Shown here piece by piece: positions 1 through 64,000 of a DNA stretch of 64,000 nt. The notes under the pieces are model-generated. The model saw only the letters and a program-made list of their open reading frames with translations, was not told the origin of the DNA and did not search any database. How positions within the stretch are numbered: the stretch's first letter is position 1; the number at the start of each line of letters is the position of its first letter. A program made the translations under genes and the position numbers. This DNA is from Promicromonospora umidemergens (GTDB lineage: Bacteria; Actinomycetota; Actinomycetes; Actinomycetales; Cellulomonadaceae): contig NZ_JAMTCT010000014.1 of the NCBI RefSeq assembly GCF_024171995.1, positions 62,001 through 126,000 on the forward strand, given 5' to 3'.

Positions 1-66
1 GGGTCAACCCCGTGCAGGGCAACACACTTTCTGGGGGAACTCCCCGGAGCTCGTCGAGGAGGACGA

Positions 67-2370
67 ATGCTCGAAGACGGCATTGTTTTCGGCGCAGGCA
101 GCTACACCACCGTGGCGGTGATCGCCGTCATCGCGGTTGCCGCACTCGGGTGTGCGTTCGTGCTGCGTCGCCAGGTGCTCGCCGCACCCGATGGAACCGC
201 CAAGATGCAGGACATCGGCCGGGCCGTGCAGGAGGGGGCCTCTGCCTATCTGAAGCGACAGTTCCGCACGCTCATACTGTTCGCGGCTGTCGTGTTCGGG
301 CTGCTCTTCCTGTTGCCGGGCGACAGCGGCGTACGGATCGGCCGCTCCATCGCGTTCGTGTTCGGCGCCGGCTTCTCCGCGGCGATCGGCTACCTCGGCA
401 TGTGGCTCGCGGTGCGCGCGAACGTCCGCGTCGCCGCGGCCGCCACGCGTCCCGGCGGCCGGGCCGAGGGCGCCCGGATCGCGTTCCGCACCGGCGGCGT
501 CGTCGGCATGTCCGTGGTGGGCCTCGGTCTGCTCGGCGCCGCGCTCGTCGTGCTCGTGTACGACGTCGACGCGCCCGCCGTGCTCGAGGGCTTCGGCTTC
601 GGCGCCGCACTGCTCGCCATGTTCATGCGGGTCGGCGGTGGCATCTTCACCAAGGCCGCCGACGTCGGCGCCGACCTGGTCGGCAAGGTCGAGCAGGGCA
701 TCCCTGAGGACGACCCCCGCAACGCAGCGACCATCGCCGACAACGTGGGCGACAACGTCGGCGACTGCGCAGGCATGGCCGCCGACCTCTTCGAGTCCTA
801 CGCGGTGACCCTCGTGGCCGCCCTCATCCTGGGCAAGGCCGCCATGGGCGAGCAGGGCCTCGTGTTCCCCCTGATCGTCACCGCGATCGGGGCGTTCGTC
901 GCGCTGCTCGGCGTGTTCATCACCCGGATCCGCGGGAACGAGAGCGGCCTCGCCGCGATCAACCGCGGGTTCTACGTCTCCGCGGTCGTCGGTGCAGTGC
1001 TGGCCGGTATCGCTGCCTTCGCGTACCTGCCGTCCTCGTTCGACCAGGTGCCCGGTACCGCAGACCTCTCCGGAGTGACCGCCGACCCGCGCGTCGTGTC
1101 GGCGCTCGCCGTCCTCATCGGTGTGGTGCTCGCGGGCGTGATCCTCTGGGTGACCGGCTACTTCACCGGCACGGACAAGAAGCCGACGCTGCACGTGGCC
1201 GCGACCTCCCGGACGGGTGCGGCGACCGTCGTCCTCTCCGGTATCGGCGTGGGCTTCGAGTCCGCCGTGTACACGGCGGGCATCATCGCCGCCGCGATCT
1301 GCGGCGTCTTCCTGCTGGCCGGCGGGTCCGTCCCGCTCGCGCTGTTCCTCGTCGCCCTCGCGGGCTGCGGCCTGCTCACCACGGTCGGCGTCATCGTCGC
1401 CATGGACACGTTCGGCCCGGTCAGCGACAACGCCCAGGGCATCGCCGAGATGTCCGGCGACGTCGACGAGGAGGGCGCACAGATCCTCACCGACCTGGAC
1501 GCCGTCGGCAACACCACCAAGGCCATCACCAAGGGCATCGCGATCGCCACGGCGGTGCTCGCGGCGACCGCGCTGTTCGGCTCGTACGCCGACGCGGTCT
1601 CCCACGCGCTCGCGCAGGTGAGCAACGTGGGCACCGGTCTGGTGACCTCGATGCTCAGCTACGAGATCATCTCGCCGGTCACGCTCGTGGGCGTGATCCT
1701 CGGTGGCGCAACGGTGTTCCTGTTCTCCGGGCTCGCCGTCGACGCCGTGACGCGTGCCGCCGGCGCCATCGTGTTCGAGGTGCGCCGCCAGTTCCGCGAG
1801 CACCCGGGCATCATGACGTACCAGGAGCGCCCCGACTACGCCAGGGTCGTCGACATCTGCACCCGGGACTCGCTCCGCGAGCTCATCACGCCGGGGCTGC
1901 TCGCGGCGTTCGCCCCCATCGCGGTGGGCTTCGGGCTCGGGGTCGGGCCGCTGGCAGGGTTCCTGGCCGGTGCCATCGGGACGGGCGTGCTCATGGCGAT
2001 CTTCCTGGCCAACTCGGGCGGAGCCTGGGACAACGCGAAGAAGATCGTCGAGGACGGCAAGTACGGCGGCAAGGGCTCCGACGCGCACGCGGCGACGGTC
2101 ATCGGCGACACCGTGGGTGACCCGTTCAAGGACACCGCAGGCCCGGCGATCAACCCGCTGATCAAGGTGATGAACCTGGTGGCGCTGCTCATCGCCCCGG
2201 CGGTGGTGGCGATGAGCGTCCCTGCGGACGCCAACCACACGCTCCGGATCGGCATCGCCCTCGTGGCGGCGGCCGTTGCGTTCGGCGCTGTCGTCTGGTC
2301 CCGCATGCGGGCGTCCCGCGTCGACGCGGAGCAGCAGGCGGAGCAGGACCGCGCGGAAGCGGTCGTGTGA
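67..2370 (+). CDS. hppA: Membrane-bound proton-translocating pyrophosphatase (K+-independent type)
   Basis: Integral membrane pyrophosphatase of 767 residues that couples PPi hydrolysis to H+ export. The whole chain is a series of hydrophobic helices with the family's acidic substrate loops: DVGADLVGKVE with DDPRNAATIADNVGDNVGDCAG around residues 200-235, and the late DNAKKIVEDGK and GDTVGDPFKDTAGPA blocks. The sequence GNTTKA places Lys485 at the position that is Ala in K+-dependent enzymes, so the K+-independent class is predicted. The ATG start follows a strong GAGGAGG ribosome site. It appears monocistronic, closed by an 18-bp hairpin just after the stop. Family and length fit well; the ion specificity (H+ rather than Na+) is inferred from class knowledge. 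Confidence 0.96.
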   Translation: MLEDGIVFGAGSYTTVAVIAVIAVAALGCAFVLRRQVLAAPDGTAKMQDIGRAVQEGASAYLKRQFRTLILFAAVVFGLLFLLPGDSGVRIGRSIAFVFGAGFSAAIGYLGMWLAVRANVRVAAAATRPGGRAEGARIAFRTGGVVGMSVVGLGLLGAALVVLVYDVDAPAVLEGFGFGAALLAMFMRVGGGIFTKAADVGADLVGKVEQGIPEDDPRNAATIADNVGDNVGDCAGMAADLFESYAVTLVAALILGKAAMGEQGLVFPLIVTAIGAFVALLGVFITRIRGNESGLAAINRGFYVSAVVGAVLAGIAAFAYLPSSFDQVPGTADLSGVTADPRVVSALAVLIGVVLAGVILWVTGYFTGTDKKPTLHVAATSRTGAATVVLSGIGVGFESAVYTAGIIAAAICGVFLLAGGSVPLALFLVALAGCGLLTTVGVIVAMDTFGPVSDNAQGIAEMSGDVDEEGAQILTDLDAVGNTTKAITKGIAIATAVLAATALFGSYADAVSHALAQVSNVGTGLVTSMLSYEIISPVTLVGVILGGATVFLFSGLAVDAVTRAAGAIVFEVRRQFREHPGIMTYQERPDYARVVDICTRDSLRELITPGLLAAFAPIAVGFGLGVGPLAGFLAGAIGTGVLMAIFLANSGGAWDNAKKIVEDGKYGGKGSDAHAATVIGDTVGDPFKDTAGPAINPLIKVMNLVALLIAPAVVAMSVPADANHTLRIGIALVAAAVAFGAVVWSRMRASRVDAEQQAEQDRAEAVV

Positions 2371-2378
2371 GGTAGTCC

Positions 2379-2420
2379 CGCGCAGAGTCCGCCTCGCATG
2401 CTCGAGGCGGACTCTGCGCG
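2379..2420. terminator. Perfect 18-bp hairpin between convergent genes
   Basis: Arms 2379-2396 and 2403-2420 are exact reverse complements around a 6-nt loop. The hairpin lies between the stop of the pyrophosphatase and the stop of the convergent DinB gene, so it probably terminates both transcripts. There is no clear U-run, which is usual for actinomycete terminators. Confidence 0.8.
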
Positions 2421-2422
2421 GT

Positions 2423-3001
2423 TCACTGGCCCACTCGGCCGTCGATGCACTCCCGCAGCAGGTCGGCGTGGCCCACGTGGCGGGCGTACTCCTCGACCAT
2501 GTGGACCAGGACGTCGCGGACCGGGATCTCGTCGCTGCCGCGCAGGACCGTTCGGCCCAGCTCCTCCTCGGGCAGCTCCGCCAGCCACTGGTCGGCCGCC
2601 GTGACCTCACGCCGCCAGGTCGCCCAGGCCGCCTCGACGACGGCGGGGTCGGCCACCGCGCCGTCGAAGTCCGCGTCGGGGTTCTCCTCCGACTTGCCGA
2701 ACAGCTTGGGCGTGTCGGCCTGACCTCGCAGCACGCGCCGGAACCAGCTCTGCTCGACATGCGCGAGATGCCGCACCAGCCCGAGCAGCGACATGGTCGA
2801 CGGCGGCACCGACCGCCGCGCGAGCTGCTCGGCGTCGAGCCCGTCGCACTTCATCTCCAGCGTGATCCGGTAGTGCCTGAGGTAGTTCCAGAGGGTTTCC
2901 TTCTCTCCGACGGGCTTCGCCAGCGCTTCGCGCGGGTCGTGGTCAGGGTCCGTCCACATGTCGGGGTAGACGGTGGCCGAGGTCCAGCGTTCGGTGGTCA
3001 T
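2423..3001 (-). CDS. DinB/DUF664 family protein (mycothiol-dependent enzyme-like)
   Basis: A 192-residue soluble four-helix-bundle protein. Family metal-binding histidines are visible in HLAHVEQSWF near residue 85 and in EYARHVGHADLL near the C-terminus. DUF664 members in actinomycetes resemble the mycothiol-binding maleylpyruvate isomerase domain and probably act as thiol-dependent transferases, but no substrate can be read from sequence. The ATG beginning MTTERWTSATVY was chosen over an in-frame start 14 codons upstream because the longer N-terminus is Arg-rich and unlike the family. The gene is divergent from the secreted carboxypeptidase and convergent with hppA. Confidence 0.85.
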   Translation of the reverse strand: MTTERWTSATVYPDMWTDPDHDPREALAKPVGEKETLWNYLRHYRITLEMKCDGLDAEQLARRSVPPSTMSLLGLVRHLAHVEQSWFRRVLRGQADTPKLFGKSEENPDADFDGAVADPAVVEAAWATWRREVTAADQWLAELPEEELGRTVLRGSDEIPVRDVLVHMVEEYARHVGHADLLRECIDGRVGQ

Positions 3002-3160
3002 ACGCACAGTGCAACGCCTGGGAATCAGCCTGGTCAACGGCATTGCCCGCGGGTGTCGTCCGGCGGATCACCGGGGACCGGCCGTACAGTTTTCGGTTGG
3101 CCGTTCCCGTCTGCTCGGGCCTGGGCCAGAATTGGCCGACTTGCCCCCGTGGAGGCACCC

Positions 3161-5824
3161 TTGCTCGTCCGTACTCGTTCGCTCGCTGCCCTGACCGGCG
3201 CTGCGCTGACCGGCGTCGCGCTCGCCGCGGGCTCGCTGGCTGCGCCTGCCGTCGCGCAGCCCTCCGGTGCGCCCGTGGACGGGCGCACCGTCGCCGGGGT
3301 GGCGGCCGCCGACCTGGGACGGGGCGTCGAGGCCGACGTCCTGGCCGATCCGACGACAGGTGAACCGGACCACCCCGCCGACCCACCAGGGCCCCTGGCG
3401 CCGGGCGGGGGCACCGACCTGCACCTGCCGGCGTCGTATCCCCACCAGCCGGAGCTCCGTGTCTTCCCGCCGAACGACGCGGACGCCACCGAGCGGAACG
3501 GGACCATCAGCCATGCGGACCTGGCGCCGCGCCTGACGGAGCTGATGGAGCGGAGCGACCGGGTATCGACACAGGTGGTGGGGAAGTCGACAGAGGGGCG
3601 CGACCTGTACCTGGTCACCGTGACCGCGCCAGAGCGACGCTCGGAGACCGCCCGGCAGGCTGCGTGGCGCGAGGAGATCAAGGGCCACCCGGGCCGCGCC
3701 GCGCGCGACGACGACCTGCGGGCGGGTTACAAGGCGCCGATCTGGTTCAGCGCGAACATCCACGGCGACGAGTGGGAGGGCACCGACGCCGCCCTGCGGA
3801 TCATCACGCACCTGGCGAGCGCGGACGACGACGCCACGAGGCACCTGCTGGAGCAGCACCGGATCGTGTTCAGCCTCACGCTCAACCCCGACGGCCGGAC
3901 CCACGCGACCCGCTCGACGTCCCTCGGTCTGGACGCGAACCGCGACATGATCACGCTCGCCACGCCGGAGGCGCGCTCGTACGTGCGCACGGCGCGCGCG
4001 GTACAGCCGCTGTTCACGGCGGACTTCCACGGTTACACGGACGTGCTGCAGGTCGAGCCGGCCGGTCCGCCCCACGGCGAGAACTACGAGTACGACCTGT
4101 TCCTCCCGCACAGCTACGCGATCGCGCGGCAGGTGGAGGACGACGTCGTAGCGGCCGAGATCGACGGCAACACGTACTACGACCCGGACGGCGGTGGCGT
4201 GGTCGGGGAGAACACGGGGTTCATCAAGATCCCGTACCGGGACACACCGTCGGGCTGGGACGACTACCCGCCCGTCTTCACCGCCCAGTACGCGTCGCTC
4301 CACGGTGCGGTGACCAGCACGGTCGAGCTCCCGCTCGGCCCGACGGGCCGGACCACCACGCGGGCGGACGCCGCGGTCAACACCGAGGTCGCGGTCACGA
4401 CGATGACGTCGATGATCGACTACGTCCACACCAGGTCGGACGCGATGCTCGCCGACCAGATCGAGCTGTTCCGCCGAGGTGCCGCCGGCGCGCCCAAGGT
4501 GGCGCTGACCACTGAGAACGTCGACCAGGTGCCCGGTCCTGACGAGTGGAAGCAGCTCTGGGACGCCGCCGACGACCAGGAAGCGGTGCGTCTTCCTCGT
4601 GCGTACGTGCTCCCGGTCGGCCCCGGTCAGCGGTCGGCGAGCGATGCCGAGGACCTGGTGGACGCGCTGCTGTTCCACGGCATCGAGGTGGAGCGGCTGG
4701 CGGCGCCCGCGCAGGCCGGTGGCACCAGCTACCCGGCAGGTTCCTACGTGGTCGACCTGCACCAGCCCCTGCGTGGGCTGGCGAGCTCGCTGCTCGCCCT
4801 CGGCTCGGACATCTCGGGGAAGGTCCCCGTCATGTACGACATCGCGGCGTGGTCGCCCGCCTACCTCTGGGGCGCGACGGTGGACCGGGTGGGCAGCACC
4901 ACGGACGGCCCGATCGGCCGGACGTCCCCGGTGCGCGGTGCCGGTCCGCGCGGGAGCGTCCCGCCCGGGGCTCGGTACGCCGCCTTCGACGTGGCCGGCG
5001 TCAGGGACCACCGGGCTCTGAACGACCTCCTTGGGCAGGGCGTGGCGGTGCGGTTGACGGCGGACGGGCGTGCCGTCGTCGGGCCGCGCGGGCTGCGGGC
5101 GGCCCGCGAAGCGGCCGACAGGTACCGCCTCGTCTTCGCGACCGCCTCGCGCGCCGAGTACGTAGCTGCAGAGCGGGCCGAGGACCTGACCGTCGCGTAC
5201 GCAGGCAACCAGGACGACCGGCTGTCGCTCCTGGAGCTCGGGTTCGACGACCTGCTACCTGTCTCCGCGGCGGGGATCGAAGAGGCCGCCGCCACCGGTG
5301 GCGCTACCGGACTGGACGACGCCGACGTGCTGTGGGTCGGCTCCTCCCTGGACCTGCCACCGGGCTCTGCGGGCCACGACCGCGTCCGGTCCTGGCTGCG
5401 CGACGGCGGCGCCATCGTCGGGAGCGGCGCCGGTGCGTTCGCGGCAGCTGCGGCGTACGGGCTGGTCAGCGGCAGTGCGGTGACGGGCGACCCGGCCGCC
5501 AACGGCATCATCGCCACCGGCACCCCGGGTGAGGTGCTGGACGACCACGCGCAGGACCACGGCTTCGTCTACCCGGCCGTCTGGTTCGCGGACCTGGGCG
5601 CTGGCACGGCCACCGAGCTGACCTACGGCAGCTTCCTGGCCGGTCACTGGCCCCGGCCGGGCGTCGCGGACGGGCAGCGCGCCGCCGTCGGGCAGGCTGC
5701 CGCCGTATCCGGCAGAAGAGGACAGGCGCGGGCGTTCGTGTTCGGCACCTCGGTGTTCTTCCGTACCCATCCTCGGGGTGGCCTGAGCCAGGCGGCGACG
5801 GCCATCCACTGGGCGGCACCCTGA
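3161..5824 (+). CDS. Secreted M14-family zinc carboxypeptidase
   Basis: An 887-residue exported metallopeptidase. It begins with an Arg-containing n-region and an Ala/Leu-rich signal peptide ending near APAVAQPS. The peptidase domain has the zinc ligands of the HxxE type in NIHGDEWEG, a third His in TADFHGYTD, and a likely catalytic Glu in TSTVELPLGP. The roughly 450-residue C-terminal part resembles a glutamine-amidotransferase-like fold and has no identifiable active site. The start is a TTG five bases after GGAGG; the open frame extends much further upstream, but that part is not protein-like. Probable role is extracellular peptide or cell-wall peptide trimming. It appears to be transcribed alone, divergent from the DinB gene. 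Confidence 0.9.
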   Translation: MLVRTRSLAALTGAALTGVALAAGSLAAPAVAQPSGAPVDGRTVAGVAAADLGRGVEADVLADPTTGEPDHPADPPGPLAPGGGTDLHLPASYPHQPELRVFPPNDADATERNGTISHADLAPRLTELMERSDRVSTQVVGKSTEGRDLYLVTVTAPERRSETARQAAWREEIKGHPGRAARDDDLRAGYKAPIWFSANIHGDEWEGTDAALRIITHLASADDDATRHLLEQHRIVFSLTLNPDGRTHATRSTSLGLDANRDMITLATPEARSYVRTARAVQPLFTADFHGYTDVLQVEPAGPPHGENYEYDLFLPHSYAIARQVEDDVVAAEIDGNTYYDPDGGGVVGENTGFIKIPYRDTPSGWDDYPPVFTAQYASLHGAVTSTVELPLGPTGRTTTRADAAVNTEVAVTTMTSMIDYVHTRSDAMLADQIELFRRGAAGAPKVALTTENVDQVPGPDEWKQLWDAADDQEAVRLPRAYVLPVGPGQRSASDAEDLVDALLFHGIEVERLAAPAQAGGTSYPAGSYVVDLHQPLRGLASSLLALGSDISGKVPVMYDIAAWSPAYLWGATVDRVGSTTDGPIGRTSPVRGAGPRGSVPPGARYAAFDVAGVRDHRALNDLLGQGVAVRLTADGRAVVGPRGLRAAREAADRYRLVFATASRAEYVAAERAEDLTVAYAGNQDDRLSLLELGFDDLLPVSAAGIEEAAATGGATGLDDADVLWVGSSLDLPPGSAGHDRVRSWLRDGGAIVGSGAGAFAAAAAYGLVSGSAVTGDPAANGIIATGTPGEVLDDHAQDHGFVYPAVWFADLGAGTATELTYGSFLAGHWPRPGVADGQRAAVGQAAAVSGRRGQARAFVFGTSVFFRTHPRGGLSQAATAIHWAAP

Positions 5825-6002
5825 CCTTGGCGGAGGTCGCGAGGCTGCGTCGTCCAGCATCACCAGGGGTCTGTGGAAAACCGGGTGCGAGCGCTATCGT
5901 CTGCGGTGTTGTGCTCCCGAACACCCCGCGGTCCGCGGGCGCCGACGAGAGCCCCGACGCAGGAGCCCCCCTCGTGGGAGACCCGGAGCAGGAGAAGGTC
6001 CC

Positions 6003-7739
6003 GTGAGTGCCGACATCGACCCGACCGAGGCCATCCCTCAGGTCACGGCCGAGATGATCGCGAAGGCGCCGGCCCAGCCGGCGGCGCCGCGTGCCGCCGA
6101 ACCAGCATCTGTGCCGACATCTGGGGTGCGCCGGCGGGAGGCCGGGTCCGCGGCGCCACCAGCCCCGCTTTCGGCGACGCGTCCGGACACGTCGGCCGCC
6201 GGGTCCGCGCAGTCCTTGTCCACACCGCCGACCGGGCGCGGGACGTCCGCCGGTCCGGAGGCGCAAGCCCCGGAGAAGGCAGGCCGCCAGGTCGCCGAGC
6301 AGCCTGCCGCGCCGGACGCCGTGCTCCGAGAACGGTCGGGTGCGTCGGCCTTTGCCCCGTCGGAGCCGTACGGTGAGCGGCATGCCGCTGCCGGGCGCAT
6401 CGCTGCCGGGCACCTCTCCTCGCTCGTGCAGATCCCGACGGTGTCGTCGTGGGACCCGCAGCATCTCGACCACGAGGCGTTCGGAAGGCACCGGGCCGCG
6501 CTGGCGACGTTCTACCCCCGGGTGCACGCCCTGCAGAGCGAGCAGGCGGGCGATCACGGGCTGCTCTACCGGTGGCCGGGCCGGGGGCGGCAGGACGTGC
6601 TGCATCCCTTCCCTGTGGTCCTCATGGCGCACCAGGACGTGGCGCCGGTCCAGACAGCCGACTGGCCCGCCAACCCGTTCTCGGGTGAGATCCGGGACGG
6701 GGCGGTGCACGGTCGCGGCACGCTCGACGACAAGGGCGGGCTCGTCGCGGTGCTCGACGCCGTGGAGACGCTGCTCGGCGACGGCTTCGTGCCGGAGCGT
6801 GACATCTGGCTGTTCTTCGGCGCGGACGAGGAGGCGGCGGGCCAGTCCGCCACGATCGCCGTCCGGCGGCTGTACCAGCTGGGCGTGCGGCCCTGGCTCG
6901 TGATCGACGACGGCGGCGGCGTCGTGACCGACGCCTTTCCCGGCGTGGACCGCCAGACCGCCATGGTCGGCGTGGCAGAGAAGGGCCTGGTCGGGATCAA
7001 CTTGCGCACCTCGGACGTCGGCGGCCATGCCGCGACGCCCGGCAGGCAGCCCGCCACCGTACGGCTCGCCCGCGCGGTGACGCGCGTGAGCCGACGTCGG
7101 TACGCGCCGCAGGTCAACGCGCCGACGGTCGACATGCTGCAGCGGGTCGCTCCGAGCGCGGTCGGCGCCAAGGGGCTGGGCCTCAGGGTGGCCGCACGGC
7201 TTGCCTCCGGCCCGTTGCGCAAGGTCGCCTTCTGGCTGGTGGCCACGGGCGGTCCGGAGGCCTCGGCACTGGTCCGTACCACCGTGGCGGTCACCGAGCT
7301 CGAGGGCAGTGCGGGGCCGAACGTCGCGGCGTCGTCGGCCCGTGCTCGCCTGGACGCCCGGGTGGCGCTCGGGGAGACGGTGGACCGGACCGTGGCGCGG
7401 CTGCGCCGCGTCATCCGGGACAAGCAGGTCGAGATCGAGGTGGTGGAGCGGAGCGAGCCCAGCGAGGTCTCACCGACGGACAGCCAGCAGTTCGCGCTGC
7501 TCAGCGAGGCGATCGGTGCGTCATACCCGGACGCGGTGGTGGTTCCGTACGTGCTCCTCGCGGCCACCGACGCGCGTACCTTCACCCCCATCAGCGACCA
7601 CGTCTACCGGTTCAGCCCGTTTGCATTGTCGCGTGCGCAGCGGCAGTCGATTCACGGGGCCGGCGAGCAGCTGAGCGTCGATTCTCTGGGCCGCGGAGTG
7701 CATTTCTACCGTGAGGTGCTCCGCAAGATACCGGGCTGA
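6003..7739 (+). CDS. M20-family metallopeptidase (dipeptidase/deacylase-like)
   Basis: A 578-residue peptidase. The catalytic domain starts near residue 120 and shows the first metal His and Asp in LMAHQDVAPV, the bridging Asp in GRGTLDDKGG, and the double Glu in FFGADEEAAG. The dimerisation domain contains GGHAATPGRQPA. The first 115 or so residues are an unusual Ala/Pro/Glu-rich, apparently disordered extension with no signal peptide. The GTG start is preceded by GGAGCAGGAGAAGG. M20 enzymes are di-zinc amidohydrolases acting on peptides or acylated amino acids; the substrate here is unknown. It stands alone between the M14 gene and a small membrane protein. Confidence 0.92.
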   Translation: MSADIDPTEAIPQVTAEMIAKAPAQPAAPRAAEPASVPTSGVRRREAGSAAPPAPLSATRPDTSAAGSAQSLSTPPTGRGTSAGPEAQAPEKAGRQVAEQPAAPDAVLRERSGASAFAPSEPYGERHAAAGRIAAGHLSSLVQIPTVSSWDPQHLDHEAFGRHRAALATFYPRVHALQSEQAGDHGLLYRWPGRGRQDVLHPFPVVLMAHQDVAPVQTADWPANPFSGEIRDGAVHGRGTLDDKGGLVAVLDAVETLLGDGFVPERDIWLFFGADEEAAGQSATIAVRRLYQLGVRPWLVIDDGGGVVTDAFPGVDRQTAMVGVAEKGLVGINLRTSDVGGHAATPGRQPATVRLARAVTRVSRRRYAPQVNAPTVDMLQRVAPSAVGAKGLGLRVAARLASGPLRKVAFWLVATGGPEASALVRTTVAVTELEGSAGPNVAASSARARLDARVALGETVDRTVARLRRVIRDKQVEIEVVERSEPSEVSPTDSQQFALLSEAIGASYPDAVVVPYVLLAATDARTFTPISDHVYRFSPFALSRAQRQSIHGAGEQLSVDSLGRGVHFYREVLRKIPG

Positions 7740-7806
7740 CCTGCGCATTCAACAAATTGCCGAAATTGGACTAAGTTCTCCCTTTACATAGGTGAGGGAG
7801 ACGTCC

Positions 7807-8151
7807 ATGAGCAGCTCCGCCGTGCCGCCGGCTGTGCCGCCGGCTGTCCCGGGTGGCTCGCGCGCGCCCGTGAGCGTCAACGTCCACACCTACCCGGCGC
7901 AGCTGCAGTATCCGCCGCGGTCGTATCTCCTCTTCGCCGTTCTGGTGACCATCTTCTGCTTCTGGCCCACCGGAATCGTCGCCCTCGTGAACGCGCTGCG
8001 TGTCAATCATCTGTGGAAGTCACAGGAGCACGACAAGGCCCGGAAAGCATCACGCCGCGCGCGCGACTGGGGACTGGTGTCGCTGGTCATCGGAATCGTC
8101 GTGGTCGTGATCGTGGTGTTCTGGGCGAGCATCACCTACCTGAACGGGTAG
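7807..8151 (+). CDS. CD225/dispanin-family small membrane protein
   Basis: A 114-residue protein with a Pro/Ala/Val-rich N-terminal tail and two membrane helices, roughly residues 37-58 and 83-107. The first helix and following loop (FCFWPTGIVALVNALRVNHLW) match the CD225/dispanin pattern, in which a helix ends in a P-x-G-x-x-A motif followed by a basic loop. ATG 7807 is preferred to an upstream start because GTGAGGGAG lies directly before it. Bacterial members are common in actinomycetes and usually uncharacterised; a membrane-organising role is only a guess. Confidence 0.82.
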   Translation: MSSSAVPPAVPPAVPGGSRAPVSVNVHTYPAQLQYPPRSYLLFAVLVTIFCFWPTGIVALVNALRVNHLWKSQEHDKARKASRRARDWGLVSLVIGIVVVVIVVFWASITYLNG

Positions 8152-8230
8152 CAACTTCACCCCCTGTTCCCCACGTATCACACGACTGCCCCTCCTGCCC
8201 CGGTGGGACTTGCGGGTAAAGTTCGCGGCT

Positions 8231-9427
8231 ATGAGTGCGACACGGCGCAAGGGCTCGCGGGACGGTCGCGCTGCGTCTCGCGCCGGAGGTCCCCCCGCAA
8301 CCAATGCGCTCACTTGGGCGGAGAGCCTCGCGGCAGGGGAAGCCGCGCCGGGTGCCAGCGCTCTCGAGTGGGCCGAGGGCCTCACGGAGAACGAGCCGGC
8401 ACCCAGTCCCTGGGGCAGCGGCGCGGCCGCAGCCCCCGCGGATCCCGCCCCGGCCGACGGGACGGGCGGCTCTCCCTGGGGAGCCGTGCCGGCGCCCGCC
8501 GTGCCGGACGGCGAGAGCGACGGCGACGCCAACCCGTGGGGCTCCGTGGCGGCCGCCGAGCCCGCCGTGACCCGTGGCCGCGGCAAGAACGCGGGCGGCA
8601 AGAGTGGCAAGGGCAGCAAGTCGAGGTCCAAGGGCAAGGGCGCCAAGGCCGCCGCGTCGGGCGTGCCGAAGAGCGAGCCCGCGCCGACACCGGCGGGCGG
8701 CTTTCCGCTCAACGCGGGTCCGGTGGCCGACGACGTCGACGTCCCACCCGCGCAGCTGCCCGCAGCCGTCCCGTCCGAGCCCGTGCCCGTGCCCATGCCG
8801 GACGACGCCTCGCTCGCCGTACCCGACGGGCCGGGCGGGCCGGACGGGTCCGCCCTGCCGAGCAAGTCCGAGTCCAGGAAGACTGGCAAGAAGCGCGGGA
8901 AGGGCCGTATCCCCGGTCCCAGCACCGCGCAGCAGAAGCGGATCAGGAAGACGCTCCGCCGGGGCCTGCCCAAGGTGCTCGACCAGCCGCTGGTACTCGT
9001 GCTGGCCGGCGTGACCGCTGCGGCGCTGGGCCTCGGTACGGGCTGGGGGACGACCTTCTTTCAGGGCGAGGACGTCATCTCGGACGCGGACGCCGCATCG
9101 TGCGCACAGACGCAGATGGCGTGGACGCAGGCCGCCAACGCGCAGTCGGCGATGGTCGAGGACCAGCCAGAGACGCTGCGCAAGGGGTTCATCAATGCCC
9201 GCAACGCGCTGGAGGGCGTGACGCCGCCCGAGGCCATCGCGAAGGACTGGGCAGTCGCCTTCACCTATTACTCGACGGTCGCCAACAACATCGAGAAGGT
9301 GAAGGCGAACGACGGCCCGGCGGTGAGCTCCGCCGTCGGCGGCGCACAGGAGGAGCTCGACACCGAGGCGATGGTCGAGTCCTCCCAGCGCGTGCAGGAG
9401 TACGTGGCGTCCAACTGCCGCAGCTAG
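8231..9427 (+). CDS. Ala/Pro/Gly-rich protein with one membrane helix, unknown function
   Basis: A 398-residue protein I do not recognise. The N-terminal 240 residues are low-complexity and contain imperfect internal repeats: WAESLAAGE and WAEGLTENE, then PSPWGSG, GSPWGAV and NPWGSV. A basic Lys/Gly stretch (GKSGKGSKSRSKGKGAKA) and a second basic patch precede a single helix near residues 260-283. The remaining 115 residues form an extracellular, largely helical domain with one Cys near its start and one at the end. The layout suggests a type II membrane protein with a disordered cytoplasmic tail. No strong ribosome site is seen, so ATG 8231 is somewhat uncertain. Confidence 0.7.
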   Translation: MSATRRKGSRDGRAASRAGGPPATNALTWAESLAAGEAAPGASALEWAEGLTENEPAPSPWGSGAAAAPADPAPADGTGGSPWGAVPAPAVPDGESDGDANPWGSVAAAEPAVTRGRGKNAGGKSGKGSKSRSKGKGAKAAASGVPKSEPAPTPAGGFPLNAGPVADDVDVPPAQLPAAVPSEPVPVPMPDDASLAVPDGPGGPDGSALPSKSESRKTGKKRGKGRIPGPSTAQQKRIRKTLRRGLPKVLDQPLVLVLAGVTAAALGLGTGWGTTFFQGEDVISDADAASCAQTQMAWTQAANAQSAMVEDQPETLRKGFINARNALEGVTPPEAIAKDWAVAFTYYSTVANNIEKVKANDGPAVSSAVGGAQEELDTEAMVESSQRVQEYVASNCRS

Positions 9428-9470
9428 CGCGCTCTGCTCGCGTGGTGGGGGCACGGGGTCTGCGTGCAGG

Positions 9471-11063
9471 ATGGGGCCCGTGCAGCCTCTTGTGACCGAT
9501 CCCGCCCTCGTCGCCTCGCTCCGAGCCGACCTGGTCTCCGCCGCCTACGACGTCGACGGCGTCGAGGACCTCCTGGGACCGCTCGCCGCGGCCGCGCTGC
9601 ACAGGGAGCAGTCGCTGCCGGCCCGCCGGGCGGTCGCCGCGGCGGTGGGTGGCAAGCCGCCGTCGGACCAGGACCCGCTGGCCACCCTCGCCGGCCTCTT
9701 CCTGGTGGGCGCCGCGGTGCCGCGCGCCGCGCTGGACCGGGCGCTGCCCGCGGCGGGGACGGCGGGCGCCGAGCGGCTCGGTCTGGTCGCGGCCCAGGGC
9801 GCCGGGGACGACGACGAGGTGCGTGCCGTCGTGGACCTGCGCCCCTACTCCTCCGTCGACGCGGGCGGCGACGCCCGCTGGTGGCTCGCCTCCGACCTGG
9901 GCGAGCTCGCGACCGGCGGCCGCCTGGCCACCGACCACGTCCTCGGTGCTGGCGGTGCGTCTCTCACGCTGGCGCAGGTCACGGTGCGCAACCCGACCGG
10001 CCGGGTGCTCGACCTGGGCACCGGCTGCGGGATCCAGGCCCTGCACGCGGCGCGGCACGCGCAGCACGTGGTGGCGACGGACATCTCGCGGCGGGCGCTG
10101 TCCTTCGCGGGGTTCAACGTCGCGCTCAACACCGATGCCGGGACGTCGCTGGACCTCCGGTACGGGTCGATGCTGGAGCCGGTCGCGGGCGAGCGGTTCG
10201 ACCTCGTGGTCTCCAACCCGCCGTTCGTCATCACACCGCACGCCGGGGCGGCGGGCCGGGCGGTCGCCGACGCGCTCGGCGCCTACGAGTACCGCGACGG
10301 CGGCCGAGCGGGCGACGACCTGGTGCGGGACCTGATCCTCGGCGTCGGCGACGTGCTGGCACCTGGCGGGACCGCCCAGCTCCTCGGCAACTGGGAGCAC
10401 CGCAAGGGCGAGCCGTGGACCGAGCGGGTGGGTGCGTGGCTCGACGAGGCCGGCCTGGACGGCTGGATCATCCAGCGCGAGGTCCTCGACCCCGCCGAGT
10501 ACGCGGAGACGTGGATCCGGGACGGCGGCACCACCATCGACCGCGAGCCGGACGCCTGGGCGGCGGCCTACGGCGCCTGGCTCGACGACTTCGAGTCCCG
10601 GGACGTCGAGGCGGTCGGCTTCGGCCTGGTGACCCTCCGACGCCCGGCATCCGGGCAGGCCACGCTGCGACGCCTCGAGGAGCACACCGGCTCGGTCCGG
10701 CAGCCGCTCGGCGCGCACATCGCCCGCAGCCTCGCCGGGCACGACTGGCTCGCGGCGCGGGACGACGCGGCACTCGCCGCGGCGCACCTCGTCACCGCCG
10801 CTGACGTCACGGAGGAGCGCTACCTGACACCGGGTGCGGCCGACCCGAACGTCGTGATCCTGCGGCAGGGGGACGGGCTGGGGCGCGGCGTGCAGGCGTC
10901 GAGCCCGCTCGCGGCCCTGGTCGGCGCGTGCGACGGGGAGCTGACGGTGGGGCAGATCGTCGGGGCGCTCGCCGCGCTGTTCGACGTCGCGGCGGCCGAC
11001 CTGGCGGCCGAGCTGCTGCCGGCGGTCCGTGGCCTCGTCCGGGACGGTTTTCTGGCGGAGTGA
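9471..11063 (+). CDS. Class I SAM-dependent methyltransferase (HemK/RlmG-like)
   Basis: A 530-residue methyltransferase. An N-terminal helical domain of about 160 residues precedes the Rossmann core with motif I VLDLGTGCGIQALHAA, motif II around DISRRAL, and motif IV SNPPF. NPPF/NPPY motifs mark enzymes methylating amide or exocyclic amino groups, such as PrmC-type and N2-guanine rRNA methyltransferases. A further helical domain follows. The target (rRNA base or release factor) cannot be decided; the length and C-terminal extension resemble a conserved actinomycete group of unassigned specificity. ATG 9471 is used; a GTG three codons downstream is also possible. Confidence 0.85.
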   Translation: MGPVQPLVTDPALVASLRADLVSAAYDVDGVEDLLGPLAAAALHREQSLPARRAVAAAVGGKPPSDQDPLATLAGLFLVGAAVPRAALDRALPAAGTAGAERLGLVAAQGAGDDDEVRAVVDLRPYSSVDAGGDARWWLASDLGELATGGRLATDHVLGAGGASLTLAQVTVRNPTGRVLDLGTGCGIQALHAARHAQHVVATDISRRALSFAGFNVALNTDAGTSLDLRYGSMLEPVAGERFDLVVSNPPFVITPHAGAAGRAVADALGAYEYRDGGRAGDDLVRDLILGVGDVLAPGGTAQLLGNWEHRKGEPWTERVGAWLDEAGLDGWIIQREVLDPAEYAETWIRDGGTTIDREPDAWAAAYGAWLDDFESRDVEAVGFGLVTLRRPASGQATLRRLEEHTGSVRQPLGAHIARSLAGHDWLAARDDAALAAAHLVTAADVTEERYLTPGAADPNVVILRQGDGLGRGVQASSPLAALVGACDGELTVGQIVGALAALFDVAAADLAAELLPAVRGLVRDGFLAE

Positions 11064-11166
11064 CCCGCGACCAGCAGCCCTCCTGGCGGCGCCCGTCCGT
11101 TTCGTGGGCGTAACGGTCGTTCGCGCGAACCGATAAATCTTGTTCAGAACAGAGACATCTGCGGCT

Positions 11167-12141
11167 ATGACAGATATTTTCCACCGTGTGGAACTCGACA
11201 TGCGGCACTTGAGGATGGTTGTCGCCGTTGCCGAGTCGGGCAGCGTCACGAAGGCGGCGGCTGCCCTCGGCATCGCGCAGCCGGCCCTGACCGCGCAGCT
11301 CAACCGCATCGACCGGTCGCTGGGCGGGAACGTGTTCGTCCGCGATCGCTTCGGTGCGCGCCCGACCGAGCTCGGTGACCTCATACTCCGGCACGCCCGC
11401 GTGCTGCTGCCGGCCATGGCGGCCCTTGCCGACGATGCCGAGCGGTTGGTGAACGGTGACGTCTCCCTTGGCGAGACGGTCCGGGTCGGCATCACCGGGA
11501 CCGCGCTGGGCGGCCTGTTCGTCAACCAGCTGCACATCGCCATCCCCGGCGTACAGGTCACCACGACGATGCCCCACCTGGCGGACGACGTCGCGGCCCG
11601 GCTCGCCAGGGGGACCATCGACCTTGGCCTGGTCGGGATGTGCTCGGAGGCGTCGCCACCGGCCGCGGTGGAGGTCGCGTGGACCCGGGTCTGCGCCGAC
11701 CCGATGTTCGTCCTCCTCGACGAGCACCACCCCTACGCGGGCAAGCCGGAGGTGTCGCTCGCCGAGCTGGCCGAGGAGCAGTGGCTCTGCGTCCCGTCGT
11801 ACGGCTGCCTCGAGGAGTGCTTCGTGTCGGCGTGCGTACGTGCGGGGTTCACGCCCCGCGGCATGGGCGAGGCCGAGTGGACCACCGCCGTCGACCAGGT
11901 GCGGGCGGGGCGCGCCGTCGCGCTCGTGGAGCCAGGGCAGCTGGACCCGCCGGGGGTCGTGACGGTCCCTCTGGCGGGAGCACCCCTGCGACGCACCCAC
12001 TACCTGGGCTGGCGGCACGACGCCGACCTGCGGGTGGACCTGGAGGCAGTCGAGGGCGCCGCCCACCGCGCCCACCGCGACGCCGTCCGGCGCAGCCCGC
12101 AGTACGAACACTGGCTGGCGATGTACGGCATGCTCGGCTGA
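11167..12141 (+). CDS. LysR-family transcriptional regulator
   Basis: A 324-residue regulator with the N-terminal winged helix-turn-helix (MRHLRMVVAVAESGSV, then KAAAALGIAQPALTAQLNRID) and a C-terminal periplasmic-binding-like effector domain. ATG 11167 gives a normal start; an upstream TTG is less likely, and ATG 11200 would begin at the DNA-binding domain itself. The effector domain contains several Cys (GMCSEAS, LCVPSYGCLEECFVSAC), which could be redox or metal ligands, but that is speculation. It lies 158 bp upstream of the first secreted protease in the same direction and may control it, although no T-N11-A box was confirmed. Confidence 0.9.
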   Translation: MTDIFHRVELDMRHLRMVVAVAESGSVTKAAAALGIAQPALTAQLNRIDRSLGGNVFVRDRFGARPTELGDLILRHARVLLPAMAALADDAERLVNGDVSLGETVRVGITGTALGGLFVNQLHIAIPGVQVTTTMPHLADDVAARLARGTIDLGLVGMCSEASPPAAVEVAWTRVCADPMFVLLDEHHPYAGKPEVSLAELAEEQWLCVPSYGCLEECFVSACVRAGFTPRGMGEAEWTTAVDQVRAGRAVALVEPGQLDPPGVVTVPLAGAPLRRTHYLGWRHDADLRVDLEAVEGAAHRAHRDAVRRSPQYEHWLAMYGMLG

Positions 12142-12201
12142 CTGACCACCGCTCCGTGTGGTTTGCCCTCCATAGGAAATATGTATGACCTGAGTGCGAT
12201 G

Positions 12202-12230
12202 TGGGCGAGACGTCCAATTTCTCCTACTGT
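12202..12230 (+). promoter_or_regulatory. Possible promoter of the first serine protease
   Basis: TGGGCG at 12202-12207 and TACTGT at 12225-12230 are separated by 17 bp. The second protease has the same layout (TGGGAG, 17 bp, TACGCT at 13555-13583), which supports both. The -35 is far from the usual TTGACA, so an alternative sigma factor or activator is possible. Confidence 0.4.
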
Positions 12231-12299
12231 GGCGGCGCGGGTGAAAAATCGCCCGTGGGTGGAACTTCACCCGCTCTACGACACAAGGAGTCGCTGGAG

Positions 12300-13424
12300 A
12301 TGAGACGCACTTCCCTCCGGGGCGTCGCCGTGGCAACCGCCACCGTGGGCCTCTTTGCCGGCACCATCAACGCCGTCGCCGCTGTTGGACAGTCCGACGT
12401 CGAGAACGCAGCAGCGGGCTATGCGCCGGGACTGGTCGCCGCGATGGAGCGCGACCTGAACCTGAGTGCGACCGAGGCCGTGGCCCAGATCGAGGCTCAG
12501 GAGGTCTTGGCCGGTACGCAGCGCAGTCTGGAGAAGTCGCTCGGCGCCTCCTACGCCGGCGCCTGGGTCGAGGGCGCGGACGCGCTGCACGTCGCCGTGA
12601 CCGACGCCGCAGAGGCCGACGACGTCCGTGCGGCCGGGGCGACCCCCGTCACCGTCGACAACTCGCTCGCGACGCTCGACGCCTGGACCGCCGACCTGAA
12701 CGGTGCGCTGTCCGGGTCCTCCGTCAACTCGTACCACGTGGACGTGGAGACCAACGAGATCGTCGTCTCCGTCGTCGACGGTGCCACGGCCGACGTCGAG
12801 GCCGCCGTGGCCGAGGCCGGGGTGCCTGCCTCCGTGGTGTCGCTGAACGAGGCCACCGAGCGCCCCCGGACCTTCGCCGACGTGATCGGCGGTGAGGCCT
12901 ACTTCATCAACGGCAGCTCGCGCTGCTCGGTCGGCTTCGCCGTCACCGGCGGGTTCGTCTCGGCCGGCCACTGCGGTTCGGTGGGCTCCTCGGCGAGCGA
13001 GCCGTCCGGCACGTTCGAGGTCTCGGAGTTCCCGGGCAGCGACTACAGCTACGTCTCGGTCGACTCGGACACGCCGGTCGGTGTGGTGGACGACTACGCG
13101 GGCGGCACCGTGGCGGTCGAGGGCTCCTCGCCGGCCGCCGTCGGCGCTTCGGTCTGCCGCTCCGGCTCGACGACCGGCTGGCACTGCGGCACCATCGAGG
13201 CGCTCAATGCCACCGTGAACTACGCGGAGGGCAGCGTCTCCGGCCTCATCCAGACCGACGTCTGCGCCGAGCCGGGCGACTCGGGCGGCTCGCTGCTCGC
13301 CGGCTCGCAGGCTCAGGGCATGACCTCCGGTGGCTCGGGCAACTGCTCGTCCGGCGGTCAGACCTTCTTCCAGCCCGTCGGTGAGGCGCTGAGCGCCGCC
13401 GGGGTATCCCTCGTGACGAACTGA
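12300..13424 (+). CDS. Secreted chymotrypsin-like serine protease (streptogrisin/alpha-lytic type, S1)
   Basis: A 374-residue pre-pro-protease. A signal peptide (about residues 1-30) is followed by a pro-region of about 160 residues with the alpha-lytic pro-domain character (YAPGLVAAMERDLNLS near its start, a YAGAWVEG strand, DVETNEIVVSV). The mature protease begins near residue 195 (VIGGEAYF). Catalytic residues are His224 in SAGHCG, Asp248 in GSDYSYV and Ser328 in GDSGGS; Cys pairs near 209/225, 286/296 and 322/344 fit the family disulfides. The ATG has AAGGAG upstream; the open frame continues further 5' without a better start. It is an extracellular endopeptidase with no C-terminal extra domain, unlike its downstream paralogue. 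Confidence 0.95.
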   Translation: MRRTSLRGVAVATATVGLFAGTINAVAAVGQSDVENAAAGYAPGLVAAMERDLNLSATEAVAQIEAQEVLAGTQRSLEKSLGASYAGAWVEGADALHVAVTDAAEADDVRAAGATPVTVDNSLATLDAWTADLNGALSGSSVNSYHVDVETNEIVVSVVDGATADVEAAVAEAGVPASVVSLNEATERPRTFADVIGGEAYFINGSSRCSVGFAVTGGFVSAGHCGSVGSSASEPSGTFEVSEFPGSDYSYVSVDSDTPVGVVDDYAGGTVAVEGSSPAAVGASVCRSGSTTGWHCGTIEALNATVNYAEGSVSGLIQTDVCAEPGDSGGSLLAGSQAQGMTSGGSGNCSSGGQTFFQPVGEALSAAGVSLVTN

Positions 13425-13478
13425 CCGGTCCGTCCGGCCGGCACTGGCGTCGACCGGACGGCACATCGGCCGCATCGG

Positions 13479-13515
13479 CCGAGGGTGGGTAGGGGCGGCC
13501 CCTACCCACCCTCGG
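13479..13515 (+). terminator. 17-bp hairpin after the first protease
   Basis: Arms 13479-13495 and 13499-13515 are exact complements around a 3-nt loop, 55 bp after the stop codon. The stem is entirely GC-rich apart from a few A/T pairs and is an intrinsic terminator candidate, so the two protease genes are probably transcribed separately. Confidence 0.8.
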
Positions 13516-13554
13516 TATGCCCGCATATTGATGCGATATGTCCTAATCGGTATC

Positions 13555-13583
13555 TGGGAGTTACCTGAAAGCGACCCTACGCT
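13555..13583 (+). promoter_or_regulatory. Possible promoter of the second serine protease
   Basis: TGGGAG at 13555-13560 and TACGCT at 13578-13583 with a 17-bp spacer, matching the arrangement before the first protease. The start codon is 49 bp downstream, and the last 20 bp before it (ACAAGGAGTCGCTGGA) are nearly identical in both genes. Confidence 0.4.
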
Positions 13584-13632
13584 TTGCCGCACTGGGTGAA
13601 TCCATTGCCCCGACGACAAGGAGTCGCTGGAC

Positions 13633-15090
13633 ATGAGACGCACATCCTTCAGGGCGATCACGGTGGCCACAGCCGCTGCGACGCTCTTCGCCGCCAGCAT
13701 CACCGCCGCTACCGCAGGCATTGCCGCCGGTTCCGACAGGCCCGAGGTGGCCGGCTACGCGCCGGGCATGGTCGCAGCACTGGAGCGCGACCTGGGCCTG
13801 ACCACCTCCGAGGCAGTGGACCGCCTCAAGACCGACGAAGCACTGTCGGAGAAGCAGCTCACGATCGCCAAGACCCTGGACAAGGGCTACGCGGGCGCCT
13901 GGGTGGACGGCTCCGAGCTGTTCGTCGCGGTGACCGACAGGTCAGCGGCCGCCGAGGTCCGTGCCGCCGGTGCCAACGCCGTCACCGTCGACAGGTCCCT
14001 GAGCCAGCTCGACCGGCTGGCCACCAAGGCCTACCAGGCAGCTCCCGAGGCCAAGATCGCTGCCACCTACGTGGACGTCGAGTTCAACTCGGTGGTCATG
14101 GAGGTGGCCGAGGGCGCGAAGGGCGCTGTCGCGGCTGCCGTCAAGCAGGCCGGGATCTCGGCGGGCTCCGTCTCCGTCGTCGAGGTCGCCGAGCTGCCCC
14201 GCACCCTCATCAACGTGATCGGCGGCAACGCCTACTACATCGGTGGGTCTCGCTGCTCGGTCGGCTTCTCGGCCACCGGCGGCTTCGTCACCGCCGGACA
14301 CTGCGGTTCGCGCGGCGCCACCACCAGCCAGCCGAGCGGCACCTTCCAGGTGTCCTCGTTCCCGGGCAACGACTACGGCTACGTGAGTGTCGGCTCGGAC
14401 GACAACCCGGTCGGCGCGGTGAACAACTACAACGGCGGCACGGTCAACGTCGCGGGCTCGTCCCAGGCCGCCGTCGGCGCCACGGTCTGCCGGTCCGGGT
14501 CCACCACGGGCTGGCACTGCGGCACCATCCAGGCGTTCAACGCCACGGTGAACTACGCGCAGGGCAGCGTCCACGGCCTCATCCGTACCAACGTGTGCGC
14601 CGAGCCGGGCGACTCCGGCGGCTCGCTGCTCGCCGGTGCGCAGGCCCAGGGCCTGACCTCCGGTGGCAGCGGCAACTGCTCCTCCGGCGGCACCACCTAC
14701 TTCCAGCCGGTGAACGAGGCTCTCAGCGCGGCGAACGTCTCGCTGATCACCGGTGGTGGCGGCAGCACGCCGCCGCCCACGGCCTGCGAGGACGAGCGGA
14801 CGGCGTTCAGCGGCTCGCTGGGCTCCGGCGGTCAGGCCGCAGAGCCCGGCACGACCGGGTTCTCGGTGCTGTCCGGCACCATCACGGGCTGCCTCGACGG
14901 GCCCACCGGGACCGACTTCGACCTCTACCTGCAGAAGGTGAGCGGCGGTTCCTGGACCACGGTGGCCCAGGGGATCACCGCGGCTGCCGACGAGAGCGTC
15001 AGCTACAGGGGTACGTCCGGCACCTACCGCTGGGTCGTGGACGCGTACTCCGGCTCGGGTTCCTACACGGGCGGATACACGACCCCGTGA
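13633..15090 (+). CDS. Secreted S1 serine protease with C-terminal PPC-like domain
   Basis: A 485-residue paralogue of the upstream protease. Signal peptide, pro-region and protease domain align throughout, with catalytic His223 (TAGHCG), Asp247 (GNDYGYV) and Ser328 (GDSGGS). The difference is a Gly/Ser/Pro linker near residue 375 (GGGGSTPPP) leading to a roughly 105-residue beta-rich domain (TACEDERTAFSG, then DFDLYLQKV, then TYRWVVDAYSG). It resembles a bacterial pre-peptidase C-terminal (PPC) domain, which often helps secretion or binds substrate and is sometimes removed. The pair clearly arose by tandem duplication; gain or loss of the tail followed. Start ATG is supported by AAGGAG 11 bases upstream. 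Confidence 0.95.
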   Translation: MRRTSFRAITVATAAATLFAASITAATAGIAAGSDRPEVAGYAPGMVAALERDLGLTTSEAVDRLKTDEALSEKQLTIAKTLDKGYAGAWVDGSELFVAVTDRSAAAEVRAAGANAVTVDRSLSQLDRLATKAYQAAPEAKIAATYVDVEFNSVVMEVAEGAKGAVAAAVKQAGISAGSVSVVEVAELPRTLINVIGGNAYYIGGSRCSVGFSATGGFVTAGHCGSRGATTSQPSGTFQVSSFPGNDYGYVSVGSDDNPVGAVNNYNGGTVNVAGSSQAAVGATVCRSGSTTGWHCGTIQAFNATVNYAQGSVHGLIRTNVCAEPGDSGGSLLAGAQAQGLTSGGSGNCSSGGTTYFQPVNEALSAANVSLITGGGGSTPPPTACEDERTAFSGSLGSGGQAAEPGTTGFSVLSGTITGCLDGPTGTDFDLYLQKVSGGSWTTVAQGITAAADESVSYRGTSGTYRWVVDAYSGSGSYTGGYTTP

Positions 15091-15103
15091 CCGCCTGACG
15101 TGT

Positions 15104-15140
15104 CAGACGCCCAGGTCACTCGAGGTGACCTGGGCGTCTG
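15104..15140. terminator. 16-bp hairpin between convergent protease and PAP2 genes
   Basis: Arms 15104-15119 and 15125-15140 are exact complements with a 5-nt loop. It sits between the stop of the second protease and the stop of the convergent PAP2 gene and can serve both directions. Confidence 0.8.
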
Positions 15141-15178
15141 TCGCGTGGGAGGGCTCGACCGCGTGGGGGACTACCGCG

Positions 15179-16099
15179 TCAGGGCCGCGCAGTGGACTGG
15201 CGCACGAGGAGCAGCAGCGCGAACGAGCCGAGGCTCACCGCGACCACCCCGAGCATCCCGCCCATGTAGGCGGTGAGGTCGCCACCCAGCGGCAGGCCCC
15301 AGCCGTCACCACGCACGCTGCCGAGCGCGCCGAGGGCGAGGACGCCCGCGCCGACCGTGCCGAGCAGGAGCAGTCCCGCCGCACCGGACGACCCGGGCTC
15401 CGGGCCGCCCCGCGGCGCGTCCAGGGACGAGGGCGAGCTCAGCGCGCAGACGCCCGCGCTCCAGGCGAGCACCACGAGGACGGCGGCGACGACGTCGGCT
15501 GGCCGGTGCCACTGCCCGATCAGGGTCGATACGCCGGTGGCCGCCGTATAGGCGGCGCCGGCCACCGCGACCACCGGTCGCCAGCGCCGCGGCACCGCGA
15601 TGAGGAGGCCCGCCGCGACCGACGCCGCCACCGTCGTGTGACCGCTGGGCAGGGTGTTGATGTCGGCGCGTGCGACGTCCAGCAGCGCGGGCCGGTCGAG
15701 GACCACGTGCTTGAGCACCTGCGTGGTGAGGTTCGAGCCAACCACCAGGATCGCGACCTGTGCCACGAGCCACCAGCGGCCCCGGGTCAGCGCGAGCACG
15801 ACGGCGACAGCCAGCCCCAGGCCGACGAATGAGTTGGACACCACACCGAGCACCGGCTCGGCGAGCTCCCAGAGCACGCCCTGCCCACGTGCGGCGCCCT
15901 CGAGCGCGAGCTGGTCGGCACGCTGGCCGCCGGCCGACCGGATGAAGGTGTCCCAGGTGGCCCACACGCCCAGCAGCGCGAGCACAGCGACGACACCTGC
16001 GGCGATGCGAGGCCGCAGGCGGGGCCGGTGCGCCGGCGTTCGTGCCGGGGGCGGGGTGCCCATCGCGTTCCCGGGTCGCGGGAGGGTGCGGTCGGTCAT
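15179..16099 (-). CDS. PAP2-superfamily membrane phosphatase
   Basis: A 306-residue integral membrane protein with about six helices. The three phosphatase motifs are present: KHVVLDRP (motif 1, K-x6-RP), PSGHTT (motif 2), and STLIGQWHRPADVV (motif 3, with the nucleophilic His and its Asp). Such enzymes dephosphorylate lipid phosphates such as undecaprenyl pyrophosphate or phosphatidic acid on the outer membrane face. The N-terminal 30 residues are Pro/Arg-rich and cytoplasmic. The ATG beginning MTDRTLPRP is used; a second Met at residue 13 is an alternative. It is divergent from topA. Confidence 0.88.
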   Translation of the reverse strand: MTDRTLPRPGNAMGTPPPARTPAHRPRLRPRIAAGVVAVLALLGVWATWDTFIRSAGGQRADQLALEGAARGQGVLWELAEPVLGVVSNSFVGLGLAVAVVLALTRGRWWLVAQVAILVVGSNLTTQVLKHVVLDRPALLDVARADINTLPSGHTTVAASVAAGLLIAVPRRWRPVVAVAGAAYTAATGVSTLIGQWHRPADVVAAVLVVLAWSAGVCALSSPSSLDAPRGGPEPGSSGAAGLLLLGTVGAGVLALGALGSVRGDGWGLPLGGDLTAYMGGMLGVVAVSLGSFALLLLVRQSTARP

Positions 16100-16319
16100 G
16101 GGCCCAACGGTAGGCGACCCGCCTGAAGAGACCGTGTGGCTGGTGTGATGCTGCGCTGTCCATCACCTCATGGGTGAAAATCACCACGGTCATGTGAGAC
16201 CGCCGGGCAACCGGCTGTCGGCCCGGATAGGGTGCGATCCGTTGCGGCTGGCGTACCGTGAACTCTCCAACGCCGCTCGGCGCCCCACCCCAGACCCCGC
16301 AGGAAGCAGGCAGGACCGG

Positions 16320-19139
16320 ATGTCCCAGGCACGCAAGCTCGTGATCGTGGAGTCGCCCACGAAGGCTCGCAAGATCCAGAGCTACCTCGGTGATGACTAC
16401 GAGGTCGAAGCCAGCGTCGGGCATATCCGCGACCTCCCGCAGCCCAAGGACCTGCCGGTGGAGATGAAGAAGGGCCCCTACGGCAAGTTCTCGGTCGACG
16501 TCGACAACGGGTTCGACCCGTACTACGTCGTCCACGCGGACAAGAAGAAGAAGGTCAGCGAGCTCAAGAAGGCGCTGAAGGATGCCGACGAGCTCTTCCT
16601 CGCGACCGATGAGGACCGCGAGGGCGAGGCCATCGCCTGGCACCTGATCCAGGAGCTCAAGCCCAAGGTCCCGGTCAAGCGCATGGTGTTCCACGAGATC
16701 ACCCGCGACGCGATCCTCCGTGCTCTCGAGAACACGCGGGAGCTGGACCAGGACCTCGTGGACGCCCAGGAGACCCGGCGCATCCTCGACCGCCTGTACG
16801 GCTACGAGGTCTCGCCGGTGCTGTGGCGCAAGGTGCGCCAGGGCCTGTCCGCGGGCCGCGTGCAGTCCGTGGCGACCCGCCTCGTGGTCGAGCGCGAGCG
16901 GGAGCGGATGGCGTTCGTCTCAGCGGACTACTGGGACGTGGCGGGCACCTTCGCGGTCACGGACGACGGCGCGGCCGCCTCCGGCCAGCCCTCCTTCCGC
17001 GCCCGGCTCACCCAGCTCGCGGGCGACAAGGTTGCCTCGGGCCGCGACTTCGACGACCGGGGGCGGCTCAAGGTCCGCACCGGCGTGGTGCAGCTCGACG
17101 AGGCCACGGCGAACGCCGTCGTCTCCGGGCTCGCGGCCGCCGACTTCTCCGTCCGCAGCCTGGAGACCAAGCCGTACACGCGCCGCCCTGCCGCGCCCTT
17201 CACCACCTCGACGATGCAGCAGGAGGCCGGCCGCAAGCTGCGGATGTCCGCGCGCCAGGCGATGCGGACCGCGCAGGGCCTGTACGAGAACGGCTACATC
17301 ACCTACATGCGTACCGACAGCCCGTCGCTGTCGGCCGAGGCCACCAACGCCGCGCGCAACCAGGCCGCCGAGCTGTACGGCCCCGAGTACGTGCCGGGCG
17401 CGCCCCGGCTGTACCAGTCCAAGTCGAAGGGCGCCCAGGAGGCGCACGAGGCGATCCGCCCGGCGGGTGACTCGTTCCGCACCCCCGCGCAGGTCGCCGG
17501 CGAGCTGAGCGGCGACCAGTTCCGCCTGTACGAGCTGATCTGGAAGCGCACGGTGGCCTCGCAGATGGCCGACGCGAAGGGCTCGACGGCCTCCGTCCGG
17601 CTCGGTGCGGTCGTCGTGGGCGGCGACCAGGACGGCAACGAGGCGGTGTTCTCGGCGTCGGGCACGGTCATCTCGTTCCGCGGCTTCCTCGCGGCCTACG
17701 AGGAGAGCGCCGACGCCGACGCCGAGGCGGCCGAGAGTGCCGCGGCGGCGAAGGAGACGCGCCTGCCGACGATGGCGGAGGGCGACGCGCTGACCGGCAG
17801 CGACCTCGCCGCCGACGGTCACTCCACCTCCCCGCCCCCGCGCTACACGGAGGCGTCCCTGGTCAAGGCGCTGGAGGAGCGCGGCATCGGCCGGCCGTCC
17901 ACGTACGCCGCGACGATCTCCACTGTCCAGGACCGCGGCTACGTGATCACGCGCGGCCAGGCGCTGGTGCCGACGTGGCTCGCGTTCGCGGTGATCCGCC
18001 TGCTGGAGGAACACTTCGACCGGCTGGTCGACTACGACTTCACGGCCACGATGGAGGCCGACCTCGACCAGATCGCCGCCGGGTCGCGGGAGCGGGTGGC
18101 GTGGCTCAAGGAGTTCTACTTCGGCGAGATCCCCGGCAACATCGGCACGTCCGACCCGCTCGGCGTGGACAGCGACGGCGGCGGCCTCCGTGCGCTCGTC
18201 GAGAACCTCGGGGAGATCGACGCCGCGGCCATCAACTCCGTGGAGATCGGCGAGGGCATCCGCGTGCGGGTGGGCCGGTACGGCCCGTACCTCGAGGACC
18301 TCGCCGCCGAGGTCGAGGAGGGCAAGACCCCGCCCCGCGCCTCGGTGCCCGACGACGTCGCGCCCGACGAGCTGACGGTCGCCAAGGCGCGCGAGCTGCT
18401 GGCGGCAGGGGCCGACGACGGCCGCGTGCTGGGTGTGCACCCCGAGACGGGCAACCCGATCGTGGCGAAGAACGGCCGCTACGGCCCGTACGTCACGGAG
18501 CAGCTGCCCGAGCCGGACCTGGACCCGGGCCTGTCGGCAGCGGCCAAGAAGCGCGCGCTGGCCGCCCTGCCCAAGCCCAAGACGGCGTCGCTGCTCAAGA
18601 CGCAGGCGCTCGACTCGGTGACGCTGGAGGACGCGCTGCAGCTCATGTCGCTGCCGCGCGTCGTGGGCGCCGACCCGGAGTCGGGCGACGAGATCACCGC
18701 GCAGAACGGCCGGTACGGGCCCTACCTCAAGAAGGGCACGGACTCGCGCACCCTGCCGTCCGAGGAGGCCATGTTCACGGTCACCCTCGACGAGGCGATC
18801 GAGATCTACAAGCAGCCCAAGCGTGGGCGCGGGCGGACGGCGGCACCGCCGCTGCGCGAGCTCGGCGACGACCCCAACAGCGGCAAGCCGATCCACGTCA
18901 AGGACGGCCGCTTCGGCCCGTACGTGACCGACGGCGAGACCAACCGCACCCTGCCGCGCGACGTCACCCCGGAGTCGGTCACCGCGGAGCAGGCGATCGA
19001 GCTGCTCGCCGAGAAGCGCGCCCAGGCTCCGGCGAAGAAGCGCACGCCGGCGAAGAAGGCTCCGGCCAAGAAGGCTCCGGCCAAGAAGGCGCCCGCGAAG
19101 AAGGCTCCGGCGAAGAAGAGCACGACCACCAAGAAGTAG
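16320..19139 (+). CDS. topA: DNA topoisomerase I (type IA)
   Basis: A 939-residue enzyme that relaxes negative supercoils. The TOPRIM domain begins at once (LVIVESPTKARKIQ) with the acidic DEDREGEAIAWH block, and the catalytic tyrosine is Tyr329 in YITYMRTDSPS. The zinc-ribbon domains of E. coli TopA are absent; instead there are repeated C-terminal modules (each with NGRYGPY or DGRFGPY) and a Lys/Ala/Pro tail of six KKAP-like repeats, typical of actinomycete topoisomerase I, where the tail aids processive DNA binding. ATG 16320 follows a GGAAGCAGG site; the frame is open 50 codons further upstream, but the enzyme's conserved start is here. Confidence 0.97.
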   Translation: MSQARKLVIVESPTKARKIQSYLGDDYEVEASVGHIRDLPQPKDLPVEMKKGPYGKFSVDVDNGFDPYYVVHADKKKKVSELKKALKDADELFLATDEDREGEAIAWHLIQELKPKVPVKRMVFHEITRDAILRALENTRELDQDLVDAQETRRILDRLYGYEVSPVLWRKVRQGLSAGRVQSVATRLVVERERERMAFVSADYWDVAGTFAVTDDGAAASGQPSFRARLTQLAGDKVASGRDFDDRGRLKVRTGVVQLDEATANAVVSGLAAADFSVRSLETKPYTRRPAAPFTTSTMQQEAGRKLRMSARQAMRTAQGLYENGYITYMRTDSPSLSAEATNAARNQAAELYGPEYVPGAPRLYQSKSKGAQEAHEAIRPAGDSFRTPAQVAGELSGDQFRLYELIWKRTVASQMADAKGSTASVRLGAVVVGGDQDGNEAVFSASGTVISFRGFLAAYEESADADAEAAESAAAAKETRLPTMAEGDALTGSDLAADGHSTSPPPRYTEASLVKALEERGIGRPSTYAATISTVQDRGYVITRGQALVPTWLAFAVIRLLEEHFDRLVDYDFTATMEADLDQIAAGSRERVAWLKEFYFGEIPGNIGTSDPLGVDSDGGGLRALVENLGEIDAAAINSVEIGEGIRVRVGRYGPYLEDLAAEVEEGKTPPRASVPDDVAPDELTVAKARELLAAGADDGRVLGVHPETGNPIVAKNGRYGPYVTEQLPEPDLDPGLSAAAKKRALAALPKPKTASLLKTQALDSVTLEDALQLMSLPRVVGADPESGDEITAQNGRYGPYLKKGTDSRTLPSEEAMFTVTLDEAIEIYKQPKRGRGRTAAPPLRELGDDPNSGKPIHVKDGRFGPYVTDGETNRTLPRDVTPESVTAEQAIELLAEKRAQAPAKKRTPAKKAPAKKAPAKKAPAKKAPAKKSTTTKK

Positions 19140-19176
19140 GGCAGGTCGCGCGGAGGCGCCCGTTACCTGGTTGCGC

Positions 19177-19247
19177 GGCATGCCATCTTCTGCGGGCCAT
19201 GCCATGTTCTGCAGGTGAAGCGATTCACACCGAGAAGATGGCATGCC
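19177..19247. repeat. Short inverted and direct repeats upstream of tmk
   Basis: Positions 19177-19191 and 19233-19247 are an exact 15-bp inverted repeat. Between them the 15-mer CATGCCATCTTCTGC at 19179-19193 is repeated with one change at 19198-19212. The three copies lie in a 241-bp intergenic stretch that has no other gene. They could form alternative hairpins after topA or bind a protein; no known element was recognised. Confidence 0.7.
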
Positions 19248-19368
19248 AAGCAGAGGATCACATGGCCGATACGTGGCGCGCTGTCCGGCTCCTCCTGATT
19301 GCGAGGCGTAGACCGCACGTCCGGCTGCGGGCGGCGGCGCCCGGCCGGTCGATGTGGGTGGGCGCGGA

Positions 19369-19374
19369 TAGGGT
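19369..19374 (+). promoter_or_regulatory. -10 box of a leaderless tmk promoter
   Basis: TAGGGT ends seven bases before the GTG start of tmk, and no ribosome-binding sequence lies between. Transcription starting at that G would give a leaderless mRNA, a common arrangement in actinomycetes. No convincing -35 is visible. Confidence 0.55.
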
Positions 19375-19380
19375 TGCCGC

Positions 19381-20091
19381 GTGAACGCACCGGGCTTCTT
19401 CATCTCTTTCGAGGGCGGCGAGGGCGTCGGCAAGTCGACGCAGTCGCGTCTCCTCGGCGACTGGCTGGCCGACCTGACCGGCCGCGAGGTCGTGCTCACT
19501 TTCGAGCCCGGCGGCACGGCGCTCGGCAAGGAGCTGCGGGCAGCGGTCATGCACGGCCAGGACATGGGCCCACGGGCCGAGGCGCTGATCTATGCGGCTG
19601 ACCGTGCCCACCACGTCGAGACCGTGGTGCGGCCCGCGCTGGAGCGCGGTGCCGTGGTGATCACCGACCGCTACCTCGACTCGTCCGTCGCCTACCAGTC
19701 GGGCGGTCGGGACCTGCCCGGCCACGAGGTGGAGCATCTCTCCCTGTGGGCGGCCAAGGGTCTGCGGCCGGACATCACCGTGCTGCTCGACCTCGAGCCA
19801 GGGGTCGCCGCGGCACGCCGCGCCACGGCCGACGGAAAGGGCGCGCTGGACCGCGTGGAGCGGGCCGGCCTCGAGTTCCACACCCGTGTCAGGGACACGT
19901 TCCTCCGGCGGGCTGCCGCCGATCCCGAACGCTGGGTAGTCATCGACGCGACCGCGCCGATCGGTGACATCCAGGCGCAGATCCGGGTGGACGTCTCGGC
20001 CCGGCTCGGCCTCACGCCGGTCGTCGCGGAGGCCAGCAGCCTGGCCGAGCCCGGCGGCGGTGCCGAGGCGGCGGGCGAGGGCCCGGCATGA
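19381..20091 (+). CDS. tmk: Thymidylate kinase
   Basis: A 236-residue nucleoside monophosphate kinase converting dTMP to dTDP. The P-loop is EGGEGVGKST at residues 9-18, the base/sugar-binding DR motif is in ITDRYLDSSVAYQ, and the family's FEPGGTALG segment follows the P-loop. Length is slightly above the family norm because of an Ala/Gly/Glu-rich C-terminal tail. The GTG start appears leaderless. The stop overlaps the start of holB (ATGA), so the two replication genes are translationally coupled, the usual tmk-holB order. Confidence 0.96.
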   Translation: MNAPGFFISFEGGEGVGKSTQSRLLGDWLADLTGREVVLTFEPGGTALGKELRAAVMHGQDMGPRAEALIYAADRAHHVETVVRPALERGAVVITDRYLDSSVAYQSGGRDLPGHEVEHLSLWAAKGLRPDITVLLDLEPGVAAARRATADGKGALDRVERAGLEFHTRVRDTFLRRAAADPERWVVIDATAPIGDIQAQIRVDVSARLGLTPVVAEASSLAEPGGGAEAAGEGPA

Positions 20092-21224
20092 CGGTGTGGG
20101 ACGACGTCGTCGGGCAGGAGTCCGCCGTCGCCGCGCTCCAAGGGGCCGTGGCGAACCCGGCGGCGATGACGCACGCGTGGCTGGTGACCGGTCCGCCAGG
20201 GTCCGGCCGGTCGGTGGCGGCCCGAGCCTTCGCGGCGGCGCTGCAGTGCCCGCAGGGCGGCTGTGGCGTGTGCCGGGCGTGCACCACCACCATGGCCGGC
20301 ACTCATCCGGACGTGACGCTGCTGGCCACCGAGAAGGTGGTCATCGCCATCGACGAGGTGCGGGACCTGATCATGACGGCATCCCGGTCGCCGTCGGGCG
20401 GGCGGTGGCGCGTGATCGTGATCGAGGACGCGGACCGCATGGCGGAGCGCACCACGAACGTGCTGCTCAAGACCATCGAGGAGCCGCCGCCGCACACGGT
20501 GTGGGTGCTCTGCGCGCCGTCGGTCCAGGACGTGCTGCCGACCATCCGGTCACGCTGCCGCGTCGTGGTGCTGCGCGTGCCGCCACCGCAGGCGGTCGCC
20601 GACCTGCTGGTGCGGCGCGACGGCGTCGACCCGGCGGTGGCGCTGAGCGCGGCCCGCGCGGCGCAGAGCCATGTCGGCCTGGCGAAGCGGCTGGCGCGCG
20701 ACGCCGGGGCGCGTGAGCGGCGTACCGCGGTGCTGAGCATCGCGCGCCGCATCCGCGGCGTCGGGGACGCGGTGCTGGCAGCGGGCGAGCTCGTGGACGT
20801 GGCGAAGGCGGAGGCGGTGTCGGCCACCCAGGAGCGGGATGCCGGCGAGAAGGCCGAGCTGATGCGTGCTCTGGGTGTGGCCGACGGCGAGACCTTGCCT
20901 CCGCGCCTGCGCTCCCAGCTCAGGCAGCTGGAGGACGACCAGAAGAGGCGTGCGACACGGCATCAGCGCGACGTGCTCGACCGCGCCATGGTGGACCTGC
21001 TCTCCCTGTACCGGGACGTGCTCGTGGTGCAGCTCGGGGCAGAGGTGGACCTGGTCAACGCGGAGCTCACCGAGACGGTGCGCTCGCTGGCCGCCGACTC
21101 CACCCCGGAGCAGACGGTGCGGCGGATGGACTCGATCGGGGTGGCTCGCACCCGCCTGGGCGGTAACGTGGCGCCGTTGCTGGCGCTCGAAGCGATGGCC
21201 ATAGCCCTGCGTCCGCAAGGCTGA
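20088..21224 (+). CDS. holB: DNA polymerase III subunit delta'
   Basis: A 378-residue clamp-loader AAA+ subunit. The N-terminus (VWDDVVGQESAVAALQGAV) and P-loop region (TGPPGSGRSVAARAF, with Arg in place of the usual Lys) precede the Cys-rich zinc module CPQGGCGVCRAC. The region around DADRMAERTTNVLLKTIEEPP contains a degenerate Walker B and the SRC-type sensor is in TIRSRCRVVVL. The altered P-loop is consistent with delta' not hydrolysing ATP. It overlaps tmk by four bases. It works with DnaX and HolA to load the sliding clamp. Confidence 0.94.
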   Translation: MTVWDDVVGQESAVAALQGAVANPAAMTHAWLVTGPPGSGRSVAARAFAAALQCPQGGCGVCRACTTTMAGTHPDVTLLATEKVVIAIDEVRDLIMTASRSPSGGRWRVIVIEDADRMAERTTNVLLKTIEEPPPHTVWVLCAPSVQDVLPTIRSRCRVVVLRVPPPQAVADLLVRRDGVDPAVALSAARAAQSHVGLAKRLARDAGARERRTAVLSIARRIRGVGDAVLAAGELVDVAKAEAVSATQERDAGEKAELMRALGVADGETLPPRLRSQLRQLEDDQKRRATRHQRDVLDRAMVDLLSLYRDVLVVQLGAEVDLVNAELTETVRSLAADSTPEQTVRRMDSIGVARTRLGGNVAPLLALEAMAIALRPQG

Positions 21225-21301
21225 CCGCCGCCGGGTGACAGCCCTGTCCGGTCGGCCCCTGTGAAGATTTCGCACGGGTGAAGCCGAACCATCAAGGCAG
21301 A

Positions 21302-21330
21302 TTGTCCCGATTGGCGTCCGTGGTTAGGCT
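21302..21330 (+). promoter_or_regulatory. SigA-type promoter of the hoxX-like gene
   Basis: TTGTCC (21302-21307) and TAGGCT (21325-21330) are separated by exactly 17 bp, 47 bp before the start codon. This gives the gene its own promoter, independent of holB. Confidence 0.6.
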
Positions 21331-21377
21331 GCGGACGCCCCCAGAGCTTTTCCGTGCGACAAGGAGTCCACCGCCCG

Positions 21378-23048
21378 ATGAGGATTCTCCTGCTGGTCTC
21401 AGCCTTCAACGGTCTCACCCAGCGGGTCTGGTGTTCCTTGAGGGAACAGGGGCACGACGTAGGAATCGAGCTTGCCCCGACGTTCGAGTCGGGCGCCGCG
21501 ATGACGCGGGCCGTCGAGCGTGCGGACCCCGACCTGATCCTGTGCCCGTTCCTCAAGCACCGCGTACCGGACACGATCTACGAACGCTGGCCGACCGTCA
21601 TCGTCCACCCCGGGCCGGTGGGCGACCGCGGCCCGTCCTCGCTCGACCACGCGATCCGCGACGGCCGGGAGCGCTGGGGCGTCACGGCGCTGTCCGCCGT
21701 CGAGGAGCTGGACGCCGGCCCCGTCTGGGCCACCGCGGTGTTCGACATGCCGGACCAGCCGATCGCCAAGAGCGCGCTGTACAACAGCCGCGTCGCGGAC
21801 GCCGCGATGGCCTGTATCGGCGAGGTGGTCCGCAAGGTGGCCGACGGCGAACGGCCGATCCCGGCGGAGGCCTGCCTGCGGATCGTGCCCGTCGACGGCG
21901 AGCTGCCGCTGCTGCGCCGCGAGGACTTCCGCATCGACTGGAGCCGTCCCGCGAACGAGCTGGAGCGGCTCGTCGCGGCGGCCGACGGCGCCCCCGGCGC
22001 CCCCGCAGGCGTGAACGGCCGGTCGGTCTGCGTGTTCGACGCGGTCGCCTCGCCGGAACACACGGGTGCGGCACCCGGCACCGTGGTGGGCCGCAACGTC
22101 GACGCGGTGGCGATCGCCTGTGGCGTCGGCACGCTCTGGGTCGGCTACGCCGCGGAGCTCAGCGGCCGACGCGGCGCCAAGCTCCCGGCCGCCCAGGTGA
22201 TCGACGCGAGCGGCGCCCCGTTCCGCCGGGTCCCGGACGCCCTGGCGGAGACCACCTACGTGCGCGACGGCGCCGTCGGGTACCTGACGATCCGCTCGTA
22301 CAGCGGTGCGATGTACACCGAGCAGTGCCGCCGCCTGACCAGCGCCGTCGAGAAGGCTCTCACCGAGGACACCCGGGTGCTCGTCATCAAGGGCACGGAG
22401 CACGCGTTCTCCAACGGGATCCACCTGGGCACCATCGACGCGTCACCGGACCCGGCGGCCGAGGCCTGGGACAACATCTGCGCCATCGACGAGCTGTGCC
22501 TCGCCATAGCGACCGCCGAGCAGCTCACCGTCGTCGCGTTCACCGCGAGTGCCGGCGCGGGCGGCGTGATGGCCGGGCTCTGTGCTGACGTGACCCTCGC
22601 CCGTGAGGGCGTGGTCCTCAACCCGTACTACGACATGGGGATCTACGGTTCCGAGCTGCACTCCTGGAGCGTCCCGGCACGCGTCGGAGAGCACCGCGCG
22701 TCGCTGCTCCTGAACCGCAAGCTGCCGATCTCGGTGGCTGAGGCGGCACGCATCGGGCTGATCAGCGCCGTCGGGCCGCGGGAGTGGGGCGAGTTCACCA
22801 CCTGGCTGTCCTCGGCCGCTCAGGGGTACGAGGAGCCCGCCACGCTTGGCTGGATGCTCGCAGCACGCGCGGAGCGCCGCGCGACGGACCGGCCGCTGTC
22901 GTACTACCAGACCATCGAGCTGGCCGAGATGGCGCGCGACTTCTTCGACGACCGCAACGCCTTCTCGGTGCACCGCAGGGCCTTCCTGCGCAAGACCGCA
23001 GCGGACGCCACCCCGGAGAAGCTGCGCTTCTCCACGGCGCGCGTCTGA
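21378..23048 (+). CDS. hoxX: HoxX-like protein (formyltransferase-like plus enoyl-CoA hydratase-like domains)
   Basis: A 556-residue two-domain protein. The N-terminal half resembles N10-formyltetrahydrofolate-dependent formyltransferases, with the HoxX-type opening RILLLVSAFNGLTQRVW and the block VHPGPVGDRGPSSLDHAI (His77). The C-terminal half is crotonase-like: AFTASAGAGGVMAGLCADV, then GVVLNPYYDMGIYGSE. In known HoxX this pair converts a formyl group into CO for the Fe(CO)(CN)2 cofactor of oxygen-tolerant NiFe hydrogenases. No hydrogenase or hyp gene is in this window, so the protein may serve a distant locus or another role. The start has AAGGAG 11 bases upstream; a -35/-10 pair precedes it. 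Confidence 0.85.
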   Translation: MRILLLVSAFNGLTQRVWCSLREQGHDVGIELAPTFESGAAMTRAVERADPDLILCPFLKHRVPDTIYERWPTVIVHPGPVGDRGPSSLDHAIRDGRERWGVTALSAVEELDAGPVWATAVFDMPDQPIAKSALYNSRVADAAMACIGEVVRKVADGERPIPAEACLRIVPVDGELPLLRREDFRIDWSRPANELERLVAAADGAPGAPAGVNGRSVCVFDAVASPEHTGAAPGTVVGRNVDAVAIACGVGTLWVGYAAELSGRRGAKLPAAQVIDASGAPFRRVPDALAETTYVRDGAVGYLTIRSYSGAMYTEQCRRLTSAVEKALTEDTRVLVIKGTEHAFSNGIHLGTIDASPDPAAEAWDNICAIDELCLAIATAEQLTVVAFTASAGAGGVMAGLCADVTLAREGVVLNPYYDMGIYGSELHSWSVPARVGEHRASLLLNRKLPISVAEAARIGLISAVGPREWGEFTTWLSSAAQGYEEPATLGWMLAARAERRATDRPLSYYQTIELAEMARDFFDDRNAFSVHRRAFLRKTAADATPEKLRFSTARV

Positions 23049-23052
23049 CCCA

Positions 23053-23101
23053 CGTGATCCGCCGACGCGCGTGATCCGCCGTCGACGCGCGTGATCCGCC
23101 G
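23053..23101. repeat. Three copies of a 12-bp motif
   Basis: CGTGATCCGCCG occurs at 23053-23064, 23070-23081 and 23090-23101, with spacings of 17 and 20 bp, just after the hoxX-like stop codon. The function is unknown; it may be decayed intergenic repeats. Confidence 0.7.
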
Positions 23102-23127
23102 CGAGCACGGATGATCGGCACATGGTC

Positions 23128-23159
23128 AGGTGACCGATAGCTCGGACTATCGGTCACCT
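23128..23159 (+). terminator. 13-bp hairpin after the hoxX-like gene
   Basis: Arms 23128-23140 and 23147-23159 are exact complements with a 6-nt loop, 80 bp after the stop codon. It probably ends the hoxX-like transcript. Confidence 0.7.
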
Positions 23160-23268
23160 CGCCGTCTATCGATGTGCCGGGGGCGTGCAAGACCAGTGGC
23201 GCCCGCCACATGACAAGGGTGAAGGCGTCGCAAACCTGCGACAACCACCCGGTGGTGTCAGGCGAGTG

Positions 23269-23298
23269 GAAGGAGCTGGGCATGAAGGAGCTGGGCAT
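23269..23298 (+). repeat. Tandem 15-bp duplication of ribosome site and start
   Basis: Units 23269-23283 and 23284-23298 are identical (GAAGGAGCTGGGCAT). Each carries an AAGGAG ribosome site followed after nine bases by an ATG completed by the next G. The result is two in-frame initiation sites for the lipoprotein, differing by five residues. Confidence 0.85.
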
Positions 23299-23971
23299 GA
23301 GGATCAGGCGGACGGGCCGATCGGGTGCGACGGCACGGTCCCTCGACCGTGCAGGTGCGGCAGTGCTGGGCCTCGGCGTCACGGCGGCGCTCGCGCTGTC
23401 CGGGTGCGCGCAGTCCGACGTCGGCGGGTCCGAGGCGGGGGAGTCGACCGCCGCCACGTCAACGGTGCCGGAGGAGAGCGAGACGGCCAGCCCCAGCCCT
23501 TCCGACAGCGTCAGCCCTTCCGACGGCAAGGACAAGGACGAGAGGCTGCCGCAGGCCGCCGACATGGAGCTCGAGGCCGGCAGCTCCGGGCGCGGCCTGC
23601 CGCAGGGCATCGAGGGCAGCACGGAATCGACGGTCGGGGTCGCGTGGGCGCCCGCGGAGGGTCTGCTGTACGTGGTGACCAACGGGTCCAGCTCATGTCC
23701 CACGTTCGCGGAGCCGGAGGCGACCATCGGCTCGGGCAGCAAGTCGCGCGGCGTCTCCGCAGCCGACGGCGTGCTCGCGGTGCAGCTCATACCACCGAGC
23801 GACGGCATCTGCACCATGGACTTCGTGCCCACCACCACGGTGGTCAAGGTGCCGGCGGAGTCGGACACCGGCCAGCCGGTCCCGGTCATGCTGGGTGACA
23901 AGGGCAAGGTCGAGCTCCAGGCCCGCACCGTGGAGGGCGAGCCAGGGCCGGTGACCTGGCTCGACTCGTGA
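23282..23971 (+). CDS. Putative lipoprotein, unknown function
   Basis: A 229-residue exported protein. The signal sequence ends in a lipobox (ALALSGC), so the mature protein is probably a lipid-anchored surface protein starting at Cys. A Ser/Thr/Pro/Glu-rich linker (SETASPSPSDSVSPSDGKDKD) leads to a compact beta-rich domain with two Cys (SSSCPTFAEPE and DGICTMDFV) that may form a disulfide. No named family is recognised. Two nested starts exist, ATG 23282 and ATG 23297, each preceded by its own copy of GAAGGAGCTGGGC because a 15-bp unit is duplicated in tandem; either could be used. Confidence 0.75.
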   Translation: MKELGMRIRRTGRSGATARSLDRAGAAVLGLGVTAALALSGCAQSDVGGSEAGESTAATSTVPEESETASPSPSDSVSPSDGKDKDERLPQAADMELEAGSSGRGLPQGIEGSTESTVGVAWAPAEGLLYVVTNGSSSCPTFAEPEATIGSGSKSRGVSAADGVLAVQLIPPSDGICTMDFVPTTTVVKVPAESDTGQPVPVMLGDKGKVELQARTVEGEPGPVTWLDS

Positions 23972-24028
23972 GGGTCGCGTGTCGGTTCGCCTGTGGGTAA
24001 GAAATCTACCCAGCACAACCGATAGGTT

Positions 24029-25576
24029 GTGCGGGTGATTCGCCCCGCCCGCCGTCGTCAGCCTGCGGCCGTCGTCGCCACGCTGCTCACCACTGTTCTC
24101 CTCCTCGCCGCCTGCGGTGCACCGCCCAAGGTGCAGACCGCGCTGGAGGACGTGGGTAAGTCGGACGGCTCGGCGACGGAGGGCGCCCCCAAGGGGTTCG
24201 AGGACTTCTACGGCCAGTCCCTGGAGTGGACCGACTGCGGCGAGGGCTTCCAGTGCGCCACGGCCGCCGCGCCACTCTCCTGGCACGACGCGGGGTCCGG
24301 CAGCATCGAGATCGCGCTCAAGCGGATCCCCGCCTCGGGGCAGAAGGTGGGATCGCTGCTGGTCAACCCGGGCGGCCCGGGCGGGTCCGGGGTGGACTTC
24401 GTCGGCGACCCGGCGCGGTTCGGGCAGTCGCTGCGCTCGTCGTTCGACATCGTGGGCTTCGACCCGCGCGGCGTGGGGCAGTCGACGCCGGTGAAGTGCT
24501 TCGACGACGCGGGCAAGGACGAGTTCCTCAGCACCGACTACCCGTACACGCCGGGCGGCCTGGCGGACCGGCAGGACGCGGTTCGGGAGTGGGGGCAGGC
24601 GTGCGCCGAGAACACGGGGCCGCTGCTCGGGAACGTGGACACGCAGTCCGCCGCCCGGGACATGGACATGCTCCGGGGCGCGCTCGGCGACGACAAGCTC
24701 AACTTCCTCGGCTTCTCCTACGGCACCCAGCTCGGCGCCACCTACGCGGGCCTGTTCCCGAAGCGGACGGGGCGTCTGGTGCTCGACGGAGCGCTCGACA
24801 CCACGCTGGCTTCGGACGAGGTGGCGCTGCAGCAGGCAGAGGGCTTCGAGAGCGCCCTGCGCGCCTACGTGACGGACTGCCAGACGAGCAGCGACTGCCC
24901 GCTCACCGGTGACGTCACCAGCGGCCTCCAGCAGATCCAGGCCATGGTCGAGGACGCGGAACCCAACCCGATCCAGACGTCGTCCGAGCGGGCAGTGACG
25001 AAGAAGCTCGCGTTCTACGGCGTGGCCGTGACGATGTACGACGAGGGGTCCTGGTCGTTCCTCACGCAGGCCCTGCAGGAGGTCTTCTGGGAGGGCACGG
25101 GCGACGACCTGCTCTACCTGGCCGACGTCTACAACGACCGCAACGAGGACGGCACCTTCAAGTCCAACAGCGAGGAGGCGTTCCGCGCGATCAACTGCGC
25201 CGACGGCCGCGCCGAGGAGGACATGACGAAGATGCGGACGCTGGCCACAGAGATCCAGGAAGCGGCACCCACCCTGGGCGAGTCGTTCGGGTACTCCGGC
25301 ATCGAGTGCACGGACTGGCCCTACCCGCCGGCGGAGCAGGAGTTCGACCAGGCTGCCAAGGGTGCGCCGCCGATCGTCGTCGTCGGTACCACCAACGACC
25401 CTGCCACCCCGTACCGCTGGGCCGAGTCGCTCGCGGAGACGCTCTCGTCGGGCACCCTGGTCACGTACGAGGGCGAGGGGCACACGGCGTACGGCAGGTC
25501 GAACACCTGCGTCAGCACGGCCGTGGAGGACTATCTGGTGGAGGGAACCGTCCCGGAGGACGGCCTCACCTGCTGA
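24029..25576 (+). CDS. Secreted alpha/beta-hydrolase, tripeptidyl-aminopeptidase type (S33)
   Basis: A 515-residue exported hydrolase. A twin-Arg-containing n-region and hydrophobic core end in a lipobox-like LLLAACG, so it is probably a lipoprotein. The alpha/beta-hydrolase core has the oxyanion block NPGGPGGSG, the nucleophile elbow GFSYGTQLG, and the late Asp and His in VGTTNDPATP and YEGEGHTAYG. The C-terminal part matches the TAP-like domain of Streptomyces tripeptidyl aminopeptidases, with Cys pairs near the end (SNTCVST and GLTC). GTG 24029 is used; GTG 24035 is an alternative. It probably cleaves short peptides outside the cell. Confidence 0.92.
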   Translation: MRVIRPARRRQPAAVVATLLTTVLLLAACGAPPKVQTALEDVGKSDGSATEGAPKGFEDFYGQSLEWTDCGEGFQCATAAAPLSWHDAGSGSIEIALKRIPASGQKVGSLLVNPGGPGGSGVDFVGDPARFGQSLRSSFDIVGFDPRGVGQSTPVKCFDDAGKDEFLSTDYPYTPGGLADRQDAVREWGQACAENTGPLLGNVDTQSAARDMDMLRGALGDDKLNFLGFSYGTQLGATYAGLFPKRTGRLVLDGALDTTLASDEVALQQAEGFESALRAYVTDCQTSSDCPLTGDVTSGLQQIQAMVEDAEPNPIQTSSERAVTKKLAFYGVAVTMYDEGSWSFLTQALQEVFWEGTGDDLLYLADVYNDRNEDGTFKSNSEEAFRAINCADGRAEEDMTKMRTLATEIQEAAPTLGESFGYSGIECTDWPYPPAEQEFDQAAKGAPPIVVVGTTNDPATPYRWAESLAETLSSGTLVTYEGEGHTAYGRSNTCVSTAVEDYLVEGTVPEDGLTC

Positions 25577-25625
25577 CGCAGGTGAGCCCGATTTCGCGAG
25601 GTTGAGGACGTCACACGGTTTCGCT

Positions 25626-25655
25626 TTGAAACCTGGGCCTCTCATTGGGTACAGT
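25626..25655 (+). promoter_or_regulatory. Promoter of tRNA-Thr
   Basis: TTGAAA at 25626-25631 and TACAGT at 25650-25655 with an 18-bp spacer, 46 bp before the tRNA. This is among the best sigma-70-type promoters in the window, as expected for a tRNA gene. Confidence 0.65.
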
Positions 25656-25701
25656 GAGGGCCGCTCACCGATCCGGGTTCGTACCGGCTCGTGGTGTGCA
25701 C

Positions 25702-25777
25702 GCCGCCTTAGCTCAGTCGGTAGAGCGTCTCACTCGTAATGAGAAGGTCATCAGTTCGATTCTGATAGGCGGCTCCA
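25702..25777 (+). tRNA. tRNA-Thr (anticodon CGT)
   Basis: A cloverleaf can be drawn: acceptor stem GCCGCCT/AGGCGGC, D-arm GCTC...GAGC, anticodon stem TCTCA/TGAGA around loop CTCGTAA (anticodon CGT, reading ACG), T-arm with GTTCGATTC, discriminator T, and an encoded CCA at 25775-25777. The gene is intact. Its 3' part is the left copy of a 43-bp repeat that recurs at 27790, showing that it is an integration target. Confidence 0.95.
25733..25775 (+). repeat. Left attachment-type repeat (3' end of tRNA-Thr)
   Basis: A 43-bp sequence from the anticodon loop to just past the acceptor stem, identical to 27790-27832. Exact identity stops on both sides. Integrases that use tRNA genes leave this arrangement. 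Confidence 0.85.
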
Positions 25778-26074
25778 CCAAGAAGACCCCGTTCGACCAG
25801 GCCATACGCGCCAGGATCGGTCGGGGTTTCTTGCGTCCCACGCCCCGCTGAGAGCACCCCCCGCGCTCCCCGGGCCGCGTGCATCGGCTACGCCAAGACG
25901 TCGCGCCGGGGAAGCGAACCACAAGTCGCCGGTGCAGACGCTGTTGCCGCCGACATCGGAGACCTCGCCGTCCCACAAGGGCCTGATGCGCGAAGATGTC
26001 GGCACGGCCAGGGCTCCGGGAGGGCTTTCTCGGAGCCTTACTTCATGCCCGCAGCCCGCCGCGCACGCCGTCGA
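25778..26074. other. Gene-free stretch at the left end of the island
   Basis: Open frames here are continuations of the tRNA sequence or lack a ribosome site, and none has protein-like composition. No integrase, terminator or attachment core other than the tRNA repeat was recognised. Confidence 0.5.
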
Positions 26075-26121
26075 GTATCGCTCCCATACCCGCTTGACTC
26101 CTCGGGTATCGCCGCCATACT
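26075..26121 (+). promoter_or_regulatory. Promoter and paired operators of the island toxin-antitoxin operon
   Basis: TTGACT (26094-26099) and CATACT (26116-26121) form a good promoter. Two 15-bp boxes, GTATCGCTCCCATAC at 26075-26089 and GTATCGCCGCCATAC at 26106-26120, are 13/15 identical and each is an interrupted palindrome with GTAT/ATAC ends. They start 31 bp apart, about three helical turns, and the second overlaps the -10. This is what an autorepressing ribbon-helix-helix antitoxin would bind. Confidence 0.7.
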
Positions 26122-26127
26122 GAGGAA

Positions 26128-26379
26128 GTGGAATACGTGGTGGGGCGGACGGCGCGGAAACGGTCCAAGGGCTTCGACTGGTCACTCGTGGAGGCGGTCA
26201 TGAGCCAGCACGACCCGATCCGGTTCGAGGAAGACGGCCGGACCTGGCTCGGTTGGCTCGGTGACGACGGAGAAGGCGGCCAATGGGAAGTCATCGGGCA
26301 CCTCGCCGACGACGAGCCAGACCTACTTGTCATCACCCGCGCCCAGCGCTTCCAGCAGACGTTCACCGAGGAAGGATGA
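26128..26379 (+). CDS. Putative small toxin (DUF4258/BrnT-like fold, tentative)
   Basis: An 83-residue protein starting VEYVVGRTARKRSKGFDW. The pattern of a basic VGRTARK-type N-terminus, a central glycine turn (WLGWLGDDG), a strand ending in EVIGHLADDEPDLLVITRAQ, and a short helix resembles small RelE/BrnT-like or DUF4258 proteins that are often the upstream toxin of ribbon-helix-helix pairs in actinomycetes. No catalytic residue can be assigned with confidence. The GTG start follows GAGGAA. The stop overlaps the antitoxin start (ATGA), so the two are translationally coupled. The toxin-first order is typical of BrnT-type systems. Confidence 0.65.
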   Translation: MEYVVGRTARKRSKGFDWSLVEAVMSQHDPIRFEEDGRTWLGWLGDDGEGGQWEVIGHLADDEPDLLVITRAQRFQQTFTEEG

Positions 26380-26660
26380 ACACGATGACCAAGTACACGC
26401 GCAGGCCCGAGGAGCCCGGCAAGGACTACTCCGCCGGGATGAGCGACGAGCAGATCGAAGCCACCACCGAGCGCGTCTCACAGCGGCTCCGGAACCTCCA
26501 CAGAGGCGGCTACTCCCTCAGCGGCGAAGAAGAGCACTCACCGAAGGTATCGGTCACCCTGCCCCGCGACGTCCGCGACAAGGTCGCCGCACGAGCCGCA
26601 GCCGAAGGTGTGTCCGTCTCGAAGTACCTCCGGCGCATCATTACCGAACACGCCGCCTGA
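26376..26660 (+). CDS. Ribbon-helix-helix antitoxin-like protein
   Basis: A 94-residue protein. The C-terminal 45 residues form a ribbon-helix-helix DNA-binding motif: strand PKVSVTLPRDV, helix RDKVAARAAAEG, turn VS, helix SKYLRRIITEHA. The N-terminal half is charged and probably disordered, suited to wrapping the partner toxin. ATG 26376 overlaps the stop of the 83-residue gene; ATG 26385 is an alternative. Two boxes upstream of the operon are candidate binding sites. The assignment as antitoxin is inferred from domain, size and coupling. Confidence 0.75.
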   Translation: MNTMTKYTRRPEEPGKDYSAGMSDEQIEATTERVSQRLRNLHRGGYSLSGEEEHSPKVSVTLPRDVRDKVAARAAAEGVSVSKYLRRIITEHAA

Positions 26661-26723
26661 CACGCGCGGCGCGGGGCTCGTGAGGACTTTCTTTACTGTC
26701 TCAAGGCGCCGCTCCGCGGCGTA

Positions 26724-26746
26724 GGGCCCCGCCGTCGGCGGGGCCC
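26724..26746 (+). terminator. Hairpin after the island toxin-antitoxin operon
   Basis: Arms 26724-26733 and 26737-26746 are exact complements with a 3-nt loop. A second imperfect stem (about 26759-26790, AGACGGTC paired with GACCGTCT) follows. Together they probably separate this operon from the convergent gene at 26822. Confidence 0.7.
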
Positions 26747-26821
26747 CGAACATGACGAAGACGGTCCCGACTCAGTGGTCGAGACCGTCTCTCGTTGTGC
26801 AGCTCGCGCCCGACTGCCTGA

Positions 26822-27169
26822 CTACTGGGCGTCCACCGGCTCCATCGGGTCGTGCCAACGCCTGAAATAGCGCTCGATCGCCTCCGGGCGAGCGAGGTCC
26901 AGTTCCAGCCACTCGGCAGAAGCCATCCTCAACCGGTCCTCGCAGAGCGCACGGTCGCCGCCGATCCGTGGATCGTCCTTGATATCGGTCAGGTTCGCCC
27001 ACAGGAGGTACGCCGCCCCGCCGTGCTCGGCATCGAACATGACTTCGTCAGCGGCAATCTCGTCCATGCCGTCGATGCCGACCCAGTACGGATCGCTCGA
27101 AGCCAGGACCTGATGTGCCGTGCTGGTCATGATGGCGTAGAGCTGGGAGTCAGCGTCATTGGATGCCAT
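26822..27169 (-). CDS. Hypothetical protein in the island
   Basis: A 115-residue acidic protein that I do not recognise. It contains SSDPYWVGIDGMDEIAADEVMFDAEHGGAAYLLWANLTDI in its centre and ends RYFRRWHDPMEPVDAQ. There is no signal peptide or membrane helix. The start at MASNDADSQLY was chosen because the open frame upstream is basic and unlike the rest of the protein; no clear ribosome site is seen. It is convergent with the toxin-antitoxin operon. An immunity-like or small regulatory role is possible but unsupported. Confidence 0.55.
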   Translation of the reverse strand: MASNDADSQLYAIMTSTAHQVLASSDPYWVGIDGMDEIAADEVMFDAEHGGAAYLLWANLTDIKDDPRIGGDRALCEDRLRMASAEWLELDLARPEAIERYFRRWHDPMEPVDAQ

Positions 27170-27474
27170 GGCCGAACTGTAGACACGGTGCCAGCACGAC
27201 TCACCGCCGCGCCCAGGGCCCGTCCGCGACGCACCCACCAAGTGCCTCCGGCGGGCACCTGTCGGAATCAAGAGGATCGAGGGAACCGCGGTGCTCCTGC
27301 CCCTCCGTCATCCATTGGCTTGACCGGACCTTGACACCGAACCTGTTGCACTACCGGCAGGACCGATGTCCGAGACGTGCCCCGCGCCAACGGATGACGG
27401 AGGATCAGGGGTTCCGAGCCGGGAGTACGACGGGGTCACAAGCCCGCAGGGGCAGACGGGCCCGATCGCTGTGC
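27170..27474. other. Intergenic stretch of the island holding an inverted-repeat element
   Basis: No convincing gene is seen in these 305 bases. The only structure is the inverted repeat at 27302-27403, reported separately. Confidence 0.5.
27302..27403. repeat. 102-bp element with 18-bp terminal inverted repeats
   Basis: Arms 27302-27319 and 27386-27403 match in 17 of 18 positions as reverse complements, enclosing 66 bp. It could be a small structured RNA, a protein-binding site such as an excision or mobilisation site, or the remnant of a miniature transposable element. No flanking target duplication was seen. Confidence 0.6.
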
Positions 27475-27663
27475 CTATTCGTAGGGCCCCTCGACCGCCA
27501 GCGGGAAGCGCGGCTGTAGCGCTGCAACCAGGCAGGCGTGGTGAGCCCCGATGGTCTGGGAGGTCACAATGTGGTCCCACGACACGTTAAGGCGGACGTA
27601 CCTCGGATCGTCGTCGGTCGGTTCGCCGCAGAAGCCGCAGAGGAATCGGTCGTGGTTGCTCAC
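27475..27663 (-). CDS. Small Cys/His-rich protein, possible zinc ribbon
   Basis: A 62-residue protein with FLCGFCGEPTDDDPRYVRLNVSWD and later IGAHHACLVAALQPRFPL. The CxxC pair near residue 9 and the HHxC group near residue 41 could bind one zinc ion. The composition and spacing look like a real gene rather than a shadow, and I recall similar short uncharacterised actinomycete proteins, but no named family can be given. It lies between the inverted-repeat element and the right end of the island. Confidence 0.55.
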   Translation of the reverse strand: MSNHDRFLCGFCGEPTDDDPRYVRLNVSWDHIVTSQTIGAHHACLVAALQPRFPLAVEGPYE

Positions 27664-27789
27664 TGGTTGATGATCCCGCCCGTAGAGCGCCTGGTTTCGC
27701 GCACCCCCGACTCGCGACCGCGTGGTTCGAGCGCACCAGATGCCTGCGAAATCCGGCGGAGGATCCGGCCCGTAGGCATCCGGGACGTT

Positions 27790-27832
27790 CTCGTAATGAG
27801 AAGGTCATCAGTTCGATTCTGATAGGCGGCTC
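27790..27832 (+). repeat. Right attachment-type repeat (displaced tRNA-Thr 3' end)
   Basis: An exact 43-bp copy of 25733-25775. The 5' half of the tRNA is missing and the encoded CCA is replaced, so this is not a functional tRNA. It marks the right end of the island. Confidence 0.85.
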
Positions 27833-27842
27833 AGTACGCCAA

Positions 27843-27871
27843 AGGCCCGGAACCTCCACGGTTCCGGGCCT
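27843..27871 (+). terminator. Hairpin beyond the right repeat, probably the original tRNA-Thr terminator
   Basis: Arms 27843-27854 and 27860-27871 are exact complements (12 bp, 5-nt loop), followed by CTGTCTTA. Its place 10 bp after the displaced tRNA end suggests that it terminated the tRNA before integration. Confidence 0.7.
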
Positions 27872-27896
27872 CTGTCTTAGTCCGGCATGGGGCTGC

Positions 27897-27942
27897 GGAT
27901 CAAACTCTCTACACCTAGGATTATCTGTAGAGAGTTTGATCC
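27897..27942 (+). promoter_or_regulatory. Perfect 17-bp inverted repeat operator around the abiE promoter
   Basis: Arms 27897-27913 and 27926-27942 are exact complements separated by 12 bp. The spacer contains TAGGAT (27916-27921), a likely -10. AbiEi antitoxins are known to repress their own promoters by binding inverted repeats, and this one lies 20 bp upstream of the abiEi start. Confidence 0.75.
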
Positions 27943-27962
27943 GACCGTTCCCGGAGGTGCCA

Positions 27963-28538
27963 GTGCACGATCTCCTTGCTCGACGTGCCCCGTTCCGCAC
28001 CGCCGAAGCGCGCGCCCAAGGCGTCAACGCGCGGATGCTCCGTGCCTGGGTCGACTCCGGCCTTGTTACTCAGCTCGCGCGGGGAATCTACGAGCCGGCG
28101 GATGCCGACGCGGGGGATCCGGACTTGATCGAGATCGTTATCAGGTCCCCGCGGGCGACGATCTGTCTCACGACCGCACTCGCTCAGTACGACCTCGTTG
28201 ATGACATTCCTGTGGCGTACGACCTCGCACTGCCACGTGGAGCGCACAGGCCTCTGCTGGCGGCGCGGGTAGCTTGGCGATGGTTTGATGCCGAGACGTT
28301 CTGCATCGAGCGCAGGACGGAGCAGATCAGTGGCGTCGTCGTCCCGATCTATTCGCCCGCCCGGAGCGTCGTCGACGCCTTCCGCATGCGGGGTTATGAG
28401 GGGTACGAGACGGCGACCACCGCATTGCGCCGTTGGCTTGTCAGGCGCGGAAACCACCCCTCAGAACTGCTACGCATTGCTCGCCTGCTGCCTCGTGCCG
28501 AGAGGCCGCTCCGTACCGCTCTGGAGATCCTGACATGA
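27963..28538 (+). CDS. abiEi: AbiEi-type antitoxin and autorepressor (type IV toxin-antitoxin)
   Basis: A 191-residue protein. The N-terminal winged helix-turn-helix (RTAEARAQGVNARMLRAWVDSGLVTQLARGIYEP) and the C-terminal antitoxin domain (PRATICLTTALAQYDLVDDIP, then YSPARSVVDAFRMR) fit the AbiEi family. Type IV antitoxins act on the toxin's target rather than binding the toxin, and also repress the operon. GTG 27963 follows GGAGG; a longer frame runs into the operator and is rejected. The stop overlaps the toxin start (ATGA). Confidence 0.85.
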   Translation: MHDLLARRAPFRTAEARAQGVNARMLRAWVDSGLVTQLARGIYEPADADAGDPDLIEIVIRSPRATICLTTALAQYDLVDDIPVAYDLALPRGAHRPLLAARVAWRWFDAETFCIERRTEQISGVVVPIYSPARSVVDAFRMRGYEGYETATTALRRWLVRRGNHPSELLRIARLLPRAERPLRTALEILT

Positions 28539-29395
28539 CCGAGATCGCGACGGCGACCACTGCGGGACAGGCCAGGGAGGCGTATCTCGCGCTGCGCAAC
28601 GTCGCCAGGCGGGACGGCGTCAACTTCGCTGAGACGCTCGTCCTCTACAAGCTTGAGCGCACGCTTCACAGGCTTACGCGGACCGACTACCGACACAAGT
28701 CCGTCCTCAAGGGCGGCTTCCTCTTGGCGGCGTATGCCGACCGTCGGCCAACCAAGGACATCGACGCGATGTTGAGCGATCTGAGCCTGGACGAGGCCAC
28801 CGTTCGTCAAGTCTGTCGCGCTGTCATCGCAGTGGACGAGCCGGACCGCCTGACGTACGACGTCGAGACCTTGAACGTTACCGAGATACGCGAGAACGAC
28901 GACTACGCCGGCTTCCGCGCCGCCATGACCTGCAACCTGCACACGGACAGGCAAAAGATTGCCTTCGACTTCTCGACCGGGGACCCTGTCGCGCCGCCCG
29001 CGATCGACGTCGTGTTGCCGGGGTTGCTCGGTCAGGACGTGACCGTGCGTGGCTATGTGCCCGCGATGATCGTGGCCGAGAAGTACGTCACCGCGCTGGC
29101 ACGTGGCGAGACGAACACCCGCTGGCGCGACTTCGTGGACCTGTACACGATTGGCCGAACCGTTCCTGTCGACCCAAGCGAACTCCTGACGTCGTTGCGC
29201 GCGGTCGCCAACCATCGCGGCGTACCACTGGTTCCGCTTGCCGAGGCGGTCGACCTGACGAAGTTCGCTGAGGTTGCGCAGACTCGATATGTCGCTTGGC
29301 GACGCAAGCATGGGCTATCCAGACTCGCACCCGAACGGTTCGCGGACCTCCTCGCGGCCGTCGGGGCGTTGATCGACCCGGTACTGGCCAGGTGA
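28535..29395 (+). CDS. abiEii: AbiEii-type nucleotidyltransferase toxin
   Basis: A 286-residue protein of the AbiEii/AbiGii family. The nucleotidyltransferase core shows KGGFLLAAYADRRPTKDIDAML (GG, then the D-x-D metal site) and the later acidic strand QKIAFDFSTGD. The helix with MIVAEKYVTALARGETNTRWRDFVDLY matches the family's EK and RxKDxxDL signatures. These toxins act as abortive phage defence by nucleotidylating a host target, in related MenT proteins the tRNA 3' end. It is coupled to the antitoxin by a 4-base overlap. Codon use looks less biased to GC than the flanks, suggesting acquisition. Confidence 0.88.
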   Translation: MTEIATATTAGQAREAYLALRNVARRDGVNFAETLVLYKLERTLHRLTRTDYRHKSVLKGGFLLAAYADRRPTKDIDAMLSDLSLDEATVRQVCRAVIAVDEPDRLTYDVETLNVTEIRENDDYAGFRAAMTCNLHTDRQKIAFDFSTGDPVAPPAIDVVLPGLLGQDVTVRGYVPAMIVAEKYVTALARGETNTRWRDFVDLYTIGRTVPVDPSELLTSLRAVANHRGVPLVPLAEAVDLTKFAEVAQTRYVAWRRKHGLSRLAPERFADLLAAVGALIDPVLAR

Positions 29396-29437
29396 GCGAG
29401 GGGATGCGATAGATCGCGGTCGACATTCATGATCGTG

Positions 29438-29824
29438 TCAGCCCACGAACGCCTCCGGTCCGAAGCGGCCCCAGACCACGAAGCCGATCAGGGCCAGGTA
29501 GGTCAGATCCACCAGCGCGAGCTTGTACTCGCCTCGGCTGATGCGGGTGACCGCGGCGCCGACCATGATCATCGCCAGGCCCAGGGCCGACAGCGGCACC
29601 AGGTCCGGCGCGATGCCGAGCGCGGCGGGCAGGACCAGGCCGAGGCCACCCAGCACCTCGAGGACTCCGATGGCCTTGATGCTGCGAGGCTTGAAGTCTT
29701 CGACCCAGCCCGCAGCGGCCCCTGTCGCAGCGATCCTCTCCTTGCTCGCGATGACCTTGAGCCCACCGCTGCCCACGTAGACGATCGAGAGCAGCCCGGC
29801 AGCTATCCACAGGGCGATGTTCAT
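29438..29824 (-). CDS. DoxX-family membrane protein
   Basis: A 128-residue protein with four predicted helices (about residues 3-20, 47-66, 71-90, 102-120). The opening IALWIAAGLLSIVYVGSGGLKVI and the helix KAIGVLEVLGGLGLVLPAALG are typical of DoxX/DoxX-like proteins, whose roles are mostly unknown (some join redox membrane complexes). An AAGGTTCTCC stretch before the start, read on the minus strand, gives GGAGAACC as ribosome site. It lies downstream of the SDR on the same strand and is possibly co-transcribed. Confidence 0.85.
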   Translation of the reverse strand: MNIALWIAAGLLSIVYVGSGGLKVIASKERIAATGAAAGWVEDFKPRSIKAIGVLEVLGGLGLVLPAALGIAPDLVPLSALGLAMIMVGAAVTRISRGEYKLALVDLTYLALIGFVVWGRFGPEAFVG

Positions 29825-29974
29825 AAGGTTCTCCTCGAAGCCGGGGGCACTCTCTGTACCGCCGACGACAGACGGGGCCGATGTGTGACGGCGAGGCCGA
29901 TCGTGAGGTCGAGGCGCGCGAGCTGTGATGTCCAGGGAGGCCGTTCCTGTTCGCTGCAGCCGGGGCGGGTCGGG

Positions 29975-30817
29975 CTATCCCTGCGGCGAGGGAACGGCCT
30001 CCTCCGCGGAGCGGCTCACGGCTTCCCACTCCTTCCAGGTGCGGCGCCGCTCGTCGGTGACCTCGAACGCGATGTCGTACGCGGTGCCGCCGAGAAGGAG
30101 TCGACGCGGAGGACGGGCGCTGGCGGTCAGCTCCAGGATCGCCTCGGCGGCTCGCTCCGGGTCGCTGTCGACGCTGTTCTCCGCGAACTGGGCCGCCAGC
30201 CGGTCCCGCAGGCCGTCGTAGTCCGGAAGGGGTGCTGCGGTGTCCATGGCGGTGTACAGGTCGGTCCAGTAACCGCCCGGCTGCACGATGGTGACGTCGA
30301 CGCCGAAGTCGGCGAGCTCGTGCGCCACCGCCTCGCTCAGGCCCTCCAGCGCGAACTTGCTCGCGCTGTACAGACCGGTGCCTGCGAAGCCGGCCAGACC
30401 GCCGATGCTGGAGATCTGGATGAGGTGGCCGGAGCGTTGCCGACGGAGTACCGGCGCGACGGCCTGGGTCACCCACACGGCGCCGAAGAAGTTGGTCTCC
30501 AGCTGAGCACGCACCTGCGCCTCGGTGAACTCCTCGACGAACCCGTACGACATCGTCCCGGCGTTGTTGATCACGATGTCGAGCCGGCCGAAGGCCTCGA
30601 CGGCCTGCTCGACGGCGGACCGCACGGAAGCCGGGTCGCGCACGTCCGCGACGATCTGGAGCAGGCCGGCTCGTGTCTCGTCCGCCCTTGTCGTGCGGGA
30701 CACCGCGGCGACCTGATCGCCCGCGTCGAGGGCGGCGTCGGCGAAGGCGCGGCCCAGGCCACGGCTCGCGCCGGTGATGAACCAGGTTCGGGGCTGATTG
30801 GTGGGCCGTTCGGTCAT
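29975..30817 (-). CDS. Short-chain dehydrogenase/reductase
   Basis: A 280-residue SDR oxidoreductase. NAD(P)-binding TGASRGLGRAF near residue 15, NNAG near residue 87, catalytic Ser in QISSIGG and YSASK (Tyr-x3-Lys) are all present. The C-terminal extension is typical of the classical SDR group often annotated as ketoreductase or oxidoreductase. It is divergent from a TetR regulator with a palindromic operator between them, so it is probably induced by the regulator's ligand and may act on that compound. Confidence 0.92.
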   Translation of the reverse strand: MTERPTNQPRTWFITGASRGLGRAFADAALDAGDQVAAVSRTTRADETRAGLLQIVADVRDPASVRSAVEQAVEAFGRLDIVINNAGTMSYGFVEEFTEAQVRAQLETNFFGAVWVTQAVAPVLRRQRSGHLIQISSIGGLAGFAGTGLYSASKFALEGLSEAVAHELADFGVDVTIVQPGGYWTDLYTAMDTAAPLPDYDGLRDRLAAQFAENSVDSDPERAAEAILELTASARPPRRLLLGGTAYDIAFEVTDERRRTWKEWEAVSRSAEEAVPSPQG

Positions 30818-30838
30818 GGTGCTTCCCCGTTCTACGAT

Positions 30839-30863
30839 TTGTCGAGACGAAACGTCTCGACAA
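30839..30863. promoter_or_regulatory. Operator of the SDR/TetR divergent pair
   Basis: An 11-bp perfect inverted repeat with a 3-bp spacer (TTGTCGAGACG, AAA, CGTCTCGACAA). A further half-type site AACGTCTCGTCTT lies at 30900-30912, closer to the TetR gene. Both are in the 113-bp gap between the divergent starts. Confidence 0.75.
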
Positions 30864-30930
30864 CAACTGTGACGGGACTATGTGGCTTTGTCAATACGCA
30901 ACGTCTCGTCTTTGCGGCTAGGCTCCTCGT

Positions 30931-31533
30931 ATGCCGACCGTTCCCCAGCCCTCCACCGGGCGTCGCCGCAACCCCGCCACCCGCGTGGCGATCCTCGCCA
31001 CCACCTTCGACGTCGTCGCCGAGCTCGGCTACGCGCGGCTGACCATCGAGAAGGTGGCCGCCCGAGCCGGCGTCGGCAAGCAGACGATCTACCGGTGGTG
31101 GCCGAACAAGGGCGCCCTGGTGCTCGACGCCGTCCTCGAGCGCTCGCTGGGACCGGGGGAGCCGGTCGAGCTGCCTGACACCGGTGACCTCGAGGAAGAC
31201 CTGACCGCCGTGCTGGTCGCCACGGTCGAGGAGTTCGCCGACCCAGCGTTCGACCGCGCTCTGCGCGGGCTCACCGCGGCGATCATCGAGGACGCGGAGC
31301 TCAGCCAGGCCTACCGCGAGCGGCTGGACGAGCCGATGCGTGAGCTCAAGAAGCGGCGACTCCGCCGGGCGCAGGAGGCCGGCCTGCTCGACCCGGACGT
31401 CGACCTCGACCTGGCCGTCGACCTGATCTTCGCACCGGTCACCCGGCGCTGGACGGAGCGGTCCGGTGATCTGACCCCGGACGGCGTGCGCGCGATCGTC
31501 CGGTACGCCCTGCGTGGACTGGCGAGCGCCTAG
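30931..31533 (+). CDS. TetR/AcrR-family repressor
   Basis: A 200-residue regulator. The N-terminal helix-turn-helix (AILATTFDVVAELGYARLTIEKVAARAGVGKQTIYRWWPNK) is classical TetR; the C-terminal ligand domain matches the group with a conserved RRWTERSGDL segment. It is divergent from the SDR gene and probably represses both itself and the SDR/DoxX pair through the palindrome at 30839. The ligand is unknown. Confidence 0.92.
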   Translation: MPTVPQPSTGRRRNPATRVAILATTFDVVAELGYARLTIEKVAARAGVGKQTIYRWWPNKGALVLDAVLERSLGPGEPVELPDTGDLEEDLTAVLVATVEEFADPAFDRALRGLTAAIIEDAELSQAYRERLDEPMRELKKRRLRRAQEAGLLDPDVDLDLAVDLIFAPVTRRWTERSGDLTPDGVRAIVRYALRGLASA

Positions 31534-31976
31534 CGGGGATGACGCGCGGGCGGGCGCCGTCGTCGGCCTTCCCGTACCGCCCGCACGATCCGGTGCAGAG
31601 CCCAGCCCGATGCCGCGCCCACAGCGTAGAACGGCAGGTCGGGCGCGTTGAAGGTGGTGCCGAGCACGAGCCGCGCGAGCGCGCTGTGGGCACCCAGCTC
31701 GGCGGGGACGCCGGTGAGCTGGAAGAGCTCGACCGCCGCGCTCACCCCGAACGCCACGATCGTGGCTATCCACGCGCGAGTGCGTGGCGCCACCACGAGC
31801 ACGAGCCAGAAGATCAGCAGCGCGTAGAGCGCGTCGCCCGCGTACTTCGCGAGGTCGCCGCCCAGCACCGACCGCACGGACAGTCCGGCCGCCACGGTCA
31901 CCACGGCCGCGGCGGCAGGGGCCGCCCGGCTCCGGAGCCGAGCCCGGACCGTCGTCTCACCGCTCATGCGCGTCAC
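31530..31976 (-). CDS. DUF2809-family membrane protein
   Basis: A 148-residue protein with four membrane helices. Motifs LGGDLAKYAGDALYALLIF, then AVELFQLTGVP, then LVLGTTFNAPDLPFYAVG fit DUF2809, a family of small membrane proteins of unknown function. The start is a GTG at 31976, overlapping the 3' end of the upstream ZapE-like gene by 20 bases; ATG 31967 is an alternative. Its stop overlaps the TetR stop region. Confidence 0.82.
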   Translation of the reverse strand: MTRMSGETTVRARLRSRAAPAAAAVVTVAAGLSVRSVLGGDLAKYAGDALYALLIFWLVLVVAPRTRAWIATIVAFGVSAAVELFQLTGVPAELGAHSALARLVLGTTFNAPDLPFYAVGAASGWALHRIVRAVREGRRRRPPARHPR

Positions 31977-32805
31977 TCATGTGCGCAGTCTGCCGGAGCT
32001 GCCGCAGGCGGCTCGTCGCACGGGCCAGATCGGGCGGCGCCGGGCGGCCGGCGGGCACCGAGAACAGCTCGTCGAGCGGTCGTGGCGCGGTCAGCACCAG
32101 CGAGAGATCCCGGTCGTAGAGCACGTCGACAAGGCTCACGAACCGCTGCTGCGTGTTCACATGGCAGTCGGCGAACGGCACGACGTCGGACACCACCCAG
32201 CGGCCGTAGCGGTCCGCGAGGGACAGCAGGTCCAGCGCGGACACGGGTGCGGTGCAGAGACCGGCGAAGTCGAACCACACGGCGCCGTCCGACGCCCGGA
32301 GGGCCCGCACGCTCCGGCCCCCGCTGAGGGTGACGTCCGCCGCTTCGTGCGGGGCGGGCGGAACGAGGCCTACGGCCGCCTGCTGGTGCGGGGTGCCGGG
32401 CACCAGGGCCGATCCCGCCCGCCAGCCCCGGGCGGCAGGGGCCGACGGCGCGGCGTCGGACCGGTCGAGCTCCCGGTAGTCCACGGGACCGTCGACCCGC
32501 AGCACGTCGAGCCTCGACTCCAGGAGGTCGATGAGGGGTTCGGCGAGCTCGTGGAACAGCGGGTCGGGCAGGAGCCCCTTCGGCGGGTAGTTCGAGGTGG
32601 CGACGAGCATCACTCCGCGGCCCAGCAGGGCGCCCAGGGCCCTGGAGAGCAGTGTGGCGTCGCCGGCGTCGTCGGGGCCGCCACGTCGTCGGCGGACGGC
32701 CACCCTGCCCAGCAGGTCCTCGAGGTGCTCCGCCGCGGCCAGCTGTGCGTCGTCGAGCAGGTATCCCGCCGTGCTCGCGGCGTCGCGGATCGGCGTGGAC
32801 GGCAT
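31957..32805 (-). CDS. ZapE/AFG1-like protein lacking the Walker A and B motifs
   Basis: A 282-residue member of the AFG1/ZapE family by its C-terminal two-thirds: GDATLLSRALGALLGRGVMLVATSNYPPKGLLPDPLFHE, ESRLDVLRVDGPVDYREL, FDFAGLCTAPVSALDLLSLADRYGRWVVSDV. The normal P-loop and Walker B (usually near residues 60-140 of a roughly 350-residue protein) are missing: the N-terminal helix AAAEHLEDLLGRVAVRRRR runs almost directly into the sensor region. This looks like an in-frame internal deletion of about 100 residues, so the protein is probably not an ATPase. The start at MPSTPIRD is 23 bp from the divergent deformylase start. Confidence 0.8.
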   Translation of the reverse strand: MPSTPIRDAASTAGYLLDDAQLAAAEHLEDLLGRVAVRRRRGGPDDAGDATLLSRALGALLGRGVMLVATSNYPPKGLLPDPLFHELAEPLIDLLESRLDVLRVDGPVDYRELDRSDAAPSAPAARGWRAGSALVPGTPHQQAAVGLVPPAPHEAADVTLSGGRSVRALRASDGAVWFDFAGLCTAPVSALDLLSLADRYGRWVVSDVVPFADCHVNTQQRFVSLVDVLYDRDLSLVLTAPRPLDELFSVPAGRPAPPDLARATSRLRQLRQTAHMSDAHER

Positions 32806-32828
32806 CCGTCGAAGGTACTCTCTGTCCC

Positions 32829-33518
32829 ATGGCATGGACCCGCCCCCGACGGCGCAAGCCCGTCACCTACGTGCTCGGAGAGCCGGTCGAGGAGTACCCC
32901 GCGACGGCCCCTGAGGTGGACCGCGGCCGAGTGCTGCGCATCACCGAGATCGGCGAGCCGGTGCTGCACACCCCGGCCCGGGCCGTCGAGGAGTTCTCGA
33001 CCCCGGAGCTCGCCCGGCTGATCGACGACCTGTTCGCCACCATGGAGTCCGCGCAGGGCGTCGGCCTCGCGGCTCCGCAGGTGGGCGTCGACCTCCGGGT
33101 GTTCGTGTACGACCTCACGGACTCGGCGGGCGACCGGCACGTCGGGCACGTGGTCAACCCGATCCTCGAGATGGACCTCGACGCGGAGCCGGAGACCGAG
33201 GAGGAGGGCTGCCTCTCCGTGGTCGGCGCGTACGAGCCGCTGGAACGCCCCGGCGCGGCCACGGTGCGCGGCGTCGACCAGCACGGCGGGCCGATGCAGC
33301 TGTCGGGCACCGGCTACCTGGCGCGCTGCCTCGTCCACGAGTCGCAGCACCTCGACGGCGTCCTGTACTGGGACCACCTGAGCGCCGACCTGCAGGCGGA
33401 CGCGCTGGAGCAGCGCGACGAGGAGCGCGACGACATCATCGCGGAACGTCGCGAGATCGCCATCGAGCTGGACAAGACCCCGCCGACCTATCCGGCGAAG
33501 CCGGCAGGCGGCCGCTGA
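32829..33518 (+). CDS. def: Peptide deformylase
   Basis: A 229-residue iron-type metalloenzyme removing the N-formyl group from new proteins. Motif I GVGLAAPQVG (residues 77-86), motif II EGCLS with the metal ligand Cys128, and motif III HESQH (His170, Glu171, His174) are intact. The chain carries about 35 extra residues before the usual RITEIGEPVLH start and a charged C-terminal helix. ATG 32829 gives the longest plausible protein; an internal start near the conserved region is not excluded. It is divergent from the ZapE-like gene with only 23 bp between. Confidence 0.95.
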   Translation: MAWTRPRRRKPVTYVLGEPVEEYPATAPEVDRGRVLRITEIGEPVLHTPARAVEEFSTPELARLIDDLFATMESAQGVGLAAPQVGVDLRVFVYDLTDSAGDRHVGHVVNPILEMDLDAEPETEEEGCLSVVGAYEPLERPGAATVRGVDQHGGPMQLSGTGYLARCLVHESQHLDGVLYWDHLSADLQADALEQRDEERDDIIAERREIAIELDKTPPTYPAKPAGGR

Positions 33519-33522
33519 CCCC

Positions 33523-33591
33523 CTTCGTCGTGAGCGCGGTCGTTGAGCCTGGGACGGTCACGTAGCCGCAACCGTCGCGCTCACAACGAAG
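33523..33591. repeat. Imperfect 23-bp palindromic intergenic repeat
   Basis: Arms 33523-33545 and 33569-33591 pair in 19 of 23 positions. It lies between convergent def and hydrolase genes and overlaps the hydrolase stop. A similar hairpin occurs at 55636-55704 with shared arm pattern GTCGTGRGCGYGRYCGTTG, suggesting a dispersed element. It may also act as terminator here. Confidence 0.6.
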
Positions 33592-34159
33592 CGGTCCAGG
33601 ACGCTACCGCCTGGGCCACGGCCTTCTCCCGGGCTGCGCCGCGCATGTCGTGCGCTCCGGGCAGCGTCACGGTCGTGACAGGGCCGGGGACCGCCGCGAC
33701 GTGCTCCGCGAGCTCGTCGGGGGTGCCGAACTGGTCCTTGTCCCCGGACACGAACAGCGTGGGCACCTCGATCTGCCCGAAATGCTCCACCCGGAGCTTC
33801 TCCGGTCGCCCCGGCGGGTGCAGCGGGTAGCTGAGCAGCACCAGGCCGGCGGCGGGCAGACCCTCCGCGACGGCCATCGAGCACATCCGCCCGCCGTACG
33901 ACCGTCCGCCGAGGAGCAGCCGGTCCGTCGGCACTCCGAGCTCGGCCGCCCACGCGGCGGCCTCGCTCCGCAGGTGCGCGACGGCGACCGGCGCCCGGTC
34001 CGGCATCCGCCGCCCCGCGAGGCGGTACGGGAAGTCGGCGCGGCGCACGGGTACCGGCGGTGCGACGTCGGCCAGGGCGTGCTCCACGGCGACGAGCGCC
34101 GGGCTGTCGCGGTTCGCGCCCGCGCCGGGCGTCAGCAGGAGGCCTGCGGGTCTGGTCAC
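33581..34159 (-). CDS. Small alpha/beta-hydrolase (dienelactone-hydrolase/KANL3-like)
   Basis: A 192-residue hydrolase. The nucleophile elbow GGRSYGGRM, the acidic residue in FVSGDKDQFG and the late His in PGAHDMRG complete a catalytic triad. The opening LLLTPGAGANRDSPALVAVEHAL matches a conserved bacterial group of unknown substrate. No signal peptide is present, so it acts in the cytoplasm. It is convergent with def. Confidence 0.85.
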   Translation of the reverse strand: MTRPAGLLLTPGAGANRDSPALVAVEHALADVAPPVPVRRADFPYRLAGRRMPDRAPVAVAHLRSEAAAWAAELGVPTDRLLLGGRSYGGRMCSMAVAEGLPAAGLVLLSYPLHPPGRPEKLRVEHFGQIEVPTLFVSGDKDQFGTPDELAEHVAAVPGPVTTVTLPGAHDMRGAAREKAVAQAVASWTASL

Positions 34160-34217
34160 CCACCAAGTCTGCCCCGGGCGCCTAGTTCGGGCCCGGGCGG
34201 CGCACCGCCGTCCCTGG

Positions 34218-35090
34218 TCAGGTGAGACGACGCCAGAGCAGCAGCAGACCGCCGGTGGCGAGCAGGGCGCCGCTGCCGAGCACGGTCACCCACCCGAGCG
34301 GGGAGATGACCTCGCCGTCCCCGGCCGGGACCGCCTGGGCCTCGTTGCCCTGCTGCTCGACCATGCCCTGCATGAGCGCCACGTCGGGCGACGTGCGGGA
34401 GGGCGACGGGCTGGGTGTGCTCGAGCCGGACGGCGACGGGGTCGCGCTGGGCGTCGGGGTCGGCGTTGGGGTCGGTGTCGGGGACGGAGTGGGTGCCGGT
34501 GCGGCGGAGGGTGTCGACGCGGGGGCCGCGGCCTGCGGCTGTTCGGCCTCCGGGGTCGGCCGCGGTCTCGGCCGCGGCGTCGCGACCGGGACCGGCGCGG
34601 GCTTGTCGGCCTTCGTGGCGGCCGGTGTCGGCGTGGGGGTCGACGGCGGGGTCCGCCGGCTGGCCGTGCACGCGGTGCTGCCTTCCGACGCGTGCCAGCT
34701 GCTCGCGTCCTCGACCTCCACCCACACCACGCAGTAGCCGTCCGGGTAGGCCCGCTTGGCCTCCCAGAACGTGGTCCAGCCGTGGTTCTGCTCGTCCCGC
34801 GTGAGGTCGCGGGAGTAAGCCTGCCCGCCGCGGCGCGCTCCGGCGGGCCGGACCACGTAGACGACCTCGTCGCTCGCGCTGCCCCGCTGGAAGGCGACAC
34901 CGTCGGCGTTGACCCAGATGTCGTCGTACGAGCGCTCGGCGGCGGCAGCGCGCTGCCCGACGGCGGTGGTACCCGTCAGGGCGAGCACCGTCAGCAGGGC
35001 CAGGAGCAGGACCCGCTGGAACGGGCGTCGTGCTGGGGCGTTGCGTACCGTCGGCCGCGGCGTCGCGGCGGAGGCAGTGGCGCTTGTCAC
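34218..35090 (-). CDS. Surface protein with Pro/Thr-rich spacer and C-terminal membrane anchor
   Basis: A 290-residue exported protein of unknown function. A signal peptide (about residues 24-50) is followed by a small domain with two Cys (DGYCVVWVEVED and STACTAS), then a 100-residue Pro/Thr/Ser/Ala repeat region (PTPTPTP runs), and a C-terminal membrane helix ending in RRLT. There is no LPxTG motif. The layout suggests an N-terminal domain held away from the membrane by a wall-spanning stalk. GTG start at 35090; no strong ribosome site is seen. Confidence 0.72.
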   Translation of the reverse strand: MTSATASAATPRPTVRNAPARRPFQRVLLLALLTVLALTGTTAVGQRAAAAERSYDDIWVNADGVAFQRGSASDEVVYVVRPAGARRGGQAYSRDLTRDEQNHGWTTFWEAKRAYPDGYCVVWVEVEDASSWHASEGSTACTASRRTPPSTPTPTPAATKADKPAPVPVATPRPRPRPTPEAEQPQAAAPASTPSAAPAPTPSPTPTPTPTPTPSATPSPSGSSTPSPSPSRTSPDVALMQGMVEQQGNEAQAVPAGDGEVISPLGWVTVLGSGALLATGGLLLLWRRLT

Positions 35091-35123
35091 GGCCGCGATC
35101 CTACCGCCGAGCGTGCGGAACCG

Positions 35124-35744
35124 TCAGAACCGCGGGCCCTCCTCGCCGTGGAGGAGGTTACGGATGGGTCGGGTGATGACGTCCACCCGGTCCACCAGGT
35201 CGGCCGGTCCGGTCACGACCACGGCCCGGTCGGCGGCCGGGGAGTACACGGCGGTCACCTCGCGCACCGTGACCCGCATGCAGCGTCTGCTCGTGCCGTC
35301 GACCCGGAACTGACGGGTCTCGCACGGCACGTCGTCGACCTCTGCGACGATCGCCCGCATCGCGCTGCGGTAGTCCTGGTAGGACTCGGCCAGCTCGGTG
35401 ACGGAGGCGCTCCCCGGCGGCTCGGCCGGGTCGACGTCGGCGTGCAGAGGTGCGACGAGCGCGCCGCTGCAGGCGGCGCGGACGATGTCCTCGACCTGCG
35501 CCGGCGTCGCGGGCACGCGGAGGGTCTCGACCTCGACTGTCTCGCCGGAGAACGTGCGATAGGACCGCAGGAAGCGTTCCTCGGTGGGGTCCGTGCTGTC
35601 GGAGACGCCGGTGACCTCTTCCTCGATCAGGTCGAGTCCCCAGGTCAGCGGGTCGTGCACCTCGCCGACGACGCCCGAGAACCGCGCGAACCGCGCGACG
35701 ATCTGTTCCCAGGACTCGGGGGTCGGGCTCGGGTCGTCCGCCAT
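35124..35744 (-). CDS. Hypothetical protein
   Basis: A 206-residue soluble acidic protein that I do not recognise. It has mixed alpha/beta character, beginning MADDPSPTPESWEQIVARFARFSG and ending RPIRNLLHGEEGPRF. There are few Cys and no membrane segment. ATG 35744 is preferred because GGGAGG lies six bases before it; the open frame continues 71 codons upstream but is Arg/Pro-rich and unlikely to be translated. It sits just downstream of a divergent clpC and ends 33 bp before the surface-protein gene on the same strand. Confidence 0.72.
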   Translation of the reverse strand: MADDPSPTPESWEQIVARFARFSGVVGEVHDPLTWGLDLIEEEVTGVSDSTDPTEERFLRSYRTFSGETVEVETLRVPATPAQVEDIVRAACSGALVAPLHADVDPAEPPGSASVTELAESYQDYRSAMRAIVAEVDDVPCETRQFRVDGTSRRCMRVTVREVTAVYSPAADRAVVVTGPADLVDRVDVITRPIRNLLHGEEGPRF

Positions 35745-36043
35745 GTGGCCTCCCGGCGCGGGTGCGGGTCTGACAACGAGACTGCCGGGTGCGGGGGGAG
35801 GCGTCAACGACCTACGCCCGAATCGGCCTCCAAACAGCCGGGACTCGCCGCCGAGAGCCCGTGCCCGGGCGTGTCGTCCCGGGCGAGGACGCCCCCCACC
35901 CCTCTGGACCCCCGACATCGTCACGCCCCTGGCGAACATGGGCATCAACCGGCCCATGGGCGCGTTGTGAGCGCATAGAGTCGTTGCGGTCAGGCCTGGT
36001 ACCGCCGGTGGCAGGTGCCCGCCGCCCGCGTGAGGAGCAGCAC

Positions 36044-38605
<2,562 letters not shown>

Positions 38606-38632
38606 CCGCCCGGTAAGGCTCCCGGACCGTAA

Positions 38633-38673
38633 CGAAGGCCCGGTCACCCCGAACAGGGGTGGCCGGGCCTTCG
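38633..38673 (+). terminator. Terminator of clpC
   Basis: Arms 38633-38650 and 38656-38673 pair in 17 of 18 positions with a 5-nt loop, 28 bp after the clpC stop. Confidence 0.8.
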
Positions 38674-38700
38674 TGCGTGGTCGGCAGGACGTCAAGCGTT

Positions 38701-38756
38701 CGGCAAAACGTCAGGTGGTCGGCAGCCCGAGCTGCCGACCACCTGACGTATTGCCG
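38701..38756. repeat. Long second hairpin upstream of the TRAP operon
   Basis: Arms 38701-38725 and 38732-38756 pair in 24 of 25 positions. The motif TCGGCANNACGTCA is also present in direct orientation at about 38681 and 38700. No gene lies between 38606 and 38908; the rest of this stretch holds the clpC terminator and a possible -35 (TTGACA at 38801) without a clear -10. Confidence 0.65.
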
Positions 38757-38908
38757 ACCGCACGTGCCACAGGCCGCACGTGCCACGTACCGCGCGGAGT
38801 TTGACATGTTCCCCGTCAAGATGGTTCCGTACGACAGAACTCAGTTCCGCTAGGCGGATCAAAGCACCGGATGAACGTCCCGCTCGATGTTGAGCAGAAG
38901 GAGAAGCG

Positions 38909-39955
38909 ATGAGGCTCAAGAAGATGGCCGCCGTAGGCACGGCGGCGCTCGTGGCCGTGGCACTCACGGCCTGTGGCGGTGGGTTCGAGGCTCCCGCCGA
39001 GGGGAGCGCCGAGACCACCGGCGGTGCCGGGGCCCCCGAGGCGGAGACGGTCTTCAAGGTCGCCTTCAACCAGAACGCGGACCAGCCCGAGGCGGTCGCC
39101 ATGACCCACCTCGGTGAGCGCCTCGCGGAGCGGACCGACGGGCGGTACTCGCTCGAGGTCTTCCCGAACGAGACGCTGGGCGCCCAGAAGGACACGGTGG
39201 AGCTGGTCCAGGCCGGGACCGTGGACTTCGCGCTCGTGGCCGGGTCGCTGCTGGAGAACTTCAACCCCGACTTCGTCGCGCTGAACCTGCCGTACGTGTA
39301 CGACTCGCAGGAGCACCAGGAAGCGGTGCTCAACGACCCGGAGATCACCGGTGACCTGTACACCTCGATCGAGGACCAGAACATCCGGGTGCTCGGCGGC
39401 TTCTCCGCCGGAACCCGCAGCGTGTACAACTCGTCGCACCCGATCGAGACGCCCGAGGACCTCGCCGGTCTCAAGATCCGGGTCATGGAGTCGGACACCA
39501 ACACGCGGATGCTCGAGCTCATGGGCGGCACCGGTACGCCGATGGGGCAGGGCGAGGTCTACACCGCGATCCAGTCGGGTGTGCTCGACGGCGCCGAGAA
39601 CAACGAGTCGATCTACGCGAACCTCAAGCACGACGAGGTGGCGCCGTACTACTCGTACACCAAGCACCTCATGATCCCGGACCTCCTCATCACGAGCCCC
39701 GAGGCCTTCGACTCGATGTCCGAGGAGGACCGCGCGGTGTTCCTCGAGGAGCTCCAGGTGGCGTTCGAGGAGTCCAGCGAGCTCACGGCGAAGGTCATGA
39801 CCGAGAGCCAGGCCGCTGCCGAGGAGGCCGGCGCCGAGTTCAACGAGCCGGACGTCGCGCCCTTCCGGGACGCCGTCAAGCCCCTCCTGGACGAGAAGCT
39901 GACCACCGACACCGCCAAGGACCTGCACGACAGCGTCCGCGCGGCCGCCGAGTGA
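38909..39955 (+). CDS. dctP: TRAP transporter substrate-binding lipoprotein (DctP family)
   Basis: A 348-residue extracellular solute receptor. The signal sequence ends in a lipobox (VALTACGG), so it is anchored as a lipoprotein, as expected in a Gram-positive. The DctP fold is recognisable from FKVAFNQNADQPEA, LFPNETLGAQKDTVELVQAG-like segments and the Arg in IRVMESDTNTRM, which normally pairs with the substrate carboxylate. With uronate-degradation genes downstream, the ligand is probably a uronate or a related acidic sugar. AGAAGGAGAAGCG ribosome site precedes ATG. First gene of a transporter-catabolic operon. Confidence 0.93.
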   Translation: MRLKKMAAVGTAALVAVALTACGGGFEAPAEGSAETTGGAGAPEAETVFKVAFNQNADQPEAVAMTHLGERLAERTDGRYSLEVFPNETLGAQKDTVELVQAGTVDFALVAGSLLENFNPDFVALNLPYVYDSQEHQEAVLNDPEITGDLYTSIEDQNIRVLGGFSAGTRSVYNSSHPIETPEDLAGLKIRVMESDTNTRMLELMGGTGTPMGQGEVYTAIQSGVLDGAENNESIYANLKHDEVAPYYSYTKHLMIPDLLITSPEAFDSMSEEDRAVFLEELQVAFEESSELTAKVMTESQAAAEEAGAEFNEPDVAPFRDAVKPLLDEKLTTDTAKDLHDSVRAAAE

Positions 39956-39978
39956 CCCGGTACTGAGGATCTCGAGCG

Positions 39979-40482
39979 ATGACATACGCCAAACGAGGTC
40001 TTGATGTCGCACTGCGCTGGTTGTGCATCGGGCTGTTCGCGGCCCTGGTGCTGATCGTCGTGTGGCAGGTCTTCTCCCGACAGGTGCTGAACGCACCGAG
40101 CACCTGGTCAGAGGAGCTCGCCAAGTACGTCTTCATCTGGCTCGGGCTCTTCGGCGCCGCGCTCGTCTTCGGCGAGCGGGGACACATCGCCGTCGACGCG
40201 CTGGTCCGCAAGCTGCCCGGGCGCGTGCAGCGCTGGAACGCCGTGCTGGGCCAGATAGTGATCGCGGCCTTCGCCGTCCTGGTGCTCGTCTACGGCGGCT
40301 GGCAGGTCTCGGAGCTCGCCTGGAACCAGAGCATGCCCGGGCTGCCGCTGAAGGTCGGCTGGCTGTACCTTGCGCTCCCGCTGTCGGGGGTCCTGGTGCT
40401 CTTCTACACCGTCTACCACCTGGTGGCCGTCGTGCGTGGCGTGGAGAACGCCACCGCCGACGGCGAGCCGGACGCCATCTGA
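39979..40482 (+). CDS. dctQ: TRAP transporter small membrane subunit (DctQ family)
   Basis: A 167-residue membrane protein with four helices. The opening ALRWLCIGLFAALVLIVVWQVFSRQVLNAPSTWSEELAKYVFIWLGLFGAALVFGERGHI is characteristic of DctQ. It links the receptor to the large permease subunit in sodium-driven uptake. It lies 23 bp after dctP and 13 bp before dctM. Confidence 0.93.
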   Translation: MTYAKRGLDVALRWLCIGLFAALVLIVVWQVFSRQVLNAPSTWSEELAKYVFIWLGLFGAALVFGERGHIAVDALVRKLPGRVQRWNAVLGQIVIAAFAVLVLVYGGWQVSELAWNQSMPGLPLKVGWLYLALPLSGVLVLFYTVYHLVAVVRGVENATADGEPDAI

Positions 40483-40495
40483 GGAGGCTGTACAC

Positions 40496-41800
40496 ATGGA
40501 GGTGGCTGCACTCGCCGGGCTCGTCCTGGTGGTAGGTATCGTCGTTCTTCTCGTCCTGGGGATCCCGGTCTCCGTGGCGGTGGGCATGTCCGCCGCCGCC
40601 GCGGCGATCACGGCCCTGGGCTTCGAGGACGGGCTGCTGACGTCTGCACAGCAGATGTTCCGCGGCATCAACAACTTCTCGCTGCTGGCGATCCCGTTCT
40701 TCGTGCTCGCGGGCGTGATCATGAACAACGGCGGGATAGCGCTGCGGCTCGTCAACTTCGCCAAGATGCTGGTCGGACGCGCCCCCGGCTCGCTCGCCCA
40801 GACCAACGTCGCGGCGAACGCGATGTTCGGCGCGGTCTCCGGCTCGGCGGTGGCGTCCGTCGCCGCCGTGGGTTCCACGATGGGTCCCCTGCAGGCCAAG
40901 GAGGGCTACCCGAAGGACTTCGCGGCCGCGACCAACATTGCGTCGGCCCCGGCGGGGATGATCATCCCGCCGAGCAACCTGATGATCGTCTACTCGCTGG
41001 TGTCGAGCACGTCGATCGCCGCGCTCTTCATGGCCGGCTACATCCCCGGCCTGCTCTGGGCAGCCGTCTGCATGGTGATCGTGCACCTGTACGCCCGCAA
41101 GCGGCCCGAGCTGCGGATCTCGGTGCGACTGTCGTTCCCGGCCGCTATGCGGGTGGCCGTCGAGGCGATCCCGGCCCTGCTGCTCATCGTCGTCGTGATC
41201 GGCGGCATCCTGGCGGGCTTCTTCACCCCGACGGAGGCGTCCTGCATCGCGGTGGTCTACTCCCTGGTGCTCGCGTTCGTCTACCGGGCGATCAAGGTCC
41301 GCGACCTCGGGGAGATCCTGCTCGAGTCGGCTCGCACCACCTCGATCGTGATGTTCCTGGTCGGCGTCTCCGCCGCGATGTCCTGGGTGATGTCGTTCGC
41401 GCAGATCCCTCAGCTCGTCACCGACGGGCTGCTGTCCGTGACCAGCAACCCGTACCTGCTGATCATCCTGATCGTGGTGCTGCTGCTGGCCATCGGATGC
41501 TTCATGGACCCGACGCCGGCCGTCCTGATCTTCGCGCCCATCTTCCTGCCCGTGGTCACGGCGTTCGGGATGGACCCCGTGCACTTCGGCATCTTCATGG
41601 TGATGGCGCTGTCGATCGGCACCATCACGCCGCCCGTCGGACCGGTCCTGTTCGTCGGCGCCCGGGTCTCCGGCATGTCGATCGAGAGCGTCATGCGTCG
41701 CATGGTCCCGTTCTTCGTCGCGCTGGTGCTGCTGCTCGTCGTCGTCGCGATGACCCCCGCGCTGTCGATGTGGCTGCCCACTCTTCTCGGGCTCGTCTAG
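40496..41800 (+). CDS. dctM: TRAP transporter large permease subunit (DctM family)
   Basis: A 434-residue permease with about twelve membrane helices. Family signatures include FFVLAGVIMNNGGIALRLVNFAKMLVGRAPGSLAQTNVAANAMFGAVSGSAVASVAAVGS, and PPSNLMIVY and MDPTPAVLIFAPIFLP in the two hairpin regions. It forms the Na+-coupled translocation channel with DctQ. ATG 40496 has GAGGAGG upstream. Confidence 0.95.
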   Translation: MEVAALAGLVLVVGIVVLLVLGIPVSVAVGMSAAAAAITALGFEDGLLTSAQQMFRGINNFSLLAIPFFVLAGVIMNNGGIALRLVNFAKMLVGRAPGSLAQTNVAANAMFGAVSGSAVASVAAVGSTMGPLQAKEGYPKDFAAATNIASAPAGMIIPPSNLMIVYSLVSSTSIAALFMAGYIPGLLWAAVCMVIVHLYARKRPELRISVRLSFPAAMRVAVEAIPALLLIVVVIGGILAGFFTPTEASCIAVVYSLVLAFVYRAIKVRDLGEILLESARTTSIVMFLVGVSAAMSWVMSFAQIPQLVTDGLLSVTSNPYLLIILIVVLLLAIGCFMDPTPAVLIFAPIFLPVVTAFGMDPVHFGIFMVMALSIGTITPPVGPVLFVGARVSGMSIESVMRRMVPFFVALVLLLVVVAMTPALSMWLPTLLGLV

Positions 41801-41828
41801 CCCGTCACTCTGCCAAGGAGGCATTCAG

Positions 41829-42668
41829 TTGGAACAGCGTTACGCCACCGCACCCGACCAGGTACCCGGGATGACCACGGAGGACCTCCGCGGTCGCTAC
41901 CTCGTCCCCGAGCTCTTCGTCGACGACGAGATCCGCACCGTCTACACCCATCACGACCGGGTGGTCCTCGGCGGGATCAGCCCCGTCTCCGCTCCGCTGA
42001 CCCTGCCGGGCTACCCGGAGATCCGCTCGGAGCAGTTCTTCGAGCACCGTGAGGCGGGCATCGTCAACGTGGGTGGCACCGGCACCATCACGGTGGACGG
42101 GACGGAGCACCGGCTGGAGCACGGCGCCTGCCTCTACGTGGGACGGGGAGCCGTCGACGTCGTGCTCGCCTCGGAGGAGCCGACGGCGGAGGCGGGGCCC
42201 GCGCGGTTCTACCTGTTCTCCGCGCCTGCGCACACCGCGTACCCGACCACGCTCGTGCCGCCCGGGCAGGGCACGGTGCGCGAGCTGGGCGACCCGCTCA
42301 CCTCGAACCGCCGCACGCTCAACCAGTACATCCACGAGAACGGCGTGCGGTCGTGCCAGGTGGTCATGGGGGTCACCACCCTGTACCCCGGTTCCATGTG
42401 GAACACGATGCCGGCGCACACCCACGACCGGCGTACCGAGTGCTACCTCTACTTCGACCTGCCGGCCGAGGCGCGCGTCATCCACATCCTGGGGGAGCCC
42501 ACCGAGACCCGGCACCTCGTCATCGGCAACCGGGAGGCCGTGATCTCACCCAGCTGGTCCGTGCACTCGGGGGTCGGTACCGCCTCATACTCCTTCGTGT
42601 GGGCCATGGCCGGTGAGAACCAGGCGTTCGACGACATGGACGGTTTCTCCGTCTCCACGATGCGGTGA
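41829..42668 (+). CDS. kduI: 5-dehydro-4-deoxy-D-glucuronate isomerase
   Basis: A 279-residue cupin-fold isomerase that converts 4-deoxy-L-threo-5-hexosulose uronate to 3-deoxy-D-glycero-2,5-hexodiulosonate in pectin and glycosaminoglycan breakdown. The metal site is in MPAHTHDRRTECYLYFD; the N-terminal EQRYATAPDQV and PSWSVHSGVGTASYSFVWAMAGEN blocks are family-specific. TTG start with AAGGAGG ten bases upstream. Directly after dctM, so uptake and catabolism are linked. KduI normally works on products of unsaturated oligouronide cleavage, yet no lyase or unsaturated glucuronyl hydrolase is in the window. Confidence 0.95.
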   Translation: MEQRYATAPDQVPGMTTEDLRGRYLVPELFVDDEIRTVYTHHDRVVLGGISPVSAPLTLPGYPEIRSEQFFEHREAGIVNVGGTGTITVDGTEHRLEHGACLYVGRGAVDVVLASEEPTAEAGPARFYLFSAPAHTAYPTTLVPPGQGTVRELGDPLTSNRRTLNQYIHENGVRSCQVVMGVTTLYPGSMWNTMPAHTHDRRTECYLYFDLPAEARVIHILGEPTETRHLVIGNREAVISPSWSVHSGVGTASYSFVWAMAGENQAFDDMDGFSVSTMR

Positions 42669-42704
42669 CGATCACGATCACGATGCGGTGACGACCAGGA
42701 GGCA

Positions 42705-43457
42705 GTGATGAGCGAGGCGACGACGGCCAGCGAGAAGACGCTGATGGTGCTCGAGGCGGCGATGACGCACGAGCGGTTCAGCGAGATCGTGACCGCGGTA
42801 CACCTGCCCAAGGCGACGGTGCACCGGATCCTCACCACGCTCGTCGAGCGGGACTTCATCCAGGTGGCCGACGGCGGTGCGCACGTGCCGGGTCCCAAGA
42901 TCCTGTCGCTCGCCGGCATCGCCTACGACCGGGTGGACATCTCGACGATCGTCCAGCCGTACATCGACGACCTCGTGCGCCGCGTGCAGTGCACCGTGCA
43001 CGTCGGGGTGCGCAGCGGCGACGAGATCATCTACCTGGTCCGCACCGACTCCGACAAGCCGTACCGGATGCCGTCCCGGGTCGGCGCCGCGATCCCGATG
43101 CACACCTCGGCGATCGGCAAGGCGATCCTGGCCCGGCTCGACGACGACGCGATCGAAAGCTTCGTCAACCGGGCCGGGCTCCCGCGCCGGACCGCCCGGA
43201 GCCTCACGACCATCGAGGACCTCCGCGCCGAGCTCGCCGACATCCGCAACGACGGCTACGGGTTCGACCGCGAGGAGAACGTGCCGGGCGTCGTGTGCAT
43301 CGGCATGGCCGTCCGCGACCACACGGGGCACTCCAACTACGGGCTGTCGATCTCCTCGCTCGCGCTCGAGCACACGGAGGGACAGCTCGCCGCGATGTCC
43401 GGCGACCTGCGCAAGACAGCCGCCGACATCACCCACGCACTCGGGGGCGACCGGTAG
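42705..43457 (+). CDS. IclR-family regulator of the uronate operon (KdgR-like)
   Basis: A 250-residue regulator. The N-terminal winged helix-turn-helix (FSEIVTAVHLPKATVHRILTTLVERDFI) and the effector domain with RMPSRVGAAIPMHTSAIGKAILARL fit IclR. It is encoded inside the operon between KduI and KduD, so it probably senses a pathway intermediate such as 2-keto-3-deoxygluconate. The start is either GTG 42705 or ATG 42708, both close to GAGGCAG. Confidence 0.88.
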   Translation: MMSEATTASEKTLMVLEAAMTHERFSEIVTAVHLPKATVHRILTTLVERDFIQVADGGAHVPGPKILSLAGIAYDRVDISTIVQPYIDDLVRRVQCTVHVGVRSGDEIIYLVRTDSDKPYRMPSRVGAAIPMHTSAIGKAILARLDDDAIESFVNRAGLPRRTARSLTTIEDLRAELADIRNDGYGFDREENVPGVVCIGMAVRDHTGHSNYGLSISSLALEHTEGQLAAMSGDLRKTAADITHALGGDR

Positions 43458-43509
43458 GGCACCACGTGCCCGGCCGGGACACCCCGGACCCTGACGAAAG
43501 AAACCAAAC

Positions 43510-44310
43510 GTGAGCACTACGAGCACCATCGGACCCGATACCGACCCGGTACTGGCCCGGATGTTCAGCCTGGCCGGCCGCACCGCCGTCGTGACGGGAG
43601 CGAGCAAGGGCATCGGCCTGGGCATCGCGACCCTCCTCGCGCAGGCGGGGGCCGACGTCGTCGGCGTCAGCACGACCATGTCGGACGGCGACACCGACGC
43701 CCGCAGGGCCGTCGAAGCGGCAGGCCGCCGCTTCACGCCGATCGCCACCGACCTCTCGGACCGGGCGGCCGTCGCCGAGCTGGGCGGGCGCCTGGCAGGG
43801 CTCGAGGTGGACGTGCTCGTCAACAACGGCGGGACGATCCGCCGGGCTCCGGCCGCCGAGCACCCGGACGCCGACTTCGACCACGTGATCGAGGTGAACC
43901 TGCGGTCCGCCTGGACGCTGTCCCGCGAGGTCGGCCGGTCCATGCTCGCGAGGGGCCACGGCAAGATCGTCAACACCGCCTCGATGCTGAGCTTCCAGGG
44001 CGGCGTCAACGTGCCCGGGTACACCTCGTCGAAGTCGGCGCTCGCCGGCCTGACCAAGGCTCTCGCGAACGAGTGGGCCGGCCGCGGCGTGAACGTCAAC
44101 GCGGTGGCCCCCGGTTACGTGGCCACGGACAACACGGAGGCGCTGCGCGGCGACGCCGGGCGCAACGCCGAGATCCTCGGACGGATCCCGGCCGGTCGCT
44201 GGGCCACGCCGGAGGACATCGCCGGCGCTGTGCTCTACCTCGCCGCGCCCGCCTCGAACTACGTCCACGGCGCCATCCTCCCCGTCGACGGCGGATGGCT
44301 CGCCCGATGA
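43510..44310 (+). CDS. kduD: 2-dehydro-3-deoxy-D-gluconate 5-dehydrogenase-like SDR
   Basis: A 266-residue SDR. NAD-binding VTGASKGIGLGIA near residue 30, NNGG in place of the common NNAG, Ser in NTASMLSFQGG and YTSSK (Tyr-x3-Lys) are present. The block GVNVNAVAPGYVATDNTEALR is characteristic of KduD, which reduces 2,5-diketo-3-deoxygluconate to 2-keto-3-deoxygluconate, the step after KduI. Four-base overlap with the next gene (ATGA). Confidence 0.9.
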   Translation: MSTTSTIGPDTDPVLARMFSLAGRTAVVTGASKGIGLGIATLLAQAGADVVGVSTTMSDGDTDARRAVEAAGRRFTPIATDLSDRAAVAELGGRLAGLEVDVLVNNGGTIRRAPAAEHPDADFDHVIEVNLRSAWTLSREVGRSMLARGHGKIVNTASMLSFQGGVNVPGYTSSKSALAGLTKALANEWAGRGVNVNAVAPGYVATDNTEALRGDAGRNAEILGRIPAGRWATPEDIAGAVLYLAAPASNYVHGAILPVDGGWLAR

Positions 44311-45341
44311 CGGCCTCGACGACGACCCAGGGGCCCGCCCCGACGATGGTCGTCACGGAGTGCGACCACGATGCGTTCCTCCAGGAGGAGGACGTCGCCC
44401 GCACGGCCGGGGTGACGTTCCGCGTCGAGCAGGCGGGCGACCGCGCCGCGCTGGAGCACGCCTGCGCCGACGCCGACGGGATCCTCGTGCAGTACGCGAC
44501 GATCGACGGCCCGCTCATGGATGCTCTCCCGCGCCTTCGCGTCATCGGCCGCTACGGCGTCGGCGTGGACTCGGTGGACGTCCAGGCGGCGACCGAGCGC
44601 GGCATCGCGGTCTGCAACGTGCCGGACTACGGCACCGAGGCGGTCTCGGACCACGCGATCGGTCTGGCGCTCGCGGTGGCGCGCGGCATCCCGCTGCTCG
44701 ACCGCGGCGTGCGCGCCGGCCGGGTCGACCTGCCGAAGGTGCGGCCGCTGCACCAGATCGCCGGACGCACCTTCGGCGTCGTCGGGCTCGGCCGGATCGG
44801 ACAGGCTACGGCGCGCAAGGCGGCAGGCCTGGGTTACGACGTCGTGGGCTTCGACGTGCTCGCGACCCCCGGTACCGACTACCGCGGCGTCCGGGCCGTC
44901 ACGCTCGAGGAGCTGTGCGCGACCGCCGACGTCGTGTCCGTGCACGTGCCGCTGCACGAGGGCACCCGGGGCATGATCGGCACCGAACAGCTCGCGCTGA
45001 TGCGCCCGACGGCCGTCGTCGTGAACACCGCGCGCGGCGGCGTCGTGGACACCGACGCGCTCGTCGCGGCCCTCGACCGGGACGCGCTCGGCGGGGCGGC
45101 GATCGACACGCACGACGTCGAGCCGCTGCCGACCGACCACCCGCTGACTCGGTTCGACAACGTGGTGCTCACGCCCCACCTCGCCTGGTACACGGAGGAG
45201 TCCTACCGCGAGCTGAAGCGGCGCACGGCGCAGAACGTCGTCGACGTGCTGGCGGGCAGCCCGCCGCGCGAGGTCGTGAACCCCGGGGCCTGGGGGCGCG
45301 GACGCACCGCCCATCTGGCCACCCAGCCGATCGGAGCCTGA
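44307..45341 (+). CDS. D-2-hydroxyacid dehydrogenase (NAD-dependent)
   Basis: A 344-residue enzyme of the D-isomer-specific 2-hydroxyacid dehydrogenase family (3-phosphoglycerate/hydroxypyruvate type). NAD-binding GRTFGVVGLGRIGQATARKAAG, catalytic Arg in NTARGGVVD, Glu in DVEPLP and His in LTPHLAW are visible. Its role in this pathway is unclear; reduction of a 2-keto acid intermediate or oxidation of an aldonate are possibilities. It overlaps kduD by four bases and is followed by the zinc dehydrogenase after one base. Confidence 0.9.
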   Translation: MTASTTTQGPAPTMVVTECDHDAFLQEEDVARTAGVTFRVEQAGDRAALEHACADADGILVQYATIDGPLMDALPRLRVIGRYGVGVDSVDVQAATERGIAVCNVPDYGTEAVSDHAIGLALAVARGIPLLDRGVRAGRVDLPKVRPLHQIAGRTFGVVGLGRIGQATARKAAGLGYDVVGFDVLATPGTDYRGVRAVTLEELCATADVVSVHVPLHEGTRGMIGTEQLALMRPTAVVVNTARGGVVDTDALVAALDRDALGGAAIDTHDVEPLPTDHPLTRFDNVVLTPHLAWYTEESYRELKRRTAQNVVDVLAGSPPREVVNPGAWGRGRTAHLATQPIGA

Positions 45342-45342
45342 C

Positions 45343-46380
45343 ATGACCACCCCGACCACGATGACCGCCGCGGTGTGGACCGCGGCGGACACCATGAGCG
45401 TGCGCGAGCTGCCCGTCCCGCAGGTGCCGCCGGGCTGGGCGCTGGTGCGGGTGCTGTTCAACGGCATCTGCGGCACCGACCTGGCGATCGTGCACGGTGC
45501 CCACCCCCGGGCCGTCGCAGGTCTCGTGCCGGGGCACGAGATCGTGGGGACCGTGGTCGCGCCCGGTGACGGCGGCCCGGAGGCCGGCGCGACGGTGGTC
45601 GTCGAGCCGCTGATCTCGTGCGGGAACTGCCGCGCCTGCTTGTCGGGCGCCACGCACGTGTGCCGAGACCTCGAGCTCTACGGCATCGACGCGCCAGGCG
45701 GTCTGGCGGAGTACGTCGCGCTGCCCCCGTCGGTGCTGCACCGCCTGCCCGACGGCGTGGACCCGCGCGTGGGCGCCCTGGTCGAGCCGCTCGCGGTCGC
45801 CGTCCACGCGGTCAGCACCGCGCGGGTCGGCGCCGGCGACGTCGTGGCGGTGGCCGGTGGCGGGCCGATCGGCGTTCTCACGGCGCTGGTGGCCCGGCAC
45901 GCCGGCGCGGCCCAGGTCATCGTGAGCGAGCCGTCGGCCTGGCGCCGCAGCGTGCTCGCGGACCTCGGGCTCACCGTCGTCCCCGCAGACCGGACCCTGA
46001 CGGACGTGGTGCTCGAGCACACCGCCGGAGAGGGCGCCGACATCACGTTCGACGCGGCAGGGCACCCGGCGGTGACGCCGGAGCTCACCGCGGCTACCCG
46101 GGTGCTCGGCTCCGTCGTGGTCGTGGGTGTGCACAAGAAGCCCGCACCCGTCGACCTGCAGGCGGTCTGCTTCAAGGAGCTGTCCGTGCGCGGCGTGCGC
46201 GTCTACACCCGGGCCGACGTCGTGCGCGCGATCGAGCTGGTCGCCGCCGACGCGCTGGGCCTGGACCGCGTGCCCGTCCAGGTCTTCCCGCTGGCGGAGG
46301 TCTCGGCGGCGGTCGCCGCCGCGGCCGACGGGGGAGCCGCGCTCAAGGTGCTGGTCGCCCCGGCGGGGGCGAGGGCATGA
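45343..46380 (+). CDS. Zinc-dependent alcohol dehydrogenase (sorbitol/idonate dehydrogenase-like MDR)
   Basis: A 345-residue medium-chain dehydrogenase. Catalytic zinc ligands are in NGICGTDLAI (Cys) and VPGHEIVG (His-Glu). The structural-zinc lobe is partly degenerate: CGNCRACLSGATHVC retains four Cys. NAD-binding GGGPIGVLTA follows. Sequence context suggests oxidation of a polyol or aldonate, such as L-idonate or a related hexonate. It overlaps the next SDR by four bases, which would fit a two-step oxidation/reduction as in idonate catabolism (inference). Confidence 0.88.
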   Translation: MTTPTTMTAAVWTAADTMSVRELPVPQVPPGWALVRVLFNGICGTDLAIVHGAHPRAVAGLVPGHEIVGTVVAPGDGGPEAGATVVVEPLISCGNCRACLSGATHVCRDLELYGIDAPGGLAEYVALPPSVLHRLPDGVDPRVGALVEPLAVAVHAVSTARVGAGDVVAVAGGGPIGVLTALVARHAGAAQVIVSEPSAWRRSVLADLGLTVVPADRTLTDVVLEHTAGEGADITFDAAGHPAVTPELTAATRVLGSVVVVGVHKKPAPVDLQAVCFKELSVRGVRVYTRADVVRAIELVAADALGLDRVPVQVFPLAEVSAAVAAAADGGAALKVLVAPAGARA

Positions 46381-47135
46381 CGGGCGCACCGTTCTCCCTG
46401 GAGGGCTCGACGGCCGTCGTCACTGGCGGCGCACGGGGGCTCGGCGAGGGCATCACGCGGTCCCTGCTCGACGCCGGCGCCGACGTCGTGGTCATGGCGC
46501 GGTCCGCCCCGGGGGCGGAGCTCACCGAGCACGCCGCCGCGGGCGGGCGCAACCTACGATTCGTGCCGGTCGACCTGGCCGACCTGGCGTCGGTCGAGGC
46601 CGCCGCTGCCCAGGTGCTCGCGGACGGTGAGGTGGACATCCTCGTCAACAACGCGGGCACGCAGGACCGGTACCCGGCGGTGGACTTCCCTGTCGACGCC
46701 TGGGACGCAGTGCTCCAGGTCAACCTGCGCGCGGTGTTCCGGCTGTGCCAGCTCTTCGGGCGACCGATGCTCGAGCGCGGGCGCGGCAAGGTCGTCAACG
46801 TGGCCTCGCTGCTCAGCTTCCAGGGTGGGGTCACCGTGCCCGCCTACGCGGCGAGCAAGGGCGCGGTGGCTCAGCTCACGAAGGCGCTCTGCAACGAGTG
46901 GGCGGGCCAGGGCGTCAACGTCAACGCCGTCGCCCCTGGGTACATGGACACGGAGATGAACGAAGCCCTGTTGCGGGACCCGGTGCGGTCCGAGCAGATC
47001 TCGGCACGGATCCCGGCCGGACGCTGGGGTACGGCGCAGGACATGGGTGGCGCCGTCGTGTTCCTTGCGTCGTCAGCGGCGGCCTACGTGCACGGCCAGA
47101 TCCTGGCGGTGGACGGCGGCTGGCTGGCCCGCTGA
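46377..47135 (+). CDS. Second KduD/gluconate-5-dehydrogenase-like SDR
   Basis: A 252-residue SDR with VTGGARGLGEGI, NNAG, Ser in NVASLLSFQGG and YAASK. It is clearly related to the upstream KduD (shared SFQGGV, NEWAGxGVNVNAVAPGY and YVHGxIL blocks) but divergent, so the two probably act on different intermediates. Coupling with the zinc dehydrogenase resembles idnD-idnO arrangements. It ends the plus-strand part of the operon before the opposite-strand IclR gene. Confidence 0.88.
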   Translation: MTGAPFSLEGSTAVVTGGARGLGEGITRSLLDAGADVVVMARSAPGAELTEHAAAGGRNLRFVPVDLADLASVEAAAAQVLADGEVDILVNNAGTQDRYPAVDFPVDAWDAVLQVNLRAVFRLCQLFGRPMLERGRGKVVNVASLLSFQGGVTVPAYAASKGAVAQLTKALCNEWAGQGVNVNAVAPGYMDTEMNEALLRDPVRSEQISARIPAGRWGTAQDMGGAVVFLASSAAAYVHGQILAVDGGWLAR

Positions 47136-47174
47136 GCAGGCCTGCGGTCCCGCCGTCGGTGCGGGGCGGGGGTG

Positions 47175-47921
47175 TCAGGCGGCGCGGGGCACCGTCAGAC
47201 CCGCCGGGAGCAGGGCCGGCAGCACGTCTCGCAGCGCGGCGATCCGGTCGTCGCGCGCCGCGCCCGTGAGCCGCTCGACCGGCGCGGTGATGCTGACGGC
47301 CGCGACGGCCCGCCCCGCCCGCAGCAGCGGCACGGCGATGCAGGCGATACCCGCCTCGTTCTCCTCGGTCTCGCCGGCGATCCCGCTCGCCCGGGCGCCG
47401 TCCAGCGCGCCCCTGAGCTGCTGAGTGCTCGTGTCGGTGCCGGCGAACCGGGTGAGCGCGGCCTCGTCGAGGTCCTGGACCGACAGCAGCGCACGGCCCA
47501 GGGCGGTCGTCGCGGCCGCGCGCCGCCGTCCGACAGCGGACCACACGCGCACCGCACGCTGTGGCTCGACCTTGTCGAGATAGACCACCTCGCGCCCGGC
47601 GAGCACCCCGAGGTGCACCAGCTCGTCGGTCTTCTCGCTGAGCGCGGTCAGGGCAGGGTGCAGGAGCGCTGGCAGGTTCTCCTCGGCCAGGTAGGTGCTT
47701 CCGAGGGATACCGCGGCGGGGCCGAGCCGGTACGCGCCGCCCGGCGTCTGCTCGGCGTACCCACGGTGCCGCAGCGCGGAGAGCGTGCGGTGCAGGGTGG
47801 GCTTGCTGACGCCCACGGCTCGGGCCAGCACCGCGAGCGGCGCCCCGGCGGCGCCGAAGCCGGCGAGCGTGTCGAGCGCCAGCAGCGCCTTGTCGACGCT
47901 GCCGAGCGGACTGGCATCCAT
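47175..47921 (-). CDS. IclR-family regulator divergent from eda-kdgK
   Basis: A 248-residue regulator with helix-turn-helix APLAVLARAVGVSKPTLHRTLSALRHRGY and the IclR effector domain (TTALGRALLSVQ, then GIACIAVPLLRAGRAVAAVSI). It is divergent from eda with an inverted repeat in between, and is the second IclR protein in the cluster. It most likely represses the eda-kdgK transcript. Confidence 0.9.
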   Translation of the reverse strand: MDASPLGSVDKALLALDTLAGFGAAGAPLAVLARAVGVSKPTLHRTLSALRHRGYAEQTPGGAYRLGPAAVSLGSTYLAEENLPALLHPALTALSEKTDELVHLGVLAGREVVYLDKVEPQRAVRVWSAVGRRRAAATTALGRALLSVQDLDEAALTRFAGTDTSTQQLRGALDGARASGIAGETEENEAGIACIAVPLLRAGRAVAAVSITAPVERLTGAARDDRIAALRDVLPALLPAGLTVPRAA

Positions 47922-47951
47922 GGGGCTCCCTCACGTAGCATGCGTTCCGTA

Positions 47952-47970
47952 GTGAACAATCGGCGTTCAC
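47952..47970. promoter_or_regulatory. Likely IclR operator between the regulator and eda
   Basis: GTGAAC (47952-47957) and GTTCAC (47965-47970) form an inverted repeat with a 7-bp spacer, in the 81-bp gap between the divergent starts. The layout suits an IclR dimer. Confidence 0.6.
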
Positions 47971-48002
47971 CATAGCGAAACCCTAGTTCATCAAGGAGTC
48001 CC

Positions 48003-48668
48003 ATGTCATCCCCGGACAGCACTGTCCTCGAGACCCTCGCCGCCCACCGGCTGGTGCCAGTCGTCGTGGTCGACGGCGCCGAGGAGGGCGCCCGCCTGGC
48101 CGACGCGCTCGTCGCGGGCGGCCTGCCCGTCGCCGAGATCACGCTGCGCCTCGCGGGCGGCGTCGACGCCATCCGTGCGGTCGCGAAGAACCAGCCCGAC
48201 GTCGTCGTGGGCGCAGGCACCGTGACCACGGCGCAGCAGGTCGACGACGTCGTGGACGCGGGCGCGCGCTACATCGTGTCCCCGGGGCTGTCGGCCGCCG
48301 TCGTGCGCCGCGCCCAGGAGCACGGCATCCCCGTGCTGCCCGGCGTGGCCACGCCGTCGGAGATCATGGCTGCGCTCGACCTCGGCCTCGACGTCGTCAA
48401 GCTGTTCCCTGCGTCCGTCGTCGGTGGGCCTGCCGCCATCAAGGCGTTCTCCGCGCCGTTCCCGGGCCTGCGGTTCGTGCCGACGGGTGGTGTCAGCGCC
48501 GCCAACCTCGCCGAGTACCTGACCCTGAAGCCGGTGCTCGCCGTCGGCGGCTCGTGGATGGTCGACCGCAAGCTCGTCACCGCAGGCGACTGGGACCAGA
48601 TCACCACCCGCACCCGCGACGCCGTGGCGCTCGCCGCACAGATCGACTCCGAGGAGAAGAGCCGATGA
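48003..48668 (+). CDS. eda: 2-keto-3-deoxy-6-phosphogluconate aldolase
   Basis: A 221-residue class I aldolase splitting KDPG into pyruvate and glyceraldehyde-3-phosphate. Catalytic Glu in PVAEITLR, the VVGAGTVTT block and the Schiff-base Lys in VVKLFPAS are intact, as is PTGGVSAANLAEYL. AAGGAG lies just upstream of ATG. It overlaps kdgK by four bases (ATGA). The pair completes the pathway after KduD. Confidence 0.96.
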   Translation: MSSPDSTVLETLAAHRLVPVVVVDGAEEGARLADALVAGGLPVAEITLRLAGGVDAIRAVAKNQPDVVVGAGTVTTAQQVDDVVDAGARYIVSPGLSAAVVRRAQEHGIPVLPGVATPSEIMAALDLGLDVVKLFPASVVGGPAAIKAFSAPFPGLRFVPTGGVSAANLAEYLTLKPVLAVGGSWMVDRKLVTAGDWDQITTRTRDAVALAAQIDSEEKSR

Positions 48669-49765
48669 CCTCGCTCAACGTCCGTCCCGCCGCCGAGAGC
48701 GCGTACGACGCCGTCGCCCTCGGCGAGGTGATGCTCCGCCTCGACCCGGGCAACCGGCGCGTGCGCACCGCCCGCAGCTTCGACGTGTGGGAGGGCGGCG
48801 GCGAGTACAACGTGGCGCGCGGCCTGCGCCGCTGCTTCGGCCTGCGCGGCGCGATCGTGACGGCGCTCGCCGACAACGAGATCGGCCGGCTGGTCGAGGA
48901 CTTCATGCTGACCGGCGGCCTCGACACCCAGTACGTGCAGTGGGTGCCGTACGACGGCATCGGCCGCCAGGTACGCAACGGCCTCAACTTCACCGAGCGC
49001 GGCTTCGGCGCACGCGGCGCCGTCGGTGTGAGCGACCGCGGCAACACCGCCATCTCGCAGATGAAGCCGGACGACGTCGACTGGGACGCGCTGTTCTCCC
49101 GCGGCGTGCGCTGGCTGCACACGGGCGGCATCTTCGCCGCGCTCTCCGAGAGCAGCGCCGACGTGGCCGAGGCCGCGATGGCCGCCGCCCGCCGGCACGG
49201 GACCATCGTGTCCTACGACCTGAACTACCGGCCCTCGCTGTGGAAGGGCATCGGCGGCGAGGAGCGCGCCCGCGAGGTCAACCGGCGCCTCGCCCAGCAC
49301 GTGGACGTCATGATCGGCAACGAGGAGGACTTCACGGCCTCGCTCGGCTTCGAGGTCGAGGGCGTCGACGAGAACCTCACCGACCTGGACACCGGCGCGT
49401 TCCGGGCCATGATCGAGACGGCGTCGGAGGCCTACCCGAACTTCCAGGTCATCGCGACGACCCTGCGCGGGGTGCGGTCGGCGTCGCGCAACGACTGGGG
49501 CGCCATCGCCTGGTCGCGCAAGGAGGGCTTCGCGGAGGCCACCCACCGGTCGGACCTGGAGATCTTCGACCGGGTCGGCGGCGGCGACTCGTTCGCCTCC
49601 GGCCTGGCGTACGGGCTCATGGAGCTCGGCACGCTGCAGGAGGCCGTCGAGTACGGCGCCGCGCACGGTGCGCTGGCGATGACCACTCCCGGCGACACCA
49701 CCATGGTGACGCTCGCCGAGGTGGCCAAGCTCGCAGGTGGCGGGAGCGCACGGGTCCAGCGCTGA
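48665..49765 (+). CDS. kdgK: 2-keto-3-deoxygluconate kinase (PfkB family)
   Basis: A 366-residue sugar kinase. The N-terminal GEVMLRLDPGNRRVRTARSFDVWEGGGEYNVARGL and the PfkB signature RVGGGDSFASGLAYGL with catalytic Asp are present. It phosphorylates 2-keto-3-deoxygluconate to the Eda substrate. The chain is somewhat longer than E. coli KdgK, and matches an actinomycete/Thermotoga-like subgroup. Overlap with eda ensures coupled synthesis. Confidence 0.92.
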   Translation: MTSLNVRPAAESAYDAVALGEVMLRLDPGNRRVRTARSFDVWEGGGEYNVARGLRRCFGLRGAIVTALADNEIGRLVEDFMLTGGLDTQYVQWVPYDGIGRQVRNGLNFTERGFGARGAVGVSDRGNTAISQMKPDDVDWDALFSRGVRWLHTGGIFAALSESSADVAEAAMAAARRHGTIVSYDLNYRPSLWKGIGGEERAREVNRRLAQHVDVMIGNEEDFTASLGFEVEGVDENLTDLDTGAFRAMIETASEAYPNFQVIATTLRGVRSASRNDWGAIAWSRKEGFAEATHRSDLEIFDRVGGGDSFASGLAYGLMELGTLQEAVEYGAAHGALAMTTPGDTTMVTLAEVAKLAGGGSARVQR

Positions 49766-49815
49766 TTGCGCCGCCGACCAGCGTAGATGGCGCCGTCGGT
49801 GCAAGGATTGGGACC

Positions 49816-50805
49816 ATGTCCCAGAGCATCCTGTTCATCGGTGGAAGCGGAATCATCAGCCATGCCTCGGTGGCCCGGGCCGCAAGGCTCGGGCACCGGG
49901 TGACGGTGCTCAACCGTGGCCGGTCCTCGACCCGTTCGCTCCCGGAGGTGGAGACCCTCGTCGCCGACGCGAACGACGCCGGGTCTGTCGCCGCGGCGCT
50001 GGGCGGGCGGGAGTTCGACGTCGTCGCGCAGTTCCGGGCGTTCAGCCCTGAGCACGTGGCGCGCGACGTCGCGCAGTTCGCCGGGCGGACCGGGCAGTAC
50101 GTGTTCATCTCGTCGGCGTCGGCGTACCAGACGCCGCCGTCGCGGCTGCCGGTCCGGGAGTCCACTCCGCTGCGCAACCCGTTCTGGCAGTACTCCCGCG
50201 ACAAGATCGCGTGCGAGGACCTGCTGGTTCGGGAGTACCGGGACAACGGGTTCCCCGCGACGATCGTGCGGCCGTCGCACACGTACGACCGCACGCTGCT
50301 GCCGACGTCGGGCGGCTGGACCGATGTCGCCCGCATGCGCACGGGAAAGCCGGTGGTGGTCCACGGTGACGGCACCTCGCTGTGGACGTTGACGCACACC
50401 GAGGACTTCGCCGTCGGGTTCGTGGGGCTGCTCGGTCATCCGCTCGCCGTGGGCGACACCTTCCACATCACCGGCACGCACGCGCCCACCTGGGACCAGA
50501 TCTACACCTGGCTGGCCGAGGCGGCTGGCGTGCCGAACCCGGACCTGGTGCACGTGGCGTCCGAGACGATCGCGCGGGTGCTCCCCGAGATGGGCGCAGG
50601 TCTGGTCGGCGACAAGGCGCACTCGATGGTCTTCGACATCTCGAAGGTGCGCACGCTCGTGCCGGAGTTCGGCACGACCATCACCTACGACATCGGTGCG
50701 GTGGAGCAGATGTCCTGGTTCGACGCGCACCCGGAGGCCCAGGTGGTCGACGTCAGCCTGGACGCGGCCTTCGACCGCCTGGCGACTCACGCCCGCTCCG
50801 TCTGA
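49816..50805 (+). CDS. Atypical NAD-dependent epimerase/dehydratase
   Basis: A 329-residue extended SDR-like protein. It begins SILFIGGSGIISHASV with the glycine-rich NAD-binding loop, and has SSASAYQ and YSRDK (Tyr-x3-Lys). The C-terminal substrate domain contains FHITGTHAPTWDQIYTWLAEAAG. It is followed by LacI gene in convergent orientation. Possibly a uronate or hexose epimerase/dehydrogenase of this pathway; substrate unknown. 50 bp separate it from kdgK, so it may be the last gene of that operon. Confidence 0.82.
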   Translation: MSQSILFIGGSGIISHASVARAARLGHRVTVLNRGRSSTRSLPEVETLVADANDAGSVAAALGGREFDVVAQFRAFSPEHVARDVAQFAGRTGQYVFISSASAYQTPPSRLPVRESTPLRNPFWQYSRDKIACEDLLVREYRDNGFPATIVRPSHTYDRTLLPTSGGWTDVARMRTGKPVVVHGDGTSLWTLTHTEDFAVGFVGLLGHPLAVGDTFHITGTHAPTWDQIYTWLAEAAGVPNPDLVHVASETIARVLPEMGAGLVGDKAHSMVFDISKVRTLVPEFGTTITYDIGAVEQMSWFDAHPEAQVVDVSLDAAFDRLATHARSV

Positions 50806-50829
50806 GCCGCCCACGACAAAGAGAAGGGG

Positions 50830-51846
50830 TTAGTGGAGGGCGGCCGTCGAGTCTCGGACCACCAGCTCCGTCGAGAGGTTCAGGCGGCGCACCTTCGGGG
50901 ACCGGCCGCGTGCGATGTCGATCAGGATCTGGGTGGCGGCCGCTCCCATCTCGGCGAGCGGCTGCCGCACGGTGGTGAGCGGCGGCCCGACCCACGACGC
51001 GAGCGGAAGGTCGTCGTAGCCCACCACGGACAGGTCCTCCGGCACGCGCAGGCCGAGCTGGTGCGCGGCGCGGAGCAGCCCGAGGGCCTGCATGTCGGAA
51101 CCGGCGAACACCGCCGTCGGGCGGTCCGGCAGGGACAGCAGCTCGACGCCCAGGTCGAACCCCGCCTCGACGTAGAAGTTCCCCTCGCGCACCAGCGCGG
51201 GGTCGACGGCGACGCCGCGTTCCTCGTGCGCCGAACGGAACCCGTCGACGCGGGCGCGGCTGCACAGCATGTCCCAGGGTCCCGTGATCATCGCGATCCG
51301 GCGGTGCCCCAGCGCGAGCAGGTGCCGCGTGGCCTGCAGCCCGCCGTTCCAGTTGTCCGAGCCCACCGAGGCGACGTCGGCCGGCGGCTCGCCGTCGGTG
51401 TCGATCACCACGTAGGGGATGCCGCGCCGGTCGAGCTGCTGGTGCTGGGCCTCAGAGAGGTTCGCCGCGACGAGCAGCACGCCGAGGGGCGGCCGCGCGA
51501 TGGTCGTGTCGAGCCACCTGGCCGGCGGGCGGTGCTCACCGCCCAGCTCGGACAGGATCACGCTGGTCCGGGACTCGGCGGCCGCCGCCTCGACGCCGCG
51601 GATGATCTCCATGGACCAGCCCGAGCCGAGCCGGTGGAAGACGAGGTCGATCAGGCCGGTGCCCGCTGGCGCCGTCGCCGGCCGCCGTCGACGGTACTGG
51701 TGCTTCTCCAGGGCCGCCTCGACGCGGTCCCGGGTGGCGGGCGCGACGTCGGACCGGCCGTTGAGCACCTTGGAGACGGTGGGTACCGACAGGCCGAGCT
51801 CGGTCGCGATCGACGCGATGGTAGGGCCCGGGCGTACGCCGGTCAT
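50830..51846 (-). CDS. LacI-family repressor of the downstream glycoside locus
   Basis: A 338-residue regulator with the LacI helix-turn-helix TIASIATELGLSVPTVSKVLNGRSDVAP and a periplasmic-binding-like ligand domain (VGSDNWNGGLQATRHLLALGHRRIAMITG; VFAGSDMQALG). The start at MTGVRPGPT has GGCGGGGG upstream; the open frame beyond it is rejected. It is divergent from the ABC transporter operon and is the obvious candidate for its sugar-dependent control. Confidence 0.92.
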   Translation of the reverse strand: MTGVRPGPTIASIATELGLSVPTVSKVLNGRSDVAPATRDRVEAALEKHQYRRRRPATAPAGTGLIDLVFHRLGSGWSMEIIRGVEAAAAESRTSVILSELGGEHRPPARWLDTTIARPPLGVLLVAANLSEAQHQQLDRRGIPYVVIDTDGEPPADVASVGSDNWNGGLQATRHLLALGHRRIAMITGPWDMLCSRARVDGFRSAHEERGVAVDPALVREGNFYVEAGFDLGVELLSLPDRPTAVFAGSDMQALGLLRAAHQLGLRVPEDLSVVGYDDLPLASWVGPPLTTVRQPLAEMGAAATQILIDIARGRSPKVRRLNLSTELVVRDSTAALH

Positions 51847-51872
51847 GGCCCCCGCCTTTCGATATTGTTCGC

Positions 51873-52011
51873 GGAACTTTCGAACCGAAGGTACACCGTT
51901 TCTAGATCGTGACCGACGCGGAGTTGGGACCATCTTGACGATGTGACACCTGCCACCCTACTGTCCCAGACGACAAGCGCTATCGGTGAAGACGCCGATA
52001 GTTTCGAAAAC
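51873..52011. promoter_or_regulatory. LacI/ABC intergenic control region with two TTTCGAA motifs
   Basis: GGAACTTTCGAACC at 51873-51886 and GTTTCGAAAAC at 52001-52011 both contain the palindromic core TTTCGAA. One lies 27 bp before the lacI-type gene, the other 20 bp before the permease start. They are plausible LacI-type operators controlling both directions; the exact promoters are not clear. Confidence 0.5.
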
Positions 52012-52030
52012 GTTCCACAACGAGGTGGGG

Positions 52031-52954
52031 ATGGCAACGGAGCTGCGTGGCAACGAGACGTGGGGCCTGGCCCTGCGCAAGCACTGGCGGCTTTACACCT
52101 TCGCGATCCTGCCGATCGCGTGGTTCCTGGTGTTCCGCTACCTGCCGATGGCCGGCAACGTCATCGCCTTCCGCCGGTTCCGGCCCGGTGGCTCGATCTT
52201 CGGCGAGGAGTGGGTAGGGCTCTACTACATCGAGCGGTTCATCCAGGACCAGGCGTTCTGGCAGGCGTTCCAGAACACGGTGATCATCGGCGGTCTGACG
52301 CTCCTGATCGTTTTCCCGCTGCCGATCATCCTGGCGCTCCTGCTCAACGAGCTCCGTTCGCGGCTGTTCAAGCGGTTCGTGCAGACGGTCAGCTACCTGC
52401 CGCACTTCATGTCCATCGTGATCGTGGCCGGCTTCGTGTTCGAGCTGACGGCGCTGGACGGCACGGTGAACCGGCTCGTCGAGCTGTTCGGCGGGGACCC
52501 GATCTCGTTCATGCAGCAGGCGGACTGGTTCCGCACCATCTACATCTCGTCCGAGGTCTGGCAGACGGTCGGCTGGGGCACCATCCTCTACCTGGCCACG
52601 CTGACCACCATCGACTCGCAGCTCTACGAGGCCGCCCGGATCGACGGCGCCAACCGCTGGCAGCAGACGTGGCACGTCACGCTGCCCGGCATCCGGCCGA
52701 CGATGGTGGTGCTGCTCATCCTCAACATCGGCCAGTTCATGCAGGTCGGCTTCGAGAAGATCTTCCTTCTCTACAACACGCTGACCCAGCCGACGGCGGA
52801 CGTGCTCTCCACGTACATCTACCGCGTCGGCCTGACCTCTGGGCAGCTGAGCTACGCCACGGCGATCGGCCTGTTCGAGGCAGTGATCGGCCTGGTCCTC
52901 GTCTTCTCCGCCAACGCGATCTCGCGCCGAGTAACCGGGAGCTCCCTGTGGTGA
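52031..52954 (+). CDS. ABC sugar transporter permease (LplB type)
   Basis: A 307-residue inner membrane permease with six helices. The LplB-like opening ALRKHWRLYTFAILPIAWFLVFRYLPMAGNVIAFRRFRPG and the EAA loop YEAARIDGANRWQQTWHVTLPGIRPTMVVLL are clear. Such permeases import oligosaccharides such as rhamnogalacturonan or xylo-oligomers together with the next permease and the lipoprotein. No ATPase gene is nearby, so a shared ATPase (MsmX type) is likely. ATG 52031 follows GAGGTGGGG. Confidence 0.93.
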   Translation: MATELRGNETWGLALRKHWRLYTFAILPIAWFLVFRYLPMAGNVIAFRRFRPGGSIFGEEWVGLYYIERFIQDQAFWQAFQNTVIIGGLTLLIVFPLPIILALLLNELRSRLFKRFVQTVSYLPHFMSIVIVAGFVFELTALDGTVNRLVELFGGDPISFMQQADWFRTIYISSEVWQTVGWGTILYLATLTTIDSQLYEAARIDGANRWQQTWHVTLPGIRPTMVVLLILNIGQFMQVGFEKIFLLYNTLTQPTADVLSTYIYRVGLTSGQLSYATAIGLFEAVIGLVLVFSANAISRRVTGSSLW

Positions 52955-53910
52955 ACCCCGCCCCCGTCGTCGACCCCGCCGACCCCGCCGTCAACCCGGC
53001 GCCGAAGACCCCGGACCTGTCCCGCCCGCTACCGCAGACGACCACCATCAAGGACACACCCGGCTACACGGTGTTCCGCTGGGTCAACGGAGTCGTGCTG
53101 GTGCTGGTCGCCGCCGTCACGCTGTACCCGTTCCTCAACCTGGCTGCGCGGGCGTTCAGCTCCGAGGCCGCGATCAGCAGCGGCAACGTCACGGTGTGGC
53201 CCATCGGCTTCAACACGACGACGCTCATGTCGGTGCTGACCCAGGAGCTGTTCTGGCGCAACTACCTGAACACCGTGGTCTACACGGTGGTCGGCACCGT
53301 CATCGCCATGGCGCTGACCACGACGTTCGCGTACGTGCTGTCAAAGAAGTACCTGAAGGGCCGGATGCTGCTGATCGGCTTCGCGGTCTTCACCATGTTC
53401 TTCACCGGCGGCCTCATCCCGAACTACATCCTGGTCAGCGAGCTCGGATTCAAGAACACGATCTGGGCCATCGTGGTCCCGCAGGCGATCAACGTCTTCA
53501 ACCTGCTCGTCATGAAGTCGTTCTTCGAGAACTTCCCGACCGAGCTCGAGGAGGCCGCCGCCATCGACGGCCTCACCACCTACGGGATCTTCTTCCGGGT
53601 GGTGCTGCCGCTGAGCAAGGCGGTGCTCGCGACGATGGTCCTGTTCTACGCGGTCTGGTTCTGGAACTCCTGGTTCCCCGCGTTCCTGTACATGGACGAC
53701 CCGCACCTGTACCCCGTGACCGTGTTCCTGCGGAACATCATCGCCGGCGCCACCGGCACGGGCGAGGGCCTCAGCGACATCGCCGTGCAGGTCGGCGCCA
53801 ACGTCAAGGCAGTGACGATGCTGCTCACCGCGCTGCCCATCGTGTGCCTCTACCCGTTCGTGCAGAAGTACTTCGTGTCCGGCGTGATGCTCGGCTCCGT
53901 GAAGGGCTGA
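52951..53910 (+). CDS. ABC sugar transporter permease (YtcP type)
   Basis: A 319-residue permease partner. About 45 N-terminal residues are Pro/Asp-rich and cytoplasmic; then come six helices with YFLNLAARAFSSEAAI-type and the EAA loop LEEAAAIDGLTTYGIFFRVVLPLSKAVLATM. GTG start overlaps the stop of the first permease by four bases. Confidence 0.92.
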   Translation: MNPAPVVDPADPAVNPAPKTPDLSRPLPQTTTIKDTPGYTVFRWVNGVVLVLVAAVTLYPFLNLAARAFSSEAAISSGNVTVWPIGFNTTTLMSVLTQELFWRNYLNTVVYTVVGTVIAMALTTTFAYVLSKKYLKGRMLLIGFAVFTMFFTGGLIPNYILVSELGFKNTIWAIVVPQAINVFNLLVMKSFFENFPTELEEAAAIDGLTTYGIFFRVVLPLSKAVLATMVLFYAVWFWNSWFPAFLYMDDPHLYPVTVFLRNIIAGATGTGEGLSDIAVQVGANVKAVTMLLTALPIVCLYPFVQKYFVSGVMLGSVKG

Positions 53911-53980
53911 GCAGCACGCGGGCGCCCGTCGAGCTTGTCCACCGTCGAACGACGACGTTCACACCCCGGAGGAAAGAATC

Positions 53981-55630
53981 ATGAGGATCACCCGTAGAAG
54001 GGCTGTCGCGGCGACCGCGGCGGCCACCCTCGGACTCACGCTCACCGCGTGCTCGTCCGACAGCGGAGATGACGACGGCGGCCCCGTCGACATGGCCGAC
54101 AAGATGGTCGGCGCCATGGAGGACTACGGCGTCGGCACCAGCTTCAAGGCGACCGCGCCGATCGAGCTCGGCCTGATGTACCGCGACCACCCGAACTACC
54201 CGCTCCAGGACGACTGGTCGATCCTCGAGCACTTCGAGGAGGACCGGAACGTCACCTTCGACATCCAGTCGGTGCCGCTCTCCGACTGGCAGCAGAAGCG
54301 GTCGCTCCTGATCAGCTCGGGCGACGCGGCCGACCTCATCCCGTCGACCTACGCGGCCGACGTCGAGACGCTCACCTCCGGCGGCGCCGTGCTGCCGGTC
54401 TCCGACTACCTCGACTACCTGCCGAACTTCATGGACAAGGTCGAGAAGTGGGGGCTGCAGGAGGACCTGGACCGCCTGCGGCAGGCCGACGGAAAATTCT
54501 ACGTGCTGCCCGGCCTGCACGAGAACCCGAAGCCCTCGTACTCGGTAGCCATCCGCGGGGACTGGTGGGAGGACGCAGGCCTGGAGGACCCCAAGACCTG
54601 GGACGAGTTCGCCGACCAGCTCGAGGTGATCAAGGAGGAGCACCCGGAGATCGACTACCCGTACACCGAGCGCTGGTCCATCAACGGACCGATGGAGGCC
54701 ACCCTCCAGGCCGCCGCAGGCGGGTTCGGCACCGAGGCCGGCTGGGGCTTCGGCGACGGCGTGACCTGGAACGGCTCCGAGTACGAGTACACGGGCGCCT
54801 CAGCGGGCTACAAGGACCTGATCACCTACTTCGCCGACCTCGTCGAGCGCGGCCTGCTGGACCCCGAGGGGATCACGCAGGACGACGACTCGGCCAAGGC
54901 GAAGTTCACCACCGGCAAGGCGGCCGCCCTCGGGTCGAACGACCAGGAGGCGGTCGTCTACCGCACGGGCTTCGAGGAGGCGGGCGACAAGGACGCCGAG
55001 GTGAAGCACATCGTGGTCCCGGCCGGTCCGGCGGGGAACCTCATGGACGCCACCACCGGTGGCCAGTTCGAGTCCGGCATCGCCCTCTCGTCGAGCGCCG
55101 CCGAGCGGGACGACTTCGTCGCGCTGCTCCAGTTCGTCGACTGGCTGTACTACTCCGACGAGGGCCTCGAGTTCGCCAAGTGGGGCGTCGAGGGCGAGAC
55201 CTACACCACGGAGTCCGACGGCACCCGCACCCTGGCCGACGACGTCGACTGGGGCGGCCTGAACCCGGACGGCACGAAGCAGCTGAACACCGACTTCGGC
55301 TACTACAACGGTGTGTGGTCGCTCGCCCATGGATCCACCGAGGACCTGGTGAAGTCGACGCTCGCGCCCGAGGTGCAGGACTTCCTCGACGAGATGAACC
55401 AGAAGGAGGTCGCGGAGAACGGCCCCGGGATCGCCATGGACGAGATGCAGCGCGAGGAGGCGTCCCTGCTGCAGACCAACCTGCAGGACCTCGTCATGAC
55501 CGCCAGCTCCCAGTTCATCCTGGGTGATCGGCCGATCGAGGAGTGGGACGCGTACGTCGCAGAGCTCGAGGCGGCGGGCATGCCCACCTACGTGGACACG
55601 GTCAACCAGGCAGCGGGCGTCACCGAATAA
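53981..55630 (+). CDS. ABC transporter sugar-binding lipoprotein (LipO-like)
   Basis: A 549-residue extracellular solute-binding lipoprotein. A twin-Arg-like n-region (MRITRRRAVAATAAA) leads to a lipobox at LTACSS. The large size and domains such as DSWSILEHFEEDRNVTFDIQSVPLSDWQQKRSLLIS-like segments match the LplA/LipO group that serves LplB/YtcP permeases. It probably binds an oligosaccharide matching the GH39/GH42 pair. Good GGAGGAAAG ribosome site. 70 bp after the permease. Confidence 0.92.
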   Translation: MRITRRRAVAATAAATLGLTLTACSSDSGDDDGGPVDMADKMVGAMEDYGVGTSFKATAPIELGLMYRDHPNYPLQDDWSILEHFEEDRNVTFDIQSVPLSDWQQKRSLLISSGDAADLIPSTYAADVETLTSGGAVLPVSDYLDYLPNFMDKVEKWGLQEDLDRLRQADGKFYVLPGLHENPKPSYSVAIRGDWWEDAGLEDPKTWDEFADQLEVIKEEHPEIDYPYTERWSINGPMEATLQAAAGGFGTEAGWGFGDGVTWNGSEYEYTGASAGYKDLITYFADLVERGLLDPEGITQDDDSAKAKFTTGKAAALGSNDQEAVVYRTGFEEAGDKDAEVKHIVVPAGPAGNLMDATTGGQFESGIALSSSAAERDDFVALLQFVDWLYYSDEGLEFAKWGVEGETYTTESDGTRTLADDVDWGGLNPDGTKQLNTDFGYYNGVWSLAHGSTEDLVKSTLAPEVQDFLDEMNQKEVAENGPGIAMDEMQREEASLLQTNLQDLVMTASSQFILGDRPIEEWDAYVAELEAAGMPTYVDTVNQAAGVTE

Positions 55631-55635
55631 CCCTC

Positions 55636-55704
55636 GTTGGTCGTGGGCGTGACCGTTGCGTCTGAAACGGACGCGAAGTCGCGACGGTCGCGCCCACGAC
55701 CAAG
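55636..55704. repeat. Imperfect palindromic intergenic repeat
   Basis: Arms 55636-55659 and 55681-55704 pair in 21 of 24 positions. It lies between the binding-protein and GH39 genes and resembles the repeat at 33523-33591. It could attenuate transcription into the glycosidase genes, or stabilise the upstream binding-protein mRNA, a common arrangement. Confidence 0.6.
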
Positions 55705-55719
55705 GACAGAAGGAGATCT

Positions 55720-57390
55720 GTGGAGCGCATCACCGTTTCCGCCCAGCCCGTCGGGGTGCTGGGGGACGCCTGGCGTACGTGCGTCGGCACCGGGCGGTTC
55801 AACCTCGCGCTGCGCCAGGACTACCAGGACTCCCTTGCCCTGGTGCAGCGCGAGATCGGCTTCCGGTACATCCGCGGCCACGGCCTGCTGCACGACGACG
55901 TCGGCGTCCACCGCCCGTACGACGTCGGCGGGCACCGTGGCACCGCCTACGTGTTCACCTACGTGGACCAGGTGGTGGACACGTACCTGAGGCTCGGGAT
56001 CAAGCCGTTCCTCGAGCTCGGGTTCATGCCCAGCGGCCTCGCGTCCGGCGACCAGACGGTGTTCTGGTGGCTCGGCAACGTCACTCCGCCCCGCGACCAC
56101 GCCGAGTGGGCGAGGCTCGTGCGGGCCCTGCTCCGGCACCTCATCGACCGGTACGGCCTCGACGAGGTGCGCACCTGGCCCGTCGAGGTCTGGAACGAGC
56201 CCAACCTCACCCACTTCTGGAAGGACGCCGACCAGGACGCGTACTTCCGCCTCTACGAGGCGTCGGCCCTGGCCGTGAAGGACGTCGACGCCGCGCTCCA
56301 GGTGGGCGGCCCTGCCATCTCCCCGGGGGCGGACGACTGGTGGGAGCCCTTCGCGGAGCTCGTCACCACGCGCGGCCTCCCCGCCGACTTCCTGTCCGTG
56401 CACGCCTACAGCTCCGGCCCCGCGCAGCACGTGCCGTTCGGCGTCTACCAGACCCTTCAGCGGCCCCAGCACCTGCTCGACCAGTTCGCGGGCCCCCGCA
56501 AGCTCCTCGCCGGGACGGCGCTCGCGGACCGGCCGCTGCACATCACGGAGTTCAACACGAGCTACCGGCCCGACAACCCCGTCCACGACACGGCGTACAA
56601 CGCCGCCTACCTCGCGCCGGTCCTCGCGGAGGGTGGCGAGCACGCGGACTCCTTCGCGTACTGGACGTTCAGCGACGTCTTCGAGGAGGAGGGCGTGCCT
56701 GCGGCGTTCTTCCACGGCGGGTTCGGGATGCTGGCCCACCGGCAGGTGCGCAAGCCGACCTTCCACCTGTACGCGTTCATGGCGCGGATGGGACAGGACG
56801 TGCTGGCCCGCGGCGTCGACCACCTGGTCACGCGCCATCCGGCGACCGGTCAGGTCACGGTGCTCGCGTGGCAGCCGGTAGGCGGTACGGACGATCCGGC
56901 CGAGCCGGACCGGCACGAGGTGCGGCTGAGCCTCCCGGTCGCCCACCCCCGCGTGCCGGACCCAGAGGTCACCGGAGCGGCCTCGACGTCCGACACGTCG
57001 CGGGTGTTCGTCCTGCGGCACGACGTCGACGAGTCCGCGGGCAACGCCTGGGCGGCCTGGGGCGAGATGGGGCGGCCCGCGTCGCCGTCGGGCAGGCAGC
57101 TGGACGCGCTGCACGAGGCGAGCGAGCCCGCCCGGCGTGCGTACTCGCTGCCCGTGGTCCCGACCGGCTCGGCCGGCGAGGGGCGGGTCGACCTCGACCT
57201 GACGATCGGGCGGCACGGCATCACGCTCGTCACGCTCGACCCCGTGCGGGACGAGACGCCGCCGTGGCTGGACGACGCGCGGATCGTCGGCCGGCCCGTG
57301 AGCCACGACGGCCGCACAGCGACCGACCCGACCGACCCGACCCCGACCGACCCGACCGACCCGACCCCGACCGACAAGGACCACGCGTGA
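55720..57390 (+). CDS. GH39-family beta-xylosidase-like glycosidase
   Basis: A 556-residue glycoside hydrolase with a TIM-barrel. The acid/base Glu160 is in EVWNEPNL and the nucleophile Glu277 in LHITEFNTSYRPDN, the GH39 pattern. No signal peptide is present, so it acts on imported oligosaccharides in the cytoplasm. Family activities include beta-xylosidase and alpha-L-iduronidase. The C-terminus is an unusual Thr/Asp/Pro tail coded by a 24-bp tandem repeat. GTG start with AAGGAG; the stop overlaps the next start. Confidence 0.9.
   Translation: MERITVSAQPVGVLGDAWRTCVGTGRFNLALRQDYQDSLALVQREIGFRYIRGHGLLHDDVGVHRPYDVGGHRGTAYVFTYVDQVVDTYLRLGIKPFLELGFMPSGLASGDQTVFWWLGNVTPPRDHAEWARLVRALLRHLIDRYGLDEVRTWPVEVWNEPNLTHFWKDADQDAYFRLYEASALAVKDVDAALQVGGPAISPGADDWWEPFAELVTTRGLPADFLSVHAYSSGPAQHVPFGVYQTLQRPQHLLDQFAGPRKLLAGTALADRPLHITEFNTSYRPDNPVHDTAYNAAYLAPVLAEGGEHADSFAYWTFSDVFEEEGVPAAFFHGGFGMLAHRQVRKPTFHLYAFMARMGQDVLARGVDHLVTRHPATGQVTVLAWQPVGGTDDPAEPDRHEVRLSLPVAHPRVPDPEVTGAASTSDTSRVFVLRHDVDESAGNAWAAWGEMGRPASPSGRQLDALHEASEPARRAYSLPVVPTGSAGEGRVDLDLTIGRHGITLVTLDPVRDETPPWLDDARIVGRPVSHDGRTATDPTDPTPTDPTDPTPTDKDHA
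57321..57368 (+). repeat. Two 24-bp tandem repeats in the GH39 3' end
   Basis: 57321-57344 and 57345-57368 are identical, encoding TDPTDPTP twice, followed by a partial third unit. The unit is a multiple of three, so copy-number change would lengthen the tail without a frameshift. Confidence 0.85.
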
Positions 57391-59462
57391 CCGACTCCAA
57401 GATCCTGTACGGCGGCGACTACAACCCCGAGCAGTGGCCGCGTGCGGTCTGGGAGGAGGACTACGCGGCCTTCGACCTCGCGTCGATCGACACGGTCACC
57501 TTGAACGTCTTCTCCTGGGCGACCGTGCAGCCGGACGAGGACACCTACGACTTCGCGCAGCTCGACGAGATCGTGGCGCGTGCGGTCGCGGGCGGCCGCG
57601 GCATGGTGCTGGCCACGTCGACCGGCGCGCTGCCGCCGTGGCTGGCGCACCGGCACCCGGAGGTCGAACGCACGGACTTCCAGGGTCGGCGGCACGTGTA
57701 CGGGCAGCGGCACAATGCCTGCCCCAGCTCCCCGGTGTACCGGCGGCTCTCGGCGGAGCTCGCGGGCCGGATCGCCGAGCGGTACGCGGGCACGCCCGGT
57801 CTCGTCGCCTGGCACGTCGGTAACGAGTACGGCGGGTTCGACGGCGGCTGCTGGTGCGACCTGTGCGCGGCAGGGTTCCGGGACTGGCTGCGCGAGCGCT
57901 ACGGCTTGCTCGACCGCCTCAACGAGGCGTGGAACGCGACCTTCTGGTCGCACACCTTCTCGGACTGGGAGCAGATCGTCCCGCCGAACATGCTCAGCGA
58001 GCACTGGCGCGGGCCTGACCACACCGCCTTCCAGGGCATCACCCTGGACTACCGGCGGTTCATGTCGGACGCGATGCTGGCCAACTACCGCGACGAGAAG
58101 GCGCGGATCCGCGAGCACTCCGCTGCGACCCCGGTGACGACCAACTTCATGGGCATGTTCCGGCCGATCGACTACCACCGCTGGGCCGACGACCTCGACC
58201 TCGCGTCCTGGGACAACTACCCGCCCGGCCCGCGCGAGCACGCCCGCATGGCCCTGGCGCACGACCTGATGCGCGGCCTCAAGGACGGCGCGCCGTTCTG
58301 GGTCATGGAGCAGACGCCGACCATCACCGCCTCCAGGGACGTGAACCCCGTGAAGCGGCCGGGCGTGCTGCGGCTGTGGTCGTGGCAGGCCGTCGCGCAC
58401 GGCGCGGACGCCGTCCTCTACTTCCAGATGCGGCAGTCCAAGGGGGCGAGCGAGAAGTACCACGGCGCCGTCCTGGACCACGCCGGGCGTACGGACACCC
58501 GCTCCTTCCGCGAGATCGCGGGCCTGGGCGCGGAGTTCGCCGCCCTTGGCGACGCCGTGCTCGGCGCGCGGACGCCGGCGCGGGTGGCGCTGCTGTTCGA
58601 CTGGGACTCCTGGTGGGCGGCCGAGATGACCGACGGCCTCAACCGGCACGTGAAGTACCCGGCAGTGGTGCTGGCCTACTACCGCGCGCTGTGGTCGGCG
58701 GGCACGCAGGTCGACGTCGTGCCGGTGACGGCGGACCTGTCGCGGTACGACGTCGTCGTCGCGCCGCTGCTGCACCTGCTCAAGGACGACGTCGCGGAGC
58801 GGCTCGAGGCAGTGGTGGAGCGCGGCGGCTCGTTGCTGACCACGTTCTGGTCGGGCCGCGCGGACGAGGACGCCAACGCCTACCTCATGGACGCACCCGG
58901 GCCGCTCGGCCGGGTGCTGGGCGTGCGCGTCGAGGAGACGGACTCGGCGGAACCGGGCGTCGTGAACCCGGTGACGCTGCGGGTCCCGGGACCCGACCGG
59001 CTCGACCAGCGAGGTGAGCTCGTCTCCGGCGCCACCCTCGTCTTCGAGGTCCTGGTGCCCGAGGGCGCCGAGGTGGTCGGCACCTACGGCGCCGAGTTCT
59101 ACGCGGGAACGCCGGCGGTGACCCGTCACCAGCCTGGCGGCCCCGACGGCGGTGCGGCCTGGTACGTCGCGACCGGCCTGGACGACGGCGGCGTGGACTG
59201 GGTCGTGCGACACGTGCTCGACCGGCACGGGCTCGTGGGTCCGTACGCCGACACTCCGGACGTCGAGCTCGCGGTACGGTCCAAGGACGGGGTGCGGTTC
59301 GCGTTCGTGCTGTCGCACGCCACCGAGCCGGTCGAGGTGACGGTGCACGCCTCCGGCGTCGACCTGCTGACCGGACGAGTCGTACGACAAGGAGAGACCC
59401 TCTTGCTCAACCCGACGGACGTGGTCCTGCTGCGCGAGGACGCACCGGAAGACCCGGCGTGA
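57387..59462 (+). CDS. GH42-family beta-galactosidase
   Basis: A 691-residue glycosidase with the GH42 start KILYGGDYNPEQWP, acid/base Glu147 in HVGNEYGG, and nucleophile Glu308 in FWVMEQTPT. The Cys cluster GGCWCDLCAAGF is the family's zinc-binding type. Domain layout: TIM-barrel, trimerisation domain from about residue 400, and beta-sandwich C-terminus. No signal peptide; cytoplasmic. Its place after GH39 suggests stepwise trimming of an imported galactose- or arabinose-containing oligomer. GTG start overlaps the GH39 stop; its own stop overlaps the next gene. Confidence 0.95.
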   Translation: MTDSKILYGGDYNPEQWPRAVWEEDYAAFDLASIDTVTLNVFSWATVQPDEDTYDFAQLDEIVARAVAGGRGMVLATSTGALPPWLAHRHPEVERTDFQGRRHVYGQRHNACPSSPVYRRLSAELAGRIAERYAGTPGLVAWHVGNEYGGFDGGCWCDLCAAGFRDWLRERYGLLDRLNEAWNATFWSHTFSDWEQIVPPNMLSEHWRGPDHTAFQGITLDYRRFMSDAMLANYRDEKARIREHSAATPVTTNFMGMFRPIDYHRWADDLDLASWDNYPPGPREHARMALAHDLMRGLKDGAPFWVMEQTPTITASRDVNPVKRPGVLRLWSWQAVAHGADAVLYFQMRQSKGASEKYHGAVLDHAGRTDTRSFREIAGLGAEFAALGDAVLGARTPARVALLFDWDSWWAAEMTDGLNRHVKYPAVVLAYYRALWSAGTQVDVVPVTADLSRYDVVVAPLLHLLKDDVAERLEAVVERGGSLLTTFWSGRADEDANAYLMDAPGPLGRVLGVRVEETDSAEPGVVNPVTLRVPGPDRLDQRGELVSGATLVFEVLVPEGAEVVGTYGAEFYAGTPAVTRHQPGGPDGGAAWYVATGLDDGGVDWVVRHVLDRHGLVGPYADTPDVELAVRSKDGVRFAFVLSHATEPVEVTVHASGVDLLTGRVVRQGETLLLNPTDVVLLREDAPEDPA

Positions 59463-60163
59463 GCCTCGCGGGAGGGCCCCGGGAGGGTGAACGGCGCGAG
59501 TTCGGCGAGGGAGTTCTCGGCCGGGCGACCTCCGTCGTCTACTGGTACCTGATCATCGAGGTGCTCCTCGTGGTCGCCGTCCTGCCCGGGGCGCTGGGGT
59601 CGCTCTTCCTGGAGCGCACGCCCGGCAACGCGCCGCTGTTCGCGCTGTGCCTGGTGCCAGTGGGTCCGGCGGTGTCGGCGGCGCTGTTCGCGCTCCGCGA
59701 CCGGACCAAGGCCGATGGGCTCACCCCCGCGTCGTCGTTCTGGCGGGGGTACCGGCTGAACTGGGCGGACGCGCTGAAGATCTGGGTGCCCGGGCTGGTC
59801 GTGGGCGTCGTGATCCTGCTGGGGCTGGTGAACGTCGGCGCGGGTGGGGTGCCCGGCTGGTTCGCGGGCGCGCTGGTCGTGGTCGGGGCGGGCCTGGCCC
59901 TGTGGCTGGTCAACGCGCTGGTGATCGTGTCGTTCTTCGCTTTCCGGACCCAGGACGTCGTCCGGCTCGCCGCGCACTTCCTCGGGGCGCGGCCGCTCGT
60001 CACGCTGGGCTCGCTCTCGCTCCTGGTCCTCGCCACGGGGATCGTGGCTCTGACCACCGAGGCCCTGTTCGGGCTGCTCGCGGTGGTGTGGCTCGCCCTC
60101 GTGCTGCGTAACGCGCGGCCCCTGCTGGCCGACGTCGAGGACCGGTTCACGGGCGAGCCGTGA
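59459..60163 (+). CDS. YesL/DUF624-family membrane protein
   Basis: A 234-residue membrane protein with about five helices. The family's YesL features are visible: a first helix, LFALCLVPVGPAVSAALFALRD, a Trp-containing SSFWRGYRLNWADALKIW loop, and RNARPLLADV at the end. DUF624 genes are regular companions of LplB/YtcP transporters and plant-cell-wall glycosidases, but the function is unknown. Four-base overlap with GH42 places it last in the operon. Confidence 0.88.
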   Translation: MSLAGGPREGERREFGEGVLGRATSVVYWYLIIEVLLVVAVLPGALGSLFLERTPGNAPLFALCLVPVGPAVSAALFALRDRTKADGLTPASSFWRGYRLNWADALKIWVPGLVVGVVILLGLVNVGAGGVPGWFAGALVVVGAGLALWLVNALVIVSFFAFRTQDVVRLAAHFLGARPLVTLGSLSLLVLATGIVALTTEALFGLLAVVWLALVLRNARPLLADVEDRFTGEP

Positions 60164-60268
60164 GCGACTCGTCGCCGTTCACCTGGGCGTCGACCGTGGG
60201 TCTGGCGTCGGACACCTCGCGGTCGTAGCGTCGGCGCCGGACGATCCAGGTCGACGAGAGGCCCCCGC

Positions 60269-61945
60269 ATGACCTCCACTTTCCGCGCTCGGACGCGACG
60301 CACGGTCGCCGTGCTGCTGGGCACGAGCCTGCTCGCCGCAGGCACCGTCGGTACCGCCGTCGCGGGCCCCGGCCGGCCCGGGCAGCCCGACACCCGTGGC
60401 ACCGACGACGTGCTCCACCGGGAGAGCTTCGACTCCCTCGCGGACGACCTGCTGCCCCGCGCCGAGGACCCGGGCATCGAGCCCGGTGTGGTCGGCTGGA
60501 CGCACGAAGCACCCAAGGGCTGGTCGGTCGAGAACGGCCCCGCCCTGGCCGGCGGTGGCGTGGAGGAGTGGCGCGGCTGGTCGTTCACCACCCGTGACTT
60601 CTGGACCGACGCCGAGGACCAGATGCGCTACCGGTTCGCCCGCGCGCAGGACGTGGTCGCCGTGGCCGACTCGGACGAGTTCGCCGACGGAGCCGGTACG
60701 CCCGGCAGCTACGCGACGACGCTGGCCTCCGCACCGATCAAGGTCAAGGGCCGGGACGAGGTGGAGCTCACCTTCGACTCGCACTACCGCGGCTGGGCCG
60801 GCCAGACCGGCAGGGTCACCGTCGCGTTCGACGGCGGCGCGGAGACCGAGCTGGTCCGGTACGACAGCGAGACGGTGACCGACGACTACGACGGCGCGCT
60901 GCTGAACGCCACGGAGACCGTTCCGGTCGACGTGCCACGCGGCGCGAAGCGGGCCGTCTTCCGCTGGCACTTCACGGCTGACGCGAATTCCTGGTACTGG
61001 GCGATCGATTCCGTGGCGGTCCGCGCGCAGCTGCCCCGGACGAGCGGCGACCCGACGTCGGCGTGGGTGCTCAGCGACATCCAGGGTGACCCCGACGACC
61101 TCGGCCACGCACTGCGGGACCTCGACGGCGTCCGCCCGGACGCGGACGGGCTGCTCATGGTGGGCGACATCGTCGCCTCGGGCTCGCCCGACCAGTGGCA
61201 GGACGTCGACGACGTCATGACCGGCGCGGCCGACGTCCTGCCGGACCAGGTGGTGGCGGGGATCGGGAACCACGAGAGCTACACGGGCGAGCCGTGGGAG
61301 GTCCTGCGCGACCGGTTCCTCGACTTCGCCCAGCGCGACCGGGTGTGGGACGAGTACCTGCTGGAGGGCTCGGGCGGCAACGTGCCGGTCCTGGTCCTCG
61401 GCCAGGAGGAGGCTCGCCCGCCGGAGGTGCCGATGTCCCGCGAGCAGGTCGAGTGGCTGCGCGACCGGCTCGCGTACTGGTCCGACCGGGACAAGCAGGT
61501 GCTGGTCATGTCGCACTTCCCGCTCGGCGACACGGTCTCGGCGTCGTGGATCCCCTGGTACAGCGACAGCTACCAGTACAACGACGAGCTGACCGAGCTG
61601 CTCGGCGCGCACCCCAACGCGATCCTGTTCAGCGGGCACACGCACTACCCGTTCGAGCTCGGCGACTGGGCGGTGCAGCGCCGCACGGCGGGCGGGCACC
61701 CGGATGGCTTCTGGACCGTGAACACCGGTGCGGTCCAGGTCGAGTGGGACGCCCGCGGCGAGAGCACGTCCGGCATCGAGGAGGTCGTGACGCGCGACGT
61801 CAACCGCGGGCTCACGGTCGACGTGTTCGACGACCGGGTCGTCGTCGAGGCGCGGGACTTCGGCACGGTGGACGCCGAGACGCCGGACAACGACGTCAAC
61901 GAGGTGGTCCGGTCCGTGACCATCCCCAACCCGCTGGCCGACTAG
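60269..61945 (+). CDS. Secreted metallophosphoesterase
   Basis: A 558-residue exported protein. A signal peptide ends near VAGPGRPG. An approximately 230-residue beta-rich N-terminal domain (galactose-binding/immunoglobulin-like, with RVTVAFDGGAETELVRYDS) precedes the calcineurin-like phosphoesterase domain: SDIQGDPDDLGHAL, VGDIVASGSPDQW, GIGNHES, MSHFPLGD, and FSGHTHYPF carry the metal ligands. It is probably a cell-surface or released phosphodiesterase/phosphatase. ATG 60269; 105 bp after the previous gene. Confidence 0.9.
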   Translation: MTSTFRARTRRTVAVLLGTSLLAAGTVGTAVAGPGRPGQPDTRGTDDVLHRESFDSLADDLLPRAEDPGIEPGVVGWTHEAPKGWSVENGPALAGGGVEEWRGWSFTTRDFWTDAEDQMRYRFARAQDVVAVADSDEFADGAGTPGSYATTLASAPIKVKGRDEVELTFDSHYRGWAGQTGRVTVAFDGGAETELVRYDSETVTDDYDGALLNATETVPVDVPRGAKRAVFRWHFTADANSWYWAIDSVAVRAQLPRTSGDPTSAWVLSDIQGDPDDLGHALRDLDGVRPDADGLLMVGDIVASGSPDQWQDVDDVMTGAADVLPDQVVAGIGNHESYTGEPWEVLRDRFLDFAQRDRVWDEYLLEGSGGNVPVLVLGQEEARPPEVPMSREQVEWLRDRLAYWSDRDKQVLVMSHFPLGDTVSASWIPWYSDSYQYNDELTELLGAHPNAILFSGHTHYPFELGDWAVQRRTAGGHPDGFWTVNTGAVQVEWDARGESTSGIEEVVTRDVNRGLTVDVFDDRVVVEARDFGTVDAETPDNDVNEVVRSVTIPNPLAD

Positions 61946-62002
61946 CCGGCGGTATGGCGGAGAGACGTTGTCCGAGCGGGAGCGTTGCGCCAGGGTGAGC
62001 GC

Positions 62003-62923
62003 ATGGTGATCAAGCAGGGGGACCCGGTACGGCTGACCTACCGCTATCTGCGGCTGGCGATAGTGGCGGTGGTACTGGTGCTGTTCGTGTCGTTGGCGAT
62101 GCAGGTCGCCACCGACCACGGGAGGCTCGGATCCGGCGAGGAGTGGTGGTACGCGTCGATCAGCGCGTACTTCTACTCGCCGGTCCAGAGCATCTTCGTT
62201 GGCACGCTGGTGGGCATCGGGACGTGCCTGATCGCGATCAAGGGCCGGCACGGGGCGGAGGAGGTCCTGCTCAACTTCGCGGGCATGTTCGCGTTCGTCG
62301 TGGCGCTGGTCCCGACGCCGCTCGACGCCGCGATGTGCACCGACGAGCCGTACTGCCTGGACGTGCCGGAGCGGGTGGGCAACAACGTGGGGACGCTGCT
62401 CCTCGTCGGTGGTCTGGTCCTGCTGCTGTCGACCTGGCCGCGGCGGCGCGACCTGGGCAGCGGCCAGGGGGTCGACCTGTGGCTGACCTGGCTGACGTGG
62501 GCCGCGACCGGCACGTGGCTGCTGGTGTGGCCGGCGAGCTTCCTGGCGTTCGCCCACTACGCCGCGGCGATCCTGCTGTTCGCGTGCCTCGTGGCCGTCG
62601 CCTGGATCAACGCCACCGACCACGCGGTCACCGCCCAGGCGTTCGAGCGGCTGCGGGGCATGTCGGCGGCCGCGTACCGGGTCTGGTACCGGTGGATCGC
62701 GGTGGTGATGGCTGTGGTGCTCGTGGTGGGCCTGACCACCATGGTCGTCCTCGACCGGTACCTCCCGGACCTGTTCCCACAGATGCTGTTTGTGGTCGAG
62801 ACCGTGATGATGCTGGTCTTCGCGCTCTTCTGGCTGCTGCAGACCATCCAGTTCTGGGACATCGGCCTGCCGGCGCGGGCCCTCGTCGAGAGCCGGAAGG
62901 CTCCTGGCGACACCCCGCTGTAG
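62003..62923 (+). CDS. Integral membrane protein, unknown function
   Basis: A 306-residue protein with about seven predicted helices. A loop with two Cys (DAAMCTDEPYCLDVPERVGNN) lies outside or inside the membrane and may form a disulfide. No named family could be assigned; the organisation with YTVQSIFVGTLVGIG-like early helices resembles DUF998-type proteins only loosely. ATG 62003 preferred over one six codons upstream. Confidence 0.7.
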   Translation: MVIKQGDPVRLTYRYLRLAIVAVVLVLFVSLAMQVATDHGRLGSGEEWWYASISAYFYSPVQSIFVGTLVGIGTCLIAIKGRHGAEEVLLNFAGMFAFVVALVPTPLDAAMCTDEPYCLDVPERVGNNVGTLLLVGGLVLLLSTWPRRRDLGSGQGVDLWLTWLTWAATGTWLLVWPASFLAFAHYAAAILLFACLVAVAWINATDHAVTAQAFERLRGMSAAAYRVWYRWIAVVMAVVLVVGLTTMVVLDRYLPDLFPQMLFVVETVMMLVFALFWLLQTIQFWDIGLPARALVESRKAPGDTPL

Positions 62924-63072
62924 GGGCGAAGCGATCTTCCGGGTGGGAGCGGGACTGGGTGCGACCGGACCTGGGTGCGAGCGTGGCGCCGCCGCCGTAC
63001 GGTCGAGGTGCGGCGGCGTGCACGTCTCTCCACGGTCACTCCGTCGCACCATCCCATCGGGAGGAGCCCAGC

Positions 63073-63306
63073 ATGAGCGAGAACGAGCGGATCGACCCCG
63101 TTCCGGGCCACGTGCCCAGTCCAGGGCCACCGGCGGTCCCCGGCCAGGACCGTGATGCCGCGAACCGAGCGGACACCGACGCCACGAAGACGCCGACGGA
63201 GAACCCGGGCCCGGCGGAGGAGGACGAGCGGTCGAAGGCGATCCCTGGCGAGGACCCGGAGGACAACCCGGACCTCGAGGGCGAGGAGCGGTTCGACGCC
63301 GGCTGA
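63073..63306 (+). CDS. Small acidic disordered protein
   Basis: A 77-residue highly charged, Pro/Asp/Glu-rich protein (MSENERIDPVPGHVPSPG; ends DLEGEERFDAG). GGGAGGAG lies before the ATG, which makes a real gene likely. It has no Cys or hydrophobic core and is probably intrinsically disordered; no function can be assigned. Confidence 0.6.
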   Translation: MSENERIDPVPGHVPSPGPPAVPGQDRDAANRADTDATKTPTENPGPAEEDERSKAIPGEDPEDNPDLEGEERFDAG

Positions 63307-63315
63307 GCGCAGCGC

Positions 63316-63347
63316 TTGACCGTCGAGCCGGCTCGACGGTCTACCGT
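63316..63347 (+). promoter_or_regulatory. MerR-type promoter with 24-bp palindrome
   Basis: TTGACC (63316-63321) and CTACCG (63341-63346) are separated by 19 bp. The perfect 24-bp palindrome at 63318-63341 fills the spacer. This over-long spacer with a central palindrome is the signature of MerR-family control. No merR gene is seen in the window; it may lie beyond or elsewhere. Confidence 0.6.
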
Positions 63348-63353
63348 CGGCGC

Positions 63354-63428
63354 ATGGACAGGACGAGGATCTCCGAGCAGACGCCGCTCGGCGGCCTGCT
63401 GCCCGCGACGGAGGTTTCCGCCCGATGA
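63354..63428 (+). CDS. Possible 24-residue leaderless upstream peptide
   Basis: ATG 63354 lies seven to eight bases after the -10, so the transcript could be leaderless. The frame reads [20 protein letters not shown] and four more residues, and its TGA overlaps the ATG of ynfA. It could couple translation of ynfA or be non-functional. No homologue is known to me. Confidence 0.35.
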
Positions 63429-63766
63429 ACGTGACCCGCTCGATCATCCTGTTCCTCGCCGCCGCCGTGTTCGAGATCGGCGGTGCCTGGCTCGTATGGC
63501 AGGGCGTCCGCGAGCACCGGGGCTGGCTGTGGATCGGTGCAGGGGTGATCGCGTTGGGCCTGTACGGGTTCTTCGCCACCCTCCAGCCCGACGCCAACTT
63601 CGGCCGGATCCTCGCGGCCTACGGGGGCGTCTTCGTGGCCGGGTCGCTCGTGTGGGGCATGGTCGTCGACGGCTTCCGCCCGGACCGCTGGGACGTGACC
63701 GGAGCGCTCGTCTGCCTGGTCGGTGTCGCGATCATCATGTACGCGCCGCGGGCGACAGCAGGCTAG
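63425..63766 (+). CDS. ynfA: YnfA/UPF0060-family membrane protein
   Basis: A 113-residue membrane protein with four helices. The opening [50 protein letters not shown], then [33 protein letters not shown], is diagnostic of YnfA, an SMR-superfamily-like small transporter. Exact substrate is unsettled (metal/drug export has been proposed). GGAGG lies 10 bases upstream of the ATG, which also overlaps the upstream peptide's stop. Confidence 0.92.
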
Positions 63767-63885
63767 GCGATCTGTTCGACCGCTGGACATGGCACTACTC
63801 GTCCATTGGACAACCCTCCACCCGACCAGCGGTCAGGCGGACGGGTTGGGCGGCCTGCCATCGCGGGTGGCGAGCGCGCAGAGAG

Positions 63886-64000
63886 TCACATGAGCGGGTT
63901 CTCGCCCGGCGCGAGCGGCGCACGCCAACTCGTGAGCACCTCGGCGATCTTCGCGACGTCACGCTGTGATCCGTCCGCCACGGCCATCACCAGTTCGTAG
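63886..64000 (-). CDS. C-terminal end of a gene cut by the right edge
   Basis: The minus-strand frame from the edge reads YELVMAVADGSQRDVAKIAEVLTSW, then RAPLAPGENPLM before TGA. It looks like real coding sequence (acidic helix-like, no stop), but only 38 codons are visible. Family unknown. Confidence 0.5.
   Translation of the reverse strand, partial: YELVMAVADGSQRDVAKIAEVLTSWRAPLAPGENPLM

Follow-up and report, generated by a model that had tools for sequence, protein, structure and literature searches.

An integrase-less 2-kb island in a tRNA-Thr(CGT) gene of Promicromonospora umidemergens, probably a decayed pSAM2-type integrative conjugative element

A 2-kb insertion in a tRNA gene

How did a segment of about 2 kb that encodes no integrase come to occupy a tRNA gene, and is it a mobile unit in its own right or the residue of a larger one? 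The tRNA-Thr(CGT) gene concerned is the sole tRNA that ARAGORN finds in the window, that is, the whole stretch of 64,000 nucleotides of Promicromonospora umidemergens DNA that was analysed. An earlier note on this DNA had described an exact 43-bp repeat of the tRNA 3' end that starts at the anticodon loop, a hairpin beyond the right copy (arms at 27835-27854 and 27860-27879) and no integrase in between, and all of these observations hold. The two copies are identical at 43/43 positions, correspond to tRNA positions 32-74 and bound 2,057 bp; by chance, about 1.6e-14 such exact pairs would be expected in 64 kb. Neither the list of open reading frames, nor tblastn, nor an integrase profile revealed an integrase between the repeats, where only a tail remnant aligns. 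The features of the locus are listed below, with AICE denoting an integrative conjugative element of the pSAM2 type.

25702..25777, plus strand: tRNA-Thr(CGT), the integration target (ARAGORN; Rfam RF00005)
25733..25775, plus strand: attL, the copy of the exact 43-bp repeat within the tRNA gene
25780..25832: terminator-like hairpin from the AICE left end, in place of the native terminator of relatives (genome comparison)
25830..25877, minus strand: remnant of an integrase 3' end (about 16 codons in G005; blastn to L059)
25878..25956: AICE right-arm block B (75-76% to L057, L074 and L076)
26128..26379, plus strand: 83-aa protein of no known family (homologue in G196, L168, 87% identical)
26376..26660, plus strand: 94-aa ribbon-helix-helix (RHH) protein (Pfam RHH_5/RHH_1; phrog_25971, E 7.4e-9; homologue in L168)
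26679..26806: hairpin-rich AICE non-coding blocks C1/C2, which recur in AICEs and remnants
26822..27169, minus strand: 115-aa protein of no convincing family (93% identical in G003)
27239..27448, minus strand (the strand predicted to fold): hairpin D, damaged copy
27475..27663, minus strand: 62-aa Cys-rich protein (homologue in G196, L129, 69%)
27698..27789: AICE right end ahead of attR (78-83% to G003, G005 and G006, the matches continuing through attR)
27790..27832, plus strand: attR, the second copy of the exact 43-bp repeat
27836..27871, plus strand: native tRNA terminator, displaced by the insertion (directly behind the tRNA in G010 and G012)

The four small genes of the island (83, 94, 115 and 62 aa) had been noticed before, and their description as mainly of the defence or addiction type stands in part. 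Judging from its sequence, the RHH protein could act as an antitoxin or bind DNA, or play a part like that of a mobilisation regulator; it has a weak resemblance to NikA/MobA-type proteins, below cut-offs, and no match in phages. The position of the 83-aa gene ahead of the RHH gene is suggestive of a toxin-like product; a fold search with the model of this protein (pLDDT 71.6) gave 0 matches at E <= 0.001, and no match was found among plasmids. The 115-aa protein (pLDDT of the structure model, 49) and the 62-aa protein have weak matches only (phrog_28978, E 0.0022; PADLOC DinG model, E 0.009). A clear defence pair, AbiEi/AbiEii, lies at 27936-29395, outside the island, and was rejected as island cargo, given that AbiEi follows the empty site in G012 and the island in G003.

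Empty, full and decayed sites at the same tRNA

The origin of the repeat is clarified by the genome G012, where the one tRNA-Thr(CGT) gene runs straight into the same terminator, AbiEi comes next, the flanks are precisely joined and both the island and a second repeat are absent. This empty site bears out the site-specific integration proposed in the earlier note, which had suggested looking for such a site in relatives. That the repeat is a partial copy of the tRNA could also be explained without any insertion, by a rearrangement or by duplication of the tRNA end in an ancestor; this account is refuted by the single copy in G012, and the inserted DNA moreover has AICE ends, so that we consider its probability negligible. 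The native terminator occurs in similar form in G021, G022 and G023. The tRNA-Thr(CGT) variant of the window is absent from 12 other genomes of the genus and from G014; identical att copies in such a variant imply that the integration, or a conversion, is not ancient, a point against the decay scenario proposed below.

The left end seen in the window is present in G000-G007, G009, G011 and G014, whereas G008, G010 and G012 have another one. Islands with the same end plus an integrase, the existence of which had also been envisaged, are found in G005 and G001. At the same site, G005 carries a 10-kb element with the same ends as in the window and with an integrase, RepSA and TraB (profile matches: Phage_integrase, 2e-15; RepSA, 1.6e-148; FtsK/TraB, 2.2e-9); the integrase of G001 is an open frame of 357 codons. 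These are the two full-length integrase frames beside the AICE left end among the 10 genomes, out of 13 from the genus, that have this end at tRNA-Thr(CGT). Elsewhere at this tRNA the integrase shows graded decay, from residues 158-360 only in G003 through fragments in different frames in G004 and a tail in G006 to the stub in G000. In the window, positions 25701-25877 align with L059 1123-1308, the end of the G005 AICE including the integrase tail, at 82.8% identity (blastn), the integrase stop of the G005 element being at L059 1260. The blocks B, C, D and E follow one another in AICEs in the same order as in the right arm of the island. The proposed deletion junction lies at about 25877/25878. 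Searches of the unit by tblastn with the rep, TraB and SpdB proteins of G005 gave no match.

Phages integrate at the same tRNA 3' ends using tyrosine integrases, which would allow the island to be what is left of a prophage or phage satellite. Against such an origin, which we regard as very improbable, the conserved blocks of the island are shared with RepSA/TraB elements, and an exact 26-base pattern of hairpin D is without a match in viral_contigs.

Thus, we propose, with a probability of roughly 0.8, that the island is a decayed AICE. Under this scenario, a roughly 10-kb element of the pSAM2 type would have entered the 43-bp core of tRNA-Thr(CGT) through tyrosine-integrase recombination, and the insertion would have rebuilt the tRNA 3' end, brought in its own terminator and moved the native one to the far side, as the empty and full sites show. 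An internal deletion would then have taken away rep, tra, the regulators and nearly the whole of int, a loss evident from the comparison, and left attL, the int stub, the right arm and its small cargo genes, the damaged hairpin and attR. No AICE with exactly the cargo of the island was found, so that the precursor is a presumed one, a point against this scenario. The island is probably inert by itself and passively retained, perhaps via the toxin-antitoxin-like pair. As the att copies match exactly, movement in trans is possible and the island may still be cis-mobilisable: an AICE that arrives later and has an integrase of the same specificity could insert next to it, or could mobilise it in trans by excision.

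Decay of this kind is already known. In its ends, its non-coding right arm and the tail of the integrase, the island agrees with pSAM2-type AICEs, but it has neither an integrase of its own beside the att site nor genes for RepSA and TraB; likewise, the own integrase and own mobilisation functions of an IME are missing. What it does have is attL and attR around residual cargo, homology to a full element whose integration and transfer genes are gone from it, and an empty counterpart in G012. The same pattern is described for the decayed AICEs (DAICEs) of Streptomyces, in which, in the part of the source drawn upon here, the repeats are kept, the integrase is truncated or lost and cargo is left, with an empty site or a full AICE in other strains (PMC9513070). 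The present island differs in its target, tRNA-Thr(CGT), in its host, Promicromonospora, and in a conserved hairpin that goes unmentioned in those passages of PMC9513070. It similarly resembles a CIME, outlined in a passage of PMC5704250 as an element without integration and transfer genes that keeps attL and attR, with the specific feature that the parent is an AICE (RepSA/TraB). A literature search for integrative and conjugative elements in Promicromonospora found no publication. With sites that are empty, full, half and minimal at a single tRNA, the genus provides a comparative system for AICE decay; what is new is the set of integrase-less units and the conserved hairpin D.

Small units without an integrase

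Six different target sites in Promicromonospora and Myceligenerans are occupied by a total of ten units that are flanked by repeats, measure 1.2-3.4 kb and have no intact integrase that could be found; such units are newly described here for these genera. Three of them stand in tandem at rnpB in G004, none with an integrase, which under decay calls for three separate deletions. In another genus, an integrase-less unit at a different tRNA holds the 83-aa/RHH cassette too, 86.9% identical in nucleotides, a finding that agrees with mobile small units. Together with the identical att copies, these findings favour, as the earlier note had proposed, a 2-kb non-autonomous mini-element that is moved in trans by the integrase, and perhaps the replication and transfer functions, of an AICE sharing its att site. 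We nevertheless consider this unlikely in view of the integrase stub at the left end, the damaged hairpin and the window genome itself, in which no integrase close to that of G005 (best, 29% identity) and no close TraB were found. Furthermore, the existence of repeat-flanked units without hairpin D (L072 u2 and L168) means that no shared moving module is shown.

A tree of hairpin D, which left out the truncated copy of the window, intermixes 8 small and 12 TraB-bearing elements, with 5 label changes, 3 of which are forced by well-supported branches. This mixing is near random (82-86 of 500 shuffles are as low); it argues against a single lineage of small units, a possibility that was rejected on these grounds, and shows no more. 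With this mixing, it is probable that large elements gave rise to small ones on more than one occasion. The AICE ends and non-coding blocks, the stub, the damaged hairpin and the mixed tree leave the claim of the earlier note that the element was built as a minimal passenger unsupported as stated.

A broader version of the mini-element idea, which we likewise hold doubtful, posits that mini-elements flanked by att sites and free of integrase genes, each of 1.2-3.4 kb with one to a few cargo genes, form a pool to which the island belongs; they would be able to line up in tandem downstream of tRNA genes and rnpB and would be moved in trans, much as gene cassettes are, by AICEs of Promicromonospora and Myceligenerans; the hairpin by attR would be a cis-acting signal (a single-strand origin, a regulatory RNA or a transfer locus) for the copying or transfer of AICEs and of hairpin-keeping mini-elements. 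As 8 of the 10 small units were located outward from hairpin copies or window-block matches, the retention of the hairpin in them is no evidence of selection. An attC-like role was rejected for hairpin D, considering that the cargo segments do not each have one and that units lacking it exist.

As a separate observation, a gene for a hydrophobic, membrane-like protein is present in L060, L068, L070, L072 and L086 and in 0 of 12 TraB-bearing elements (5/11 versus 0/12; Fisher p 0.014), a post hoc comparison to which we give no weight and in which L086 is counted although no repeat is shown to flank it.

Hairpin D, a candidate cis element of AICEs

Hairpin D usually lies 99-144 bp from the right repeat and has 48 pairs in its core, with strong covariation (76 double-change cells versus 16.4 in shuffles) and with G-U pairs in 206 of 1292 cells. 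Covariation and strand asymmetry indicate that the structure is conserved on one strand. The copy in the window is missing about 64 nt of the tip and upper stem and scores 59 bits, compared with 156 bits for a copy elsewhere in the same genome. Comparisons with Rfam at E up to 1, at E up to 0.5 and at the gathering cut-off gave no match at the hairpin, and none was found in plasmids. Upstream of the copies, TANNNT, looked for as the promoter that a non-coding RNA would need, occurs in 6 of the 28 within a distance of 180 nt, and its position varies.

In rolling-circle elements, the rep-sense strand is the displaced strand. The folded strand of hairpin D is the rep-sense one in 14/14 elements whose fetched stretch includes rep or TraB, a count in which TraB stands in for rep in 7 cases and which, owing to shared ancestry, is not made up of independent observations. 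The wider value of the present analysis lies in this strand-specific, covarying hairpin, a candidate cis element of AICEs that is open to direct test: it could be a single-strand origin, an RNA or a transfer locus. A stem-loop conserved on one strand, with the rep-sense strand apparently the folded one, would be in keeping with a single-strand origin, such as sso1 of ICEBs1 (PMC4595007), which also has a stem-loop structure. Hairpin D is, however, far from rep.

With regard to transfer, inverted repeats belong to the clt loci of Streptomyces conjugative plasmids, for example pWTY27, according to the section of PMC3583192 on which we rely here. A clt identity appears less likely, because a double-strand binding site should not show strand asymmetry and because no repeated 8-mer is shared: 8-mers repeated at least 4 times within 600 bp were found in 5 of 9 elements, none of them common to several. 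In addition, as far as that section goes, known clt loci hold several direct repeats and that of pWTY27 adjoins tra, whereas hairpin D adjoins attR and holds a single copy. On the other side, TGACACC, the repeat of the pWTY27 clt as given there (PMC3583192), is present, once per copy, in 25 of the 28 hairpin D copies.

Insertion behind tRNA-Thr(CGT) and its probable parent element

The sole tRNA gene of the window, tRNA-Thr(CGT) (25702-25777, + strand), is followed at 27790-27832 by an exact second copy of its positions 32-74 (43 nt) with a hairpin directly beyond, and ORF, profile and similarity searches found no integrase between the two copies. These features, described in an earlier note from the sequence alone, are all borne out, and the site-specific integration deduced there holds as well: the island is a genuine site-specific insertion.

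Alignment of the tRNA and downstream DNA from 12 genomes of the same genus (G001-G012), G014 and both window ends revealed an empty site in G012, where the terminator found beyond the right copy in the window comes directly after a single tRNA and leads into the same palindromic stretch, with an AbiEi gene behind it. This terminator form, which we take as native for the lineage of the window, also follows the tRNA in G010, and a close form occurs in 3 of 17 loci from other genera (G021, G022 and G023, three genera); one of the 17 (G014) has the left end of an integrative element and the remainder carry other sequences. Including the window's own genome (G000), 10 of 13 genus genomes (G000-G007, G009, G011) possess the left-end terminator seen at 25780-25832, two (G010, G012) the native one and one (G008) neither. 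A full second att copy is present in five of the ten (exact in G000, G003, G005 and G006, 41/43 in G001); because the stretch examined spanned only 4.4-18 kb, depending on contig and fetch, its lack in the other five is no proof of absence.

In G005, a 10-kb element at tRNA-Thr(CGT), with identical 43-nt att sequences on both sides, encodes an integrase, RepSA and TraB/FtsK, along with further ORFs that we take to be WhiB-like and SpdB-like and a regulator (weak sigma-70 match); behind these come its right arm, which is non-coding, and attR. The element is an integrative conjugative element of pSAM2 type (AICE). The window matches its left end and AICE right arms as follows, with variable cargo genes between the right-arm blocks:

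25701-25877: left end of the G005 AICE (82.8% identity), through the terminator into the last ~16 integrase codons
25878-25956: block B, right arm
26679-26806: blocks C1/C2, right arm
27239-27448: hairpin D, right arm
27698-27789: block E, right arm

Given that the left-end match stops where the right-arm match starts, the deletion junction lies at about 25877/25878. Furthermore, the genomes show different degrees of decay at this one tRNA: a profile of six integrases, run over the stretches behind tRNA-Thr(CGT), detected an open frame of full length in both G005 (371 codons) and G001 (357 codons), half an integrase in G003 (residues 158-360), fragments in different frames in G004, a tail in G006 and, at E 1e-3, nothing in G000, G002, G007, G009 and G011; the stub in G000 is visible by nucleotide alignment only.

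A decayed AICE that has kept its att sites intact is the best explanation of the island, and we assign it a probability of roughly 0.8. The earlier note had instead proposed a minimal integrase-less passenger, perhaps moved in trans, which we consider improbable. Neither the G005-type integrase nor TraB has a close relative in the rest of the window genome, the best matches having 29% identity (E 2.4e-7) and 33% identity (E 5.4e-7), respectively. Decayed AICEs are a known kind of element, and what is new is the occurrence at tRNA-Thr(CGT) in this lineage. The present case looks the same as those published for Streptomyces, in which decayed AICEs combine direct repeats, a partial integrase and cargo genes, and the site is empty in other strains (PMC9513070); remnant AICEs are also mentioned in PMC3218068, and cis-mobilizable elements are defined in PMC5704250.

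Several neighboring features were observed. In loci L055 (G001) and L059 (G005), a second AICE-type left-end terminator stands behind the right att copy, which points to tandem accretion at tRNA-Thr(CGT). Beside tRNA-Ala(CGC), L169 (8656-9753, G004) and L170 (9185-10276, G005) have integrases that share about 75% identity with the one at tRNA-Thr, and are close integrases with a different target. Outside the island, the window encodes an AbiEi/AbiEii type IV toxin-antitoxin pair (27896-29395; PADLOC E 4.3e-47 and 3.7e-70), upstream of which a perfect 18-nt inverted repeat (27896-27913/27926-27943) is probably the operator; AbiEi also lies behind tRNA-Thr(CGT) in G003 and G012.

Cargo and small repeat-flanked units

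The 94-aa island protein is a ribbon-helix-helix protein (phrog_25971, E 7.4e-9), and the 83-aa protein has no match in Pfam, NCBIfam, PHROGs or PADLOC; the arrangement of the two genes suggests a toxin-antitoxin layout. Among 221 family genomes, the 83-aa protein occurs in three: the window genome, G196 (Myceligenerans, 86%) and G228 (weak). In G196 the gene pair and its upstream DNA match window 26010-26660 at 86.9% and are located in a repeat-flanked, integrase-less 2.26-kb unit behind tRNA-Arg(CCG). Among the loci compared, the 115-aa protein is shared only with G003 (93%) and the 62-aa protein only with L129 (69%).

Ten units of 1.2-3.4 kb that lack an intact integrase lie within exact direct repeats; on these the integrase profile detected only an 88-aa fragment ORF (L070) and a tail (L060).

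Small repeat-flanked units (location; direct repeat; length)
Window unit; 43 nt; 2057 bp
L060 (G006); 43 nt; 1206 bp
L068 (window genome), behind tRNA-Ser(CGA); 39 nt; 1175 bp
L070 (G004), behind tRNA-Arg; 28 nt; 3389 bp
Three tandem units (G004), 3' end of rnpB (Rfam RF00010); 28-30 nt; 1591, 1293 and 2866 bp
L129, 9236-11105, inside a protein gene (non-tRNA target) with what we take to be a multicopper-oxidase-like motif; 51 nt; 1819 bp
L168 (G196); 21 nt; 2264 bp
L082; 16 nt, the weakest of the ten; 1293 bp

Repeat-flanked L057, L068 u1, L073, L079, L082 u1 and L126 were not counted, on account of a truncated integrase, a 259-aa integrase ORF (L073) or a size of 5-6 kb. A tree was built from 27 hairpins D, of which 8 were labelled small, 12 were TraB-bearing and 7 had no label; it omits the truncated copy of the window. 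On this tree, the small and TraB labels require 5 changes, 3 of them forced by well-supported branches; thus, the small forms are not one lineage. Shuffled labels required 6.4-6.5 changes on average, with 82-86 of 500 shuffles as low as 5.

With respect to cargo, L068 (9039-15622, G000:C6) contains two repeat-flanked units behind tRNA-Ser(CGA) with no recognised integrase, one of which has a membrane-like gene as well as hairpin D in intact form (156 bits); next to them is a gene for a PemK/MazF-like toxin. The rnpB tandem (L072 5940-11719) includes a RibD_C protein, a membrane-like protein and an APH-family phosphotransferase.

Hairpin D

The conserved hairpin D (~270 nt) is the part of the finding that deserves following up. 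Of 221 family genomes, 15 have it at E < 1e-20, namely 10 of 13 in this genus and five in two other genera; at E <= 0.001 the count is 21, but the six gained are short matches. Under Infernal's stricter filters, a covariance model matched 2 of 396 order genomes, both of the same family; no match was found in Rfam or among plasmids, nor for the exact pattern among viral contigs. In 9 of 12 repeat-flanked copies attR starts 99-144 bp beyond D, the exceptions being the window (341 bp, with the 62-aa gene between), L073 (818 bp) and L082 (1050 bp).

In the direction first aligned (28 copies), double-sided changes affect 16 of 52 pairs (67 cells vs 15.2 in shuffles, 0/500), and the measure of further pair types is weaker (24 vs 20.7, 28/500). 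Non-Watson-Crick cells in this direction comprise 43 A-C and 5 G-T, with 31 other mismatches (27 copies, L132 left out), and this excess of A-C over G-T points to the complement as the folded strand. There, 48 pairs are formed in 98.1% of cells (27 copies), double changes occur at 18 pairs (76 cells vs 16.4) and all five measures reach 0/500. Although the 48-pair structure was derived on the complement strand, the asymmetry was measured with the structure of the other strand and so is not owed to it. The window copy, which lacks ~64 nt of upper stem and loop, folds on the inferred strand with z -2.0 (matched by 8/200 shuffles), and two intact copies reach -7.0 and -10.6; the opposite strand gives -1.2 (27/200), -3.7 and -7.7.

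As to function, we tentatively favor a single-strand origin, at somewhat under even odds: this fits the strand, which has the same sense as rep or TraB in all 14 elements where either gene was seen, the presence on a rolling-circle (RepSA) element and the lack of a conserved promoter (only 6 of 28 copies have a promoter-like TANNNT in the 180 nt upstream, at scattered positions). An RNA, for which we see perhaps one chance in three, fits the high G-U share on the complement strand (206 of 1292 cells). The remainder falls to other roles, including a transfer locus (clt): TGACACC, which is a repeat in the pWTY27 clt (PMC3583192), is present in 25 of 28 copies, but singly rather than repeated, and the strand asymmetry also speaks against a clt.

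Two D copies with mutually similar flanks (L071 9420-9693, L077 9015-9292) stand downstream of genes that are presumably glnA-like and lpd-like, which suggests non-tRNA integration sites. GC-rich palindromes at window 38605-38777 match the hairpin model weakly (31 bits, E 1.5e-4), probably by chance or as a terminator-like structure.
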